Part shown: one piece after another, positions 1 through 51,572 of the stretch
Numbering within the stretch: position 1 is the first letter of the stretch
Layout of the letters: each line of letters starts with the position of its first letter
Position numbers and translations under genes: made by a program
Notes under the pieces: generated by a model
Told to the model about the DNA's origin: nothing
Databases searched by the model: none
The model's input: only the letters and a program-made list of their open reading frames with translations
NCBI GenBank assembly: GCA_017625405.1
Contig: JAGALB010000032.1
Coordinates: forward strand, 1 to 51,572
DNA length: 51,572 bases
DNA from: Ruminiclostridium sp.
GTDB taxonomy: Bacteria > Bacillota > Clostridia > Oscillospirales > Ruminococcaceae
Direction: 5' to 3'

Positions 1-324
1 AAACAACAACAGAACCCGTTGTAACAACTCCTGAAGAAACAACAACAGAACCCGTTGTAACAACCCCTGAAGAAACAACAACAGAACCCGTTGTGACAAC
101 TCCTGAAGAAACGACAACAGAACCCGTTGTAACAACCCCTGAAGAAACAACAACAGAACCTGTTGTAACAACTCCTGAAGAAACAACAACAGAACCCGTT
201 GTAACAACCCCTGAAGAAACAACAACAGAACCCGTTGTGACAACCCCTGAAGAAACAACAACAGAACCCGTTGTGACAACCCCTGGAGAAACAACAACAG
301 AGCCTGTTGTGACAACACCTGCAC
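1..324 (+). repeat. 36-bp tandem repeat, about nine copies, coding
   Basis: A 36-bp unit is repeated in phase from the left edge to about 324, encoding TTPEETTTEPVV. Copies differ only at a few, mostly silent, positions (gtaaca/gtgaca, actcct/acccct, acaaca/acgaca), and the last copy decays into the Pro/Val linker. Such near-identity suggests recent slippage or unequal recombination. The array continues beyond the window. Confidence 0.95.
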
Positions 325-719
325 CTATTGTGACAGCACCTTCTCCTGTTGTAACAACACCTGCACCTGTTGTAGACGTTCCTGCTGAACCCCCTGTATA
401 CGTTCCTGATAATACACCTGACGAATCAGATGATGATGCGGACGATTTAGTTGAAATTGAAGATAATGAAGTACCTTTAGCTGATATTACTGATGAAGAA
501 GAGGAAGAAGAATCTGCTGAAGAAACAACAGATAGTGATGAAGAAGAATCTTCCGAAAACGATATTGTAGCATTTGAAGATGCCGATGTACCTATGGGTG
601 CGGTTGACGCAAACGCAACAGACAATCCTACAACAGGAGTTGCTGCACCTATGCTTGCATTTGTAAATGCCGGCACAGCTATGGTTATAGCAGCACTTAC
701 ACGCAAACGTCGTGACTAA
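1..719 (+). CDS. Repeat-rich cell-surface protein, 3' part (NPTTG sorting signal)
   Basis: The reading frame is open from the left edge, so the gene is cut by the window; the GTG at 93 is just a valine in the repeats. The visible part starts with about nine 12-residue repeats (TTPEETTTEPVV), then a Pro/Val linker (APVV/APIV), then a strongly acidic Asp/Glu stretch. It ends in NPTTG, a hydrophobic segment of about 20 residues and a basic tail (RKRRD). NPTTG + hydrophobic + Arg/Lys tail is the layout of a sortase-type cell-wall sorting signal (an NPxTG variant of LPxTG). I infer that the Thr/Pro/Glu repeats form an extended, possibly O-glycosylated stalk lifting an unseen N-terminal domain off the wall. 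Function of that domain is unknown. A terminator follows at 748. Confidence 0.8.
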   Translation, partial: TTTEPVVTTPEETTTEPVVTTPEETTTEPVVTTPEETTTEPVVTTPEETTTEPVVTTPEETTTEPVVTTPEETTTEPVVTTPEETTTEPVVTTPGETTTEPVVTTPAPIVTAPSPVVTTPAPVVDVPAEPPVYVPDNTPDESDDDADDLVEIEDNEVPLADITDEEEEEESAEETTDSDEEESSENDIVAFEDADVPMGAVDANATDNPTTGVAAPMLAFVNAGTAMVIAALTRKRRD

Positions 720-747
720 TACTCACTTCATATTTTTTTCACCCCTT

Positions 748-780
748 AGCCATTCCCGAAACGGGAATGGCTGTTTTCTT
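748..780 (+). terminator. Rho-independent terminator of the surface-protein gene
   Basis: An 11-bp perfect stem (AGCCATTCCCG/CGGGAATGGCT, 748-772, loop AAA) followed by GTTTTCTT. It lies 28 nt after the stop codon. Confidence 0.85.
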
Positions 781-787
781 GTGTTGA

Positions 788-1369
788 ATCTTATTACGAA
801 AAGTTTGCAAGCAGCGGCAAATGGAGCGCAAAATCCGTGCGGATAAACGCACACAGGAGGCTTTAGAAGCCGCAGGCGATACAGACGGTGCTAAAGCTGT
901 AAAGAAACGTATAGCGGCGGAAAATAAGGCTCTGCATACGTACTGTGACAAAGAGGGGCTTACATACCGACAGGACAGAACACAGATATACGGATATTCC
1001 GATACTTCAAGGAAGAAAAAGGCGGTTGATTTCGTTGAAACTGTTGACTTTTCTTCCAGTAGTGGTATAATAAAAACAAATAAAGGCAATTTTGAAATGC
1101 CAAATTATGATGTTGAAATTACAGACAAATCTATTGAAAATATACCGCTTATTTCTGTTGAAGGTTTTTCAGAAAAAAATAACACACAATTTCTCCAAGC
1201 TCAGAAGAAAATTCTTGCTGAGGCTCAAAAGCATTCTGTTGGCACCGAGGTTTGGGCACAGTTCGGACGTATTATGTACAGCAATAATCCTGATGTCCTG
1301 AAAATGTTTGAAAATCTCTTTACAAGTTTCAATGAAAGTGCTATAATTGCATTAAAGGATGTGATTTAG
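788..1369 (+). pseudogene. Prophage remnant: C-terminal part of phage minor capsid protein 2
   Basis: The frame encodes QRQMERKIRADKR, AAGDTDGAKAVKKRI and GLTYRQDRTQIYGYS, the pattern of the C-terminal half of phage minor capsid protein 2 (Phage_min_cap2 family). The N-terminal several hundred residues are missing: an in-frame stop at 785 and the terminator of the surface gene lie directly upstream. A YYEK motif typical of the sequence just before QRQMERKIR is visible in another frame around 790-804, suggesting a frameshift as well as a 5' deletion. The last 110 residues (after about residue 70) are not recognisable as capsid and could be a variable extension. The first ATG is at 821, but no convincing ribosome binding site precedes it. 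Most likely a non-functional scrap of a deleted prophage. Confidence 0.7.
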
Positions 1370-1370
1370 T

Positions 1371-1553
1371 ATGTGGGAAGGCTTATTTGATGATAAAATG
1401 AGAAATCTTTTTATCGAGTATGACGAAAAATTCGGTTGTGACCCTGATACTTATGAAGAAATAGCTTATCACGCTATGTCTTATGATGAATTTGTAGGTT
1501 ATATCGAAGAATGCCTTGAAAAAGGTCTTGAAATTTGTGACGTAGTAAAATAA
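1371..1553 (+). CDS. Small acidic protein next to prophage remnant
   Basis: A 60-residue protein rich in Asp, Glu and Tyr, with no membrane segment or known motif. It starts 1 nt after the stop of the capsid remnant, with AAAGGA 11 nt upstream of the ATG. A terminator follows at 1631. By position it is a passenger or leftover of the same prophage. Because it sits behind a capsid gene with an unrecognised C-terminal extension, a cognate antidote-like role could be imagined, but nothing in the sequence proves it. Function unknown. Confidence 0.5.
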   Translation: MWEGLFDDKMRNLFIEYDEKFGCDPDTYEEIAYHAMSYDEFVGYIEECLEKGLEICDVVK

Positions 1554-1630
1554 TCAACTACCAGTCAAGTAAACACTTAAATTAAATACAGCTACTCGGC
1601 TTAAGTAACATTTTATGTGCTTTTGCCTTT

Positions 1631-1657
1631 AAGCACTCGGAAACGGGTGCTTTTTTT
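1631..1657 (+). terminator. Rho-independent terminator after the prophage remnant
   Basis: Stem AAGCACTCG/CGGGTGCTT (one G-U pair, loop GAAA, 1631-1652) followed by a run of T. It ends the remnant transcription unit. Confidence 0.8.
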
Positions 1658-1687
1658 ATGCTAAATAAATTTATTTATCTTGGTTTA

Positions 1688-1730
1688 AGAAAAAAAGAAA
1701 ACCGCTTAACCTTTCGGTTAAGCGGTTTTC
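1688..1730 (-). terminator. Terminator of the tRNA-Pro gene (minus strand)
   Basis: A 15-bp perfect stem (GAAAACCGCTTAACC and its complement, 1697-1730, loop 1712-1715) with an A-run at 1688-1696 on the plus strand, i.e. a T-run after the hairpin on the minus strand. It lies 14 nt past the tRNA 3' end. Confidence 0.85.
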
Positions 1731-1743
1731 AGGGATTTTAAAA

Positions 1744-1819
1744 TGGTCTGAGTGACGGGACTTGAACCCACGGCCTCTACCACCCCAAGGTAGCGCGCTA
1801 CCAGCTGCGCCACACCCAG
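1744..1819 (-). tRNA. tRNA-Pro (anticodon GGG)
   Basis: Reading the minus strand, a 76-nt cloverleaf folds: acceptor CTGGGTG/CACTCAG, D stem GCGC/GCGC, anticodon stem CTACC/GGTAG with loop TTGGGGT (anticodon GGG), T stem GTGGG/CCCGT with loop TTCAAGT, discriminator A and encoded CCA. Intervening 566 nt (1554-2119) hold only this gene, its promoter and terminators, and the rubrerythrin control region. Confidence 0.95.
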
Positions 1820-1852
1820 CCAAGTGCTTATCGGTTTCCCGATTGCTTTAAT

Positions 1853-1881
1853 ATTATATAACAAATTCTGTAATTTGTCAA
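1853..1881 (-). promoter_or_regulatory. Sigma-A promoter of tRNA-Pro
   Basis: On the minus strand TTGACA (1876-1881), 17 nt, TATAAT (1853-1858): a perfect consensus promoter. The short 5' leader contains a small hairpin (ATCGG-GAAA-CCGAT). Confidence 0.85.
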
Positions 1882-1981
1882 GCTTTTTTTGGGCTTTTTT
1901 AAAAATATTTCTTTTTTTGACTTTTTCATCAATAGATTTTCCTGCTGTTGCCGGTTCTATGTATAAGTTAAATTATAAAAT

Positions 1982-1996
1982 TTAGAATTAGTCTAA
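1982..1996 (+). promoter_or_regulatory. Candidate PerR box upstream of rubrerythrin
   Basis: TTAGAATTAGTCTAA matches the Bacillus-type PerR box (TTATAATNATTATAA) at 11 of the 14 defined positions and has TTTAGA/TCTAAA dyad symmetry. It lies 18 bp upstream of the -35 of a peroxide-defence gene, a typical PerR target. The assignment is inference from consensus and context. Confidence 0.45.
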
Positions 1997-2014
1997 AAAT
2001 ATTTTAAAAACCTA

Positions 2015-2043
2015 TTGACAAAATGAGAGAGTTATTGTATAAT
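2015..2043 (+). promoter_or_regulatory. Sigma-A promoter of the rubrerythrin gene
   Basis: TTGACA (2015-2020), 17-nt spacer, TATAAT (2038-2043): perfect consensus. Expected transcription start near 2050, giving a 5' UTR of about 70 nt. Confidence 0.9.
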
Positions 2044-2119
2044 TAATACAGATCAATCAAACGATTATCTGAAATCAAGACTGCTCAGCAGTCAATATTA
2101 TAAAGGTAGGTACTTAATC

Positions 2120-2674
2120 ATGAAAATGTATGTATGTCCCGTATGCGGTTATGTTCACACAGGTGATTCCGCTCCTGAAAAATGTCCTCAGTGCGGCGTT
2201 CCCGGCGCAAAGTTTACAGTAAAGGAAAGCGGCGAAAAGCTTACTTTTGCTTGTGAACACGAACTCGGTTCTGCTAAGGCTGTAACTGACAAGGAGATCA
2301 TCGAAGGTTTAAGAGCTAACTTCGCAGGTGAATGTACAGAAGTTGGTATGTATCTTGCTATGGCAAGAGTTGCACACCGTGAAGGCTATCCTGAAATCGG
2401 CCTTTATTGGGAAAAGGCTGCTTACGAAGAAGCTGAGCACGCAGCAAAGTTTGCTGAGCTTTTAGGTGAGGTTGTTTCTGCTTCTACTGAGGAAAATCTC
2501 CGTATGAGAGTTGAAGCTGAGCATGGTGCAACACAGGGCAAGCTTGACCTTGCAAAGAGAGCCAAGGAGCTCAATCTTGACGCTATTCACGACACAGTCC
2601 ATGAAATGGCTAAGGACGAAGCAAGACACGGAAAGGCTTTCGAAGGCTTACTCAACCGTTATTTCGGTAAATAA
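2120..2674 (+). CDS. Rubrerythrin, reverse type (rubredoxin domain first)
   Basis: A 184-residue protein with an N-terminal rubredoxin-like FeS4 site (C6-x2-C9 and C22-x2-C25) followed by a ferritin-like four-helix domain. Di-iron ligand motifs are visible ([37 protein letters not shown]). Rubredoxin-first order is that of the 'reverse rubrerythrins' of clostridia, which act in the cytoplasm as terminal NADH-dependent peroxidases with electrons from a rubredoxin reductase. Start chosen at the ATG behind AAAGGTAGG. It is transcribed alone from a perfect promoter and ends at a strong terminator. The PerR-like box upstream suits an oxidative-stress role. Family assignment is firm; donor protein is not in the window. 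Confidence 0.92.
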
Positions 2675-2689
2675 TTGAATTGTATGGTA

Positions 2690-2719
2690 AAAGCGGAGGT
2701 TTTGACCTCCGCTTTTTGT
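2690..2719 (+). terminator. Rho-independent terminator of the rubrerythrin gene
   Basis: Perfect 11-bp stem AAAGCGGAGGT/ACCTCCGCTTT (loop TTTG) with a T-rich tail. Confidence 0.9.
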
Positions 2720-2778
2720 TATCAGAATCAGCAAGGTATTTTTAATAAAAATAAAAACAATAATTTTTCAAAAAACCC

Positions 2779-2807
2779 TTGCATTTTAAAAAAATGTATG
2801 TTATAAT
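2779..2807 (+). promoter_or_regulatory. Sigma-A promoter of secG
   Basis: TTGCAT (2779-2784), 17 nt, TATAAT (2802-2807). Confidence 0.8.
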
Positions 2808-2853
2808 ATAGCGTATGCTAATGACAAAATGTACTTTTCAGGAGGATTTATAA

Positions 2854-3222
2854 ATGAGTGTTATTGAGATTATTGCAGCGTTTCTGCTGATTATTGCTTG
2901 TGTTTTCGTTGTTGCAGTTGTACTTATGCAGGAATCCAAGCAGGGTATGTCCAACGTACTTACAGGCGGCAGCTCCGATAACTATTACCAGAAGAACAGC
3001 GGCAGAACAAGAGAAGCTAAGCTTGCAAAGGCTACAAAGCTTGCAGCTATTGCTATTTTCGTTATTGCGCTTGCTGTTAATGTAATTTCCGTATATTTCG
3101 GCGGTAACGACACAACAACTGAAACAATCGATACAGGCATTGTGGAAGAAGTCGTTACAACTACTGCTGCTGAAACAACAGCGCCCGAAACAACTGTTGC
3201 TGATACAACAGCTGCTGAATAA
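2854..3222 (+). CDS. secG: Preprotein translocase subunit SecG with Thr/Glu-rich tail
   Basis: SecG is the small accessory subunit of the SecYEG channel. The first 85 residues fit the family: TM helix about 4-25, a loop with the Gly/Ser-rich GGSSDNYY and KNSGRTREAKLAK, and TM helix about 60-84. Unlike usual SecG (about 70-85 residues), this one has a further 37 residues of mostly Thr, Glu, Ala and Val (TTTAAETTAPETT). SecG termini face outward in the accepted topology, so the tail would be extracytoplasmic. The same composition occurs in the linkers of three other exported proteins of this window. SD AGGAGG precedes the ATG. Monocistronic. Confidence 0.92.
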   Translation: MSVIEIIAAFLLIIACVFVVAVVLMQESKQGMSNVLTGGSSDNYYQKNSGRTREAKLAKATKLAAIAIFVIALAVNVISVYFGGNDTTTETIDTGIVEEVVTTTAAETTAPETTVADTTAAE

Positions 3223-3277
3223 TTTTAAACCAGATATGGTCGGCCAGGTTTTACATGTCTGCCATAAAGAAGTTTAT

Positions 3278-3312
3278 AACCCCGCCGTTTCGCAACTGCG
3301 GGGTTAATTGTT
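3278..3312 (+). terminator. Probable terminator after secG
   Basis: Stem AACCCCGC (3278-3285) / GCGGGGTT (3298-3305), 12-nt loop, followed by AATTGTTT. The T-tract is weak. A second imperfect hairpin (AAGGCG...CGCCTT, 3321-3351) then precedes CTTTTTT. Confidence 0.6.
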
Positions 3313-3377
3313 TATTTAGAAAGGCGGAAATTGCCAAAGACGGCACGCCTTAACCACTTTTTTATTGTGGAGGTATT

Positions 3378-3719
3378 ATGGAATACATATATGACCGTTC
3401 ACGCCACTTTGAAATTCCCAGATATTTCTATTTCGAGGCGAAAAATTCAACAGTCGGCGGACGTAACACTTTTAATTATCGTATTGACCCTGTTACAATC
3501 AAGAACGAGGAAAACTCCGAGGATAAGCTGGTTGTGAAATTCTGGTACGGAATGGTGTGCTCTGATTTAGCTGATTTTCTCGGCGAAAATTCCTTTGAGC
3601 ATACATTCGATGGTTACAAGGCAATGATTTACTGGCTTGATGAACAGTACGATGAGTATATTGAAAAAATACAGAGCGGCGAGGTTGAGGGAAGACGTAC
3701 CTTTATCGGCGAGCTTTAA
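3378..3719 (+). CDS. Hypothetical protein, 113 aa
   Basis: I do not recognise this protein. It is soluble (no signal peptide or membrane helix), acidic and rich in aromatic residues (YIYDRSRHFEIPRYFYFE near the N-terminus), with a C-terminal half that looks helical and charged (YKAMIYWLDEQYDEYIEKI). The ATG has a good SD (TGGAGG, 8 nt upstream). Its last 17 bases overlap the 3' end of the convergent Cys-cluster gene at 3703, with no terminator between them. Coding use resembles its neighbours, so it is likely real. Confidence 0.65.
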   Translation: MEYIYDRSRHFEIPRYFYFEAKNSTVGGRNTFNYRIDPVTIKNEENSEDKLVVKFWYGMVCSDLADFLGENSFEHTFDGYKAMIYWLDEQYDEYIEKIQSGEVEGRRTFIGEL

Positions 3720-4179
3720 CGGCAGCAATAGGATAACCGTCTATATATTCCTTTATAATATCGGGATTTCTTTCTGCTTCCGCAAAAATCAGAGGTGCAA
3801 GTTCTTCTGCGAGAGCCTTTACGTCAGGATTTTCAGGGTTTACCGATTCGCAGACCGGTGAAATGGTGATAACGAGGTCATCGCCTTTTTTCATTGCTCT
3901 CATCGGCCAGATTCTGCAGTCGAAAGGTTTATTGCTGCCGAGCGTACAGCCTGTTTCGGAAAGGGCAGGACAGTAAGTGAGTCCGTCATCCTTGAAGGTC
4001 ATATCAAAAACGTGACTGTTTTCTCCTCTGGGTATCAGTTTAAGCTCCGGACGCTCAGTCTTTATATTATTGTATATTTCCCCGGAAATCAGAGGGATTT
4101 CCCATACATCATCCTTGTCAAAAACGCAGCATACTCTGCATTTTCCGCATGTTTCGGGGGAAAGAATCTTTTTAAGCAT
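3703..4179 (-). CDS. YkgJ-family cysteine-cluster protein (CxxCxxCC)
   Basis: A 158-residue protein starting with the CxxCxxCC signature (C11, C14, C17, C18) and with more cysteines in YCPALSETGC and FDCRIWPMR. This is the pattern of the YkgJ/UPF0153 family, predicted to bind zinc or an Fe-S cluster; the biochemical role is not known. No signal peptide or TM segment. AAAGG lies 11 nt upstream of the ATG. Converges on and overlaps the hypothetical gene to its left by 17 bp. Family membership is fairly sure, function is not. Confidence 0.8.
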   Translation of the reverse strand: MLKKILSPETCGKCRVCCVFDKDDVWEIPLISGEIYNNIKTERPELKLIPRGENSHVFDMTFKDDGLTYCPALSETGCTLGSNKPFDCRIWPMRAMKKGDDLVITISPVCESVNPENPDVKALAEELAPLIFAEAERNPDIIKEYIDGYPIAAVKARR

Positions 4180-4262
4180 ATATTTTACGACCTTTCATTG
4201 TGTTATATTTATTGTATCATAATTTTCCGAAAAAATAAAGTTGAAAATTTTTCAAAAAGGTA

Positions 4263-4291
4263 TTGACAAATCATAATTAATGCTGTATAAT
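4263..4291 (+). promoter_or_regulatory. Sigma-A promoter of infC-rpmI-rplT
   Basis: TTGACA (4263-4268), 17 nt, TATAAT (4286-4291): perfect consensus. It gives a leader of about 150 nt before infC. Confidence 0.9.
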
Positions 4292-4317
4292 AATCAAGTA
4301 ATTTATAAACAGAAAGT

Positions 4318-4424
4318 AGGACTCTCTCACCGTATGGCTTAAAGGTGCTGTTACGGTTGTTTATAATTCATTGCATTACGTATATGAATTAATAAGCACA
4401 GGAGTCGTCCTGTGCTTTTTGTTT
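4318..4424 (+). promoter_or_regulatory. infC operon leader with transcription attenuator
   Basis: A 10-bp stem AAGCACAGGA/TCCTGTGCTT (4394-4417, loop GTCG) followed by TTTGTTTT is an intrinsic terminator inside the 5' UTR, 25 nt before the infC SD. Upstream, AGGACTC (4318-4324) can pair with the terminator loop/stem (AGGAC with 4407-4411, or GACTC with 4402-4406), giving an alternative fold that would disrupt it. Placement fits the L20-controlled attenuators known upstream of infC-rpmI-rplT in Firmicutes (L20 leader). I assign this by position and fold, not by a covariance model. Confidence 0.65.
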
Positions 4425-4448
4425 TCGCTTTTATGAAAGGGAGTGTAC

Positions 4449-5006
4449 ATTATCAGCACAAAAGAACTGCTCATCAATGAAGAGATTCACGAAAAGGAAG
4501 TCCGTGTAATCGGTGCAGACGGAGAACAGCTTGGAGTTATGTCCTCTGACGAGGCTCTTGCCAAGGCAGAACAGGACGAGCTTGATTTAGTTCTTATTGC
4601 ACCTCAGGGAAATCCTCCCGTATGTCGTATTATGGACTACGGAAAGTATCGCTTTGAACAGTCAAAACGTGAAAAGGAAGCAAGAAAGAACCAGAAACAG
4701 GCAGAACTCAAGGAAATCCAGATGTCTCTCAATATTGACACCAACGATTTCAACACCAAGGTTAATCAGGCAACAAAGTTCCTGAAGAATGGTGACAAGG
4801 TAAGAGTAAAGATTCGTTTCAGACGTGCTCGTGAGCTTTCGCACATGAATCTCAGTGAAGAACTTATGAGTAAGTTTATGGAAGCATGTGCTGAGTACGG
4901 TGCTTCTGAAAAGCCTGCAAAGCTTGAAGGTAAGAACTATATGGCAGTTCTTGCGCCCAAGACAGCAGCGACAGGTAAAAAAGCAAAGAACAATGCTGAT
5001 GAATAA
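4449..5006 (+). CDS. infC: Translation initiation factor IF-3
   Basis: IF3 binds the 30S subunit, prevents premature 50S joining and checks the start codon-anticodon pair. The protein has the family N-domain opening ([27 protein letters not shown]), a Lys/Glu-rich linker and the C-domain ([20 protein letters not shown]). Start choice: a GTG at 4443 is in frame but sits inside the SD (AAAGGGAG, 4436-4443), so it cannot be used with that SD. ATT at 4449 has a workable 5-nt spacing and gives M-I-S-T-K-E, matching family N-termini; ATC at 4452 is an alternative. IF3 is known for rare AUU-type starts used for autoregulation. First gene of the infC-rpmI-rplT operon, behind an attenuator. Confidence 0.9.
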
Positions 5007-5035
5007 TCAGTACAATATGTAAGGAGGACACTAAA

Positions 5036-5242
5036 ATGCCTAAGAACAAGATCAAAACTCACAGCGGAGCTAAGAAGCGCTTTAAGTTTACAGCTACAGG
5101 TAAAGTTAAGTACCAGCGTACAAACCGCCGTCACAGACTTACACAGAAGGCTACTAAGCGTAAGAGAATCAACCGTGCAGCAGGCTACTGCGATTGCACA
5201 AACGTTGCAGAAGTAAAGGCACTCATGCCTTACGCAAAGTAA
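5036..5242 (+). CDS. rpmI: 50S ribosomal protein L35
   Basis: A 68-residue, very basic protein beginning [17 protein letters not shown], the L35 signature, with the usual [11 protein letters not shown] centre. It is a component of the large subunit. SD AAGGAGG lies 8 nt upstream of the ATG. It sits 29 nt after infC and 30 nt before rplT in the classical infC-rpmI-rplT order, so it shares the attenuator-controlled transcript. Confidence 0.97.
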
Positions 5243-5272
5243 TCAGAGAAGAACAACAGGAGGATTTAAACA

Positions 5273-5626
5273 ATGGCACGTATTAAAGGCGCATTAGCTA
5301 CTCGTAAGAGAAGAAATAAAGTATTAAAGCTTGCTAAGGGTTACTGGGGCGGTAAGTCCAAGCTCTTCAAGACAGCCAAGGAAGCTGTATGGAAGAGCGG
5401 TCAGTACGCTTACATCAGCAGACGTTTAAAGAAGAGAGATTTCAGAAGACTTTGGATTGCCAGAATCTCCGCTGCTTGCAAGATGAACGGTATGAACTAT
5501 TCTACATTCATCAACGGCTTAAAGAAGGCTAACATCGGCTTAAACCGTAAGATGCTTTCCGAAATCGCTATCAATGACGCAGCAGGCTTCACAGCATTAT
5601 GCGAAAAGGCAAAGGCTGCTCTCTAA
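5273..5626 (+). CDS. rplT: 50S ribosomal protein L20
   Basis: A 117-residue basic protein with the L20 signature ([29 protein letters not shown], positions about 12-40, and [28 protein letters not shown]). L20 is needed for early 50S assembly and, in Firmicutes and enterobacteria, represses its own operon by binding leader RNA, which fits the hairpin found upstream of infC. SD AGGAGG. Last gene of the operon, ended by a strong terminator at 5638. Confidence 0.97.
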
Positions 5627-5637
5627 TTAATAAAAAG

Positions 5638-5672
5638 TATCACGCCTGTAATATATCAGGCGTGATATTTTA
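5638..5672 (+). terminator. Terminator of infC-rpmI-rplT (possibly bidirectional)
   Basis: Perfect 11-bp stem TATCACGCCTG/CAGGCGTGATA (5638-5667, 8-nt loop) with TTTT behind it and an A-run in front, so it may also end the convergent gene at 5687. Confidence 0.85.
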
Positions 5673-5686
5673 GCATATAAAGGTTT

Positions 5687-6631
5687 TTATTTTCTGCGGT
5701 TTTCAGGCTCGTTTTTCACAATAATTTCATTTGTGAACATCTCCTCGGGATGCCTGTTGAAGTAGTAAACGCACACTATAACAGAGGACAGCATTGATAT
5801 CAGAACGCCTGCAACTAAATAAACTTCCACAAAGTGGGCGATGTCTTCGTTGAATTCATAAATGCCGCCGATTCTGGCAAAGCCTTCGGCAAGCGGAATC
5901 TCTGCTATGCGTGAAATCACCTTTGCGGCAACGGCTGCGGATGCCAACACCGCTGTAAGTACCGAAACGACGGGGCATACGATAACGCCGAAAGCATCCA
6001 GCTTTTTAGCAAGAAAGCGGTAATCGAAAAATACCAGCACTGTGGTGATAAAAGCGATAACATAGGAGTTTATCATTCCTGAGTCGGGTACAGTCTTATC
6101 GGGTGTTACAGTTACAAGCATCTGTGCTATCCAGATAGATGCAAAGCCTGCAATCAGTGCACCGAAAAGACCTTTTATGCTGTTCAGATCAAATCTGAGA
6201 TTGATTTTTTTAATGTTTTTTTCAGTGTTTTTTTCCTTTTTGACCTGAACAATTTCTGGAAGCTTAAGCTCAGCCCCTTTTATTCCCAGTGAGCAGAGCA
6301 GCTCTGTGAGCTTATCTAAAAAGTCAATTAAATATCCGAGTTTTTCCTGAAGAAGACAGTATTTATTCATTCTTACTTCAACAAACTCATATTCACATCG
6401 TTGACTGTTGATTGTATTTTTAGACAAGCTTTTACTGAGATTATTTATACCTTCGGAAATTGATTTTTCGTGTTTGAAAGGCAGCTCGGCGAATAATTTT
6501 ACAGTATATTCATCGTTTTCATCGCTGACAATAACCCCGTAATCCCGCTTTTTACCAATTAAAGCTGCACGCTCGGGGTCATATGTAAGACCGCTGTCTG
6601 CTTCGGCAAAGGAAAGTTCGGAAAATTTCAT
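5687..6631 (-). CDS. Hypothetical integral membrane protein, 314 aa
   Basis: Not recognised. The N-terminal 130 residues are soluble and probably cytoplasmic (acidic start, then a helical region with KLGYLIDFLDKLTELLCSLGIKG). A Lys-rich stretch (about 130-146) leads into four hydrophobic segments at roughly 155-175, 187-205, 213-240 and 270-293. The C-terminus is charged (KNEPENRRK). SD AAAGGA precedes the ATG on the minus strand. It is divergent from the methyltransferase gene at 6692 and converges on rplT. No catalytic motif is visible. The long cytoplasmic head on a four-helix anchor could be a sensor or scaffold, but this is speculation. Confidence 0.7.
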   Translation of the reverse strand: MKFSELSFAEADSGLTYDPERAALIGKKRDYGVIVSDENDEYTVKLFAELPFKHEKSISEGINNLSKSLSKNTINSQRCEYEFVEVRMNKYCLLQEKLGYLIDFLDKLTELLCSLGIKGAELKLPEIVQVKKEKNTEKNIKKINLRFDLNSIKGLFGALIAGFASIWIAQMLVTVTPDKTVPDSGMINSYVIAFITTVLVFFDYRFLAKKLDAFGVIVCPVVSVLTAVLASAAVAAKVISRIAEIPLAEGFARIGGIYEFNEDIAHFVEVYLVAGVLISMLSSVIVCVYYFNRHPEEMFTNEIIVKNEPENRRK

Positions 6632-6691
6632 TTTTTATCCTTTCTGAATTTGATTATTTCTTATTTTAGCATATAGCAGGAGTAATGTCAA

Positions 6692-7474
6692 ATGATTATT
6701 TCATCAAGAAAAAATCCGCTTGTTACTCATTTCCGTAATCTTGTACGTGAACGCAGTTACCGTTATGAATGCGGTGAATTTCCTGTCGAGGGGGCAAGAC
6801 TGTGCCTTGAAGCACTTAACAGCGGACTTGAAATCACTTCGTTCATAATAACTGAGAACGCAAAGGAGAAATACTCCGGAATTGTTTCGGCAATTTCAGA
6901 GGAATTTACCCCGGATATTATAAATGAAGACATAAGCGCATATATTTCTGATACAAAATCCCCTCAGGGCGTTTTTATCACTGCAAAAATGCTTGACAAA
7001 AACGATTTGTCGGGTAAAATAATAAATGGCGGAAAATATATCATACTGGATAATCTTCAGGATTCAGGCAATATCGGTACAATAATCCGCACTTGTGATG
7101 CACTCGGTGTAGACGGCGTTATCCTGTCACCTGATTGCGCGGATATATATTCGCCTAAAATTGTAAGAAGCGCAATGGGATCTCTTTTCAGACTTCCTGT
7201 GATAATTGCTGAGCTTACAGAATTTATAACTGATATGAAGGCAAAAGGCTTTACCGTATATTCTGCCGTGCTGGATGAAACAGCACAGAGTATATCGGAA
7301 ATCACCCTTGACGGAAATACTGCGGTTGTAATCGGAAACGAGGGCAACGGTGTTTCGGGTGCGGTGACAGAAGCCTGCGGAAAGAAATTATATATACCTA
7401 TCAGCGGAGCTGAATCGCTCAATGCAGCGGTTGCGGCATCTATAATAAGCTGGGAGATGACAAGGAGGAAATAA
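6692..7474 (+). CDS. TrmH/SpoU-family RNA 2'-O-ribose methyltransferase
   Basis: A 260-residue protein with an N-terminal L30e-like substrate-binding domain (about 1-95) and a C-terminal SPOUT methyltransferase domain. Motifs: 1, DSGNIGTIIRTCDALG; 2, AVVIGNEGNGVS; 3, IPISGAESLNAAVAASI, including the catalytic Arg of motif 1 and the deep-trefoil-knot SAM pocket. The family methylates ribose 2'-OH in rRNA or tRNA using SAM; which nucleotide is modified cannot be told here. It opens the long housekeeping operon; topA follows after only 3 nt. Confidence 0.9.
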   Translation: MIISSRKNPLVTHFRNLVRERSYRYECGEFPVEGARLCLEALNSGLEITSFIITENAKEKYSGIVSAISEEFTPDIINEDISAYISDTKSPQGVFITAKMLDKNDLSGKIINGGKYIILDNLQDSGNIGTIIRTCDALGVDGVILSPDCADIYSPKIVRSAMGSLFRLPVIIAELTEFITDMKAKGFTVYSAVLDETAQSISEITLDGNTAVVIGNEGNGVSGAVTEACGKKLYIPISGAESLNAAVAASIISWEMTRRK

Positions 7475-7477
7475 ACA

Positions 7478-9571
7478 GTGTCAAATTTAGTAATCGTGGA
7501 GTCCCCTTCGAAAATAAGAACTGTCAAGAAATATCTTGGCAAGGATTATGAAGTTGTTGCTTCGGCAGGGCATATCCGTGATCTTCCCAAATCAAAACTC
7601 GGTGTAGATATCGAAAACGGCTTTGAGCCGTTCTATGAAAATAAACGTGACAAGGCTGCGCTTATAAAGGAACTTAAGGCTCAGGCGAAGGAAGCGGATA
7701 CTGTATATCTCGCAACGGACCCTGACCGTGAAGGTGAAGCGATTTCCTGGCATCTGGCACACGTTCTCGGCCTTGATAATGACAAGGCTGTCCGTGTAAC
7801 CTTCAGCGAAATTACAAAGAACGGTATTGAAACGGGCATGGCACATCCCCGTAAACTTGATATGGACCTTATAAACGCACAGCAGGCAAGACGAGTTCTT
7901 GACCGTATCGTGGGTTATAAGCTCAGTCCCTTTCTCTGGAAAAAGGTAAGACGTGGTCTTTCCGCAGGACGTGTACAGTCGGCGGTTGTAAGACTTATCG
8001 TTGACCGTGAAAAGGAAATTAACGCATTCCAGAGCCAGGAATACTGGAGCATAGATGCAAAGCTCAGAGGAACTTCTTCCAAAAGACAGTTTCCTGCGAA
8101 GCTTGCCGAAGTAAACGGCAAGAAAGCTGAGTTAAAGAATAAGGAAGAAACAGATACAGTTCTCGGAGAGCTTGAGAATTCCGATTTTATTGTTTCTACA
8201 ATCAAAAAGAGCGTACGTAAAAAGCAGCCCGCACCTCCTTTTACAACCTCAACACTCCAGCAGGAAGCTTCACGTCGTCTTTCCTTCAACGCAAGACGTA
8301 CAATGAAGGCTGCGCAGGAATTATACGAAGGTGTTGAGATTGAAGGTCAGGGCACAGTAGGTCTTATCACCTATATGAGAACTGACAGTCTGCGTGTTTC
8401 CGATGAAGCACAGAAGGCTGCGGCAGCGCTTATCCTGGAGCGCTTCGGAAAGGAATATCTTCCTTCCAAGCCCCGTGTATACAAATCCAAGACAAATGCA
8501 CAGGACGCACACGAAGCTATACGCCCCTCTACTCTTACTATAACTCCCGAAATTGCAAAGAAGACTCTTACAGGCGATCAGTATAAGCTTTATAAGCTTA
8601 TCTGGGAGCGTTTCATGGCAAGCCAGATGGAAAATGCACTTCTTGATGCTGTTGCCATTGATATAAAGGCTGGTAACTGCCTGTTCAAATCCTCAGGCTT
8701 TACTGTAAAATTTGATGGTTTTACAAAGCTTTATGAAGAAAGTGCAGATAACGGCGAAGAGGGCGGCGCACTTCCTAAGCTTACCGAAGGTGAAAAGCTC
8801 ACTGTTACAAGCCTTACAGGCAATCAGCATTTCACCCAGCCGCCACCCAGATACAATGAAGCGAGCCTTATCAAGGCAATGGAAGAATACGGTATAGGCA
8901 GACCTTCCACATATGCTCCTACCATTTCCACAATTCTTGACCGTCATTATATCGAGCGTGATCAGAAGCAGCTTAAGCCTACTGCTCTCGGTGATGTTAT
9001 TACAGAGCTTTTAAGCGACCATTTCGAAAGAATAGTTGATACAAAATTCACTGCTAAAATGGAGCATCAGCTGGACGAAATCGAAGAGGGCAAAATTGAG
9101 TGGGTAAAGGTACTTGAATACTTCTATAAGGATTTCTCAAAGAGCCTTGACAAGGCTGAAAAGAATATGGAAGGCAAGCGTGTAAAGGTACCCAACGAAC
9201 CTACAGATATCGTGTGCGAGCTCTGCGGCAAGCATATGGAAATCAAAATCGGACCTTACGGCAAATTCCTTGGTTGCGAGGGCTTCCCCGAATGTAAGAA
9301 CACAAAGAAGATTGTCAGCGAAGCAAGCGGCAAATGCCCCAAATGCGGCGGAAAGATGATAGCCCGCAAGAGTAAGAAGGGCAAGCCCTTCTTCGGCTGC
9401 GAGGATTATCAGAACTGCGGTTTTATGACATGGGATACACCTGTGGCTGATATCTGTCCTTCATGTGGCAAGACCATGTTCAAGAAGGTAGGCAAGAAGG
9501 GCAGACTTTACTGTGCTGCCGAGAGTTGCGGTTATGAAGCTCCGGAACAGGATAAGTCCAATGAAAGTTAA
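7478..9571 (+). CDS. topA: DNA topoisomerase I (type IA)
   Basis: TopA relaxes negative supercoils. All hallmarks are present in 697 residues: N-terminal VESPSKIRTVKKYLG, the Toprim acidic motif DPDREGEAISWHL (81-93), the active-site tyrosine Y299 in GLITYMRTDSLR, and GIGRPSTYAPTI in domain IV. Three C-terminal Cys4 zinc ribbons follow (CELCGKHME, CPKCGGKMIA, CPSCGKTMF) for DNA and polymerase contact. GTG start at 7478 is set by AAGGAGG 10 nt upstream; the next gene, trmFO, starts within its last codons. Housekeeping, single-copy gene type; full-length. Confidence 0.97.
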   Translation: MSNLVIVESPSKIRTVKKYLGKDYEVVASAGHIRDLPKSKLGVDIENGFEPFYENKRDKAALIKELKAQAKEADTVYLATDPDREGEAISWHLAHVLGLDNDKAVRVTFSEITKNGIETGMAHPRKLDMDLINAQQARRVLDRIVGYKLSPFLWKKVRRGLSAGRVQSAVVRLIVDREKEINAFQSQEYWSIDAKLRGTSSKRQFPAKLAEVNGKKAELKNKEETDTVLGELENSDFIVSTIKKSVRKKQPAPPFTTSTLQQEASRRLSFNARRTMKAAQELYEGVEIEGQGTVGLITYMRTDSLRVSDEAQKAAAALILERFGKEYLPSKPRVYKSKTNAQDAHEAIRPSTLTITPEIAKKTLTGDQYKLYKLIWERFMASQMENALLDAVAIDIKAGNCLFKSSGFTVKFDGFTKLYEESADNGEEGGALPKLTEGEKLTVTSLTGNQHFTQPPPRYNEASLIKAMEEYGIGRPSTYAPTISTILDRHYIERDQKQLKPTALGDVITELLSDHFERIVDTKFTAKMEHQLDEIEEGKIEWVKVLEYFYKDFSKSLDKAEKNMEGKRVKVPNEPTDIVCELCGKHMEIKIGPYGKFLGCEGFPECKNTKKIVSEASGKCPKCGGKMIARKSKKGKPFFGCEDYQNCGFMTWDTPVADICPSCGKTMFKKVGKKGRLYCAAESCGYEAPEQDKSNES

Positions 9572-10859
9572 TGTAATAGGTGCAGGTCTTGCCGGCTGTG
9601 AAGCAGCATGGCGTCTTGCAAACAGCGGTTATCAGGTTGACCTGTACGAAATGAAGCCCGTAAAGTATACGCCCGCCCATCATTATCAGGGCTTTGCAGA
9701 GCTTGTATGCAGCAACTCCCTCAAGGCTTCACGTATTGAAAGTGCAGCGGGTATGCTTAAAGAAGAAATGCGGCTCTTAGGCTCAATTGTTATGGAGGCG
9801 GCAGCGGCAACATCTGTTGAAGCAGGCGGAGCACTTGCGGTAAACCGCACGGAATTTTCTGATTATATAACAGAAAAGATAAATTCCCACCCCAATATAA
9901 ATGTAGTCTGCGGTGAAGTGACCGATTTTCCCGAAGAGAATACGATTATTGCAACGGGTCCGCTTACAAGTGATGCCTTTGCGGATGTAATCTATACAAA
10001 ACTCGGAAAGGCGCTCAGCTTCTATGATGCGGCGGCTCCTATCGTTACAGCTGAAAGCATTGATATGACAAAAGCATTCTATGCTTCACGCTATGACAGA
10101 GGCGATGCGGATTATATCAACTGTCCTTTTACAAAGGAAGAGTACGAGGCATTCTATAACGCTCTCGTAACAGCCGAAACAGCACCTCTGAAGGAATTTG
10201 AGGATCTGACGGTATATGAAGGCTGTATGCCTGTTGAGGTTCTTGCCAAGCGTGGTATTGAAAGTGTAAGATATGGTTGTATGAAGCCTGTGGGACTTAC
10301 CGACCCACGTACCGACAGACGCCCTTATGCAGCTGTACAGCTCAGAAAAGAAAATAAAGAGGGAACTCTTTACAATATTGTCGGTTTCCAGACAAATCTG
10401 AAATTCGGCGAACAAAAGAGAGTGTTCAGGATGATACCCGGACTGGAACAGGCGGAGTTTATGCGTTACGGTGTAATGCACCGCAATACGTTTTTAAACA
10501 GTCCTCAGCTTCTTACTGAGCAGTTTATGCTCCGTGACAGCAAAAATGTATTTTTTGCAGGCCAGATGACAGGTGTGGAAGGATATACCGAAAGCGCATA
10601 CAGCGGTATTCTTGCAGCTATGCACCTTATAAGAAATCTTGAAGGTAAATCTGTGTTATCGCTTCCTCTTACATCAATGGGCGGCGCTTTATCAAGACAT
10701 ATTTCTACCGAAACAAAGAATTTCCAGCCTATGGGCGCAAATATGGGTATTCTCCCTGAAATAGGCGAAAGAATCAAGGATAAGCAGGCAAAATACGCTA
10801 AAATCGCTGAAAGAGGACTTAATGATTTCAAGTCGGTTATGGCAGATGAATTAAGATGA
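9561..10859 (+). CDS. trmFO: tRNA uracil-54 C5-methyltransferase, folate-dependent (TrmFO)
   Basis: TrmFO makes ribothymidine-54 in the T loop of tRNA using methylene-THF and FADH2, as in most Firmicutes. The 432-residue protein starts MKVNVIGAGLAGCEAAW (FAD-binding GxGxxG) and carries family blocks YEMKPVKYTPAHH, ELVCSNSLK, CPFTKEEYEAF, YEGCMPVEVLAKRG and FFAGQMTGVEGYTES. An upstream ATG at 9513 in the same frame lies inside topA and would add 16 unrelated residues; the ATG at 9561 fits the family N-terminus. It overlaps topA by 11 nt, a sign of translational coupling. Confidence 0.96.
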   Translation: MKVNVIGAGLAGCEAAWRLANSGYQVDLYEMKPVKYTPAHHYQGFAELVCSNSLKASRIESAAGMLKEEMRLLGSIVMEAAAATSVEAGGALAVNRTEFSDYITEKINSHPNINVVCGEVTDFPEENTIIATGPLTSDAFADVIYTKLGKALSFYDAAAPIVTAESIDMTKAFYASRYDRGDADYINCPFTKEEYEAFYNALVTAETAPLKEFEDLTVYEGCMPVEVLAKRGIESVRYGCMKPVGLTDPRTDRRPYAAVQLRKENKEGTLYNIVGFQTNLKFGEQKRVFRMIPGLEQAEFMRYGVMHRNTFLNSPQLLTEQFMLRDSKNVFFAGQMTGVEGYTESAYSGILAAMHLIRNLEGKSVLSLPLTSMGGALSRHISTETKNFQPMGANMGILPEIGERIKDKQAKYAKIAERGLNDFKSVMADELR

Positions 10860-10901
10860 TGTTCCTGTTTTTTTAATTACAGGGACAGAAAGGAATATAA
10901 A

Positions 10902-11912
10902 ATGAAAATTGCAGTTGACGCATTCGGCGGGGATAATGCACCTGATGAGGTAATCAAGGGTGCTGCTGAAGCCGTAGAAATGTATGGTGTAGATATAATA
11001 CTTACAGGTGATGAAAATAAAATCCGTGAACGTATCAAGGCTCTCGGTGTTTCCGACAAGGGACTTTCCATTGTTCACGCAGACGGTGTTATTCAGATTG
11101 AGGACAACCCTCTTGATATCCGTAAGGCAAAGAAGGACTGCTCAATGGGCAAGGCTTTCCAGCTTGTTGTAAACGGCGAAGCTGATGCTTTTGTAAGTGC
11201 AGGCAGCACTGCGGCTATCGTAGTAGGCGGCACAATGGTAACAGGCAGACTCAAGGGCGTAAAGCGTCCTTCTCTTACACCTCTTATGCCCGGTGCTGAA
11301 GGGGTTTATCTGCTTACAGACGGCGGCGCAAACTCTGAATGCCGTCCCGAAATGCTTTTACAGTTTGCTGTAATGGGCAGTATCTATATGCAGAAGGTTA
11401 TGAAAATCGAAAATCCCAGAGTAGGTCTTCTTAACATCGGTGCCGAGGAAGAAAAGGGAAGAGAGCTGGAAAAGGAAACACACGCTCTTCTTAAGGAATC
11501 CGGTCTTAACTTTGCAGGCAACGTTGAAGCTCGTGAAGTACCTCTCAATGCGGTTGATGTAATTGTAACCGACGGTTATACAGGTAATATCTACCTCAAG
11601 ACTGTTGAAGGTATGGGTAAATTCATGAAGAAAGCCCTCAAGGAAACAATTTTCGGCGGCGGACTTGCAAAAATCGGCGCATTGTTCTGCATGAAGGGCA
11701 TCAAGGAAGTTTCCAGAAAGACCGACTACCGTGAAACAGGCGGCTCTCCGCTTTTAGGCTCTGCAAAGCCTGTTTTCAAGGCTCACGGCAGCAGTGACGC
11801 AAAGGCTTTCAGAAACGCAATCCGTCAGGCAAAGGAATTTGTTGAAAATAATGTAAATGCTGAAATTGAAGCAGCACTTGCAGCTTTGAATACCGAAAAG
11901 GAGATGGTCTGA
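10902..11912 (+). CDS. plsX: Phosphate acyltransferase PlsX
   Basis: PlsX converts acyl-ACP to acyl-phosphate, the first step of phosphatidic acid synthesis in Gram-positive bacteria; a peripheral membrane enzyme. The 336-residue protein starts MKIAVDAFGGDNAPDEVIKGA, the family signature, and has AGSTAAIVVGGTMV and VIVTDGYTGNIYLKTVEGMG. SD GAAAGGA. The usual Firmicute partner acpP is not between plsX and rnc here: rnc starts at the very next base after the plsX stop. No fabD or fapR nearby, so the gene is uncoupled from the FapR lipid operon and sits with RNA/chromosome genes. Confidence 0.96.
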   Translation: MKIAVDAFGGDNAPDEVIKGAAEAVEMYGVDIILTGDENKIRERIKALGVSDKGLSIVHADGVIQIEDNPLDIRKAKKDCSMGKAFQLVVNGEADAFVSAGSTAAIVVGGTMVTGRLKGVKRPSLTPLMPGAEGVYLLTDGGANSECRPEMLLQFAVMGSIYMQKVMKIENPRVGLLNIGAEEEKGRELEKETHALLKESGLNFAGNVEAREVPLNAVDVIVTDGYTGNIYLKTVEGMGKFMKKALKETIFGGGLAKIGALFCMKGIKEVSRKTDYRETGGSPLLGSAKPVFKAHGSSDAKAFRNAIRQAKEFVENNVNAEIEAALAALNTEKEMV

Positions 11913-12587
11913 GTGACTGAGCTTGAAAAGGCAATAGGCTACAAATTCAATAATACAGCTCTGCTTCACGAAGCACTTACTCATTCTTCTTACGTAAACG
12001 GCAAAAACCATAGCAATGAGCGTCTTGAATTTCTGGGCGACAGCGTTCTTTCGGTGGTTGTTTCGAAGTATCTTTTTGAAAATCTCGATGTACACGAAGG
12101 AAAGCTTACCAAGATACGCTCCCGACTTGTGTGTGAGGACAGCCTCTACGGTTTCGCCAAAAAGATTGACCTCGGTTCAAATATGAAGCTTGGCAAGGGC
12201 GAAGAAAACACAGGCGGACGTGACCGCCGTTCTATTCTCGCCGATGCTTTTGAAGCGCTTATCGCCGCTATCTATCTCGATGGCGGGCTTGAATGTGCAA
12301 GAGCTTTCATAATGAAATTTCTCCCTTCTATCGAATCCATAAAAAGCGGAAAGCTTGTATTCGGAGATTATAAAACTGTTTTACAGGAGATCATTCAGCA
12401 GAATCCCGAAGAGCACGTAGCCTATGAGGTGGCAGGCGAAGAAGGCGCAGCACATGAAAAGATTTTCTTTGTCAATGTTCTTCTCAACGGTCAGATTATA
12501 GGTTCAGGCAAGGGTAAAAGCAAGAAGGAAGCTGAACAGGCTGCAGCAAAAGAGGCTATAGGCCTTATGGGTTATGAAACAAACTAA
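11913..12587 (+). CDS. rnc: Ribonuclease III
   Basis: RNase III cuts double-stranded RNA in rRNA processing and mRNA turnover. The 224-residue protein has the catalytic signature ERLEFLGDSVLS (about 34-45) and the second acidic block ADAFEALIAAIYLDGG in the endonuclease domain, then a C-terminal double-stranded-RNA-binding domain (about 150-220, ending GKGKSKKEAEQAAAKEAI). GTG start at 11913 directly abuts the plsX stop, with AAAAGGAG inside plsX. Its end overlaps the next gene by 14 nt. rnc-smc-ftsY is a conserved Firmicute order; here a radical SAM gene is inserted. Confidence 0.96.
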   Translation: MTELEKAIGYKFNNTALLHEALTHSSYVNGKNHSNERLEFLGDSVLSVVVSKYLFENLDVHEGKLTKIRSRLVCEDSLYGFAKKIDLGSNMKLGKGEENTGGRDRRSILADAFEALIAAIYLDGGLECARAFIMKFLPSIESIKSGKLVFGDYKTVLQEIIQQNPEEHVAYEVAGEEGAAHEKIFFVNVLLNGQIIGSGKGKSKKEAEQAAAKEAIGLMGYETN

Positions 12588-13572
12588 TCTTTCTATATTT
12601 ATTCCTCACTACGGCTGTCCGAATTGCTGTTCGTTCTGCAATCAGCGTACAATCAGCGGCACGAAAACGCCCCCGACGGCCGAAGAGGTATTTGCAATCC
12701 TTTCTGAGCAACAGAAAGTTCTCTCAGAAAAGGAAATGTGTGCCGAGATAGCTTTTTTCGGCGGCAGTTTTACTGCAATTGACCGTGAATATATGACAGC
12801 GCTGCTTAAAACCGCACAGCATTTTACTACCAGGTATCCCGCACAGTTCTGCGGTATACGCTGTTCAACCCGTCCCGATTGCATAAGTCGTGAAATACTT
12901 GATATTCTCAGGGAATACGGCATGACTACAATCGAACTGGGTGCACAGAGTATGAATGATACTGTACTTTCTTCAAATCGCAGAGGTCATACGGCAGAAG
13001 ATGTAAGAAAAGCCGCCGCTCTTATAAAGGAATACGGCTTTACGCTCGGACTTCAGATGATGACGGGTCTTTTCGGTGATAAACCCGAATACTGCATTGA
13101 AACAGCACGTGAATTTATCGCTCTCGGAGCTGATTGTGTGCGTATTTATCCTACGGTTATTCTTAAAGACACTTATCTCGGTGAGCTTTACGAACAGCAA
13201 AAATACAGCAGCTTCGGATTTGATGAAACGGTTGACCTGTGTGCAGAGTTACTTATGATGTTTGATGCGGCAGGTATTCCCGTTATCCGTCTTGGTCTTC
13301 ATTCAGGCGGAGATTTTGACGGTGAAATTCTCGGCGGTGTCTATCATCCCGCACTGCGTGAAATAACCGAAGGCAGAATCATGTTCGGCAGAATGAAAAA
13401 AGCAATGGAAGAATCGGGCAAGACCCGTTTTCGCATATATACCGACCGTAGGAACATAAGTCTTATAAGCGGTCATAAAAAGGAAAACAAGCTGAAGCTG
13501 GGTGAACTCGGATACAGCTTTTCAATAACACAGGAGGACGGCACAGACCTTCGCATAGAAGCATTGCCGTAA
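12574..13572 (+). CDS. Radical SAM protein, Elp3/HemN-like
   Basis: The 332-residue protein has a CxxxCxxC Fe4S4 motif (C15, C19, C22 in YGCPNCCSFCNQ), a SAM-contact block FFGGSFTAI and TTIELGAQSMND/QMMTGLFGD typical of the Elp3-like radical SAM branch. A reaction cannot be named; relatives modify tRNA or act in cofactor synthesis. Unlike true Elp3, it lacks an acetyltransferase domain. It overlaps rnc by 14 nt and is followed 7 nt later by smc, so it is co-expressed with the RNA/chromosome genes. Its habitual place between rnc and smc in clostridia suggests an RNA-related job, but that is inference. Confidence 0.85.
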   Translation: MKQTNLSIFIPHYGCPNCCSFCNQRTISGTKTPPTAEEVFAILSEQQKVLSEKEMCAEIAFFGGSFTAIDREYMTALLKTAQHFTTRYPAQFCGIRCSTRPDCISREILDILREYGMTTIELGAQSMNDTVLSSNRRGHTAEDVRKAAALIKEYGFTLGLQMMTGLFGDKPEYCIETAREFIALGADCVRIYPTVILKDTYLGELYEQQKYSSFGFDETVDLCAELLMMFDAAGIPVIRLGLHSGGDFDGEILGGVYHPALREITEGRIMFGRMKKAMEESGKTRFRIYTDRRNISLISGHKKENKLKLGELGYSFSITQEDGTDLRIEALP

Positions 13573-13579
13573 TTTATCT

Positions 13580-16500
13580 ATGTTTTTTAAATCACTTGAA
13601 ATTCAGGGCTTCAAATCCTTTGCGGACAAGACAATCCTGAATTTTGACACAAAGATGACAGCCATTGTCGGTAGTAACGGTAACGGCAAGAGTAATATAA
13701 GCGACGCACTGCGCTGGGTAATGGGCGAGCAGGGCGCAAAAACTTTGCGTGGAGACAAAATGGAGGATGTAATTTTCCATGGTACGGTTGCACGTAAGCA
13801 GATGGGTTTTGCAAAAGTAGCCCTTTCCATTGATAATACCGACCGTGCCCTTGCCGTTGACAGTGACGAGGTTATTGTCACACGTAAGCTCTACCGTACA
13901 GGCGAAAGTGAGTATCTTATCAACGGTGATAAGGTGCGTCTTAAAGATATCCACGAGCTTCTGATGGGTACAGGTCTCGGACGTGACGGATATTCTATTA
14001 TCGGTCAGGGACGAGTTGCTGAAATTGTAAATGCCAAGGGTACACAGCGCCGTGAAATTTTTGAAGAAGCCGCAGGTGTATCCAAATTCTTACATAAGAA
14101 GGCGGAGGCTGAACGCCAGCTTCAGCGTGCGGAAGAAAACTTCCTGCGTTTAAAGGATATCGAACTCAGTCTTGAAGAAAGACTTCCCACACTTGAAAAG
14201 CAGTCTGAAAAGGCACGCAAGGCCAAGGTGCTGATTGAAGAGGAAAAGAAGATAGAGATTTCCGTTGCGGTAGCAGAGCTTGACAGATTGCAGAAGACGC
14301 TTACAGATACCGAAAATTCCATTCTTGTAAATCAGGGCGAATGTGAGCATTTCGACCGTGAAATCAGTGAACTGGAACAGGAAAATGAACAGCTTTCCAT
14401 TACCAAGTCCCAGCTTTCGGCACGCCTTGCGGATCTGCGCAGAAACAGCGACGAAACAAAGGATGAAATCGCTGAAGCAGATAAGGCTATTGCCGTTCTT
14501 CAGAATGAAATCCGCCATAATGAAACAAGAGAAGAAGAAATCCGCCGTCAGATTGAAGCAGGCAGCAAGAGTGCCGCAGAATTTGATAAGCAGATTGCTG
14601 ATATAGAAAAGGAAATTGAAGCCAAGAAGACTGAAATTTCCAAGGCTGAAAAGGCAATGTCCGACCTCAGTGCGAAGCTTACAGCTTCCGCAGAGGAAAA
14701 CAAGGAGCTTGACGACGAGTACAAGGAGCTTGACAACAAGACGGGTATGCTATATGCGAAGCTTACCGAATCAAAGCTTACCTTACAGCAGGCTGAAAAG
14801 ACTGCTGCAGAGCTTGGCGACAGTCTTACAGCCGATACTGAGCGTATTGAGAATCAGGACAAGCTTGCAGATGAATACAGGGCGAAGCGCCGTGCACTCA
14901 GCCGGGAGCTTGAAGAGCTGAGTGAAGAAAAAGCTGATATCGAAAACCGACTGGGCGGTTATACAAAGCTTTTTGAAAGCAAAAATGAAAAGCTTACCGC
15001 AAAGCAGGAGGAGTATGATAAATTACGCAGGAATTATGACCAGAAGCGTCAGCGCTTAGAAGTTCTTTCAGATGTTGAAAAGAACATGGTTGGCTATTTC
15101 TCCAGCGTAAAATCGGTTATGCACGCTGTTAAATCCGGCAAGCTCAGCGGTATTCACGGTACTGTTGCAGATGTTATTTCCGTTGATAAAAAGTACGGAA
15201 TTGCCATTGAAACATCCCTTGGCAACGCTTTACAGAATATCATTGTTGAAAATGAAGAAACCGCAAAGCGCTGCATCCGTTACTTAAAGGATACAAACGG
15301 CGGCCGTGCAACCTTCTATCCTCTTACTTCCGTAAAGGGCAGCGCATTACAGCAGAACGGTCTTGAAGATGAAGACGGTTTTGAAGGTCTTGGCTACGAG
15401 CTTCTTGATTATGATTCAAAATATGACGGAATTATCAAATCCGTTCTCGGAAAGACGGCGGTTGTGGATGACATTAACACAGCAACCCGTATCGCCAAGA
15501 AATACGGTTATAAGTTCCGTATTATAACTCTTGACGGTCAGATTGTAAATGCAGGCGGTTCGTTTACGGGCGGTTCTACAAAGGAAACCAGCGGTATCAT
15601 TTCACGTAAGCAGGAAATTGATACACTTACTGCCGAAACCCAGTCGCTTTCCGATACAATCCAGCTTATGAAGGGCAGCTTCTCCGAATTGCAGGCAGAA
15701 GTAAACAAGATGAATCTTGAAATTGAAGGCTATAAGGAAAAGCTTTCCGAACTCCGTCAGGAAGAGGTTCGTCTTACTGCTGAAATCGGTGGTGTCAAGG
15801 ACCTTATCCGTCAGTGTGAGGAACAGCAGGAGAATGCTGAATTCATCATTGACAGAAGCCGTAAGCAGATTGCGCAGCAGAAGGAGATAATTGCAGACTG
15901 TGCAGAAAAGATAAAGGCTTATGAAGCTGAAATTGCTGAAAACGAAAAGCTTCTCGAAGCTTCGGGCGAAAAACTGAAGCAGGCAGACAGCGAGCGTGCT
16001 GCAATTTCTGAAAAAATCAGTGCTCTCAATATTGAGCGCCTTACAGCGGGCAAGGATATTGAAAGCTTTAATGCACAGATTGAAAATATCAACCGCACAA
16101 AGGCGGCTGCAGGAGAAGATAATGAACGCAGACTTGCTGAAATTGATGAACTGAAGAAGAGCAGTGAAGCAATTGCGGTTGAAATAAAGGAAAAACAGGT
16201 TTCTATCGAAGAATTCAGAAACCGCTTCAGCGAAAACAGCAATACTATCAATAGTGTTATCGCCAGAGAAAACGAGTGTGAGCGCAGAATGTCCGAGCTT
16301 GCACGTGAAATCCGTGAAAAGGGCGATGACAAGGTTAAATTCTCAAATGCACTCGCTGTTGCCGTAGAAAAGAAGGCCTCCATTGAAAAGGAAGATGAAA
16401 AGTTGAGAGTTACTCTCTGGGATAAGTATGAGCTTACAATTACCGAAGCCAGAGAAAAGGCTGAAAAGCTTGAAAATCTTTCTGAATCACAGAAGCAGCT

Positions 16501-17146
16501 TGCAGATTTACGCAGAAAGATAAATGCACTCGGCAGTGTAAACTTTGCGGCGATTGAAGAATTTGAGGAAGTAAAGACCAGGTATGATGAACTTTCAGGA
16601 CAGCTGAAGGATGTAGAAAAATCCAGACGTGACCTTGAAAAGCTTATTTCAAATCTTACAACAGATATCAAGGCACGCTTCCTTTCCAGCTTCAACGATA
16701 TCAATGAGAAGTTCAGCAAGATATTCAAGGAAGTATTCGGCGGCGGTGAAGCTCATCTTGAGCTTATTGACCCCGAGGATGTACTTGGCAGCGGTATTGA
16801 AATTTTTGCCGCACCTCCCGGAAAGCTTATCAAGAACCTGATTTCGCTTTCAGGCGGTGAGCAGACAATGGTTGCGATTACCATCTATTTCGCAATCCTT
16901 CTTCACCGTCCTACACCGTTCTGTATGCTGGACGAGGTGGATGCCGCACTTGACGAAATCAACGTTGTGAAGTATGTAACATATCTGAAGCGCTTCTGCA
17001 AACAGACACAGCTTATGGTTATCACTCACAGACGAGGCACAATCGAGGGTTGTGATGTTCTGTACGGCGTGTTCATGCAGGAAAAGGGCGTTTCCCGTCT
17101 TATCCATCAGGAGCTTATCGACGATATGGAGCTTGAGCTTGACTGA
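13580..17146 (+). CDS. smc: Chromosome segregation ATPase SMC
   Basis: SMC with ScpA/ScpB forms bacterial condensin. The 1188-residue protein is full length: Walker A GSNGNGKSN (about 32-40), long coiled coil (about 170-500), hinge (about 510-670, GIHGTVADVISV to GGSFTGGSTK), second coiled coil (about 680-1030), signature SLSGGEQ and Walker B FCMLDEVDAALDE. The start at 13580 (MFFKSLEIQGFKSFADKT) matches family N-termini, but I see no clear SD, so translation is probably coupled to the radical SAM gene, 7 nt upstream. ftsY follows. The scpA/scpB genes are not in the window. Confidence 0.97.
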   Translation: MFFKSLEIQGFKSFADKTILNFDTKMTAIVGSNGNGKSNISDALRWVMGEQGAKTLRGDKMEDVIFHGTVARKQMGFAKVALSIDNTDRALAVDSDEVIVTRKLYRTGESEYLINGDKVRLKDIHELLMGTGLGRDGYSIIGQGRVAEIVNAKGTQRREIFEEAAGVSKFLHKKAEAERQLQRAEENFLRLKDIELSLEERLPTLEKQSEKARKAKVLIEEEKKIEISVAVAELDRLQKTLTDTENSILVNQGECEHFDREISELEQENEQLSITKSQLSARLADLRRNSDETKDEIAEADKAIAVLQNEIRHNETREEEIRRQIEAGSKSAAEFDKQIADIEKEIEAKKTEISKAEKAMSDLSAKLTASAEENKELDDEYKELDNKTGMLYAKLTESKLTLQQAEKTAAELGDSLTADTERIENQDKLADEYRAKRRALSRELEELSEEKADIENRLGGYTKLFESKNEKLTAKQEEYDKLRRNYDQKRQRLEVLSDVEKNMVGYFSSVKSVMHAVKSGKLSGIHGTVADVISVDKKYGIAIETSLGNALQNIIVENEETAKRCIRYLKDTNGGRATFYPLTSVKGSALQQNGLEDEDGFEGLGYELLDYDSKYDGIIKSVLGKTAVVDDINTATRIAKKYGYKFRIITLDGQIVNAGGSFTGGSTKETSGIISRKQEIDTLTAETQSLSDTIQLMKGSFSELQAEVNKMNLEIEGYKEKLSELRQEEVRLTAEIGGVKDLIRQCEEQQENAEFIIDRSRKQIAQQKEIIADCAEKIKAYEAEIAENEKLLEASGEKLKQADSERAAISEKISALNIERLTAGKDIESFNAQIENINRTKAAAGEDNERRLAEIDELKKSSEAIAVEIKEKQVSIEEFRNRFSENSNTINSVIARENECERRMSELAREIREKGDDKVKFSNALAVAVEKKASIEKEDEKLRVTLWDKYELTITEAREKAEKLENLSESQKQLADLRRKINALGSVNFAAIEEFEEVKTRYDELSGQLKDVEKSRRDLEKLISNLTTDIKARFLSSFNDINEKFSKIFKEVFGGGEAHLELIDPEDVLGSGIEIFAAPPGKLIKNLISLSGGEQTMVAITIYFAILLHRPTPFCMLDEVDAALDEINVVKYVTYLKRFCKQTQLMVITHRRGTIEGCDVLYGVFMQEKGVSRLIHQELIDDMELELD

Positions 17147-17175
17147 TTTCCTTAATAAAGACTAACGAGGTAATT

Positions 17176-18099
17176 ATGGGATTTTTTGATAAACTTAAAG
17201 AGGGTCTTAAAAAGACCAAGGACAGCTTTGTTTCAAAGGTAGAGGTGCTTGTAAATTCCTTTACAAAGATTGATGAGGATTTCTTTGAGGAACTTGAAGA
17301 AACACTGATTTTATCGGATATCGGTGCTGAAACCTCCTGTGATATATGCGACAGACTGAGAGCAGAGGTAAAGCGCACAGGCACAACTGATCCTGCGGAG
17401 GTAAAGGGCCTTCTCAAGAATATAATTGCTGATATTTTAAGCGGAAACCATGAGCTTGATTTCAGCACTAAGCCGTCAGTTATTCTTGTAATCGGTGTAA
17501 ACGGAGCAGGCAAGACCACCACAATCGGAAAGCTTGCCGCAAATCTTAAAAATGACGGTAAAAAGGTGCTTGTTGCGGCAGCGGATACATTCCGTGCGGC
17601 GGCAATTGATCAGCTCAATGTATGGACGGATCGTGCAGGAGTTGATATTGTAAAGCACGCAGAGGGCAGCGACCCTGCGGCGGTAGTTTTTGACGGCTGT
17701 TCGGCAGCAAAGGCAAGAAATGCTGATGTACTCATTATCGATACCGCAGGCAGACTTCACAATAAGAAAAACCTTATGGAAGAGCTTAAAAAGATTTCAC
17801 GTATTATTTCTCAGCAGCTTCCCGACAGTGCTCTTGAAACTCTGCTTGTTCTTGATGCAACAACAGGGCAGAATGCTGTAAATCAGGCAAGACTTTTCAA
17901 AGAGGTTTGTGAAATTACGGGAATTGTTCTTACAAAGCTTGACGGAACAGCAAAAGGTGGTATAATAATACCTATAAAGAATGAGCTTGACATACCCGTG
18001 AAGCTTGTGGGTGTAGGCGAAAAAATTGATGACTTACAGAATTTCATACCTCAGGATTATGCGGAAATTCTGTTTGCTGAAAATGGAGATAAAGAATGA
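17176..18099 (+). CDS. ftsY: Signal recognition particle receptor FtsY
   Basis: FtsY is the membrane-bound SRP receptor GTPase that delivers ribosome-nascent chain complexes to SecYEG. The 307-residue protein has the short N domain (1-about 95) and the G domain with GVNGAGKTTTIGKLA, DTFRAAAIDQL, DTAGRLHNK and TKLDGTAKGG. It lacks the long acidic A domain of E. coli FtsY, as usual for Firmicutes. SD AACGAGG. Ends with a 4-nt ATGA overlap with the following nucleotidase gene, supporting one operon. Confidence 0.97.
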   Translation: MGFFDKLKEGLKKTKDSFVSKVEVLVNSFTKIDEDFFEELEETLILSDIGAETSCDICDRLRAEVKRTGTTDPAEVKGLLKNIIADILSGNHELDFSTKPSVILVIGVNGAGKTTTIGKLAANLKNDGKKVLVAAADTFRAAAIDQLNVWTDRAGVDIVKHAEGSDPAAVVFDGCSAAKARNADVLIIDTAGRLHNKKNLMEELKKISRIISQQLPDSALETLLVLDATTGQNAVNQARLFKEVCEITGIVLTKLDGTAKGGIIIPIKNELDIPVKLVGVGEKIDDLQNFIPQDYAEILFAENGDKE

Positions 18100-18683
18100 A
18101 ACTTGTAGTTGCTACCAACAATCAGGGTAAGGTGAAGGAGTTCAAACAGCTTCTTGAGCCTCTCGGTTTTGAACCCGTTTCTCTCAGGGATGAGGGCATT
18201 GTGATAGATGTTGCCGAGGATGGCGAAACCTTTGCTGAAAACGCACATATAAAAGCGCAGGCTGTATATGAAATATGCAAGTGTCCTGTGCTTGCTGATG
18301 ACAGCGGACTTGAAATCGAGTTTTTAGGCGGTGCGCCCGGAATTTATTCCGCACGCTATGCAGGTGAGGATGCTACCGATGCTGACCGTTGCAGCAAGGT
18401 CCTGTCCGAGCTTGAAGGCGTGGATATCAGTATGAGAAGTGCTCGTTTCGCCTGTGCCTTATACTGCATCATTGATGATGATACCGAATATTCCGTGCTT
18501 GGAACAATGAACGGCTTTATCGGTACAGAGCCTATGGGTGAGAACGGCTTTGGCTATGACCCCATTTTTATGATTGATGAAGAAACAAGCGTTGCTATGA
18601 TAAGCGATGAAGAGAAAAACAAGATAAGCCACAGAGCCGAAGCTATGCGTAAGCTTGCCGAAGTGCTCAGGGCAAATGGATAA
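18096..18683 (+). CDS. rdgB: XTP/dITP pyrophosphatase (HAM1/RdgB family)
   Basis: This enzyme hydrolyses non-canonical purine triphosphates (ITP, XTP, dITP), keeping them out of DNA and RNA. The 195-residue protein shows the family motifs: ATNNQGKVKEF at the N-terminus (substrate phosphates), ADDSGLEIEFLGGAPGIYSARYAG, NGFGYDPIF and SHRAEAMRKL. The ATG overlaps the ftsY stop by 4 nt. Next to yhbY and nadD in the same operon. Confidence 0.95.
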   Translation: MKLVVATNNQGKVKEFKQLLEPLGFEPVSLRDEGIVIDVAEDGETFAENAHIKAQAVYEICKCPVLADDSGLEIEFLGGAPGIYSARYAGEDATDADRCSKVLSELEGVDISMRSARFACALYCIIDDDTEYSVLGTMNGFIGTEPMGENGFGYDPIFMIDEETSVAMISDEEKNKISHRAEAMRKLAEVLRANG

Positions 18684-18707
18684 ACAAAAGAAAGGCAGTT
18701 CATATTT

Positions 18708-19004
18708 ATGACAGGAAAAGAAAGAGCAAAGCTCCGTGCTATTGCAAATACTTATGAAACTATTCTTCTCGTAGGCAAGAACGGCATCGGCCCTGAGCTT
18801 ATAAAGCAGGCTGATGATGCTCTTGAAAAGAGAGAAATGATAAAGGGAAAGGTTCATGAAACCTGTGAGCTTACAGCAAGAGAGGTCTGCGCAGAACTCT
18901 GCGAAGCAGTCAAGGCGGAGCCTATTCAGGTTATAGGAACAAAGTTTGTAATTTACAGACAGAACAAGGATAAGAAAAAGAGAGTTATTTTTATAGATGA
19001 GTAA
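18708..19004 (+). CDS. yhbY: YhbY-family RNA-binding protein (CRM domain)
   Basis: A 98-residue single CRM-domain protein, the family of ribosome-assembly RNA-binding proteins. Visible hallmarks: LRAIANTYETILLVGKNGI, including the GKxG-type loop, then REMIKGKVHETCELTAREV and a final beta-strand QVIGTKFVIYRQ. AAAGG precedes the ATG. Its last 8 nt overlap nadD. The order yhbY-nadD-yqeK-rsfS is the conserved Firmicute ribosome-assembly/NAD cluster. Confidence 0.93.
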   Translation: MTGKERAKLRAIANTYETILLVGKNGIGPELIKQADDALEKREMIKGKVHETCELTAREVCAELCEAVKAEPIQVIGTKFVIYRQNKDKKKRVIFIDE

Positions 19005-19587
19005 GGTAGGAATTTTCGGAGGGGCATTCAACCCCATTCATAAAGGACATACAGAGCTTGCAAGAGCGGCATTCAAAATGCTGAAGCTGAGTGAGATGCT
19101 TATTATCCCTACAGCTCAGTCACCTCACAAGCAGACTTCAGAGGTTTCATTCGAGGACAGAGCAGAAATGTGCCGTATAGCATTTGAAAATGACAAGGGC
19201 TTTGTAATTTCCGATATAGAAAAGCAGCTTGGCGGTACAAGCTATACAATCAATACAGTGCGTGCCTTAAAGGAAATTTATCCGAAGAAAACCGAGTTTT
19301 ATCTTATAATAGGCGGCGATATGCTGTTTTATTTTGAAAACTGGTATCGTCACGAGGCGCTTCTGAAGGAATGCCACGTTGTTGCAGCTGCCAGGGAAAA
19401 TGACAGCTATGTGGATATGCTTGAATACGCCAACGAGCTTGGCAGAGTAAAGGTGCTCAACTTACCTGTGACCGAGGTTTCTTCAACTGAGCTTCGTGAA
19501 AAGCTTGCAAATGGCGAAGACTGCGGAGATTTCATAGATAAAAAGGTCATGGCATATATAACCGAAAGGGGTATTTACCGTGGCTGA
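18997..19587 (+). CDS. nadD: Nicotinate-nucleotide adenylyltransferase
   Basis: NadD joins ATP and nicotinate mononucleotide to deamido-NAD, in the main NAD synthesis route. The 196-residue protein has the nucleotidyltransferase motif GGAFNPIHKGH (about 8-18) and the C-terminal block VSSTELREKL corresponding to the family (I/V)SSTxIR. It overlaps yhbY by 8 nt and yqeK by 8 nt, so all three are translationally coupled. Full length. Confidence 0.95.
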   Translation: MSKVGIFGGAFNPIHKGHTELARAAFKMLKLSEMLIIPTAQSPHKQTSEVSFEDRAEMCRIAFENDKGFVISDIEKQLGGTSYTINTVRALKEIYPKKTEFYLIIGGDMLFYFENWYRHEALLKECHVVAAARENDSYVDMLEYANELGRVKVLNLPVTEVSSTELREKLANGEDCGDFIDKKVMAYITERGIYRG

Positions 19588-20152
19588 TGATTACAAAGAG
19601 CTGATAAGCGGTATGATGGGCAAGAAGCGGTATATTCACAGCTGTAATGTTGCAGATATGTGCGTAAAGCTTGCCGAGATACACGGCGAGGATACCGAAA
19701 AGGCATATATTGCAGGGATTCTTCACGACATCCGCAAGGAAATTGATGATGAAACCCTGAAGAAAGAGATTGAACTCAGCGGATATTACATTGACCCTGT
19801 TGAGCTTGCTTCAAGAAAAACCTGGCACGGTATAGCGGCGGCATATTATGTCCGTGATGTGCTGGGAATAACGGATACGGATATTCTTAACGCCATACGT
19901 TTTCACACGGTGGGAAGGGCAGATATGTCCAAGCTTGAAAAGATTGTGTATCTGGGCGACCTTGTATCCGCAGAGAGAAATTATCCTGATGTGGAGAAAT
20001 ACAGAGCATATGCCCTTGAAAATCTTGATAACGGTATGTATAAGGCGCTTGAATGGCTTATACCCGATTTCGTCGGTAGCGGACGCATGATTCCCGTTTC
20101 TACTGTTGAAGCGTACAATTGTTATCTGAAAGCAGCAAAAAAGAAAAAATAA
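19580..20152 (+). CDS. yqeK: HD-domain hydrolase YqeK (symmetrical Ap4A hydrolase type)
   Basis: A 190-residue HD-superfamily phosphohydrolase; YqeK proteins cleave diadenosine tetraphosphate symmetrically to two ADP. Metal-ligand pattern visible: RYIHSCNVAD (His), GILHDIRKE (HD), FHTVGRADM (His) and YLGDLVSAERN (Asp). GTG start at 19580 overlaps nadD. It is followed 33 nt later by rsfS. The nadD-yqeK-rsfS order supports the assignment. Confidence 0.92.
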   Translation: MADDYKELISGMMGKKRYIHSCNVADMCVKLAEIHGEDTEKAYIAGILHDIRKEIDDETLKKEIELSGYYIDPVELASRKTWHGIAAAYYVRDVLGITDTDILNAIRFHTVGRADMSKLEKIVYLGDLVSAERNYPDVEKYRAYALENLDNGMYKALEWLIPDFVGSGRMIPVSTVEAYNCYLKAAKKKK

Positions 20153-20185
20153 TGTATGCGTGAAAATCGCAGAAAGGAATACAAA

Positions 20186-20539
20186 ATGACAGATTTAGAA
20201 ACAGTAAAGACCGTCGTGAAGGCGCTTGATTCCAAGAAGGCAGGAAATATACGTGTTCTTAAAATCGGCGACCTTACAATTCTTGCAAATTATTTTGTAA
20301 TTGCCGAGGGTGGCAGCAACACTCAGGTAAAGGCACTTGCAGATGAAGTGGATTACCAGATGGGACTTCTCGGAATTGAGCCCAAGAGTATGTCCGGTAC
20401 ACAGGGCGCAACATGGATTACAATCGACTATATTGATGTTGTTGTTCACGTGTTTTATAAGGAAACAAGAGAGTTTTATGACCTTGAAAGACTCTGGCAG
20501 GATGGCGAAGAAATAAATATTGAAGAATTTTTAAAATAA
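20186..20539 (+). CDS. rsfS: Ribosome silencing factor RsfS
   Basis: RsfS binds L14 on the 50S subunit and blocks joining to the 30S in starvation. The 117-residue protein contains VKALDSKKAGNIRVLKI, YFVIAEGGSNTQVKALAD and GATWITIDYIDVVVHVFYKETREFYDLERLW, the family core. An upstream ATG at 20156 is in frame, but the ATG at 20186 has AGAAAGGA at the right spacing and matches family starts. Last gene of the long operon; the rpsU promoter -35 starts only 4 nt after its stop and I see no terminator in between. Confidence 0.93.
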   Translation: MTDLETVKTVVKALDSKKAGNIRVLKIGDLTILANYFVIAEGGSNTQVKALADEVDYQMGLLGIEPKSMSGTQGATWITIDYIDVVVHVFYKETREFYDLERLWQDGEEINIEEFLK

Positions 20540-20542
20540 TAC

Positions 20543-20571
20543 TTGACAATTTAAGGGTTTTATTGTATAAT
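20543..20571 (+). promoter_or_regulatory. Sigma-A promoter of rpsU
   Basis: TTGACA (20543-20548), 17 nt, TATAAT (20566-20571): perfect consensus, directly after the rsfS stop. Confidence 0.9.
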
Positions 20572-20595
20572 ACTGCTTGAGCATTTATTGTGTTC

Positions 20596-20650
20596 GCCTA
20601 CTAAGTAGACATAACTTGTAGATTAACCTGTGCCGTAAGGCAAAGGGAGG
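20596..20650 (+). promoter_or_regulatory. Structured leader of rpsU
   Basis: The 80-nt leader has two short hairpins: CTAC-TAA-GTAG (20598-20608) and TGCC-GTAA-GGCA (20631-20642, GNRA-type loop). The second ends one base or two before the AAGGGAGGG SD. This could be a protein-binding autoregulatory site; no known Rfam leader is recognised by eye. Confidence 0.4.
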
Positions 20651-20657
20651 GATATAG

Positions 20658-20834
20658 ATGGCAGAAATTCGTCTTGGAAAGAACGAATCATTAGACACAG
20701 CATTAAAGCGTTTTAAGCGTTCCTGCGCAAGAGACGGTGTTTTAGCTGAGGTTCGTAAAAGAGAACATTACGAAAAGCCTTCGGTAAAGCGTAAGAAGAA
20801 GTCCGAAGCTGCACGTAAGCGCAAGTTCAAGTAA
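20658..20834 (+). CDS. rpsU: 30S ribosomal protein S21
   Basis: A 58-codon gene. The product begins [20 protein letters not shown] and ends in a basic tail (RKRKFK), with [22 protein letters not shown] in the middle: classic S21, a late-binding small-subunit protein near the anti-SD of 16S rRNA. SD AAGGGAGGG lies 8 nt upstream of the ATG. It has its own perfect promoter and a hairpin behind it (20852-20877). yqeG follows. Confidence 0.97.
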
Positions 20835-20851
20835 TGCGTATTAAAAGATTT

Positions 20852-20883
20852 TAAGCGGGCTCGGTGTAGTCCGCTTAATTTTA
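20852..20883 (+). terminator. Probable terminator after rpsU
   Basis: Stem TAAGCGGG/TCCGCTTA (one G-U pair, 10-nt loop, 20852-20877) followed by ATTTTATG. The T-tract is modest, so read-through into yqeG is likely. Confidence 0.6.
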
Positions 20884-20912
20884 TGTTTATGACTCCGAAA
20901 GGAATTGATAGC

Positions 20913-21407
20913 ATGATTTTCAAACCCACGTTATGGGTGAAAAATGTATTGAGTATTGATGAGGCGTTTCTTGATGCAAACAATATAAAGGCGCTGATTC
21001 TTGATCTTGACAACACCCTGTCCATGCATGGAAATCCTGCCGCTGAAGAGGGAATCCCCGACTGGCTTGATAAAATGCGTGAGCTTGGTATAAAGATGAT
21101 GGTTGTATCAAATAACACAAATAAGCGTGTTGCACCTCTTGCTGCAAAGCTGGGGCTCGATTACATCCATTCAGGCGCAAAACCGCTTACATTCGGTATA
21201 AATAAAGCTGTTAAAGCTCTTGGGATCCCCAAGGAGAATATAGCTGTGGTAGGCGATCAGATATTTACCGATGTAATGGGCGGTAATTTTGCAAAAATGA
21301 CAACAATCCTTGTTGAGCCGTTCCACCTTGAAAAGGGGATACTTTTCAAGATAAAGCGTGCGGCAGAGGGTTTGGTTTTCAAGAGAGATTTCAGTAAACT
21401 CAGATAA
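20913..21407 (+). CDS. yqeG: HAD-family phosphatase YqeG (HAD-IIIA)
   Basis: A 164-residue haloacid-dehalogenase phosphatase. Motif I LDLDNTL carries the nucleophile Asp; motif II is VVSNN; motif IV is VVGDQIFTDVMGGN. This matches the YqeG subfamily (start like MIFKPTLWVKNVLSIDE). An in-frame ATG at 20883 would add ten odd residues and lies in the rpsU terminator; the ATG at 20913 is 13 nt after GAAAGGA. Substrate unknown; in Bacillus yqeG sits in the same aroE/nadD/yqeK gene cluster, partly conserved here. Confidence 0.9.
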   Translation: MIFKPTLWVKNVLSIDEAFLDANNIKALILDLDNTLSMHGNPAAEEGIPDWLDKMRELGIKMMVVSNNTNKRVAPLAAKLGLDYIHSGAKPLTFGINKAVKALGIPKENIAVVGDQIFTDVMGGNFAKMTTILVEPFHLEKGILFKIKRAAEGLVFKRDFSKLR

Positions 21408-21424
21408 ATGAAAGGACGGTCTTT

Positions 21425-22267
21425 ATGATTACATTCGGACCGGGTGGAAACTCGGAAAGCTTCGGTAAACGCAAATTCCCCGAACAGCTTCCCGAATATC
21501 TGGCTTCAATGGGGCTTAACGGCTATGAGATAGAATGCGGCAGGGGAGTACGTATTGCGGAAAAGACATATAATCTTCTTCCCGATATTGCAAAGCAGAA
21601 CGGCATTTATATTACTCTCCACACACCTTATTTCATATCCCTTTCCAGCGAAAATGAGGAAACACGTTTAAAAAGCGTCACTTATATCGAGGAAAGTGCT
21701 GTTGCGGCACACAAGCTTGGTGTAAAAAAGATAATAGTTCATTCAGGTTCATGCGCAAAAATGACACGCGAGGCAGCTCTGGAGCTTGCAAAGGACACGC
21801 TTCTCAGGGCGCAGGCAAGACTTGATGAAATCGGCTTGTCTGAGATAATTATCTGTCCCGAAACAATGGGCAAAATCAATCAGCTGGGCACACTTTCTGA
21901 AGTCATGGAGCTTTGTAAGGTTGATGAGCGCTTCCTGCCCTGCGTGGATTTCGGTCATCTCAACGCCCGTACATTGGGTGGAATAAAAAGTATTGCTGAT
22001 TACACTTCAATCCTTGATGAAATTGAGGATAAGCTGGGCTTTGAGCGCTTAAAGAATTTTCACGTTCATTTTAGTAAGATTCAGTATACTGCTGGCGGTG
22101 AAAAGTGCCACCTGACTTTTTCTGACAATGAGTTCGGCCCTGATTATGAGCCGCTTATGGAACTGTTTGCAAAGCGCAGACTTGAGCCTTCGGTCATCTG
22201 CGAAAGTGCAGGAACCCAGGCGGAGGATGCAGCAGAAATGAAGAAAGCTTATGAGAGGTGTTTATAA
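21425..22267 (+). CDS. AP endonuclease family 2-like TIM-barrel protein
   Basis: A 280-residue protein of the endonuclease IV/xylose isomerase-like TIM-barrel superfamily. Putative metal ligands appear in order: H in LHTPYF, H in IIVHSGS, E in IICPETMG, D/H in VDFGHLNA, H in FHVHFSKI and E in ICESAG, the Nfo-type pattern. It could be deoxyribonuclease IV or a sugar-acting relative; the GPGGNSESF opening resembles the deoxyribonuclease IV-like family of clostridia. SD AAAGGACGG. Its stop overlaps aroQ by one base (TAATG). Confidence 0.8.
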   Translation: MITFGPGGNSESFGKRKFPEQLPEYLASMGLNGYEIECGRGVRIAEKTYNLLPDIAKQNGIYITLHTPYFISLSSENEETRLKSVTYIEESAVAAHKLGVKKIIVHSGSCAKMTREAALELAKDTLLRAQARLDEIGLSEIIICPETMGKINQLGTLSEVMELCKVDERFLPCVDFGHLNARTLGGIKSIADYTSILDEIEDKLGFERLKNFHVHFSKIQYTAGGEKCHLTFSDNEFGPDYEPLMELFAKRRLEPSVICESAGTQAEDAAEMKKAYERCL

Positions 22268-22692
22268 TGAAAATCTTTATTATCAACGGCCCTAATCTTA
22301 ATATGCTCGGCAAGCGTGAGCCTGAGATTTACGGTGCTGATACACTGGAGAGCATCAATGCTGAGTTAAAGGAGCTTTGCGACTCTATCGGTGTTGAGCC
22401 TGAATTCTATCAGTCCAATTGCGAAGGCGAGCTTATTGATATTATACACAGCGCAAGAGAGAAGGCTGACGGTATTGTGCTTAATGCAGGTGCATACACA
22501 CATTACAGCATTGCAATCCGTGACGCTATTTCTGCTTGTGAAAAGCCGTGTGTTGAAGTACATCTTTCAAATGTGCATAAGCGTGAGGAATTCCGTCATA
22601 AGTCGGTGATTTCCGCTGTGTGCGAGGGTGTAATCTGCGGCTTCGGTAAGGACAGTTACCGCCTTGCAATACTGGCACTTGCCGGAAAGTAA
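22267..22692 (+). CDS. aroQ: 3-dehydroquinate dehydratase, type II
   Basis: AroQ dehydrates 3-dehydroquinate to 3-dehydroshikimate in the shikimate pathway, as a dodecamer. The 141-residue protein has the flexible active-site loop GPNLNMLGKREPEIYG with catalytic Arg and Tyr, NAGAYTHYSIAIRDA and EVHLSNVHKREEFRH with the catalytic His. The ATG at 22267 shares its A with the upstream stop; an in-frame GTG at 22258 would only add MFI. No other aro gene is in the window. Confidence 0.96.
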   Translation: MKIFIINGPNLNMLGKREPEIYGADTLESINAELKELCDSIGVEPEFYQSNCEGELIDIIHSAREKADGIVLNAGAYTHYSIAIRDAISACEKPCVEVHLSNVHKREEFRHKSVISAVCEGVICGFGKDSYRLAILALAGK

Positions 22693-22710
22693 AAGAAAAG
22701 GAACAACGAT

Positions 22711-23778
22711 ATGTATATTACAGAGAGAATAGCGGCTGAGCTTAAGGATACAACCCATGCCGCACTGCTTACAAGTGAAGTTTCACGTAAATATGCCACA
22801 GGATTCCACTCTTCTGCGGGCATTGTCATGGTTACAAAGGATAAGAGCTATTTTATAGTTGACGGAAGATATTTCGAGAAGGCTGAACAGCAGGCAAAGG
22901 GCTGTGATGTAATTCTCCTTTCCGATTTGAGAAAACAGATATATGCAATTATTGAAGAACACGGAATTGAGGTTGTTTCTATCGAAAGCAAGACACTTAC
23001 CGTAAGTGAGCTTGAAGATTACAAACAGCTTTTCAATGCGCTTACCGTTGATTCTTCCTCATGGCTTTCCGCAACTCTTGAAAGAATGAGAATTATCAAG
23101 ACTGAAGAAGAAATAGGCAAGATTGAAGCAGCACAGCGTATTGCCGAAGCGGCGTTTTCCAAGCTTATCACTTCAATCCGTGCAGGTGTAACCGAAAAAC
23201 AGGTTGCTGCAATGCTTGAATTCTTTATGCGTGATCTCGGTGCAGACGGTATATCGTTTGATACAATCGCTGCTTCGGGCATTAATTCAGCTTGTCCTCA
23301 TGCTGTACCTACCGATAAGCCTTTACAGAACGGTGAATTTCTGACACTTGATTTCGGCGCAACAGTAGACGGCTATCACTCCGATATGACACGTACAGTG
23401 GTAATCGGCAAGCCTGATGAGGAAATGAAGAATATCTATAACGCTGTATGGGGCGCGCAGACAGATGCTATCAAGGCAGTGCGTGCCGATGTAACAGGCA
23501 AGCTGGTTGATAATGTTGCAAGAAGCACTCTTGATGCCTGGGGTTATGAAAAGTACTTCACACACGGACTTGGCCACGGTGTAGGCCTTGAAATTCATGA
23601 ATCCCCCAATCTTAACCCCAAAAGCCCGTTTACACTCCGTGAGGGTATGGTTATAACAATCGAACCCGGTGTATATATTCCTCATAAATGCGGTGTACGT
23701 ATTGAAGACATGGTTGTTGTAACGGCTGACGGCTGTCTTAATTTAACAAAAACACCCAAAACACTTATTTATATATAA
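22711..23778 (+). CDS. M24-family Xaa-Pro aminopeptidase/dipeptidase
   Basis: A 355-residue creatinase-fold metallopeptidase. N-terminal domain about 1-125, catalytic pita-bread domain after it, with the five metal ligands: D and D in LDFGATVDGYHSDMTRT, H in GLGHGVGLEIHE, E in ITIEPGVYI and E in GVRIEDMVVV. Family members remove or cleave X-Pro peptides in the cytoplasm. The order aroQ - M24 peptidase - efp is a widely conserved Firmicute arrangement. SD AAAGGA. efp has its own promoter 36 nt further on. Confidence 0.93.
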   Translation: MYITERIAAELKDTTHAALLTSEVSRKYATGFHSSAGIVMVTKDKSYFIVDGRYFEKAEQQAKGCDVILLSDLRKQIYAIIEEHGIEVVSIESKTLTVSELEDYKQLFNALTVDSSSWLSATLERMRIIKTEEEIGKIEAAQRIAEAAFSKLITSIRAGVTEKQVAAMLEFFMRDLGADGISFDTIAASGINSACPHAVPTDKPLQNGEFLTLDFGATVDGYHSDMTRTVVIGKPDEEMKNIYNAVWGAQTDAIKAVRADVTGKLVDNVARSTLDAWGYEKYFTHGLGHGVGLEIHESPNLNPKSPFTLREGMVITIEPGVYIPHKCGVRIEDMVVVTADGCLNLTKTPKTLIYI

Positions 23779-23814
23779 AATTTTTGTATATTACAAGAAA
23801 TTTTACAAAAAGAC

Positions 23815-23843
23815 TTGCTTTTTTATTAAAAATAATGTACAAT
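23815..23843 (+). promoter_or_regulatory. Sigma-A promoter of efp
   Basis: TTGCTT (23815-23820), 17 nt, TACAAT (23838-23843). Confidence 0.7.
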
Positions 23844-23885
23844 ATAAGAGATACTTATGTATAATTTTAAGGAGGATTATTAAAT

Positions 23886-24452
23886 ATGATCACAGCAGGC
23901 GATTTCAGAAACGGTATGACATTTGAGGAAGACGGCAACGTAATGCAGGTTGTTGAATTCCAGCACGTTAAGCCCGGTAAAGGTGCTGCTTTCGTAAGAA
24001 CAAAGACAAAGAACGTTATCACAGGTGCAGTTGTAGAAAAATCCTACAACCCCACAGCTAAGTTCCCCACAGCTTACGTAGAAAGAAAGGATATGGAATA
24101 CACATATTCTGACGGTGAATTATATCACTTCATGGACAGCGAAACATACGAAGATGTTCCGATCAATGCAAGCGAACTCGGTGATAACTTCAAGTTCGTA
24201 AAGGAAAACATGGTATGTAAGGTTCTTTCCTACAAGGGTAAGGTTTTCGGTGTAGAACCCCCCAACTTTGTTGAACTCGAAGTAACAGATACTGACCCCG
24301 GTTTCAAGGGTGATACAGCTACAAACGCTACAAAGCCCGCTACACTTGAAACAGGTGCAGAAATCAAGGTTCCCCTCTTTATCGAAATCGGCGAAATCAT
24401 CCGTATCGATACAAGAACAGGCGAATACATGGAACGTGCAAACAACAAGTAA
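23886..24452 (+). CDS. efp: Elongation factor P
   Basis: EF-P rescues ribosomes stalled on polyproline. The 188-residue protein has the KOW-like N domain ([22 protein letters not shown]) and two OB domains; the loop VKPGKGAAF presents Lys32, the residue that in several bacteria is modified. No EpmA-type modification gene is near, so modification cannot be judged. SD AAGGAGG. Probably co-transcribed with the following CD1247-type gene (23 nt gap). Confidence 0.97.
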
Positions 24453-24475
24453 TCCATAAAAGGAGGACTATAAAA

Positions 24476-24904
24476 ATGGCTATGACTATTGCTGAAAAGG
24501 TTTCTTATATCAAGGGTCTTGCTGAAGGCATGAAGCTTGACGACAGCACAAACGAAGGTAAGGTTCTTAACGCTATTATCGACGTTCTCGGCGATATCGC
24601 TCTCAACATCGAAGATATCGATTCTGACCTTGCAGACGTTACAGACGTAGTTTCCGATCTTGAAGATGCAGTTTATGATCTTGAAGATGAAGTTTACTGC
24701 GATGATGACTGCGACTGCTGCGACGATGATTGCTGCGAAGACGACATGTATGAAATCACATGCCCCAACTGCGACAACACAATCACAACTGATTTTGAAG
24801 TAATTTCAAGCGGTTCTATCGCTTGCCCCAACTGCGGCGAAACTCTCGAATTTGATTTATCCGCTCTTGAAGACTGCGAATGTGATTGCGGCTGCCAGGA
24901 ATAA
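24476..24904 (+). CDS. CD1247 N-terminal domain protein with zinc ribbon
   Basis: A 142-residue acidic protein. The N-terminal 75 residues (IAEKVSYIKGLAEGMKLD...) match the CD1247 N-terminal domain of clostridial proteins, probably a helical oligomerisation region with DLEDAVYDLEDEVY. A striking Cys/Asp run (CDDDCDCCDDDCCEDD) leads into a zinc ribbon, CPNCDNTI...CPNCGETLEF, and the tail is again Cys-rich (CECDCGC). Function is unknown; metal binding is likely. It follows efp by 23 nt with its own SD (AAAGGAGG). High Cys suits a strict anaerobe. Confidence 0.85.
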   Translation: MAMTIAEKVSYIKGLAEGMKLDDSTNEGKVLNAIIDVLGDIALNIEDIDSDLADVTDVVSDLEDAVYDLEDEVYCDDDCDCCDDDCCEDDMYEITCPNCDNTITTDFEVISSGSIACPNCGETLEFDLSALEDCECDCGCQE

Positions 24905-24940
24905 TCAATAAAAAGCGGCATAAAATTTAATAATTATTAT

Positions 24941-25049
24941 ATGTTTCAGGGCGGAGTGCAATTCTCCACCGGTGGTAAAGTCCACGAGCCTTACGGCAAG
25001 ATTCGGTGAAATTCCGAAACCGACGGTATAGTCCGGATAGAAGAAACAT
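24941..25049 (+). promoter_or_regulatory. FMN riboswitch (RFN element)
   Basis: Conserved RFN blocks in order: TTTCAGGGCGGAGTG, CTCCACCGGTGGTAAAG, CCACGAGCC, GATTCGGTGAAATTCCG, AACCGACGGTATAGTC and GGATAGAAGAAAC, closing the P1 stem (ATGTTTC/GAAACAT). FMN binding should favour the terminator just downstream and turn off ribU. Confidence 0.96.
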
Positions 25050-25066
25050 CATAACCTCGTGTTATT

Positions 25067-25106
25067 ACGCCCCGATTGCATGCAATTGGGGCGTTTCGTC
25101 TTCTTT
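25067..25106 (+). terminator. Expression-platform terminator of the FMN riboswitch
   Basis: A long stem CGCCCCGATTGCA/TGCAATTGGGGCG (25067-25094) followed by TTTCGTCTTCTTTT, between the aptamer and the ribU SD. Confidence 0.85.
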
Positions 25107-25129
25107 TGCCCTGCCGAAAGGACAATATC

Positions 25130-25759
25130 ATGAACAATAAGAAAATACGTTTTATAACAATTACTGCTATCCTCGGCGCACTTGCTACTGTTTTTCAGAT
25201 GTTTGAAATTCCTGTTCCTGTGCTTGTTCCGGGATTTATCAAGCTCGACTTCTCTGATTTACCCGCAATTCTGGCTACATTCCTTGTGTCGCCGTTGTCA
25301 GGCGTGATTGTATGCCTCATCAAGAACGTGATTCACATTGCTACCTCCAGCTCTGTTGGTATCGGCGAGCTTGCAAACTTCCTCACAAGTGCTGCATGTG
25401 TGCTCCCTGCGGGAATTATCTATATGCTTAAGCCTACCAAAAAGATGGCGGTTGTGGCTATGATTGCAGGCGCTCTTGTTTCAGGTGTTGCAAGCATTTT
25501 CATCAACTATTTCATAACATATCCTTTCTATATGAGTGCCTTTGGTCTTACAGAAGAAGCAATTATAGGTATGTACAGCGAAGTAGTTGCGCTTCAGAGC
25601 GAAATGTTCGGTATAAGTGCTGCCCCTGCGGTAACGCTCTGGGATGCACTTATATGGTTCAATGCACCTTTTACTATACTTAAATTTGCTGTATGTTCGG
25701 TAGTTGTTTTCTTTATTTACAAGCCTCTTGCAAAAATCACAAAAAAGAATGCTCAGTAA
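25130..25759 (+). CDS. ribU: Riboflavin ECF transporter S component RibU
   Basis: A 209-residue membrane protein with about six hydrophobic helices and the RibU-type start FITITAILGALATVFQMFEIPVPV, followed by DFSDLPAILATFLVSPLSGVIV; the AxxxA motif family contact with EcfT is seen in ITAILGALA. It captures riboflavin and needs EcfA/A'/T, which are not in the window. The FMN riboswitch upstream fixes the substrate class. The open frame runs up to 25076, but the ATG at 25130, 10 nt after GAAAGGA and past the terminator, is the sensible start. Confidence 0.95.
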   Translation: MNNKKIRFITITAILGALATVFQMFEIPVPVLVPGFIKLDFSDLPAILATFLVSPLSGVIVCLIKNVIHIATSSSVGIGELANFLTSAACVLPAGIIYMLKPTKKMAVVAMIAGALVSGVASIFINYFITYPFYMSAFGLTEEAIIGMYSEVVALQSEMFGISAAPAVTLWDALIWFNAPFTILKFAVCSVVVFFIYKPLAKITKKNAQ

Positions 25760-25777
25760 TTTCTGAAAGGAAATACA

Positions 25778-26677
25778 ATGATTTATACAATAACCTTTAA
25801 TCCTGCAATTGACTATGTTATCCATACCGATAATATCAGAACAGGAGAAGTCAATCGCACAAGCTCTGAAACCTATTTTATAGGTGGAAAGGGAATCAAT
25901 GTTTCTGTTGTACTTGCCGAACTCGGTGTAAAGTCTGTGGCGCTCGGTTTTGTTGCAGGCTTTACTGGTGATGCAATTGAAAACGGGCTTTTGAGAAAGG
26001 GCATAAGCACTGATTTTATAAAGCTGGATAACGGTTTTTCACGTATTAACGTTAAAATCAAATCTGATGAGGAAACTGAAATAAACGGTCAGGGTCCTGA
26101 AATCAGCGATGAAGCTATTGCTGAATTGTTCCGTAAGCTCGATTCAATAAACAGCGGTGATATTTTAGTGCTTGCAGGCAGTATCCCGAAATCCCTCGAC
26201 AGCGATATCTACGAGAGAATACTTTCTTATTGCGATGGAAAAGGTGTGCGCTTTGTCGTTGATGCCTCCGGTTCTTTGCTCCTTAACGTCCTTAAATATA
26301 ATCCGTTTCTTATAAAGCCCAACAACCATGAGCTGGGTGAAATGTTCGGCGTTAAGGCCTCATCGTCAGCTGAAATTGAGAAGTATGCTCTGAAGCTTCG
26401 TGAAATGGGTGCAAGAAATGTCCTTGTATCAATGGCAGGAGACGGCGCAGTGCTTTTTGCTGAAGACGGTAATACATACAGCTGCGGCGTATGCAAGGGA
26501 ACTGTCAGAAATTCTGTGGGTGCGGGTGATTCTATGGTTGCCGGATTTATTGCGGGAATTTCCGACGGAGATTATAGTCATGCCCTTAAGCTCGGTACGG
26601 CATGCGGCGGTGCAACAGCATTCTCTGACGATCTTGCTGTAAAGGAAGATATAGACAGACTGTTAAAGACATTGTGA
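25778..26677 (+). CDS. fruK: 1-phosphofructokinase-type PfkB sugar kinase
   Basis: A 299-residue ribokinase/PfkB-family kinase. Signature 1 is GGKGINVSVVLAELG, and signature 2 is GAGDSMVAGFIAG with the catalytic Asp. The start TITFNPAIDYVIH is the one shared by 1-phosphofructokinase and tagatose-6-phosphate kinase. Most likely it makes fructose-1,6-bisphosphate from fructose-1-phosphate; tagatose-6-phosphate is the alternative. No fruA PTS gene or FruR regulator is adjacent. SD GAAAGGA. It may be co-transcribed with ribU, 18 nt upstream, and ends at a terminator. Confidence 0.85.
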   Translation: MIYTITFNPAIDYVIHTDNIRTGEVNRTSSETYFIGGKGINVSVVLAELGVKSVALGFVAGFTGDAIENGLLRKGISTDFIKLDNGFSRINVKIKSDEETEINGQGPEISDEAIAELFRKLDSINSGDILVLAGSIPKSLDSDIYERILSYCDGKGVRFVVDASGSLLLNVLKYNPFLIKPNNHELGEMFGVKASSSAEIEKYALKLREMGARNVLVSMAGDGAVLFAEDGNTYSCGVCKGTVRNSVGAGDSMVAGFIAGISDGDYSHALKLGTACGGATAFSDDLAVKEDIDRLLKTL

Positions 26678-26684
26678 TTATAAT

Positions 26685-26712
26685 ACCCTGCGGTTTTCCG
26701 CAGGGTTTATTT
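26685..26712 (+). terminator. Terminator after the PfkB kinase
   Basis: Perfect 9-bp stem ACCCTGCGG/CCGCAGGGT (loop TTTT) then TTATTTG. Confidence 0.85.
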
Positions 26713-26741
26713 GTATTACAGTAAAAAATATCAATAAAATA

Positions 26742-26770
26742 TTGCAAAATCAGCATTTTTGTGATATAAT
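26742..26770 (+). promoter_or_regulatory. Sigma-A promoter of glmS
   Basis: TTGCAA (26742-26747), 17 nt, TATAAT (26765-26770). The leader is only about 45 nt, too short for a glmS ribozyme. Confidence 0.8.
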
Positions 26771-26821
26771 CAAATTATATATGTATCGTGGCGCAAAAGC
26801 GCTCGGAAAGGAAATTATCAT

Positions 26822-28645
26822 ATGTGCGGTATTGTAGGTTACACAGGCAATAATGCTTGTACCGATATTCTTGTTGAGGCTCTTTCTAAGCTTGAATACA
26901 GAGGCTATGACAGCGCAGGTATCGCTGTTTTTGAAGATGATAGAATTGAAACAATAAAGGCAAAGGGTAAAATCAAGGAAGGCCTTGAAGCAAAGCTTTC
27001 CGAAACAGGCAGTCTTACTGCTGTTTCTGGTATCGGTCACACACGTTGGGCGACCCACGGCGAGCCAAGTGATATAAACAGTCATCCCCATGGTAATAAG
27101 CGTGTTTCTGTCGTTCATAACGGTATTATTGAAAACTACCGTAAGATAAAGGAATTCCTTACTTCCAAGGGTTACACATTTGACAGCGAAACTGACACAG
27201 AAACAGTTGCCAAGCTTCTTGATTACAATTATACAGGCTCACCTGTTGATGCAATTATTTCTACAATAGGCGAAATTGAAGGCGCATACGCTCTCGGTAT
27301 TATTTTCCGTGACTTCAAGGATAAGATTTATGCTGTGCGTAAGGAAAGCCCCCTTATTGTAGGTGTAGGAAAGGGCGAAATGTTTATTGCGTCCGATGTT
27401 ACTGCAATTTTAAACCGCACAAGGGATTATTATCTTCTTGAAGAGGATGAGATTGCTGAAATTGATAAGAATGGCGTAATCTTCTATGATATCCATAAGA
27501 ATATCATTCAGAAGGAGCTCCATACTGCAACATGGGATGTTGAAGCAGCTTCAAAGGGTGGCTTCAAGCATTTCATGCTCAAGGAGATTACAGAACAGCC
27601 CCAGGCTCTCAAGAATACAATTTCTCCCCGTATCAAGGATGGTCTTGTAGATTTCAGCGAATGCGGTCTTACAGACGAGATGCTTCGCAATTACAGACAT
27701 GTATTTATTGTTGGCTGCGGCTCTGCAATGCACGCAGGTACTGTAGGCAAGTATGTTATTGAAAGTGTAGCCCGCACTCCTGTAATTGTTGACATTGCTT
27801 CTGAATTCCGTTACAGAAGGCCTCTTTTGAGCAAGGATGACCTTGTAATTATTATTTCGCAGTCGGGTGAAACAGCGGATACCAAGGCGGCACTCAAGAT
27901 GGCGAATGAAATCGGCGCTGACACTCTTGCTATTGTAAATGTGGTTGGTTCTTCCATTGCACGTGAAGCGAAAATGGTTATGTACACGCTTGCCGGCCCT
28001 GAGATTTCAGTGTGCTCCACCAAGGCTTATATGGTTCAGACTGCGTTTATGTACCTTTTTGCCTTTAAAATCGCTTATGCAAGGGGCATGATTACTGCCG
28101 AAGAATGCAGAAACTATACAGAAGAGATGCTTGATGTTCCTGAAAAGGTTAAAATATGTACAGAAAACATGGAGCAGTACCAGTATGTCGCTTCCAAGCT
28201 TATGAGCGCTGAAAGCCTGCTTTATATCGGCAGAGGTCTTGACTATGCGCTCAGCATGGAGGGTTCGTTGAAGCTCAAGGAAATCTCTTATATTCATTCT
28301 GAGAGCTATGCGGCAGGTGAACTGAAGCACGGTACAATTTCTCTTATTGACAACGGAATGCCCGTTATAGCTGTTGCTACACAGATGGAGCTTTTTGACA
28401 AGACCCAGAGCAATGTAAAGGAAGTAAAATCCCGTGGTGCTACTGTAATTATGGTTTGTGCCGAGGGTACAGAGCTTGAAGAAAGCTGTGTTGACTATCC
28501 TGTGTATATACCTAAAGTAAGAGAGCTGCTTATGCCGCTTGTTGCTGTGGTTCCGCTTCAGCTTATTGCTTATTATACAGCGGTTCTTCGTGACTGCGAT
28601 GTTGATAAGCCCAGAAATCTTGCCAAATCCGTAACAGTAGAATAA
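26822..28645 (+). CDS. glmS: Glutamine-fructose-6-phosphate aminotransferase
   Basis: GlmS makes glucosamine-6-phosphate from fructose-6-phosphate and glutamine, the entry to peptidoglycan precursors. The 607-residue protein has the Ntn glutaminase domain with catalytic Cys2 (MCGIVGYTG), THGEPSDINSHPH, and two SIS isomerase domains (VGCGSAMHAGTVGKY, SQSGETADTKAALK). The C-terminus is DKPRNLAKSVTVE. SD GGAAAGGA. Unlike many Firmicute glmS genes, there is no room for the self-cleaving ribozyme between promoter and start. A 19-nt gap to the FkbM gene suggests co-transcription. Confidence 0.97.
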   Translation: MCGIVGYTGNNACTDILVEALSKLEYRGYDSAGIAVFEDDRIETIKAKGKIKEGLEAKLSETGSLTAVSGIGHTRWATHGEPSDINSHPHGNKRVSVVHNGIIENYRKIKEFLTSKGYTFDSETDTETVAKLLDYNYTGSPVDAIISTIGEIEGAYALGIIFRDFKDKIYAVRKESPLIVGVGKGEMFIASDVTAILNRTRDYYLLEEDEIAEIDKNGVIFYDIHKNIIQKELHTATWDVEAASKGGFKHFMLKEITEQPQALKNTISPRIKDGLVDFSECGLTDEMLRNYRHVFIVGCGSAMHAGTVGKYVIESVARTPVIVDIASEFRYRRPLLSKDDLVIIISQSGETADTKAALKMANEIGADTLAIVNVVGSSIAREAKMVMYTLAGPEISVCSTKAYMVQTAFMYLFAFKIAYARGMITAEECRNYTEEMLDVPEKVKICTENMEQYQYVASKLMSAESLLYIGRGLDYALSMEGSLKLKEISYIHSESYAAGELKHGTISLIDNGMPVIAVATQMELFDKTQSNVKEVKSRGATVIMVCAEGTELEESCVDYPVYIPKVRELLMPLVAVVPLQLIAYYTAVLRDCDVDKPRNLAKSVTVE

Positions 28646-28664
28646 AAAACAAAGGATTGATAAA

Positions 28665-29765
28665 ATGCTGGATAATTTTGAAGGAAACGCTTATGAACCG
28701 GTCATAAGTGTTTGGGAAAAGCTTGCCGAAACCAGAAAGCCTATTGTCATGTATGGTATGGGTGACGGTGCGGAGAAGATACTTTCCGTTTTTGATAAAT
28801 ACGGGATAAAGCCTGCTGAATTTATGGCAAGCGATGAGTTTGTCCGTGGTCATTATTTTAAAGGCTATAAAGTCAAGAAGCTTTCTGAAATAGAAGAGCA
28901 GTATGACGATTTCATTGTTGTCATCTGTTTCGGCACATATCTGCCTGAAGTAATGGACAGAATTGACGAGATTTCCCGTAAGCATGAGGTTGTCGCTCCT
29001 GATGTTCCTGTAATAGGCGGCGGCCTTTTTGACAGCGACTATATTTCTGACCATGAGGCTGATATCATGCAGCTGCTGCCTATGCTTTCCGATGCAAAAT
29101 CCCATGAGGTTTTTGATACGCTTATGAAATACAGGGTAACAGGGGATATTTCCTTACTGCGTTCCTGTGAGACACCTAAATCGGAAGCGTATGAGCTTCT
29201 CAGAATCGGAACAAACGAAACCTATGTTGACCTGGGCGCTTATAACGGCGATACTGTCGAAGAGTTTCTTACACTTACAGACAGAAGGTTTGAAAAGATA
29301 TATGCGCTTGAACCTGACCGCCGCAATTATTCAAAGCTCCGCAGACGTCATTATGCTCTTGGCTCTGCTGTCTTTGAACATCATAATGTAGCAGCATGGA
29401 ATGAAGATACAACGCTTACTTTTTATCATAAATCCGGCAGAAATTCAGCTCTGACAGACAATCGTTCCGACGAAACAAAGGGAAGGGCAACTGAGGTGGA
29501 AGCCAGAAGTGTTGACAGTATTCTCGACGGAAAGAAAGCAACTCTCATCAAGTACGATGTGGAGGGCAGCGAAGAGCAGGCTCTTCTTGGAAGTGCCGAA
29601 ACAATCAGGAAATATAAGCCCAGACTTATAGTTTCTCTTTATCACCGTACAGAAGATATGATAAAGCTTCCGCTTCTTATCAATCAACTTAATCCCTCCT
29701 ACAAGATGTATCTCAGACACCATCCTTATATACCTGCATGGGATACCAATCTGTACTGTATTTAA
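28665..29765 (+). CDS. FkbM-family methyltransferase
   Basis: A 366-residue protein. Its N-terminal half (about 1-170) contains a nucleotide-type fold opening (PIVMYGMGDGAEKIL), resembling the sugar/nucleotide-binding part seen in similar surface-polysaccharide proteins. The C-terminal half is a SAM methyltransferase: ETYVDLGAYNGDTVEEF (SAM motif I), IYALEPDRRNYSKL (motif II) and LIKYDVEGSEEQALLG with FkbM signature. FkbM enzymes O-methylate sugars or polyketides. Coupling with glmS suggests cell-envelope sugar modification, which is inference. No signal peptide. Confidence 0.85.
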   Translation: MLDNFEGNAYEPVISVWEKLAETRKPIVMYGMGDGAEKILSVFDKYGIKPAEFMASDEFVRGHYFKGYKVKKLSEIEEQYDDFIVVICFGTYLPEVMDRIDEISRKHEVVAPDVPVIGGGLFDSDYISDHEADIMQLLPMLSDAKSHEVFDTLMKYRVTGDISLLRSCETPKSEAYELLRIGTNETYVDLGAYNGDTVEEFLTLTDRRFEKIYALEPDRRNYSKLRRRHYALGSAVFEHHNVAAWNEDTTLTFYHKSGRNSALTDNRSDETKGRATEVEARSVDSILDGKKATLIKYDVEGSEEQALLGSAETIRKYKPRLIVSLYHRTEDMIKLPLLINQLNPSYKMYLRHHPYIPAWDTNLYCI

Positions 29766-29790
29766 GCAAAGACAGGAAAGGATTTGAAAA

Positions 29791-30537
29791 ATGAAAAGAG
29801 TAATTATAGTTTTTCTTATTTTACTCGTCATAGGAACAGTTGGTTTCTATACATACAATGAATTCCGTGTGCGTGAAATAGTATATGTAGGCGACTATGA
29901 ATCTGATACCTCCGGAAACAAGCATTCTGTAAAGCGTCTTTATAGCTCGGATGTTGATTTCGACGCCTATAATGAGAAGCTTGAGGATCTTATTTCTCTT
30001 GAGTTTACTGAGGAAGAGATACTTAAAGCAGCACTCGAATCGGGTGAACCTGAGTTCTATCCTTCATTTCATACAAGTGTCCGTAAAGTAAACACAAACG
30101 ATGATTTCTTTATTCTGTCAACAAAAGTTGTACAGCAGCTGGCTGAAGGTCAGACACGTGCAAACTTTACCCTTGCAAATCTCAGGCTTGAGGTTATTAC
30201 AAACAATGTAGTAATTGATGAGGTGTCTGCAAGCAGCCAGGATAACCTCAGCGTTGTCCGCAAGGAAGTTCCTCTTATGAACGAAGAGGGTACAGGCATG
30301 ACTGTGGAACTCAGAAATTACGGTGACACGGAAATAATCTTCAACGGCACTTCGGGTATGGTGGTGCTTCAGTACTCTTTTGATATTGAAAGTGTTTCAC
30401 TTTTTCCCACCACGGTTATTGAGGATTGTTTTATAAGAATCAATGTTTCCGTTTCTGAGGATGAGGAAGGGCATATCATTGCTGAATACAGTATTGATGA
30501 AGCCTCAACGGTTGATGAATATATTGAACAGGAATAA
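29791..30537 (+). CDS. Exported or membrane-anchored hypothetical protein
   Basis: Not recognised. The 248-residue protein has a single N-terminal hydrophobic helix (MKRVIIVFLILLVIGTVGFYTY) with no clear signal-peptidase site, so it is probably an outward-facing anchored protein. The rest is beta-rich and acidic, with LRLEVITNNVVIDEVSAS and FNGTSGMVVLQYSFDIESVS blocks, and ends in an acidic tail. It is the third gene after glmS, 25 nt downstream of the FkbM gene, with SD GGAAAGGA. A role in envelope biology is suggested by location only. Confidence 0.7.
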   Translation: MKRVIIVFLILLVIGTVGFYTYNEFRVREIVYVGDYESDTSGNKHSVKRLYSSDVDFDAYNEKLEDLISLEFTEEEILKAALESGEPEFYPSFHTSVRKVNTNDDFFILSTKVVQQLAEGQTRANFTLANLRLEVITNNVVIDEVSASSQDNLSVVRKEVPLMNEEGTGMTVELRNYGDTEIIFNGTSGMVVLQYSFDIESVSLFPTTVIEDCFIRINVSVSEDEEGHIIAEYSIDEASTVDEYIEQE

Positions 30538-30590
30538 TGTCAGAATTTACCTGTCTGTTGTAATAATTAACGAAAGTTTAAAATATTTTT

Positions 30591-30624
30591 GCAAGTTCGT
30601 GATTTCGAGCTTGCATTTTTTTTG
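30591..30624 (+). terminator. Terminator of the glmS operon, overlapping next promoter
   Basis: Stem GCAAGTTCG/CGAGCTTGC (one G-U, loop TGATTT) followed by ATTTTTTTT. Its right arm and T-tract contain the -35 (TTGCAT, 30611-30616) of the aminotransferase promoter. Confidence 0.85.
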
Positions 30625-30638
30625 ATATTGTGTATAAT
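30611..30638 (+). promoter_or_regulatory. Sigma-A promoter of the aminotransferase gene
   Basis: TTGCAT (30611-30616), 16 nt, TATAAT (30633-30638), nested in the upstream terminator. Confidence 0.75.
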
Positions 30639-30680
30639 AATAAATGTAGTATAATAATAGAAAATTCTGGAGGTTCCCCG

Positions 30681-31955
30681 ATGTACAGAGAATATTCCGC
30701 AGAACAGCTCAATGAACTTAAATCCGAGCTTCTTGCTCAGTATGAAGCCTACAAGGCAAAAAATTTAAAGCTTGATATGTCCCGTGGCAAGCCTGCCCCC
30801 GAACAGCTTAATCTTTCAATTGAAATGCTTACACACTGCCTTGACGGTGATTACAAGTCCGAAAACGGCATTGACTGCCGTAACTATGGTGTTCTTGACG
30901 GTATTCCCGAGGCAAAGGAGCTTATGCGTCCTCTTCTCGGCGTGGCTGAAGATGAAATAATTGTCGGCGGCAACTCCAGCTTACAGCTTATGTATGATAC
31001 AATCGCACGTGCAATGCTTCTCGGCGTTTACGGCGGCGAAAAGCCCTGGTGCAAGAGTAACAAGGTAAAGTTCCTGTGTCCTGCTCCCGGCTACGACAGA
31101 CATTTTGCAATCTGTGAAAGCATCGGCATTGAAATGATCACCGTTCCTTATCTTGAAGATGGCCCTGATATGGATATGGTTGAAAAGCTTGTTGCCGAGG
31201 ATGATGAAATCAAGGGTATCTGGTGCGTTCCCATGTATTCCAACCCCACAGGTATTTCCTATTCCGATACAGTTGTAAAGCGTTTTGCAAACCTTAAGCC
31301 TAAGGCTAAGGATTTCAGAATTTTCTGGGATAATGCTTACTGTGTACATCACCTTACAGATACACCTGATAAGATTCTTAACATTCTTGAAGAATGCAAG
31401 AAGGCTGGCAACCCCCACATGGTTCTTATGTTTACATCCACATCTAAGATTTCATTCCCCGGTGGCGGTCTTGCTTGTATCGGTGCAAGTGCTGAAAATA
31501 TTAAATTCATCGACAGCCAGATGACATATCAGACTATCGGCTATGATAAGCTGAATCAGCTCCGTCATGCAAAGTTCTTCAAGAATTTTGACGGCATTAC
31601 AGCTCATATGCTTAAGCACAAGGAAATCATCGCCCCCAAGTTCAATATTGTTCTTGATATGCTGAACAAAGAAATCGCTCCTCACGGCATTGCAAAGTGG
31701 CACAATCCCAACGGCGGTTATTTCGTATCCTTTACAGGTATGGACGGTACTGCAAAGCGAATTGTTGCTCTCTGTAAGGAGGCAGGTGTTGTTCTTACAG
31801 GTGCGGGTGCAACCTATCCTTACGGAAAAGACCCTCACGACAGCAACATCAGAATTGCACCTACATTCCCCACATGCGATGAACTTCAGACAGCAATGGA
31901 AATTTTCTGTGTAAGTGCAAAGCTTGCTTCTGTCGAAAAGTTGCTTGAAAAGTGA
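30681..31955 (+). CDS. Aminotransferase class Ic (aspartate aminotransferase type)
   Basis: A 424-residue PLP enzyme of the fold-type I subgroup Ic, typified by LDMSRGKPAPEQLNLS near the N-terminus, FLCPAPGYDRHFAICE, VPMYSNPTG, FWDNAYCVHHL and the Schiff-base lysine in TSTSKISFPGGG. Members transaminate aspartate/glutamate; substrate not proven. The open frame reaches 30630, but the ATG at 30681 with TGGAGG 10 nt upstream is preferred; 30630 overlaps the -10. Monocistronic, between a terminator/promoter overlap and the tRNA-Arg promoter. Confidence 0.88.
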   Translation: MYREYSAEQLNELKSELLAQYEAYKAKNLKLDMSRGKPAPEQLNLSIEMLTHCLDGDYKSENGIDCRNYGVLDGIPEAKELMRPLLGVAEDEIIVGGNSSLQLMYDTIARAMLLGVYGGEKPWCKSNKVKFLCPAPGYDRHFAICESIGIEMITVPYLEDGPDMDMVEKLVAEDDEIKGIWCVPMYSNPTGISYSDTVVKRFANLKPKAKDFRIFWDNAYCVHHLTDTPDKILNILEECKKAGNPHMVLMFTSTSKISFPGGGLACIGASAENIKFIDSQMTYQTIGYDKLNQLRHAKFFKNFDGITAHMLKHKEIIAPKFNIVLDMLNKEIAPHGIAKWHNPNGGYFVSFTGMDGTAKRIVALCKEAGVVLTGAGATYPYGKDPHDSNIRIAPTFPTCDELQTAMEIFCVSAKLASVEKLLEK

Positions 31956-31966
31956 GTGTAAACTAC

Positions 31967-31995
31967 TTGCAATCTTAACCCCTTTATGATATAAT
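31967..31995 (+). promoter_or_regulatory. Promoter of tRNA-Arg
   Basis: TTGCAA (31967-31972), 17 nt, TATAAT (31990-31995). The start point (about 32002) falls inside the left arm of the terminator hairpin at 31998. Confidence 0.8.
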
Positions 31996-31997
31996 TA

Positions 31998-32033
31998 ACA
32001 GGTCAGGTATAATAACCTGACCTGTGTTGTTTT
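31998..32033 (+). terminator. Terminator of the aminotransferase gene
   Basis: Perfect 11-bp stem ACAGGTCAGGT/ACCTGACCTGT (31998-32025) followed by GTTGTTTT. It lies between the tRNA-Arg promoter and the tRNA, so that only the incoming longer transcript can form the full hairpin. Confidence 0.8.
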
Positions 32034-32037
32034 ATAT

Positions 32038-32114
32038 GCGCCTGTAGCTCAGCTGGATAGAGCAATAGCCTCCGACGCTATGTGCCGTGCGTTCGAATCG
32101 CATCAGGCGTACCA
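32038..32114 (+). tRNA. tRNA-Arg (anticodon CCG)
   Basis: A 77-nt cloverleaf: acceptor GCGCCTG/CAGGCGT, D stem GCTC/GAGC, anticodon stem ATAGC/GCTAT with loop CTCCGAC (anticodon CCG), T stem GTGCG/CGCAT with loop TTCGAAT, discriminator A and encoded CCA. Confidence 0.95.
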
Positions 32115-32115
32115 G

Positions 32116-32146
32116 TACAGAACGATGTTCTGTAATAATTTATTTT
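32116..32146 (+). terminator. Weak terminator after tRNA-Arg
   Basis: Stem TACAGAAC/GTTCTGTA (32116-32134, loop GAT) followed by ATAATTTATTTT. The tail is broken by A residues, so some read-through into the GNAT leader is expected; no other promoter for that gene is visible. Confidence 0.5.
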
Positions 32147-32262
32147 AAGGAGATTGTTGTTTGAAGAAAAATAACAGACCTGAGATTGTAGCGTAAACGG
32201 GTGGTTTGCGAATACAATCTTACACAAACCTCCCGTATTGTCGGTCAACAATTTTCAGGAGG
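32147..32262 (+). promoter_or_regulatory. Leader-peptide/alternative-hairpin region before a GNAT gene
   Basis: SD AAGGAG (32147-32152) precedes an 11-codon ORF from TTG at 32161 to TAA at 32196 (MKKNNRPEIVA). Three complementary pairs overlap it: GGAGATTGTTG (32149-32159) with CAACAATTTTC (32246-32256, 11 bp with G-U pairs); AGATTGTA (32183-32190) with TACAATCT (32213-32220); ACGGGTGGTTTG (32197-32208) with CAAACCTCCCGT (32225-32236, one mismatch). The last two interleave, so they compete or form a pseudoknot. The outer helix ends at the gene's AGGAGG. It looks like a translational or transcriptional attenuator; the inducer is unknown. Confidence 0.5.
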
Positions 32263-32270
32263 AAAAAACA

Positions 32271-32927
32271 ATGAATAAAAATGACTATATTATCCGTTTA
32301 GAAACAGAAAAAGATTATCGTGAAACCGAAAACCTTGCTCGTGAAGCGTTCTGGAATTTAAGCTTTCCGGGTTGTAATGAGCACTATTTCATCCATGTGC
32401 TGAGAGAGCATGAGGCGTTTATTCCTGAGCTTGACTATGTTGTTGAATACGAAGGGAAAATTATTGCCTGTGTCATGTACTCAAAAGCAAAGCTGGTTGA
32501 TGAAAACGGCAATGAAAAGAATATCGTATCAATGGGACCGATTTGCGTGCATCCCGATTTTCAGCGAAAGGGGCTCAGCAGAATGCTGCTTGAACTGACC
32601 TTTGAAAAGGCGCTTGAAATGGGATATGATACTGTTATTAATTTCGGTAATCCCGATAATTATGTTGCACGTGGCTATAAGAGCTGCAAGAAGTACAATG
32701 TGTGCTTTGAGGGCGATGTTTTCCCTGCGGCGCTGCTCGTAAAGGCGCTGAAGGAGGATGCTCTGGACGGAAGAAAGTGGTTCTATCATCCCAATAATGC
32801 CGATGCACCCTGTGATGACGAAGCAGCGGTAGAGGAATTCGATAAGCTCTTCCCACCAAAGGAAAAGGCGTGGCAGCCCAGCCAGGAGGAATTCTATATT
32901 CACAGTCATTCTGTAATTAACCGGTAA
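32271..32927 (+). CDS. GNAT-family N-acetyltransferase (YhbS-like)
   Basis: A 218-residue acetyltransferase with the acetyl-CoA-binding motif A in ICVHPDFQRKGLSRMLLELT and a strand pairing NFGNPDNYVARGYKSCKKYNV, as in YhbS-like proteins. The C-terminal 60 residues are an extension that is not recognised. Start at 32271 is fixed by AGGAGG; an open frame from 32238 has no SD. Substrate unknown: drug, amino acid or peptide are all possible. The leader-peptide/hairpin region upstream hints at inducible expression, as for antibiotic-modifying or ribosome-protecting genes, but resistance is not shown. A bidirectional terminator follows. Confidence 0.85.
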   Translation: MNKNDYIIRLETEKDYRETENLAREAFWNLSFPGCNEHYFIHVLREHEAFIPELDYVVEYEGKIIACVMYSKAKLVDENGNEKNIVSMGPICVHPDFQRKGLSRMLLELTFEKALEMGYDTVINFGNPDNYVARGYKSCKKYNVCFEGDVFPAALLVKALKEDALDGRKWFYHPNNADAPCDDEAAVEEFDKLFPPKEKAWQPSQEEFYIHSHSVINR

Positions 32928-32931
32928 TAAA

Positions 32932-32970
32932 AACAAGCCGATGAGCATTGCTCATCGGCTTGTTGATTTT
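32932..32970. terminator. Bidirectional terminator between convergent GNAT and esterase genes
   Basis: Perfect 16-bp stem AACAAGCCGATGAGCA and its complement around a single T (32932-32964), with A-run before and GATTTTT after. Confidence 0.9.
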
Positions 32971-34145
32971 TATCCGAGAATCTCTTTAAGTTTTTCAGAA
33001 ACAGCTGTTGCTGTTTTTTCGTGAGTCTTTTCGGTAGGATGCCAGTCAGCGGCAATGCCGTCTGCCTGATCCTGGTTTGCCAGTCTCATTGCATAAACGG
33101 ATGTATCGCCTGTCTCGGCAGAGTAGGTAGCAACCGCTTCTTCAACGCATTTGTAAAGCCCGCTTCCCATTACACCGAGAACACAGAGAATTTCCGCATC
33201 AGGGTTCTTTTCACGTACCTGCTTCAGGAAATTTACATATTCAGCAGTGAATTCAGCCTGCTTGTCCTTGTCAGACTTGCAGTAGCTTTCGTCGTTTGTG
33301 CCGAGGTTTATCACCACAGCGTCAGGCTGGCGCTTGAAATCCCACTTGATACCGGCAACGCCTCTTGAGTACGAATAACCGATATCGTTATAATATTTCG
33401 GCATTATCTGGTTTGCGGATTTCTTATCGGGATTACCTGTATAGCCTGAAATAATGCCGTATCCGCTTATAGCCACAAGGCTGTAATCTGCATCAAGCAT
33501 CTGTGCGGTCTTGTAAGCATATGCCTTTGTACAGTCTTCTGTGGAGGTGGAGAAATGATGATTTCTGTCTTCGTCATCAACACCGTAACCGCAGGTGATA
33601 GAGTCGCCTATAAATTCTATGTATAAATCCTTTTCTTCTGTGGGAGCGATTGAGCCTACAACATCAATTGACTTGATAGCGATAGTTGAATTTGCGGTTT
33701 CGCTGAGCTTTACGAGAGAAATTACAGCAGTTTTCTCAGTTTCGCTTTCAAAGGCTGTGATAGTCTTTGTCTGCTCATCCAGCATTAAATCCTGTGTTCT
33801 TTCACCGTCAACATAGATTGCATAACGTGCGGCATTGTCCTCGTTATTTGCCTTTGCGGCACTGTCACCCTTTAAGTTGAACTTTACGGATGTGCCTGTA
33901 AAGGTGAATTCGCAGCCTGTGCCTGAATAAGCGCATATGAGCTCTTCATCGAAATCGTCGTAGAATGCACGGCCGAGCAGTTTTACGGTTTCTGATGTGG
34001 GGATGTATGTCTGCGGACCTGCAGGCGCGGTTGTTTCTGTGGTTACTGTTGTTTCGGGTGTTGTTACAGCCGGTTCTGTTGCGCTGTTACAGCTTGTAAA
34101 AAGCATTATTGAAGCGCATAAGGCTGATAATACTTGTTTCTTCAT
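32970..34145 (-). CDS. Lipoprotein CE2-type carbohydrate esterase (SGNH hydrolase)
   Basis: A 391-residue exported lipoprotein: signal peptide ending in the lipobox FTSC (Cys19), a Thr/Glu/Pro linker (TTPETTVTTETTAPAG), a jelly-roll N-domain (about 50-170) and an SGNH hydrolase domain. Block I is EFIGDSITCGYG with Ser182; NLGTND supplies the oxyanion-hole Asn; D367 and H369 in ADWHPTEKTH complete the triad. This two-domain layout is that of carbohydrate esterase family 2 acetyl-xylan or glucomannan esterases, removing acetyl groups from plant polysaccharides on the cell surface. Own promoter on the minus strand, SD GAAAGGA. Family CE2 is likely, exact substrate not. Confidence 0.85.
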   Translation of the reverse strand: MKKQVLSALCASIMLFTSCNSATEPAVTTPETTVTTETTAPAGPQTYIPTSETVKLLGRAFYDDFDEELICAYSGTGCEFTFTGTSVKFNLKGDSAAKANNEDNAARYAIYVDGERTQDLMLDEQTKTITAFESETEKTAVISLVKLSETANSTIAIKSIDVVGSIAPTEEKDLYIEFIGDSITCGYGVDDEDRNHHFSTSTEDCTKAYAYKTAQMLDADYSLVAISGYGIISGYTGNPDKKSANQIMPKYYNDIGYSYSRGVAGIKWDFKRQPDAVVINLGTNDESYCKSDKDKQAEFTAEYVNFLKQVREKNPDAEILCVLGVMGSGLYKCVEEAVATYSAETGDTSVYAMRLANQDQADGIAADWHPTEKTHEKTATAVSEKLKEILG

Positions 34146-34173
34146 ATCTTATTGTTCCTTTCGTTTTTTATTG

Positions 34174-34202
34174 ATTATAGCATTTATTGTCTGAAAAATC
34201 AA
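34174..34202 (-). promoter_or_regulatory. Promoter of the CE2-type esterase (minus strand)
   Basis: Minus-strand TTGATT (34197-34202), 17 nt, TATAAT (34174-34179). Confidence 0.7.
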
Positions 34203-34216
34203 GGCTGTTGCAGCTA

Positions 34217-34245
34217 TTGACTTTAAATTTTGGCTGTGGTATTAT
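34217..34245 (+). promoter_or_regulatory. Promoter of the histidine phosphatase/GNAT pair
   Basis: TTGACT (34217-34222), 17 nt, TATTAT (34240-34245). Confidence 0.65.
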
Positions 34246-34272
34246 GATTTTAATCAATAACGGAGGTGCATA

Positions 34273-34851
34273 ATGACAACCGTATATTTTATCCGCCATG
34301 CACAATCAGACCGATTTGTTCATGACGACCGGACAAGACCGCTGACTTCTGAGGGGATCTCTGATACAAAGAAAATAACAGCGGTGCTTGAAAATTCAGG
34401 AATCAGTCATATTATTTCCAGCCCCTATACCCGTACAATACAGACTGTGTCTGATTTGTCTGAAAAGCTCGGTCTTGAGATTGAAACGGACGAAGATTTC
34501 AGAGAGCGTAATGCAGGTCAGTGGCACGGTGAGAATTTTATTGAATTCATACGCAGCCAGTGTGAGGATTTCAGTTATCATATTCTTGATGGTGAATGTC
34601 TTGCGGATGTACAGAAACGTAATATTTCAGCGCTGCATCGCTGGATTGAGAAATATAACGGCGAAACTGTCGCAATTGCAACACACGGCACAGCACTCAG
34701 CACCATGATAAATTATTACTATCCAGGGTTTGGCTTTGAAAGCTTTATGCGTATAATTGATTATATGCCCTATGTTGTAAAAATGGAGCTGGATGGTGAT
34801 AAGTGCCTTTCCTTTGAAGAGATTCTGGTTGTCAAAAAGGAGTATAAATAA
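34273..34851 (+). CDS. Histidine phosphatase (phosphoglycerate mutase-like) family protein
   Basis: A 192-residue protein of the histidine phosphatase superfamily. The catalytic motif RHAQS near the N-terminus (phospho-histidine His9), SSPYTRTIQT with the conserved Arg, the acid/base Glu in DFRERNAGQWHG and the second His in ATHGTALSTM are all present. Dephosphorylates small phosphometabolites; substrate unknown, and a cofactor-dependent phosphoglycerate mutase role is unlikely because of divergent length. SD CGGAGG. Its stop overlaps the next GNAT gene (TAATG). Confidence 0.85.
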   Translation: MTTVYFIRHAQSDRFVHDDRTRPLTSEGISDTKKITAVLENSGISHIISSPYTRTIQTVSDLSEKLGLEIETDEDFRERNAGQWHGENFIEFIRSQCEDFSYHILDGECLADVQKRNISALHRWIEKYNGETVAIATHGTALSTMINYYYPGFGFESFMRIIDYMPYVVKMELDGDKCLSFEEILVVKKEYK

Positions 34852-35288
34852 TGCTTGTGCGTGAAATAAATGAAACCGATCTTAATGGCCTGTTAAAGCT
34901 CTATACACATCTTCATGATAATCCGATTCCTGCCGAAAGTGATGGACTTCGCAGGTTGTGGAGTGAAATAACAGAAGACAGAAATCATCATATAATTATT
35001 GCCGAAGAAAATGGTGAAATAGTTTCTTCCTGTGTATGTGTAATAGTGCCTAATCTGACTCATAATCAGTGTCCGTATGCTTTGATTGAAAATGTTGTTA
35101 CACACGAAGCGTACAGAGGCAGGGGATACGCTACCGCCTGTCTTGATTATGCCAAAAAAATAGCGAAAAGCGAAAATTGTTATAAGCTTATGCTTATGAC
35201 AGGGTCAAAACAGGAAAGTACCCTCAGATTTTATGAAAAAGCAGGGTATAACAGAAACGACAAAACAGCCTTTATTCAGTGGATATAA
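34851..35288 (+). CDS. GNAT-family N-acetyltransferase
   Basis: A 145-residue single-domain acetyltransferase. Motif A is VVTHEAYRGRGYATACLDYAKKIA (acetyl-CoA pyrophosphate loop R-G-R-G-Y-A) and motif B LMTGSKQESTLRFYEKAGYNRND. Substrate unknown; small-molecule or amino acid acetylation is typical. Its ATG overlaps the stop of the histidine phosphatase by one base, so the two are co-translated. It is separated from the convergent AraC gene by a bidirectional hairpin. Confidence 0.88.
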   Translation: MLVREINETDLNGLLKLYTHLHDNPIPAESDGLRRLWSEITEDRNHHIIIAEENGEIVSSCVCVIVPNLTHNQCPYALIENVVTHEAYRGRGYATACLDYAKKIAKSENCYKLMLMTGSKQESTLRFYEKAGYNRNDKTAFIQWI

Positions 35289-35291
35289 AAA

Positions 35292-35325
35292 CATTCCCGT
35301 TATCAATAATAACGGGAATGAAATT
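35292..35325. terminator. Bidirectional terminator between GNAT and araC-type genes
   Basis: Perfect 12-bp stem CATTCCCGTTAT/ATAACGGGAATG (35292-35320, 5-nt loop), with an A-run before and AAATTT after. It serves the genes at 34851 and 35325. Confidence 0.8.
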
Positions 35326-36194
35326 TATGTCATTGCAGATTTGCGGTAAGCACTGGGTGTAACTCCGATGTATTTCTTGAAAATACGGCAGAAATAGTTG
35401 GAGTCGCTGAAACCGCATCTTAAAGCTGTTTCTGTAATGGAAAGATCGGTTGTACGCAAAAGCCTCACTGCGTTTCTTATTCTTATATCAATCAGATATT
35501 GCTGTGGTGTTACGGAATAGGTAGCAGAAAAAAGCCTTATGAAATGACGCTGTGAGTAATGAGATAATTCAACAAGCTTTGCCGTTGTGATATCATCTGC
35601 AAAATTTGTTTCCATGTATGCCGCAGCGTTTGAAATGCCTTCTATTTCCTTGTGTTTTACTTTGCGTCCGTAAAGTCGAGAAAGCAGTACAATCAGTTGC
35701 AGGAAATATGACCTTACCATAGTCTTTCTGGCAGGTGAATCGCTTTCAAATTCCTTTATTGCGGCTTTAATGATATTTTCAGCTTCGGAAAAAGCGGCAG
35801 GGTCAAGCTTCAGTCTGCTTTTAAAGCCGTTTTCTTTATTGTATTCGGGTTCGAGAAGGAAAAGTGCGTGGTAGCCTGGTAAAGCCTTTATATCATAGCT
35901 TTCGCCTATAAGATGTTCAGGTCTGAACATTATATTGCAGATTTTGAAATTTTCAGCCTTGTCATAACCGTGTTTTATACCTTGGTTCATAACGAAGACA
36001 TCGCCTTTGCTCACTGTGAAATTTTCGTTATCCACAATGTGTGTTGCCTGTCCGCCCAGGACGATCACCAGCTCGGAGAAATCTTCATGACCGTGTATGA
36101 ACATTTCCTGCTCGTGATTGCCGTATTGTATGTAAAAAGGGAAATTTTCATCTGTGGTGAAAAAGTCCAGTCTCATATCATTGCCGTGAGTCAT
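35325..36194 (-). CDS. AraC-family transcriptional regulator with cupin sensor domain
   Basis: A 289-residue regulator with an N-terminal AraC-type cupin domain (about 10-150, with HGHEDFSELVIVLGG and FTVSKGDVFVMNQGIKHGY) and a C-terminal double helix-turn-helix (about 185-285; LRTTDLSITETALRCGFSDSNYFCRIFKKYIGVTPSAYR). An upstream in-frame start at 36254 lies in the -35 of its own promoter, so it is not used; 36194 is the best start and 36176 is an alternative. It is divergent from the GH43 gene and probably controls it in response to a sugar or glycoside. A 15-bp palindrome (36241-36255) overlapping its -35 suits autorepression. Confidence 0.88.
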   Translation of the reverse strand: MTHGNDMRLDFFTTDENFPFYIQYGNHEQEMFIHGHEDFSELVIVLGGQATHIVDNENFTVSKGDVFVMNQGIKHGYDKAENFKICNIMFRPEHLIGESYDIKALPGYHALFLLEPEYNKENGFKSRLKLDPAAFSEAENIIKAAIKEFESDSPARKTMVRSYFLQLIVLLSRLYGRKVKHKEIEGISNAAAYMETNFADDITTAKLVELSHYSQRHFIRLFSATYSVTPQQYLIDIRIRNAVRLLRTTDLSITETALRCGFSDSNYFCRIFKKYIGVTPSAYRKSAMT

Positions 36195-36225
36195 CAGTAA
36201 ATACCGTACCTTTTTTGTTTTGTTA

Positions 36226-36254
36226 ATTATAACATACATAATTGCGGATTGCAA
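36226..36254 (-). promoter_or_regulatory. Promoter of the araC-type gene (minus strand)
   Basis: Minus-strand TTGCAA (36249-36254), 17 nt, TATAAT (36226-36231). Confidence 0.75.
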
Positions 36255-36255
36255 T
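36241..36255. promoter_or_regulatory. Palindromic operator candidate between araC-type and GH43 genes
   Basis: ATTGC-GGATT-GCAAT, a perfect 5-bp inverted repeat covering the araC -35 and about 70 bp upstream of the GH43 -10 (TATAAT 36321-36326). Candidate binding site for the adjacent regulator, by position only. Confidence 0.4.
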
Positions 36256-36357
36256 TGTTTGATGGCAGTTTTGTGCTTTTTTATGTCTTGAAATTTATAG
36301 TTATTATTATATATGTGTTTTATAATAGAATAAATGTAATTGAAAGGAAGTTATGAT

Positions 36358-37668
36358 ATGGCAAATCCTTATCTTCCCGGTTGGGAATATATACCTGACG
36401 GTGAACCGAGAGTATTCGGTGACCGTGTTTATGTTTACGGCTCTCACGACAGAGTAGGTTCAGAGTGGTTCTGCGACTATAAACTCAAAGTATGGTCTGC
36501 ACCTGTTGATAATCTTAACGAATGGACCTGTCACGGCGTATCCTTCAGCACACGTGACTGCGACGGTCATAAGTCGGATGTGGACTGGACGGATAGGGAG
36601 CTTTATGCCCCTGATGTCGTTGAAAAGGACGGCAAATATTATCTTTATGCGTATATAGTCGGTGCTAAAGGCTGTGTTGCGGTAAGCGACAAGCCCGAAG
36701 GTCCGTTCAGACTTATTTCTCAGTATAGCTACAATATAGAAAATCATTACGATGACGGTACATTCATTGATCCCGGTGTTCTTGTGGATGATGACGGAAG
36801 AGTATATGTGTATTGTGGTTATCAGGGTTCATACATGGCTGAAATCAACGGTGACAATATGTACGAGGTAATTGACGGCACATATAAGGAAAAGATTATT
36901 CCTGTTGAAGAGCCGCACAGATTCTTTGAAGCATGCTCACCCCGAAAGGTCGGAGATACATATTATATGATTTACTCACCGCAGATCGGAAGCCGCCTGG
37001 ATTATGCCACAAGTAATTCTCCCACCGGTCCCTTTGAATACAGAGGAACAATCATTGATAATGGTGTTGACTTCCCCGGCGGTAATGACCACGGCTCAAT
37101 CTGCTGTATCAATGGTCAGTGGTATATTTTCTATCACAGAATGTCAAACGGTTCAATAATGTCAAGACGTGGCTGCGTTGAGAAAATTGAAATTTTACCT
37201 GACGGAACAATTCCGCAGGTTGAGATGACATCGCTTGGTTTTGAAGATTATCTTAATCCTTATAAAATCACAATGGCTGATACTGCCTGCGTGCTTTTAA
37301 ACGGTGGTATGATAACCGAAATTGATGAATTTGAACGCATTATCACAAAAATTACAGACGGCACCGTTATGGGCTGGAAGTATTTTGAGTTCGGTCAGGA
37401 TACGGGCAGCGAAGCAGTTGTGAAATTAAAGGTAAGAGGCTGTGGCTGCGTCGGAAGAATACGTGTTATGATTGATTCACCCGACGGTGAAGAAATCGGC
37501 TGCGGCGAATTCGGCATGAATGACGGCGTTGTAACAATACCCGTAAAGAATGTCTGCGGACGTCATGCGGTATTCTTCAGGGCTGAAGCAGGATATGAGG
37601 GCTGGGCAAAGTCCATGTTTGACGGCAGATGCCTGTTTGAGCTTAAATCCTTTGTGTTTAAAAAGTAA
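36358..37668 (+). CDS. Glycoside hydrolase family 43 protein
   Basis: A 436-residue five-bladed beta-propeller hydrolase. Catalytic residues visible: base Asp14 in YIPDGEPRVF, pKa-modulating Asp138 in FIDPGVLVDDDG, acid Glu191 in FFEACSPRK. The C-terminal 120 residues (about 315-436) look like a beta-sandwich that could bind carbohydrate (CBM6-like). GH43 enzymes remove arabinose or xylose from xylan oligosaccharides. No signal peptide, so it acts in the cytoplasm. Start at 36358, 9 nt after GAAAGGA; a TATAAT lies at 36321. Expressed divergently from an AraC regulator that probably senses its substrate. Confidence 0.88.
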   Translation: MANPYLPGWEYIPDGEPRVFGDRVYVYGSHDRVGSEWFCDYKLKVWSAPVDNLNEWTCHGVSFSTRDCDGHKSDVDWTDRELYAPDVVEKDGKYYLYAYIVGAKGCVAVSDKPEGPFRLISQYSYNIENHYDDGTFIDPGVLVDDDGRVYVYCGYQGSYMAEINGDNMYEVIDGTYKEKIIPVEEPHRFFEACSPRKVGDTYYMIYSPQIGSRLDYATSNSPTGPFEYRGTIIDNGVDFPGGNDHGSICCINGQWYIFYHRMSNGSIMSRRGCVEKIEILPDGTIPQVEMTSLGFEDYLNPYKITMADTACVLLNGGMITEIDEFERIITKITDGTVMGWKYFEFGQDTGSEAVVKLKVRGCGCVGRIRVMIDSPDGEEIGCGEFGMNDGVVTIPVKNVCGRHAVFFRAEAGYEGWAKSMFDGRCLFELKSFVFKK

Positions 37669-37674
37669 TATCAG

Positions 37675-37700
37675 AACGCCTGCATCAGCAGGCGTTTTTT
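37675..37700 (+). terminator. Terminator after GH43 gene
   Basis: Perfect 9-bp stem AACGCCTGC/GCAGGCGTT (loop ATCA) with TTTT tail, directly abutting the next promoter. Confidence 0.85.
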
Positions 37701-37701
37701 G

Positions 37702-37730
37702 TTGACACAGTAAAAAATAACGGTTATAAT
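37702..37730 (+). promoter_or_regulatory. Sigma-A promoter of the Cys-rich/GNAT fusion
   Basis: TTGACA (37702-37707), 17 nt, TATAAT (37725-37730): perfect. The 5' UTR is only about 12 nt and consists mainly of the SD. Confidence 0.85.
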
Positions 37731-37748
37731 GAATCTGAGGTGAAAGCT

Positions 37749-38465
37749 ATGGATTTTTCAAGGATAACTGCCTGCGGTGAGTGCTGTACAGGCTGCAGGA
37801 AAAAGGAAGAGGGTCTATGCAAAGGGTGCATTGAATCTGACGGTAACTGTAAGGAGTGGGAAGAGTCAGGCGGATGTCCTATACATAAATGCACAAGAGA
37901 GCATACTGTTCCGTTCTGTGGGCTTTGCGGTGATTTTCCCTGTGAGTGGGTGGTTAAAAAGACGGTATGGCGTGATAATTATGTTGAAGAACACAGACAG
38001 CTTGCTTCTGAATATTACATGTGTAATATCAGACAGGCGGTGATAAGAGATATATACCGTATAGCCGAAATTCTGGTGTTCAATTACCGTCTTAATTTCT
38101 ATCCGATTTTTCAGAACGATGAATATTATTTTGAAGAAATGACGGTTGACAATATTGCAGAGAAAATCAGGAATTCCGATTTTCTGAATAAAACCTTTGT
38201 TTATGACGACGCAGTTGTAAAAGGCTTTATAAAGATAAGCGGCAATGAGATTGAAAAGCTGTTTGTCGAACCCGTACTGCAAGGTCAGGGAATCGGTAAG
38301 AAACTCCTCTGTTATGCTGTTCAAAACTGTGGTGCAGAGCAGCTCTGGGTACTTGAAAAGAACAGCCGTGCAGCAGCGTTCTATCAGCGGAACGGTTTTT
38401 ATGTTACAGATGAGAAAAAGCCTGAAGAAGATACAGATGAATATCTTGTTTTAATGAAAAAATGA
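37749..38465 (+). CDS. Cys-rich DUF3795-like domain fused to GNAT acetyltransferase
   Basis: A 238-residue fusion. The first 90 residues contain twelve cysteines in repeated pairs (C9, C12, C13, C16, C24, C27, C34, C43, C48, C57, C60, C65; GECCTGCRKK...FCGLCGDFPCEW), the pattern of DUF3795-like proteins, presumably binding zinc or Fe-S. The rest is a GNAT domain with motif A VEPVLQGQGIGKKLL and AFYQRNGF. Neither substrate nor metal is known. The GTG at 37740 lies in the SD; the ATG at 37749 is the start. A long hairpin follows. Confidence 0.8.
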   Translation: MDFSRITACGECCTGCRKKEEGLCKGCIESDGNCKEWEESGGCPIHKCTREHTVPFCGLCGDFPCEWVVKKTVWRDNYVEEHRQLASEYYMCNIRQAVIRDIYRIAEILVFNYRLNFYPIFQNDEYYFEEMTVDNIAEKIRNSDFLNKTFVYDDAVVKGFIKISGNEIEKLFVEPVLQGQGIGKKLLCYAVQNCGAEQLWVLEKNSRAAAFYQRNGFYVTDEKKPEEDTDEYLVLMKK

Positions 38466-38480
38466 CTATATTTTTTTACC

Positions 38481-38527
38481 ACGGGAATAGTGTTATGTGC
38501 AACGTAACAGTATTCCCGTTTAATTTT
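38481..38527 (+). terminator. Long hairpin terminator before the adhE region
   Basis: ACGGGAATA...TATTCCCGT with an inner TGTTATG/CGTAACA arm (38481-38519), followed by TAATTTTT. Confidence 0.8.
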
Positions 38528-38535
38528 TAACATTG

Positions 38536-38564
38536 TTGACATATGAGCAAAAAAGGTATATAAT
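38536..38564 (+). promoter_or_regulatory. adhE promoter P1
   Basis: TTGACA (38536-38541), 17 nt, TATAAT (38559-38564). A perfect 7-bp hairpin (TATATGC-CCGT-GCATATA, 38574-38591) would lie at the extreme 5' end of its roughly 210-nt leader. Confidence 0.8.
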
Positions 38565-38685
38565 TTTATGTGGTATATGCCCGTGCATATATCAATGTGA
38601 TGGTGACATAATATTAAAAATGTGCCTTTAAACTGCTGTTTTACGGTTATGCATCACAGCGTTAACCGATATATGAATAAAGCAT

Positions 38686-38714
38686 TTTACAAAGTCTCGA
38701 AACTTTGTTATAAT
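38686..38714 (+). promoter_or_regulatory. adhE promoter P2
   Basis: TTTACA (38686-38691), 17 nt, TATAAT (38709-38714), with start near 38721, about 60 nt before adhE. Its -10 is inside the Rex operator. Confidence 0.7.
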
Positions 38715-38722
38715 ATTAACAA
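38705..38722 (+). promoter_or_regulatory. Rex operator overlapping adhE P2
   Basis: TTGTTATAATATTAACAA, an 18-bp palindrome matching the Rex consensus TTGTTAANNNNTTAACAA except at the innermost base of each arm. It covers the P2 -10 box, so NADH-poor Rex should block P2 and high NADH should release it. adhE is a classical Rex target in clostridia. Confidence 0.85.
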
Positions 38723-38779
38723 ACACAGATATGTGTTTGAACAGGAAAGGCCAAAACCTTAATCAAAAGGAGAAAAATC

Positions 38780-41386
38780 ATGGACAACAAGGAATACCCT
38801 ATCACAGAAACCAATGAACAGCTTCTGAAAAACCTTGAGCGAGTACGTGAAGCTCAGAAGATTTTTGCGGAATACTCACAGGAACAGGTTGACGCAATTT
38901 TCAAGGCTGCGGCAATTGCGGCAAATATGAAGAGAATTCCTCTTGCAAAGATGGCTGTTGAAGAAACAGGCATGGGTGTTATCGAGGACAAGGTTATCAA
39001 GAATAACTACGCTTCCGAATACATCTACAACGCCTACAAGGATACAAAAACCTGCGGAATTATCGAAGAAGACAAGGCCTTCGGTATCAAAAAGGTTGCA
39101 GAACCTATCGGTGTAATCGCAGCGGTTATCCCTACAACCAACCCTACATCAACTGCAATTTTCAAGACTCTCCTTGCATTAAAGACAAGAAACGGTATTA
39201 TCATAAGCCCTCACCCCAGAGCAAAGAAGTGTACCATAGAAGCGGCTAAAATCGTCCTTGAAGCTGCTGTAAAGGCAGGCGCTCCTGAGGGAATTATCGG
39301 TTGGATTGACGTTCCCAGCCTTGAAATGACAAATACTGTTATGAAGGAAGCAGATATTATCCTGGCAACAGGCGGTGCCGGAATGGTTAAGTCTGCATAT
39401 TCCAGCGGTAAGCCCGCACTTGGCGTAGGTGCCGGTAACACTCCTGCTATTATTGATGATACAGCTGATGTAAGCGTTGCTGTAAACTCTATCATTCATT
39501 CAAAGACATTTGATAACGGTATGATCTGTGCATCTGAACAGAGCGTGATCATACTTGAAAAGTTATACAAGAAGGTAAGAACAGAATTTGTAAAGCGTGG
39601 TTGCTACATTCTTAACGACGAAGAATGTGAAAAGGTAAGAAAGACCATTATCATCAACGGCGCACTTAACGCAAAGATAGTAGGTCAGCCTGCTGTAAAA
39701 ATTGCTGAGCTTGCAGGTGTAAATGTTCCTGCAGGCACAAAGATTCTTATCGGCGAGGTTGAAAGCGTTGAACTCAGCGAAGAGTTTGCACACGAAAAGC
39801 TTTCTCCCGTTCTTGCGATGTATAAGGCGAAGGATTTTGAAGATGCACTCTGCAAGGCTGAACGTCTTATCGCAGACGGTGGCTATGGTCATACATCCTC
39901 TCTTTATATCAACGAGATCACTGAGCAGGAAAAGATTCACGCATATGCTGAAAGAATGAAGACCTGCCGTATTCTTATCAATACTCCTTCTTCTCACGGC
40001 GGTATCGGCGACTTATACAATTTCAAGCTTGCACCTTCTCTTACACTGGGCTGCGGCTCCTGGGGCGGCAACTCTGTAAGCGAAAACGTTGGTGTAAAGC
40101 ACCTGATCAATGTTAAGACAGTTGCCGAAAGGAGAGAGAATATGCTTTGGTTCAGAGCACCTGAAAAGGTTTATTTCAAGAAGGGCTGCCTTGCTGTTGC
40201 ACTTGATGAGCTTGGCGCAGTAATGGGTAAGAAGAGAGCGTTTATCGTTACAGACAGCTTCCTTTTCCAGAACGGATATACAAAGGCAGTAACAGATAAG
40301 CTTGATGAAATGGGTATCACACATACCACATTCTTCGAGGTTGAGCCTGATCCTACACTTGAAAGTGCAAGAAAGGGTGCGGCTGCTATGGAGCTGTTCA
40401 AGCCTGATGTTATTATTGCTTTGGGCGGCGGTTCTCCTATGGATGCAGCAAAGATCATGTGGGTTCTCTATGAACATCCTGATGCTGACTTTATGGATAT
40501 GGCAATGCGCTTTATCGATATCAGAAAGAGAATCTATACTTTCCCCAAGATGGGTGAAAAGGCATATTTCGTAGCAATTCCTACTTCTGCAGGTACAGGC
40601 TCCGAAGTTACACCTTTTGCGGTTATTACAGATGAAACAACCGGCGTCAAGTATCCTCTTGCCGACTATGAGCTTATGCCTGATATGGCAATTGTCGATG
40701 CTGACCTCATGATGAACGCTCCCAAGGGTCTTACAAGCGCTTCCGGTATTGATGCAATGACTCATGCTCTCGAAGCATATGTTTCCATGCTTGCAACTCC
40801 CTATACAGACGGTCTTGCAGTCGAAGCAGGCAGACAGATATTCAAATATCTCCCCAGAGCTTACGATGATGGTGCAAATGATCCCGAAGCAAGAGAGGGT
40901 ATGGCTAATGCTGCTACAATCGCAGGTATGGCATTTGCTAACGCTTTCCTCGGTGTATGCCATTCCATGGCTCATAAGCTGGGTGCTTTCTATCACTTAC
41001 CTCACGGTATTGCAAACGCACTTATGATTGATCACGTTATCCGTTTCAACTGCTCCGAAACTCCCGCTAAGATGGGTACTTTCTCCCAGTATGCGTATCC
41101 CCAGACACTTGCAAAGTACGCTGCATTTGCTGAGGGCTGCGGATTCACAGGCAAGAATGACAAGGAAAAGGTTGAAAACTTCATTGAAGGTCTTGATAAG
41201 CTGAAGAAGAAAATCGGTATCAAGGCAACAATCAAGGAATACGGCGTTGATGAAAAGGAATTCCTTGAAAGACTTGATGATATGACAGAACAGGCATTCG
41301 ATGACCAGTGTACAGGTGCAAACCCGAGATACCCTCTCCTTTCTGAAATCAAGCAGATGTATCTCGATGCTTACTATGGAAAGTAA
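38780..41386 (+). CDS. adhE: Bifunctional acetaldehyde-CoA/alcohol dehydrogenase
   Basis: AdhE reduces acetyl-CoA to acetaldehyde and ethanol with two NADH, the main electron sink of mixed-acid fermentation; it forms cytoplasmic spirosomes. The 868-residue protein has an N-terminal aldehyde dehydrogenase domain with catalytic Cys in FDNGMICASEQ and a C-terminal iron-dependent alcohol dehydrogenase: GGGSPMDAAKIMW for NAD, GTGSEVTPFAVIT and Fe ligands in FLGVCHSMAHKLGAFYHLPHG. Full length. SD AAAAGGAG. It is first in a cluster with an APH-like kinase and the pyruvate formate-lyase genes and is preceded by a 314-nt control region with P1, P2 and a Rex site. Confidence 0.97.
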   Translation: MDNKEYPITETNEQLLKNLERVREAQKIFAEYSQEQVDAIFKAAAIAANMKRIPLAKMAVEETGMGVIEDKVIKNNYASEYIYNAYKDTKTCGIIEEDKAFGIKKVAEPIGVIAAVIPTTNPTSTAIFKTLLALKTRNGIIISPHPRAKKCTIEAAKIVLEAAVKAGAPEGIIGWIDVPSLEMTNTVMKEADIILATGGAGMVKSAYSSGKPALGVGAGNTPAIIDDTADVSVAVNSIIHSKTFDNGMICASEQSVIILEKLYKKVRTEFVKRGCYILNDEECEKVRKTIIINGALNAKIVGQPAVKIAELAGVNVPAGTKILIGEVESVELSEEFAHEKLSPVLAMYKAKDFEDALCKAERLIADGGYGHTSSLYINEITEQEKIHAYAERMKTCRILINTPSSHGGIGDLYNFKLAPSLTLGCGSWGGNSVSENVGVKHLINVKTVAERRENMLWFRAPEKVYFKKGCLAVALDELGAVMGKKRAFIVTDSFLFQNGYTKAVTDKLDEMGITHTTFFEVEPDPTLESARKGAAAMELFKPDVIIALGGGSPMDAAKIMWVLYEHPDADFMDMAMRFIDIRKRIYTFPKMGEKAYFVAIPTSAGTGSEVTPFAVITDETTGVKYPLADYELMPDMAIVDADLMMNAPKGLTSASGIDAMTHALEAYVSMLATPYTDGLAVEAGRQIFKYLPRAYDDGANDPEAREGMANAATIAGMAFANAFLGVCHSMAHKLGAFYHLPHGIANALMIDHVIRFNCSETPAKMGTFSQYAYPQTLAKYAAFAEGCGFTGKNDKEKVENFIEGLDKLKKKIGIKATIKEYGVDEKEFLERLDDMTEQAFDDQCTGANPRYPLLSEIKQMYLDAYYGK

Positions 41387-41411
41387 TCTGACAGGGAAAG
41401 GACGAAATATT

Positions 41412-42161
41412 ATGAAACTCAAGAATGAAATTGCAGTAAGAACCAATAAGGTTGTTTACCGTGACGGTGATAAGGCAATCAAGGTATTTGATACCGAATA
41501 CAAGAAGTATGATGTTCTTAATGAGGCTCTCAATCAGGCACGTGTTGAAGAAACAGGACTTAACATCCCCAAGCTCTGGGAAGTCGGTGTGGTTGACGGC
41601 AAGTGGATGATCGTTACAGATTTCATCGAAGGCAAGACACTGGCTCAGCTTATGGAAGAAAATCCTGACAAGATGGATGAATATCTTGATATGTTCGTTG
41701 AGCTTCAGATGAAGGTTCATTCATATAAGTGCCCTCTCCTGAACAAGCTCAAGGACAAGATGCAGGCAAAGATAAGCGCTACATCCCTTGATGCAACAAC
41801 AAGATATGATCTTCATACAAGACTTGAAGGTATGCCCAAGCACAACAAGGTATGCCACGGCGACTTCAACCCCAGCAACATCATTATTTCCGAAGACGGA
41901 ACTCCCTATATTCTTGACTGGGCACATGTAACACAGGGTAACGCATCAGCTGATGTTGCAAGAACTTACCTTTTGTTCTGCCTTGCAGGCAAGACAGATG
42001 TTGCAGACAAGTATCTTGACCTTTTCTGTAAAAAGAGCGATACTGCAAAGCAGTATGTACAGCAGTGGCTTCCCATTGTAGCCGCTTCCCAGTCTGTAAA
42101 GGGCAGAGAACAGGAAAAGGAATTCCTTTTAAGCTGGGTAAATGTTGTTGATTACGAATAA
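41412..42161 (+). CDS. APH/choline kinase-like phosphotransferase
   Basis: A 249-residue protein of the aminoglycoside phosphotransferase/protein-kinase-like fold. The small lobe has AIKVFD (ATP lysine) and WMIVTDFIEG hinge; the catalytic loop is CHGDFNPSNIII (HxDxxxxN) and the metal-binding motif YILDWAHVTQGN (D of DFG type). An open frame from 41301 lies over the adhE end; the ATG at 41412 with GGAAAGGA is preferred. Substrate cannot be told; resistance to aminoglycosides is not implied. Its place between adhE and pflB in one transcription direction suggests a metabolic link, perhaps cofactor or metabolite repair, but this is speculative. Confidence 0.8.
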   Translation: MKLKNEIAVRTNKVVYRDGDKAIKVFDTEYKKYDVLNEALNQARVEETGLNIPKLWEVGVVDGKWMIVTDFIEGKTLAQLMEENPDKMDEYLDMFVELQMKVHSYKCPLLNKLKDKMQAKISATSLDATTRYDLHTRLEGMPKHNKVCHGDFNPSNIIISEDGTPYILDWAHVTQGNASADVARTYLLFCLAGKTDVADKYLDLFCKKSDTAKQYVQQWLPIVAASQSVKGREQEKEFLLSWVNVVDYE

Positions 42162-42178
42162 TAGAATGACATAATTCA

Positions 42179-42215
42179 TGCGTACACTCTGCTGCACAAG
42201 GGCAGGGTGTATGCG
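42179..42215 (+). other. Intercistronic hairpin before pflB
   Basis: A 14-bp stem with three G-U pairs (left arm TGCGTACACTCTGC 42179-42192, right arm GCAGGGTGTATGCG 42202-42215, 9-nt loop) followed by AATATATATAG, with no T-tract. Not a terminator; it may mark an RNA processing or stability boundary so that pfl mRNA is set apart from adhE mRNA. Confidence 0.5.
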
Positions 42216-42245
42216 AATATATATAGAACAAAAGGAGTCATGGAT

Positions 42246-44342
42246 ATGACACGTTTTTTTGATGAATGGGAAGGCTTTGAAAAAGGCACATGGGTTAATG
42301 AGATTAATGTCAGAAGCTTTATCAGACATAATTTAAAGCCCTATGACGGTGATGAAGCCTTTCTTGAAAAACCGACACAGGATACAATTGACCTCTGGAA
42401 TCAGGTTATGGAGCTTTCCAAAGAAGAAATTGCCAAGGGCGGCGTTCTTGATATGGATACAAAGGTTATTTCTACTATAACCTCACATGCTCCCGGATAC
42501 CTGAACAAGGACAAGGAAAAGATTGTAGGCTTCCAGACAGACAAGCCCTTCAAGCGTTCGCTGCAGCCCTACGGCGGTATACGTATGGCGGAGAAAGCCT
42601 GCCTTGATAATGGATATAAGGTTGACCCTGAAATAAGCGAGTTTTTCACAGTTCACAGAAAAACTCACAATGCAGGTGTTTTTGATGTATACACTCCCGA
42701 AATGCGTGCATGCCGTTCGAGTCACATTATTACAGGTCTGCCCGATGCATACGGCAGAGGCCGTATTATCGGTGACTATCGCCGTGTAGCTCTTTATGGC
42801 GTTGACAGACTTATTGAAGATAAGCTTGAACAGAAGGAAACCACACGTTCCGCAATGTATTCCGAGGTTATCCGTGAGCGTGAAGAGCTTGCGGAACAGA
42901 TAAGGGCATTAAAGCAGCTTAAAGAAATGGCAATGAGCTACGGTTATGACATTTCCCGTCCTGCTCGTAATACCCAGGAAGCTATCCAGTGGCTGTATTT
43001 CGGCTATCTCGGTGCTGTTAAGGAGCAGAACGGTGCAGCAATGTCCCTTGGCAGAACCTCTACCTTCCTTGATATATATTCCGAAAGAGATTTAAAAAAC
43101 GGAGTGTTCACCGAACAGCAGATTCAGGAATTTGTCGATCACTTCATTATGAAGCTCAGACTTGTAAAGTTTGCAAGAACACCTGAATATAACGCACTTT
43201 TCTCAGGAGACCCCCAGTGGGTAACCGAATCTATCGGCGGTATCGCTGTTGACGGCAGACATATGGTTACAAAGATGTCCTACCGTTATCTGCACACTCT
43301 CACAAACTTAGGCCCTGCGCCTGAGCCTAATCTGACTGTTTTATGGTCGGACAAGCTCCCCATGAATTTCAAGCGTTATTGTGCAAAGACATCAATCGAA
43401 ACCTCTTCTGTACAGTACGAAAATGATAATCTCATGCGTTTTACACACGGTGACGACTATGCGATTGCCTGCTGCGTATCTTCTATGCGAGTAGGTAAGG
43501 AAATGCAGTTCTTCGGTGCAAGAGCCAATCTTGCAAAGTGCCTGCTTTATGCTATCAATGGCGGCCGTGATGAAATTACAGGTCAGCAGGTAGGTCCTGA
43601 ATTTACACCTATTACCTCTGAATATCTTGATTATGACGAGGTAATGAAAAAATATGACGCTATGATGCGCTGGCTTGCGGAGGTGTATGTAAATACACTT
43701 AACGTAATCCATTATATGCATGATAAATATTGCTACGAAAAGCTTCAGATGGCTCTTCACGATAAGCGTGTGACACGCTGGTTCGCAACAGGTATTGCCG
43801 GACTTTCCGTAGTTGCCGATTCACTTTCAGCTATCAAGTACGCTAAGGTTAAGGTTATCCGTGATGAAACCGGCCTTGCGGTTGATTATCAGGTTGAGGG
43901 CGATTTCCCGAAGTACGGAAATGATGATGACCGTGTTGACGAAATTGCATGCAAAATCGTTCATGCTTTCATGGAACATGTACGCAAGAACCACACTTAC
44001 AGAAACAGTATTCCTACAACTTCCATTCTTACAATTACTTCGAATGTAGTATATGGAAAGGCAACAGGCTCGACGCCTGACGGACGTAAGCGTGGCGAGG
44101 CATTTGCTCCCGGCGCCAACCCCATGCACAGACGTGATACAAAGGGTGCGGTTGCATCCCTTGCATCTGTATCAAAGCTTCCTTTCAAGGATGCACAGGA
44201 CGGTATTTCCAATACCTTCTCCATTATTCCCGGTGCACTCGGTAAGGACGACAGAATCTTTACAGGTGATATAGATGTTGATTGCGTCGGCGGTGCATGT
44301 TCCAATCCTACACTTTTTGAAGGTCTGGATACAGATGAATAA
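42246..44342 (+). CDS. pflB: Pyruvate formate-lyase catalytic core lacking glycyl-radical domain
   Basis: PFL splits pyruvate and CoA to acetyl-CoA and formate. The 698-residue protein contains the full PFL barrel, with the catalytic Cys pair C409-C410 in [24 protein letters not shown]. It ends, however, after [28 protein letters not shown] plus a novel tail (with [15 protein letters not shown]) and a normal stop, about 60 residues before the place where the RVSGYA glycyl-radical loop occurs in ordinary PFL of about 750 residues. That domain is encoded by the next gene. Start: AAAGGAG is 2 nt from ATG 42240 but 8 nt from ATG 42246, so 42246 is chosen. No frameshift: clear stop, new SD and start follow. 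Confidence 0.93.
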
Positions 44343-44372
44343 GAAATAACAAACCGAAAGGAGAAATTTAAT

Positions 44373-44615
44373 ATGGCAGCAACTGAAAATCAGATTGACA
44401 ACCTTGTTGGACTTCTTGACGGATATGTAAAAAAGGGTGGACACCACCTCAATGTAAATGTATTCACAAAAGAAACGCTTCTTGATGCACAGAAGCATCC
44501 CGAAAAGTATCCTCAGCTTACAGTCCGTGTCAGCGGATATGCGGTAAACTTTGTAAAGCTTACAAAGGAACAGCAGGATGAGGTAATTTCCAGAACATTC
44601 CACGAACAGATTTAA
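44373..44615 (+). CDS. grcA: Autonomous glycyl-radical subunit of pyruvate formate-lyase (GrcA-like)
   Basis: An 80-residue protein equal to the C-terminal glycyl-radical domain of [44 protein letters not shown], and [14 protein letters not shown]. The radical would form on Gly55 in RVSGYA. It resembles E. coli YfiD/GrcA, a spare domain replacing an oxygen-damaged PFL C-terminus, but here no intact PFL domain exists in the adjacent core, so it should be an obligate subunit. SD AAAGGAG 9 nt upstream of ATG 44373, 30 nt after pflB. The activase gene begins 2 nt after its stop, consistent with coupled synthesis. Confidence 0.93.
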
Positions 44616-44617
44616 AA

Positions 44618-45376
44618 ATGACGGGTTATATACATTCAGTGGAGAGCTTCGGTACAGTAGACGGTCCGGGAATAAGAATGGTTATATTCTTTCAGGGTTG
44701 TCCGATGCGCTGCAAGTATTGTCATAATCCCGATACCTGGGCCTATGGCAAAGGTACTCAGATGACCGCAGATGAATTGCTGGAGCAATATGACAAAAAT
44801 AAAGAATTTTACAGTAACGGAGGGATAACCGTCACAGGCGGAGAGCCCCTTGTCCAGATTGACTTTCTTACGGAATTACTGGAAAAGGCAAAGAAAAGAG
44901 ATATCCATACCTGTATAGACACATCGGGCGTCACTTTTAATCCTGATAGTGTGCAGGGAATGGAAAAGCTTGACAGGCTTATGGAGTTTACTGACCTTAT
45001 AATGCTTGATTTAAAGCATTTTGACAGTGGTGAACATAAGGAACTTACAGGGCATGGCAATGAAAATATACTTGCTTTTGCTTCGTATCTTGAAAAAAAG
45101 CGCAAGCCTGTATGGATAAGACATGTTGTAGTCCCGGGGATTACTGATAATATTTCACATCTTGAAAAACTCGGCGGCTTTATAGGCGGATTATCAAATC
45201 TCAAAGCTCTTGATGTACTCGGTTATCATACGCTTGGCGTAAACAAGTACAAGGAGCTGGGGATTCCTTATCCCCTTGAAAATGTTCCGCAGGCTTCGGC
45301 TGATGAGGTTATGAAAGCCAAAAAAGTCATATATGATTCACTGATTAAGACCCGTAAAGAGAAATTCGGAAAATAA
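44618..45376 (+). CDS. pflA: Pyruvate formate-lyase-activating enzyme
   Basis: PflA is the radical SAM enzyme that abstracts the hydrogen from the PFL glycine in anaerobic conditions. The 252-residue protein has the Fe4S4 motif C28-x3-C32-x2-C35 in FFQGCPMRCKYCHNPDTW, the N-terminal ESFGTVDGPGIR and TVTGGEPLVQ (SAM binding). Its substrate here is probably the separate glycyl-radical protein encoded immediately upstream (2-nt gap); there is no clear SD of its own, so translation is probably coupled. A strong terminator follows at 45378. Third of the pfl gene set. Confidence 0.96.
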   Translation: MTGYIHSVESFGTVDGPGIRMVIFFQGCPMRCKYCHNPDTWAYGKGTQMTADELLEQYDKNKEFYSNGGITVTGGEPLVQIDFLTELLEKAKKRDIHTCIDTSGVTFNPDSVQGMEKLDRLMEFTDLIMLDLKHFDSGEHKELTGHGNENILAFASYLEKKRKPVWIRHVVVPGITDNISHLEKLGGFIGGLSNLKALDVLGYHTLGVNKYKELGIPYPLENVPQASADEVMKAKKVIYDSLIKTRKEKFGK

Positions 45377-45377
45377 A

Positions 45378-45416
45378 TAATGCCTGATGGTTTCGCCATC
45401 AGGCATTATCTGTTTT
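45378..45416 (+). terminator. Terminator of the adhE-pfl cluster
   Basis: Perfect 13-bp stem TAATGCCTGATGG/CCATCAGGCATTA (loop TTTCG) then TCTGTTTTT. Confidence 0.9.
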
Positions 45417-45473
45417 TGCACTTATTTTTGACATCTATGTATTATTTTTGATATGCAGACTGTAATGGAAATA

Positions 45474-45503
45474 TTGACACTGAATGCTGTGCTATGTTAT
45501 AAT
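45474..45503 (+). promoter_or_regulatory. Promoter of the SDR/ECF/DUF1893/AKR operon
   Basis: TTGACA (45474-45479), 18 nt, TATAAT (45498-45503). TTAACAA follows at 45503-45509, but a full Rex palindrome is not formed. Confidence 0.75.
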
Positions 45504-45537
45504 TAACAAAATAAATCTATGAAAAGAGGTATTTTTT

Positions 45538-46290
45538 ATGGTTAACGTAAAAGGTCGATGGGCACTTATCACAGGTGCGGCAAGAGGTATCGGTTATTTG
45601 ACAGCAAAGTTTATGGCTGAACAGGGTTGTAACCTTATTCTCCACAGCCGTAATATTACTCATACAGAAAAGGTTGCTGAGGAAGTAAAGGCAATGGGTG
45701 TTGAAGCATATGCTGTTCAGGCTGAATTATCTGATCTTGACAGCGTTCAGAAGATGCTTGAAGAAATTGACAAGCTCGGTGTAAGAGTAGATATCGTTCT
45801 TAACAACGCAGGTATGCAGATTGCTTACCGTACAGACTATTTCAAGACACCTGTTGAGGATTATACAGAAAGCTTCAAGATAAACACTGTTGCTCCTGCT
45901 ATGATCTGTTATCATTTCATGCCCAAAATGATTGAAAACGGCTTCGGCAGAATTTTAAATACAACAAGCGGTATCAGACTTGAACCCGAACAGGCTGGTT
46001 ACTCCGCAAGCAAGGCTGCCCTTGACAAGATTACAATTGACCTTGGCTCCAAGGTTGAGGGAACAGATGTCATGATCAATCTTACTGACCCCGGCTGGTG
46101 CAGAACTGATTTAGGCGGTCCTCATGCTCCCAATGCCCCTGAAAGTGCAATTCCCGGTATTGTTGTCGGTGCATTTGTGGATGACAAGAAGTCAGGCAGA
46201 TATCTTAACGCTCCTTTCTTTACAGGTATGACACTCGAAGATGCAGTAAAGAAGGCAGAAGCAGAATTTGACAGTCCTTATAATAAGTAA
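45538..46290 (+). CDS. Short-chain dehydrogenase/reductase
   Basis: A 250-residue classical SDR: the cofactor motif TGAARGIG (TGxxxGxG), LNNAG, the catalytic Ser in LNTTSG and the YSASK Tyr/Lys pair. Substrate unknown: 3-oxoacyl-ACP reductase-like or sugar reductase are both possible. The N-x-x-x-S-x-x-x-Y-x-x-x-K pattern is intact, so it is probably active. SD AAAGAGG. First of a four-gene operon (next starts 13 nt downstream). Confidence 0.88.
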   Translation: MVNVKGRWALITGAARGIGYLTAKFMAEQGCNLILHSRNITHTEKVAEEVKAMGVEAYAVQAELSDLDSVQKMLEEIDKLGVRVDIVLNNAGMQIAYRTDYFKTPVEDYTESFKINTVAPAMICYHFMPKMIENGFGRILNTTSGIRLEPEQAGYSASKAALDKITIDLGSKVEGTDVMINLTDPGWCRTDLGGPHAPNAPESAIPGIVVGAFVDDKKSGRYLNAPFFTGMTLEDAVKKAEAEFDSPYNK

Positions 46291-46303
46291 GCGAGGTTTA
46301 TTT

Positions 46304-46843
46304 ATGAATACTTCAGTTATTGACAGAAAAGTTGTTTTAACAAAAATTATTGCAGTTCTGGCCGCTGTTGCCGCTTCGGTAGCTCTTCCTCAGATTTTTC
46401 ACGCTATCGGCGTAATCTCAGGAACAGGCTCAGCTGTCGGCGCTGCATTTCTCCCCATGCATATTCCTGTAATCCTTGCAGGTATGCTTTTTGGTCCTGT
46501 TGTTGGTCTTACTGCGGGTATTATCAGCCCTCTTGTAAGCTCCCTCATTTCAGGAATGCCTGTTGCAGCAATTCTTCCGTTTATAGTAGTTGAGCTTGCT
46601 GTCTACGGCCTTGTTTCAGGTTTACTCTGCAAATCAGGTATCAATTCTTTTGTGAAGCTTCTTATAGTTCAGCTTGCGGGCCGTGCTGCAAGAGCACTTG
46701 CAGTTGTCGCGGCGATTTATGCTTTCGGCAACGAAAAGCTTACACTTGCATCTATCGGAGAATTTATAGTAGCAGGTATTTTCGGAATTATTATTCAGTG
46801 GATGTTTATACCTTTATGTGTTGAGCGTTTCAAGAGAAATTAA
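46304..46843 (+). CDS. ECF transporter S component (substrate unknown)
   Basis: A 179-residue membrane protein with five to six hydrophobic helices. The region LPQIFHAIG...FLPMHIPVILAGMLFGPVVGLTAGIISPLVSSLISGMP is typical of energy-coupling-factor S components. The substrate cannot be read; ThiT, HmpT and PanT are similar in general layout. ATG at 46304, 9 nt after GCGAGG; a frame from 46268 overlaps the SDR end and lacks an SD. It is followed 2 nt later by DUF1893, its usual neighbour, which may hint at a shared cofactor function. Confidence 0.8.
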   Translation: MNTSVIDRKVVLTKIIAVLAAVAASVALPQIFHAIGVISGTGSAVGAAFLPMHIPVILAGMLFGPVVGLTAGIISPLVSSLISGMPVAAILPFIVVELAVYGLVSGLLCKSGINSFVKLLIVQLAGRAARALAVVAAIYAFGNEKLTLASIGEFIVAGIFGIIIQWMFIPLCVERFKRN

Positions 46844-46845
46844 TT

Positions 46846-47268
46846 ATGAATGATCTGGAAAAAGCAAAGGAATTGCTGAAAAACGGCGGATACACCTGCG
46901 TTATGTGTAAGGGCGAAACCTTATATACAAGCGAAAAGCGAGGAGTTGTTCCTGTTTTGGAGAAATTAGAACAGAATATTGATATCAGAGGTTTTTCCGC
47001 AGCTGATAAGGTTGTCGGAAAAGCTGCTGCAATGCTGTTTTATCTCGCAGGTATTTCTTTTCTCCACACTGAGGTTCTGAGTATTCCTGCAAAGGAATTT
47101 CTCGAAAAAAGCAATATCGTTTTTTCATATGATATTCTTACAGATAAGATTATCAATCGTAGCGGTGATGGTTTATGTCCTATGGAAACTGCTGTTATGG
47201 ATATTGACAGTGCTGAAGAAGGTTTTAAGGCAATTAAAAGCAAACTCGACGAATTACGAAAGGCATAA
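46846..47268 (+). CDS. DUF1893-domain protein
   Basis: A 140-residue soluble protein with features of DUF1893: an N-terminal [26 protein letters not shown] block, [20 protein letters not shown] and the C-terminal [13 protein letters not shown]. Function unknown; the fold is deaminase-like, with Cys residues that might bind metal. The start is 2 nt after the S component with no strong SD, so translation is coupled. Its lasting neighbourhood with S components and reductases suggests cofactor salvage, but no substrate can be named. Confidence 0.8.
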
Positions 47269-47273
47269 TTAAA

Positions 47274-48371
47274 ATGAAGAAATTAGGTTTTGGATGTATG
47301 CGCCTTCCGCTTCTTGACGGGAACGATCAGACAAGCTTTGATTATGATCAGATCTGCAAAATGGTTGATTCGTATCTGGAGCAGGGCTTTATCTATTTTG
47401 ATACTGCATATATGTACCATAGCGGAAAGAGTGAAAACTGCGTGAAGCAGGTGCTGGTTGATCGTTATCCCAGGGATAAATTCCTTCTTGCCGATAAGCT
47501 TCCTACAATGTCGCTGAATGAAGTTGACGACATGGAGCGTATTTTCAACGAACAGCTTACAAAGTGTGGTGTTGAGTATTTTGACTATTATCTTCTCCAT
47601 TGCTTAAGCACTAATCTTTATGAGGTTGCAGAGCGTCTCGGAGCTTTTCAGTTCGGTTTACAGAAAAAAGCTGAAGGAAAAATCAGAAAGCTGGGATTTT
47701 CTTTCCATGACAAGGCAGATGTTCTGGATAAGATTCTCACCGAGCATCCCGAAGTCGAATTTGTTCAGCTTCAGATAAACTATCTGGACTGGGAGGATGA
47801 TAATGTTCAGTCCCGCAAGTGCTATGAAGTAGCGAGAAAGCATGGTAAGGAAATCATTATCATGGAGCCAGTCAAGGGCGGTACACTTGCGAAAGTTCCT
47901 GCAAAAGCTGAACAGCTTCTGAAGGCTAAGGAGCCTGATTTATCCGTTCCGTCCTGGGCAATTCGTTTTGCTGCAGGTCTTGATGGTGTAATCATGGTGC
48001 TCAGCGGTATGAGCAATATGCAGCAGCTTACCGATAATACAGCTTATATGGCAGATTTCAAGCCTCTTACCAAGGAAGAAAAGGCGCTTGTGTTCAGGGT
48101 TGCCGATATTATCAACTCCACCGTTGAAGTTCCCTGTACAGCCTGCCGTTACTGTGTGGACGGATGTCCTATGAATATCCCGATTCCCGACTATTTTGCA
48201 CTTTTGAATGCGGAAAAGCAGGGAACATCCTCTGAAAGCGAATATACTAAGCTCACAGAACAGTATGGAAAGGCTTCTGACTGTATTGAATGCGGTCAGT
48301 GCGAAGGTCATTGCCCTCAGCAGCTTGAAATTATCAAGCGCTTGAAGGATGTAGCTAAGGTATTTGAATAA
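47274..48371 (+). CDS. Aldo/keto reductase with two C-terminal Fe4S4 clusters
   Basis: A 365-residue protein. The first 270 residues form the aldo/keto reductase barrel: [20 protein letters not shown] with the active-site Tyr, DKLPT (Lys) and YYLLHCL (His). The C-terminus has ferredoxin-like [18 protein letters not shown] and [13 protein letters not shown] clusters (Cx2Cx2Cx3CP), giving two Fe4S4 sites. Such proteins are common in clostridia, probably moving electrons between Fe-S and substrate; NAD(P)H use is uncertain. The gene starts 5 nt after DUF1893; SD CGAAAGG. Confidence 0.9.
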
Positions 48372-48375
48372 AATT

Positions 48376-48410
48376 AAAGCCGAACGGTTTTTCCGTTCGG
48401 CTTTTTGTGA
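48376..48410. terminator. Bidirectional terminator after the aldo/keto reductase gene
   Basis: Perfect 12-bp stem AAAGCCGAACGG/CCGTTCGGCTTT (loop TTTTT) with T-run after and A-rich before; also serves the convergent lipoprotein gene. Confidence 0.9.
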
Positions 48411-48425
48411 ATATTATAAATTGAA

Positions 48426-49001
48426 TTATGCACCAACTGCTGCCTTGAGGGCATCAGCTGCCTTTGCTGCGTCCTTGCAGCAGAGGAGGTATAAATAGTC
48501 GCCTGCTTCGCCTACAACTGTCTGGTCAGCTGTTTCCTGCTGTTCGGGGTAGAAAGCAACTTCAGTCTTGAGCTGGTTCATACGGTTGTTGAGGTGTTCG
48601 AGAGCTGCATCCTTCTGACCTTCAGCGGGCTTAACGATTGTAAGTTCGATAAGGTGTGCGCTCATCATGTGCATTGTAATGCTGTATTCGGAGAATAGGG
48701 AGAGATCGTATCCGAGAACATCTGTAAGGATAGCTTCATCTTCAACTAAACCAATAGCAGGGAGTTCAACGCCGCTGTTGATTACAACATCAGAAAGTGC
48801 CTGGCAGGATAAGTCGCTTGCGGGAGCATCTGTTTCTGCTTCGGGAGCTTCTTCTTCAATGTCTGTTACATCTTCAACAACTGCTTCTGTTGTAGTTGTT
48901 TCTACGGGAGTTGTAGTTGTTGTTTCTTCCTTTGCACCGCAGGAAGCTGCTGTTACGATAAGTGCTGCTGTAAGAATTACTGCTAAAATTTTCTTGCTCA
49001 T
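48426..49001 (-). CDS. DUF4358-domain lipoprotein
   Basis: A 191-residue exported lipoprotein: signal peptide with lipobox TAASC (Cys21), then a Thr/Glu-rich linker (TTTTTPVETTTTEAVV) and an acidic stretch (about 25-60), and a C-terminal domain matching DUF4358 (SVVINSGVELPAIG to YLLCCKDAAKAADALK). Function unknown; probably cell-surface. SD GAAAGGA. The next upstream gene is GH26 (minus strand, 45 nt away); a shared transcript is plausible. Confidence 0.85.
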   Translation of the reverse strand: MSKKILAVILTAALIVTAASCGAKEETTTTTPVETTTTEAVVEDVTDIEEEAPEAETDAPASDLSCQALSDVVINSGVELPAIGLVEDEAILTDVLGYDLSLFSEYSITMHMMSAHLIELTIVKPAEGQKDAALEHLNNRMNQLKTEVAFYPEQQETADQTVVGEAGDYLYLLCCKDAAKAADALKAAVGA

Positions 49002-49046
49002 TGTTTTTGATTCCTTTCGTTTTCCCGTTTTACGGGATTTGTTGTT

Positions 49047-50171
49047 TTATTTAAGTATGCTTCCGTCACGGAAACGCTCGGGAAGACTTTCAGAGCCCTT
49101 ATAGAAGGGCAGGTCTGACAGATTGATACAACGCTCGTTTTTCAGCGTTTTCATTAAGAACACTTCGCTCATGTACTTCTGGTTGCAAAAAGGAAGATTT
49201 TTTTCATCAAAAATCGGTTTCCAGCCTTCCACTGCATAAACAAAGCTTCCCCACCAGGGCAGCCACCACAGCCATTTAACGTTATCCTTGGCCATTTCAT
49301 CAGGGTCGGGAATAAATCCGCATTCGCTGAGGGTTGCCATTTTGTTGTGAGTATATGAAACAAGATAATCGAATCTTTCTTTCTGTGATGAATGGTCATC
49401 TGGCAGCTGGCTATAAATGTCGTCGCCGCATATGTCATAGGTATTCGGATGAACAGCCATACTTTTATCCTGTCCGTTCCATACCCAGATTATGTTTGTA
49501 AGCTTATGGTAATTTTCAATTCTGTCAAAAATCATATACCACAGCTTCTTGTAAGCTTCGGTGCTTTCTTCGGGACAGTCCTTTCTGCGTCCCCACCAGA
49601 ACCAGTCGCCGTTTGCTTCGTGGAGCGGTCTGAAAAGAACAGGTATATTTTCATCCTCGAATTTCTTCAGCATCATTGCTGCTTTATCAATTCTTGAAAT
49701 AACAAAATCATATTCACGGGTGCCATATTCAACGGCTCTGAGTAAATCGAAAGATGTTTTATGGTTATAGCTTGTCGTTTTATAATAGAATGACCAGCAG
49801 CAGTTTTCCATATCGTCAAGATTATCGGGAGCATACCAGTGCCAGCACATAGTTATGATACAGCCTGTATCTTTTGCCCATTTTATGGCACGGTTTACCT
49901 GATCGTCACCTTTTACCTTATCCATATCCATAAGGTCATAGCCTCGTATAGCAGGCAATTCACCGGTTGAACGCCAGTAAACAACGTCTTCAAGCTCTTC
50001 TCTCTGAAGATATTGCTGACCGGAAAGAACTTTTTTACCGTATATGCTTTTTAAATATTCAAAAAGCTCAACAGCTTCCTTGCTTGCATGGTCGGAAACA
50101 AGTTTGTCGGATGATATTTCTTTCTTGTCAAGCTCAGCGATAAGCTTTGCTATGTCAGTTCTGTATTCCAT
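49047..50171 (-). CDS. Glycoside hydrolase family 26 (beta-mannanase-like)
   Basis: A 374-residue TIM-barrel hydrolase. The acid/base Glu185 lies in the hallmark FRPLHEANGDWFWWG and the nucleophile Glu283 in TLSECGFIPD. GH26 enzymes cut beta-1,4-mannan or, less often, beta-1,3-xylan/mixed-linkage glucan. No signal peptide and no CBM, so it is a cytoplasmic enzyme acting on imported oligosaccharides. Its own minus-strand promoter lies at 50216-50244. SD AGAGG. The DUF4358 lipoprotein gene follows 45 nt downstream. Confidence 0.9.
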   Translation of the reverse strand: MEYRTDIAKLIAELDKKEISSDKLVSDHASKEAVELFEYLKSIYGKKVLSGQQYLQREELEDVVYWRSTGELPAIRGYDLMDMDKVKGDDQVNRAIKWAKDTGCIITMCWHWYAPDNLDDMENCCWSFYYKTTSYNHKTSFDLLRAVEYGTREYDFVISRIDKAAMMLKKFEDENIPVLFRPLHEANGDWFWWGRRKDCPEESTEAYKKLWYMIFDRIENYHKLTNIIWVWNGQDKSMAVHPNTYDICGDDIYSQLPDDHSSQKERFDYLVSYTHNKMATLSECGFIPDPDEMAKDNVKWLWWLPWWGSFVYAVEGWKPIFDEKNLPFCNQKYMSEVFLMKTLKNERCINLSDLPFYKGSESLPERFRDGSILK

Positions 50172-50215
50172 AGTCTGTACCTCTTAAAAAGGGCGGGTGT
50201 TTTATTTCTTTAGGA

Positions 50216-50244
50216 ATTATAACATATAATACAAATGTTTGCAA
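50216..50244 (-). promoter_or_regulatory. Promoter of the GH26 gene (minus strand)
   Basis: Minus-strand TTGCAA (50239-50244), 17 nt, TATAAT (50216-50221). The remaining intergenic stretch to 50337 shows nothing further. Confidence 0.75.
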
Positions 50245-50337
50245 CTTGGCTAAATAGCTGAAAATAAACGTTTTCTATGGTTGTTTTGGTGCAATACATA
50301 GAAAGTCAGAATTGCACATTAAAGTTTATAAAAACAC

Positions 50338-50366
50338 TTGACAAAATAAAGGTAATATGTTACACT
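50338..50366 (+). promoter_or_regulatory. Promoter of the marR-type/flavodoxin operon
   Basis: TTGACA (50338-50343), 17 nt, TACACT (50361-50366). Confidence 0.8.
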
Positions 50367-50389
50367 TTATTAAACTGTAATATATTACC
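50351..50389 (+). promoter_or_regulatory. Paired palindromic operators for the MarR-type regulator
   Basis: GGTAATATGTTACA (50351-50364) and TGTAATATATTACC (50376-50389) form an inverted pair with one mismatch; each core (GTAATATGTTAC and GTAATATATTAC) is itself nearly or fully palindromic. The first overlaps the promoter spacer and -10, the second lies at or just past the transcription start. Center-to-center spacing is 25 bp. Typical for MarR autorepression. Confidence 0.75.
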
Positions 50390-50403
50390 TATATGGAGGG
50401 CGT

Positions 50404-50880
50404 ATGAACATATCAGATGTTATAAAGAATGAAAAGGTTGATTTTTCGGGTATTGAATCATCATATTTCCTTATTGGACTGATCAGTGCTTTTGAAAATC
50501 GTTTTCAGGCAATGGCTGACAAGGCAATGGGCGAAATAAGCTGGAAACAGTTTTTTGCTGTTATTTGTATTAATCTGTGCAAGGAAAGTCCGACTATAAA
50601 TGAACTTGCGGAAATTATGGGAAGCTCACACCAGAATGTGAAGCAGATACTTTTGAAGCTTGAAAAAAAGGGATTTATATCATTTTCTCAGGATGAAAAA
50701 GATAAACGCAAACAGCGTATTGGTCTTACTGAATTTTGCAAGGAGTTCTGTAAAAAAAACGACTCTGAAAGTATCAGAATCATGAAAAATATGTTCAATG
50801 GTGTATCTGAAGAACAGCTTCAGGCTACAATAAAAACTTTAATTCAGATTGAAGATAATCTGAAAGCCATCAGTAATTAA
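50404..50880 (+). CDS. MarR-family transcriptional regulator
   Basis: A 158-residue winged-helix regulator. The HTH is PTINELAEIMGSSHQNVKQILLKLEKKGFI (about 64-93) and the wing FSQDEKDKRKQRIGLTE. Helical dimerisation ends flank it. No redox Cys near the N-terminus of the OhrR type is seen. It probably represses its own promoter through the paired operators just upstream and so also the following flavodoxin gene (13 nt gap). SD GGAGGG. Effector unknown; oxidative or xenobiotic stress is typical. Confidence 0.9.
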   Translation: MNISDVIKNEKVDFSGIESSYFLIGLISAFENRFQAMADKAMGEISWKQFFAVICINLCKESPTINELAEIMGSSHQNVKQILLKLEKKGFISFSQDEKDKRKQRIGLTEFCKEFCKKNDSESIRIMKNMFNGVSEEQLQATIKTLIQIEDNLKAISN

Positions 50881-50893
50881 TATGGGGGTAACT

Positions 50894-51418
50894 ATGAAAG
50901 GAATAATTTTATATCAGTCAAAATATGGTGCGACGAAGAAATATGCTGAATGGTTAGGTGAAGCAACAGGATTTGATGTTATACAGACCAAGCAAGCTAA
51001 AATCAAAATGTTGGATGAGTACGAAGCAATAGTTCTTGGTGGTGGTGTATACGCTTCAGGTGTACTCGGGTTATCTTTTATAAAGAAAAACATAGCAGCA
51101 CTGAAAGGTAAGAAACTTGCAGTTTTTTGTGTCGGTGCATCACCTTATGATGAAAAGGCTGTATCACAGGCACGTGAGCTTAATTTTAAAGGTGAAATGC
51201 AGGATATTCCTTTATTTTACTGTCGTGGCGCATGGGATGAGGATAAAATGTCTTTCGGTGACAGAACACTGTGCAGGATGTTACAGAAGGCAGTGGCTAA
51301 GCAGGATCCTGACACATATGAGCCGTGGCAGAATGCATTGATGTGTTCTGTCGGACAGAAATGTGACTGGACTGATAAGAAATATCTTGAACCACTGATT
51401 GAATATCTTGCTAAATAA
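50894..51418 (+). CDS. Flavodoxin-domain protein
   Basis: A 174-residue flavodoxin-like protein: phosphate-binding loop YQSKYGATKKYAEWL at the N-terminus and VLGGGVYASGV (FMN contact), with FCVGASPYDE in the core. It resembles HemG-type protoporphyrinogen oxidase flavodoxins, but that function is not assured. Start at 50894 (MKGIILYQS) is preferred; the GGGGG before it acts as SD and the ATG at 50882 only adds MGVT. It lies 13 nt after the MarR gene and so is probably autorepressed with it. A hairpin terminator follows. Confidence 0.88.
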   Translation: MKGIILYQSKYGATKKYAEWLGEATGFDVIQTKQAKIKMLDEYEAIVLGGGVYASGVLGLSFIKKNIAALKGKKLAVFCVGASPYDEKAVSQARELNFKGEMQDIPLFYCRGAWDEDKMSFGDRTLCRMLQKAVAKQDPDTYEPWQNALMCSVGQKCDWTDKKYLEPLIEYLAK

Positions 51419-51469
51419 ATAATACCGCCGTATAAGGTGGATATCCGTATAGAAGCTTTACAGGCATTA

Positions 51470-51516
51470 CTGAGGAAAACCCTTTTGTAAAAGGGCTTTT
51501 CCTCAGACTCCTTTCC
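51470..51516 (+). terminator. Hairpin terminator after the flavodoxin gene
   Basis: CTGAGGAAAA-CCCTTT / AAAGGG-CTTTTCCTCAG (51470-51506, one bulge), followed by ACTCCTTTCC. The T-tract is weak, but the stem is long. Confidence 0.65.
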
Positions 51517-51535
51517 GAAAACTTTTAATTTTAAT

Positions 51536-51572
51536 TTAAGCCTGACAGGGTAATTTACCCTGTCAGGCTTAA
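51536..51572. terminator. 18-bp perfect inverted repeat at the window end
   Basis: Left arm 51536-51553 and right arm 51555-51572 are exact complements around one T. A run rich in T and A precedes it on the minus strand, so it may end a gene arriving from the right. No gene is visible in 51419-51572. Confidence 0.65.

Follow-up and report, generated by a model that had tools for sequence, protein, structure and literature searches.

Pyruvate formate-lyase encoded in separate pieces, with a stand-alone glycyl-radical protein and a conserved cysteine module, in Ruminiclostridium sp. and other bacteria

We found that a 51,572-nucleotide stretch of Ruminiclostridium sp. DNA (the window) encodes a pyruvate formate-lyase (PFL) catalytic core that stops before the glycyl-radical loop, together with a separate 80-residue protein, GrcA3, that carries this loop. 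Many bacteria of gut and rumen appear to build this central enzyme of fermentation in the same way. PFL normally carries the radical in its own chain, and oxygen cuts the enzyme irreversibly there. Gene content gives good support to the view that the split form is an obligate PFL of several chains, and we consider it very probable that such an enzyme would consist of the core, a docked GrcA3 and the activase, with a cysteine module provided either in cis or in trans. This cysteine module, which occurs as a protein of its own or as the tail of the core, is the new third piece of the system.

All features of the window locus lie on the forward strand. The core gene (42246..44342) encodes 698 amino acids and is preceded by a Shine-Dalgarno-like word, AAAAGGAG (42230..42237), 8 nt upstream of the ATG at 42246. 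Its product matched the PFL profile TIGR01255 with 1098.8 bits (cut-off 994.2), covering only positions 1–665 of 744, and its catalytic pair Cys409-Cys410, encoded at 43470-43475 when the Met is placed at 42246, is invariant in a 29-row alignment. No glycyl-radical domain was found within the same chain as the core; the loop sits in the neighboring gene, grcA3 (44373..44615), which begins 30 nt downstream, has the Shine-Dalgarno-like word AAAGGAG before it (44357..44363) and encodes 80 amino acids including RVSGYA, with Gly55 at 44535-44537. The small protein is a member of an already existing NCBIfam family, GrcA3 (NF038360; 168.1 bits, above the cut-off of 158), and scored below the cut-off of TIGR04365 (GrcA/YfiD; 93.3 bits, cut-off 170). 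The gene for the PFL activase, a radical SAM protein of 252 amino acids (44618..45376; TIGR02493, 299.5 bits, cut-off 231.75), starts 2 nt later and is followed by a terminator-like hairpin (45377..45409), read by consensus scan as a 15-pair stem and then CTGTTTTT. Thus, the truncated core, the separate loop, the spacing of the three genes and the Shine-Dalgarno words, all proposed in an earlier note on this DNA, were confirmed. The same note had described the core tail as 26 residues long and novel. In fact, 29 residues follow LGKDD (44253..44339), and they are conserved in related split cores; the cysteine module occupies 44280-44330 of this tail, with Cys codons at 44283-44285 and 44298-44300. 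The core ends at a TAA (44340..44342), from which the frame remains open to grcA3. Upstream of the core lie two frames that, from their sequences, we take to be an AdhE-like bifunctional aldehyde/alcohol dehydrogenase (38780-41386) and a kinase-like phosphotransferase (41301-42161). Downstream, positions 45474-45503 form a perfect 12/12 match to a sigma-70-type promoter (TTGACA, 18 nt, TATAAT, with TG before), preceding the next gene at 45538.

The earlier note took the separate radical domain to be the only one in the cluster, and the two-chain enzyme hence to be obligate; the genome search agreed with this. The genome (2.1 Mb, 64 contigs, 99.9% complete) contains one PFL-like match, and its two Gly_radical matches are the end of the window core and the window GrcA3; neither the PFL nor the Gly_radical search found a second PFL, and no other intact pflB was found. 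Full-length PFL was likewise absent, by TIGR01255 search, from 41 of the 43 genomes with a stand-alone GrcA3, which have the split core alone or its pieces at contig ends. The two others (G756 and G657) have a full-length PFL beside the split one. One further weak TIGR01255 match, of 209.5 bits, was seen in G112. The two-gene arrangement underlying the two-chain enzyme of the earlier note therefore stands, but the description was incomplete, as the cysteine module also belongs to it and is a separate protein in some species.

We then surveyed other genomes. NF038360 scored over its cut-off in 21 of 394 genomes of the order, on open frames of 81–152 amino acids, in 21 of 391 genomes of the class, the window's own genome included, and in 2 of 398 genomes of the phylum, namely that of the window and another from its class. 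Among the weaker matches listed for the order, most were frames of about 740–930 amino acids, that is, intact PFLs, the exceptions with shorter frames being G224, G175, G096, G207 and G245; in the class, G597 and G607 have stand-alone frames just below the cut-off. Among contigs of named genomes, the best 80 of at least 580 relatives comprised 77 split loci, two intact ones (L196, L210) and one with the small gene only (L215). The split genomes include Ruminococcus sp. YE71, Blautia sp. An81, Lachnoclostridium sp. An118, Beduini massiliensis GM1, Lacrimispora xylanisolvens DSM 3808, [Clostridium] citroniae WAL-17108 and the complete genome of Claveliimonas bilis c-25. In total, 157 loci were compared (120 split, 35 intact and 2 small-gene-only), a ratio that is not a frequency because intact loci were fetched on purpose and some genomes appear twice. 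Dropping identical cores and split loci with fewer than 500 core residues left 110 distinct split and 35 intact loci. At all 110, the core has the Cys pair, the small protein has R[VI]SGYA and the two genes are on the same strand, and at none does R[VI]SGYA occur in the core. A Shine-Dalgarno-like word precedes the small gene at 106 of the 110 (by a loose rule, with starts roughly called; 90 are ATG). The activase follows within 300 nt at 84 loci and is missing from the stretch fetched at 18. Two Eubacterium metagenome-assembled genomes (MAGs; L199, L201) have the order core, activase, grcA3. A Spirochaetales MAG (Spiro_02; L197) has a split PFL with a DCACC tail, reflecting either transfer outside Bacillota or a binning error. 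Separately, 1539 of 50,697 phage records gave matches to GrcA-like radical domains. Judged by their names, most of these are phages of enterobacteria, but the closest full-length matches come from short fecal records that carry no annotation and may be bacterial DNA.

A further coding frame lies between the core and grcA3 at all 38 split loci with gaps of 150–500 nt; 35 of these middle genes were called by a start rule and three (L057, L122 and L126) by reading the gaps. We had considered a regulatory RNA in these long gaps and set it aside in view of the coding frame at all 38. The 35 middle proteins called by rule have 58–85 amino acids, except for one of 110 (L177:3650-3979), which differs from the rest by a long acidic extension. 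The first half of the middle protein (consensus IDxLVxMIDxLMxxGxGHxN) is similar to the beginning of both GrcA3 and the radical domain. When NF038360 was compared with ten middle proteins, four matched at E ≤ 0.001 (best 2.9e-5, residues 5-36), four matched weakly and two did not match; in the reverse search, the first 35 positions of a middle-protein profile (A1) matched GrcA3 as well as the radical domains of intact PFLs, with E-values from 2.8e-7 to 6.8e-4. The glycyl loop is missing from the middle proteins. The second half, which in the Lacrimispora type reads DCxxGxxACxVPTLFEGxD, and the window core's tail are one and the same module: at E ≤ 0.001, a profile of this half detected 48 of the 74 tails from loci that lack a middle gene, including the window tail (2.2e-6), and none of 1480 shuffled control tails. 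At least two cysteines are present in 38/38 middle proteins. The cysteine tails are not uniform, with the C..C..P pattern in 60 of 68 and PTLF in 42. Middle genes have dN/dS values of 0.11–0.21 in the six of nine pairs with finite dS, and core tails have dN of 0.04–0.29 with dS of 0.65–1.3 or saturated (11 pairs). The middle-protein profile found a single full-length match in 147 genomes of the order, at a split locus. The cysteine half had no relative in Pfam or NCBIfam, with 10 of the 38 members scanned, and none in the PDB, where the middle protein as a whole gave weak matches only; in PHROGs, two of four middle proteins tried gave weak matches (best E 0.0052).

The Cys tail and the middle gene do not occur together. 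Of the 110 distinct split loci, 36 combine a middle gene with a core tail free of Cys, 68 lack the middle gene but carry two or more Cys in the tail, six have neither and none has both (Fisher p 4e-23, uncorrected for kinship). One of the six, L110, has its middle gene after grcA3. For the other five (L123, L124, L129, L199 and L201), the fetched stretch showed neither a Cys tail nor a middle gene; the genomes of L123 and L124 are the two in which an intact PFL is present as well. L129 is the earliest-branching split core; it ends at LGKDD without a tail, and its grcA3 follows 10 nt later. As no other PFL was found in the L129 genome by TIGR01255 search, the module is not strictly required, and L129 is possibly a minimal split PFL. 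Judged by sequence, then, the cysteine tail represents a conserved module, which other species produce as a separate third protein; the two forms are homologous and mutually exclusive in distribution.

Whether the split is ancestral had been raised by the earlier note; in the genus it is not. None of 24 congeners reached the NF038360 cut-off for GrcA3, and the seven that we compared (L067-L073) have intact PFLs, to which the window core is 60–64% identical. With split cores from another family (L048, L049) it shares 86–87% identity. RpoB gave the opposite order, with 79–82% identity to the seven congeners (71% for one small piece) and 67–68% to the family of L048 and L049. The core is thus nearer to another family while RpoB is nearer to the congeners, which shows, as judged by protein identities, that the cassette was transferred horizontally between families. 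In a tree of 145 cores, the 110 split rows and eight intact ones form one clade (98% local support), with 27 intact rows outside. The eight intact rows (L063-L066, L131, L132, L196 and L210) group together (91%) and sit inside clades of 85 and 88 rows (100% and 99% support, respectively). Because they lie deep inside the split clade, we read them as re-fusions. In one of them, L210, a single chain contains the core, a cysteine-bearing insert (TCGCEEVTC) and the radical domain. Forcing all split rows into one clade cost 71.8 log-likelihood units and was narrowly rejected (AU p 0.042; LG+G4 model, 65 chosen rows). Overall, the split looks as if it had a single origin, spread horizontally and was later re-fused in one group.

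Given that the window core and grcA3 share one frame with a single TAA between them, the window by itself left room for a false stop or one that is read through. The claim of the earlier note that the break is not a sequencing frameshift was therefore insufficiently founded on the window and held up in the wider comparison: 120 of the 157 loci share the break, with varied frames (all three occur) and gaps, in named isolates and in one complete genome. PTLF is common to 42 of the 68 Cys tails, and grcA3 has its own start and Shine-Dalgarno-like word. We thus give practically no weight to an error of sequencing or assembly or to a nonsense mutation newly arisen in a pflB that is intact in other respects, and the comparison also speaks against a pseudogene. 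Programmed read-through of the TAA would give some fused full-length PFL, with the free small protein as a by-product or spare. The frame that is open across the window's stop would suit such a mechanism, as would the prevalence of frame 0, the commonest at the 70 distinct loci that lack a middle gene and have gaps below 100 nt (30 loci). However, the other two frames occur at 25 and 15 of these 70 loci, the middle-gene loci interpose a whole further gene, and the small genes carry Shine-Dalgarno-like words (106 of 110, by the loose rule and rough starts given above), making read-through very improbable. We give similarly little credence to the idea that GrcA3 is merely a spare part that repairs an intact PFL, as E. 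coli YfiD does. The domain is the same and NCBIfam names it 'autonomous glycyl radical cofactor', but 41 of the 43 GrcA3 genomes have no full-length PFL and the adjacent core never has the radical loop (0/110). These counts agree with the contrast to E. coli GrcA drawn in the earlier note. The small protein itself was already listed in NCBIfam as GrcA3.

Several known systems resemble parts of this arrangement. NF038360 names the small protein alone, and the core, the cysteine tail and the middle protein are outside the entry. E. coli GrcA/YfiD is likewise a free radical domain able to fit a PFL core from which this domain is missing, but E. coli keeps an intact PflB, whereas the core at the split loci is always without the domain. 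PflB itself (TIGR01255, PDB 2pfl) has the same fold, Cys pair and glycyl loop in one chain, as opposed to two chains and a cysteine module here. Two PDB chains released in 2026 as 'Formate acetyltransferase' (38la_A and 38lb_A; 687 and 739 residues) end before the radical domain, and the rows of our compared set closest to them, with 76% and 74% identity, are split cores. They look like radical-domain-less cores of the split group, either natural or cut constructs; their aligned parts stop short of the cysteine module, and a PDB search with the small protein returned no chain with the codes 38la or 38lb. Benzylsuccinate synthase (BSS), with its alpha and beta/gamma subunits, is also a glycyl radical enzyme with small extra subunits, although its radical domain stays in the large chain. 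Excerpts of PMC12590467 describe 4Fe-4S clusters in these small subunits. None of the open-access literature matches listed described a PFL that is split or made of two chains, GrcA3 by name or the third part.

The earlier note had suggested structural modeling of the complex; we modeled a read-through version of the window enzyme (core plus GrcA3). This model, with a pTM of 0.86, could be superposed on E. coli PFL (rmsd 1.9 over 742 residues), but its alignment contains intact PFLs, so that part of the docking comes from the input. Predicted pLDDT values were below 50 for the tail (672-709) and for the larger part of the middle protein, and the models placed neither. In the working that we propose, the core would hold the active site and the catalytic Cys pair, and GrcA3 is predicted to dock where the C-terminal glycyl-radical domain usually sits. 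The co-encoded activase would install the radical on Gly55 of GrcA3, and the assembled enzyme would produce acetyl-CoA and formate, both activation and catalysis thus presumably proceeding in trans. The two-cysteine module would be supplied in cis as the core tail, as in the window, or in trans as the small protein, and oxygen-damaged GrcA3 might be exchanged.

What the module does can be approached from E. coli. According to excerpts of PMC8683613, activated E. coli PFL that is cut after residue 695 has wild-type activity with YfiD; when residues 696-733 were missing, however, no binding was detected and the yield of radical was 32-fold lower. The same excerpts describe about 60 disordered N-terminal residues in YfiD. 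This disordered first half helps YfiD to bind in E. coli; the 80-residue GrcA3 lacks it, which counts against the proposed enzyme. Since the natural split cores end near residue 695, the lost recognition segment may need a substitute, for which the cysteine module and the middle protein, with its radical-domain-like first half, are candidates. The cysteines of the module suggest redox control or a metal site. The job that we favor for the module, though with little confidence, is that of a redox-responsive landing or holding element for GrcA3 that would replace the segment 696-733. A further tentative reading is a three-part PFL with a swappable radical domain and a look-alike of this domain, in which a dithiol takes the place of the glycyl loop. 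While GrcA3 is missing or damaged, the look-alike would keep its seat, respond to redox state and yield to a fresh GrcA3, the window lineage retaining only the dithiol part at the core C-terminus. Alternatively, the module might be a metal or iron-sulfur site of an accessory subunit that tunes thiyl radical formation. At least two cysteines in 38/38 middle proteins and 68/68 Cys tails agree with this idea, as does the accessory subunit BSS beta, which contains a 4Fe-4S cluster and promotes thiyl radical formation (excerpts of PMC12590467). However, often only two cysteines are conserved, alone too few for a 4Fe-4S cluster, and the cysteine half showed no relative in the database searches described above; we therefore think a metal site unlikely.

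The split PFL thus offers a case in which a central metabolic enzyme underwent fission, then horizontal spread and apparent re-fusion, and the middle proteins point to a small protein family not listed in Pfam or NCBIfam, as far as the 10 of 38 members scanned tell. If the three-part PFL is real, an anaerobe would discard only the oxygen-cut 80 residues, and repair by remaking these residues alone is plausible in analogy to YfiD/GrcA. A radical domain on a separate chain provides a ready system for asking whether the domain is exchanged in living cells, and the split group as a whole allows one to ask whether such exchange would aid the survival of gut anaerobes in oxygen and what job the cysteine module does.
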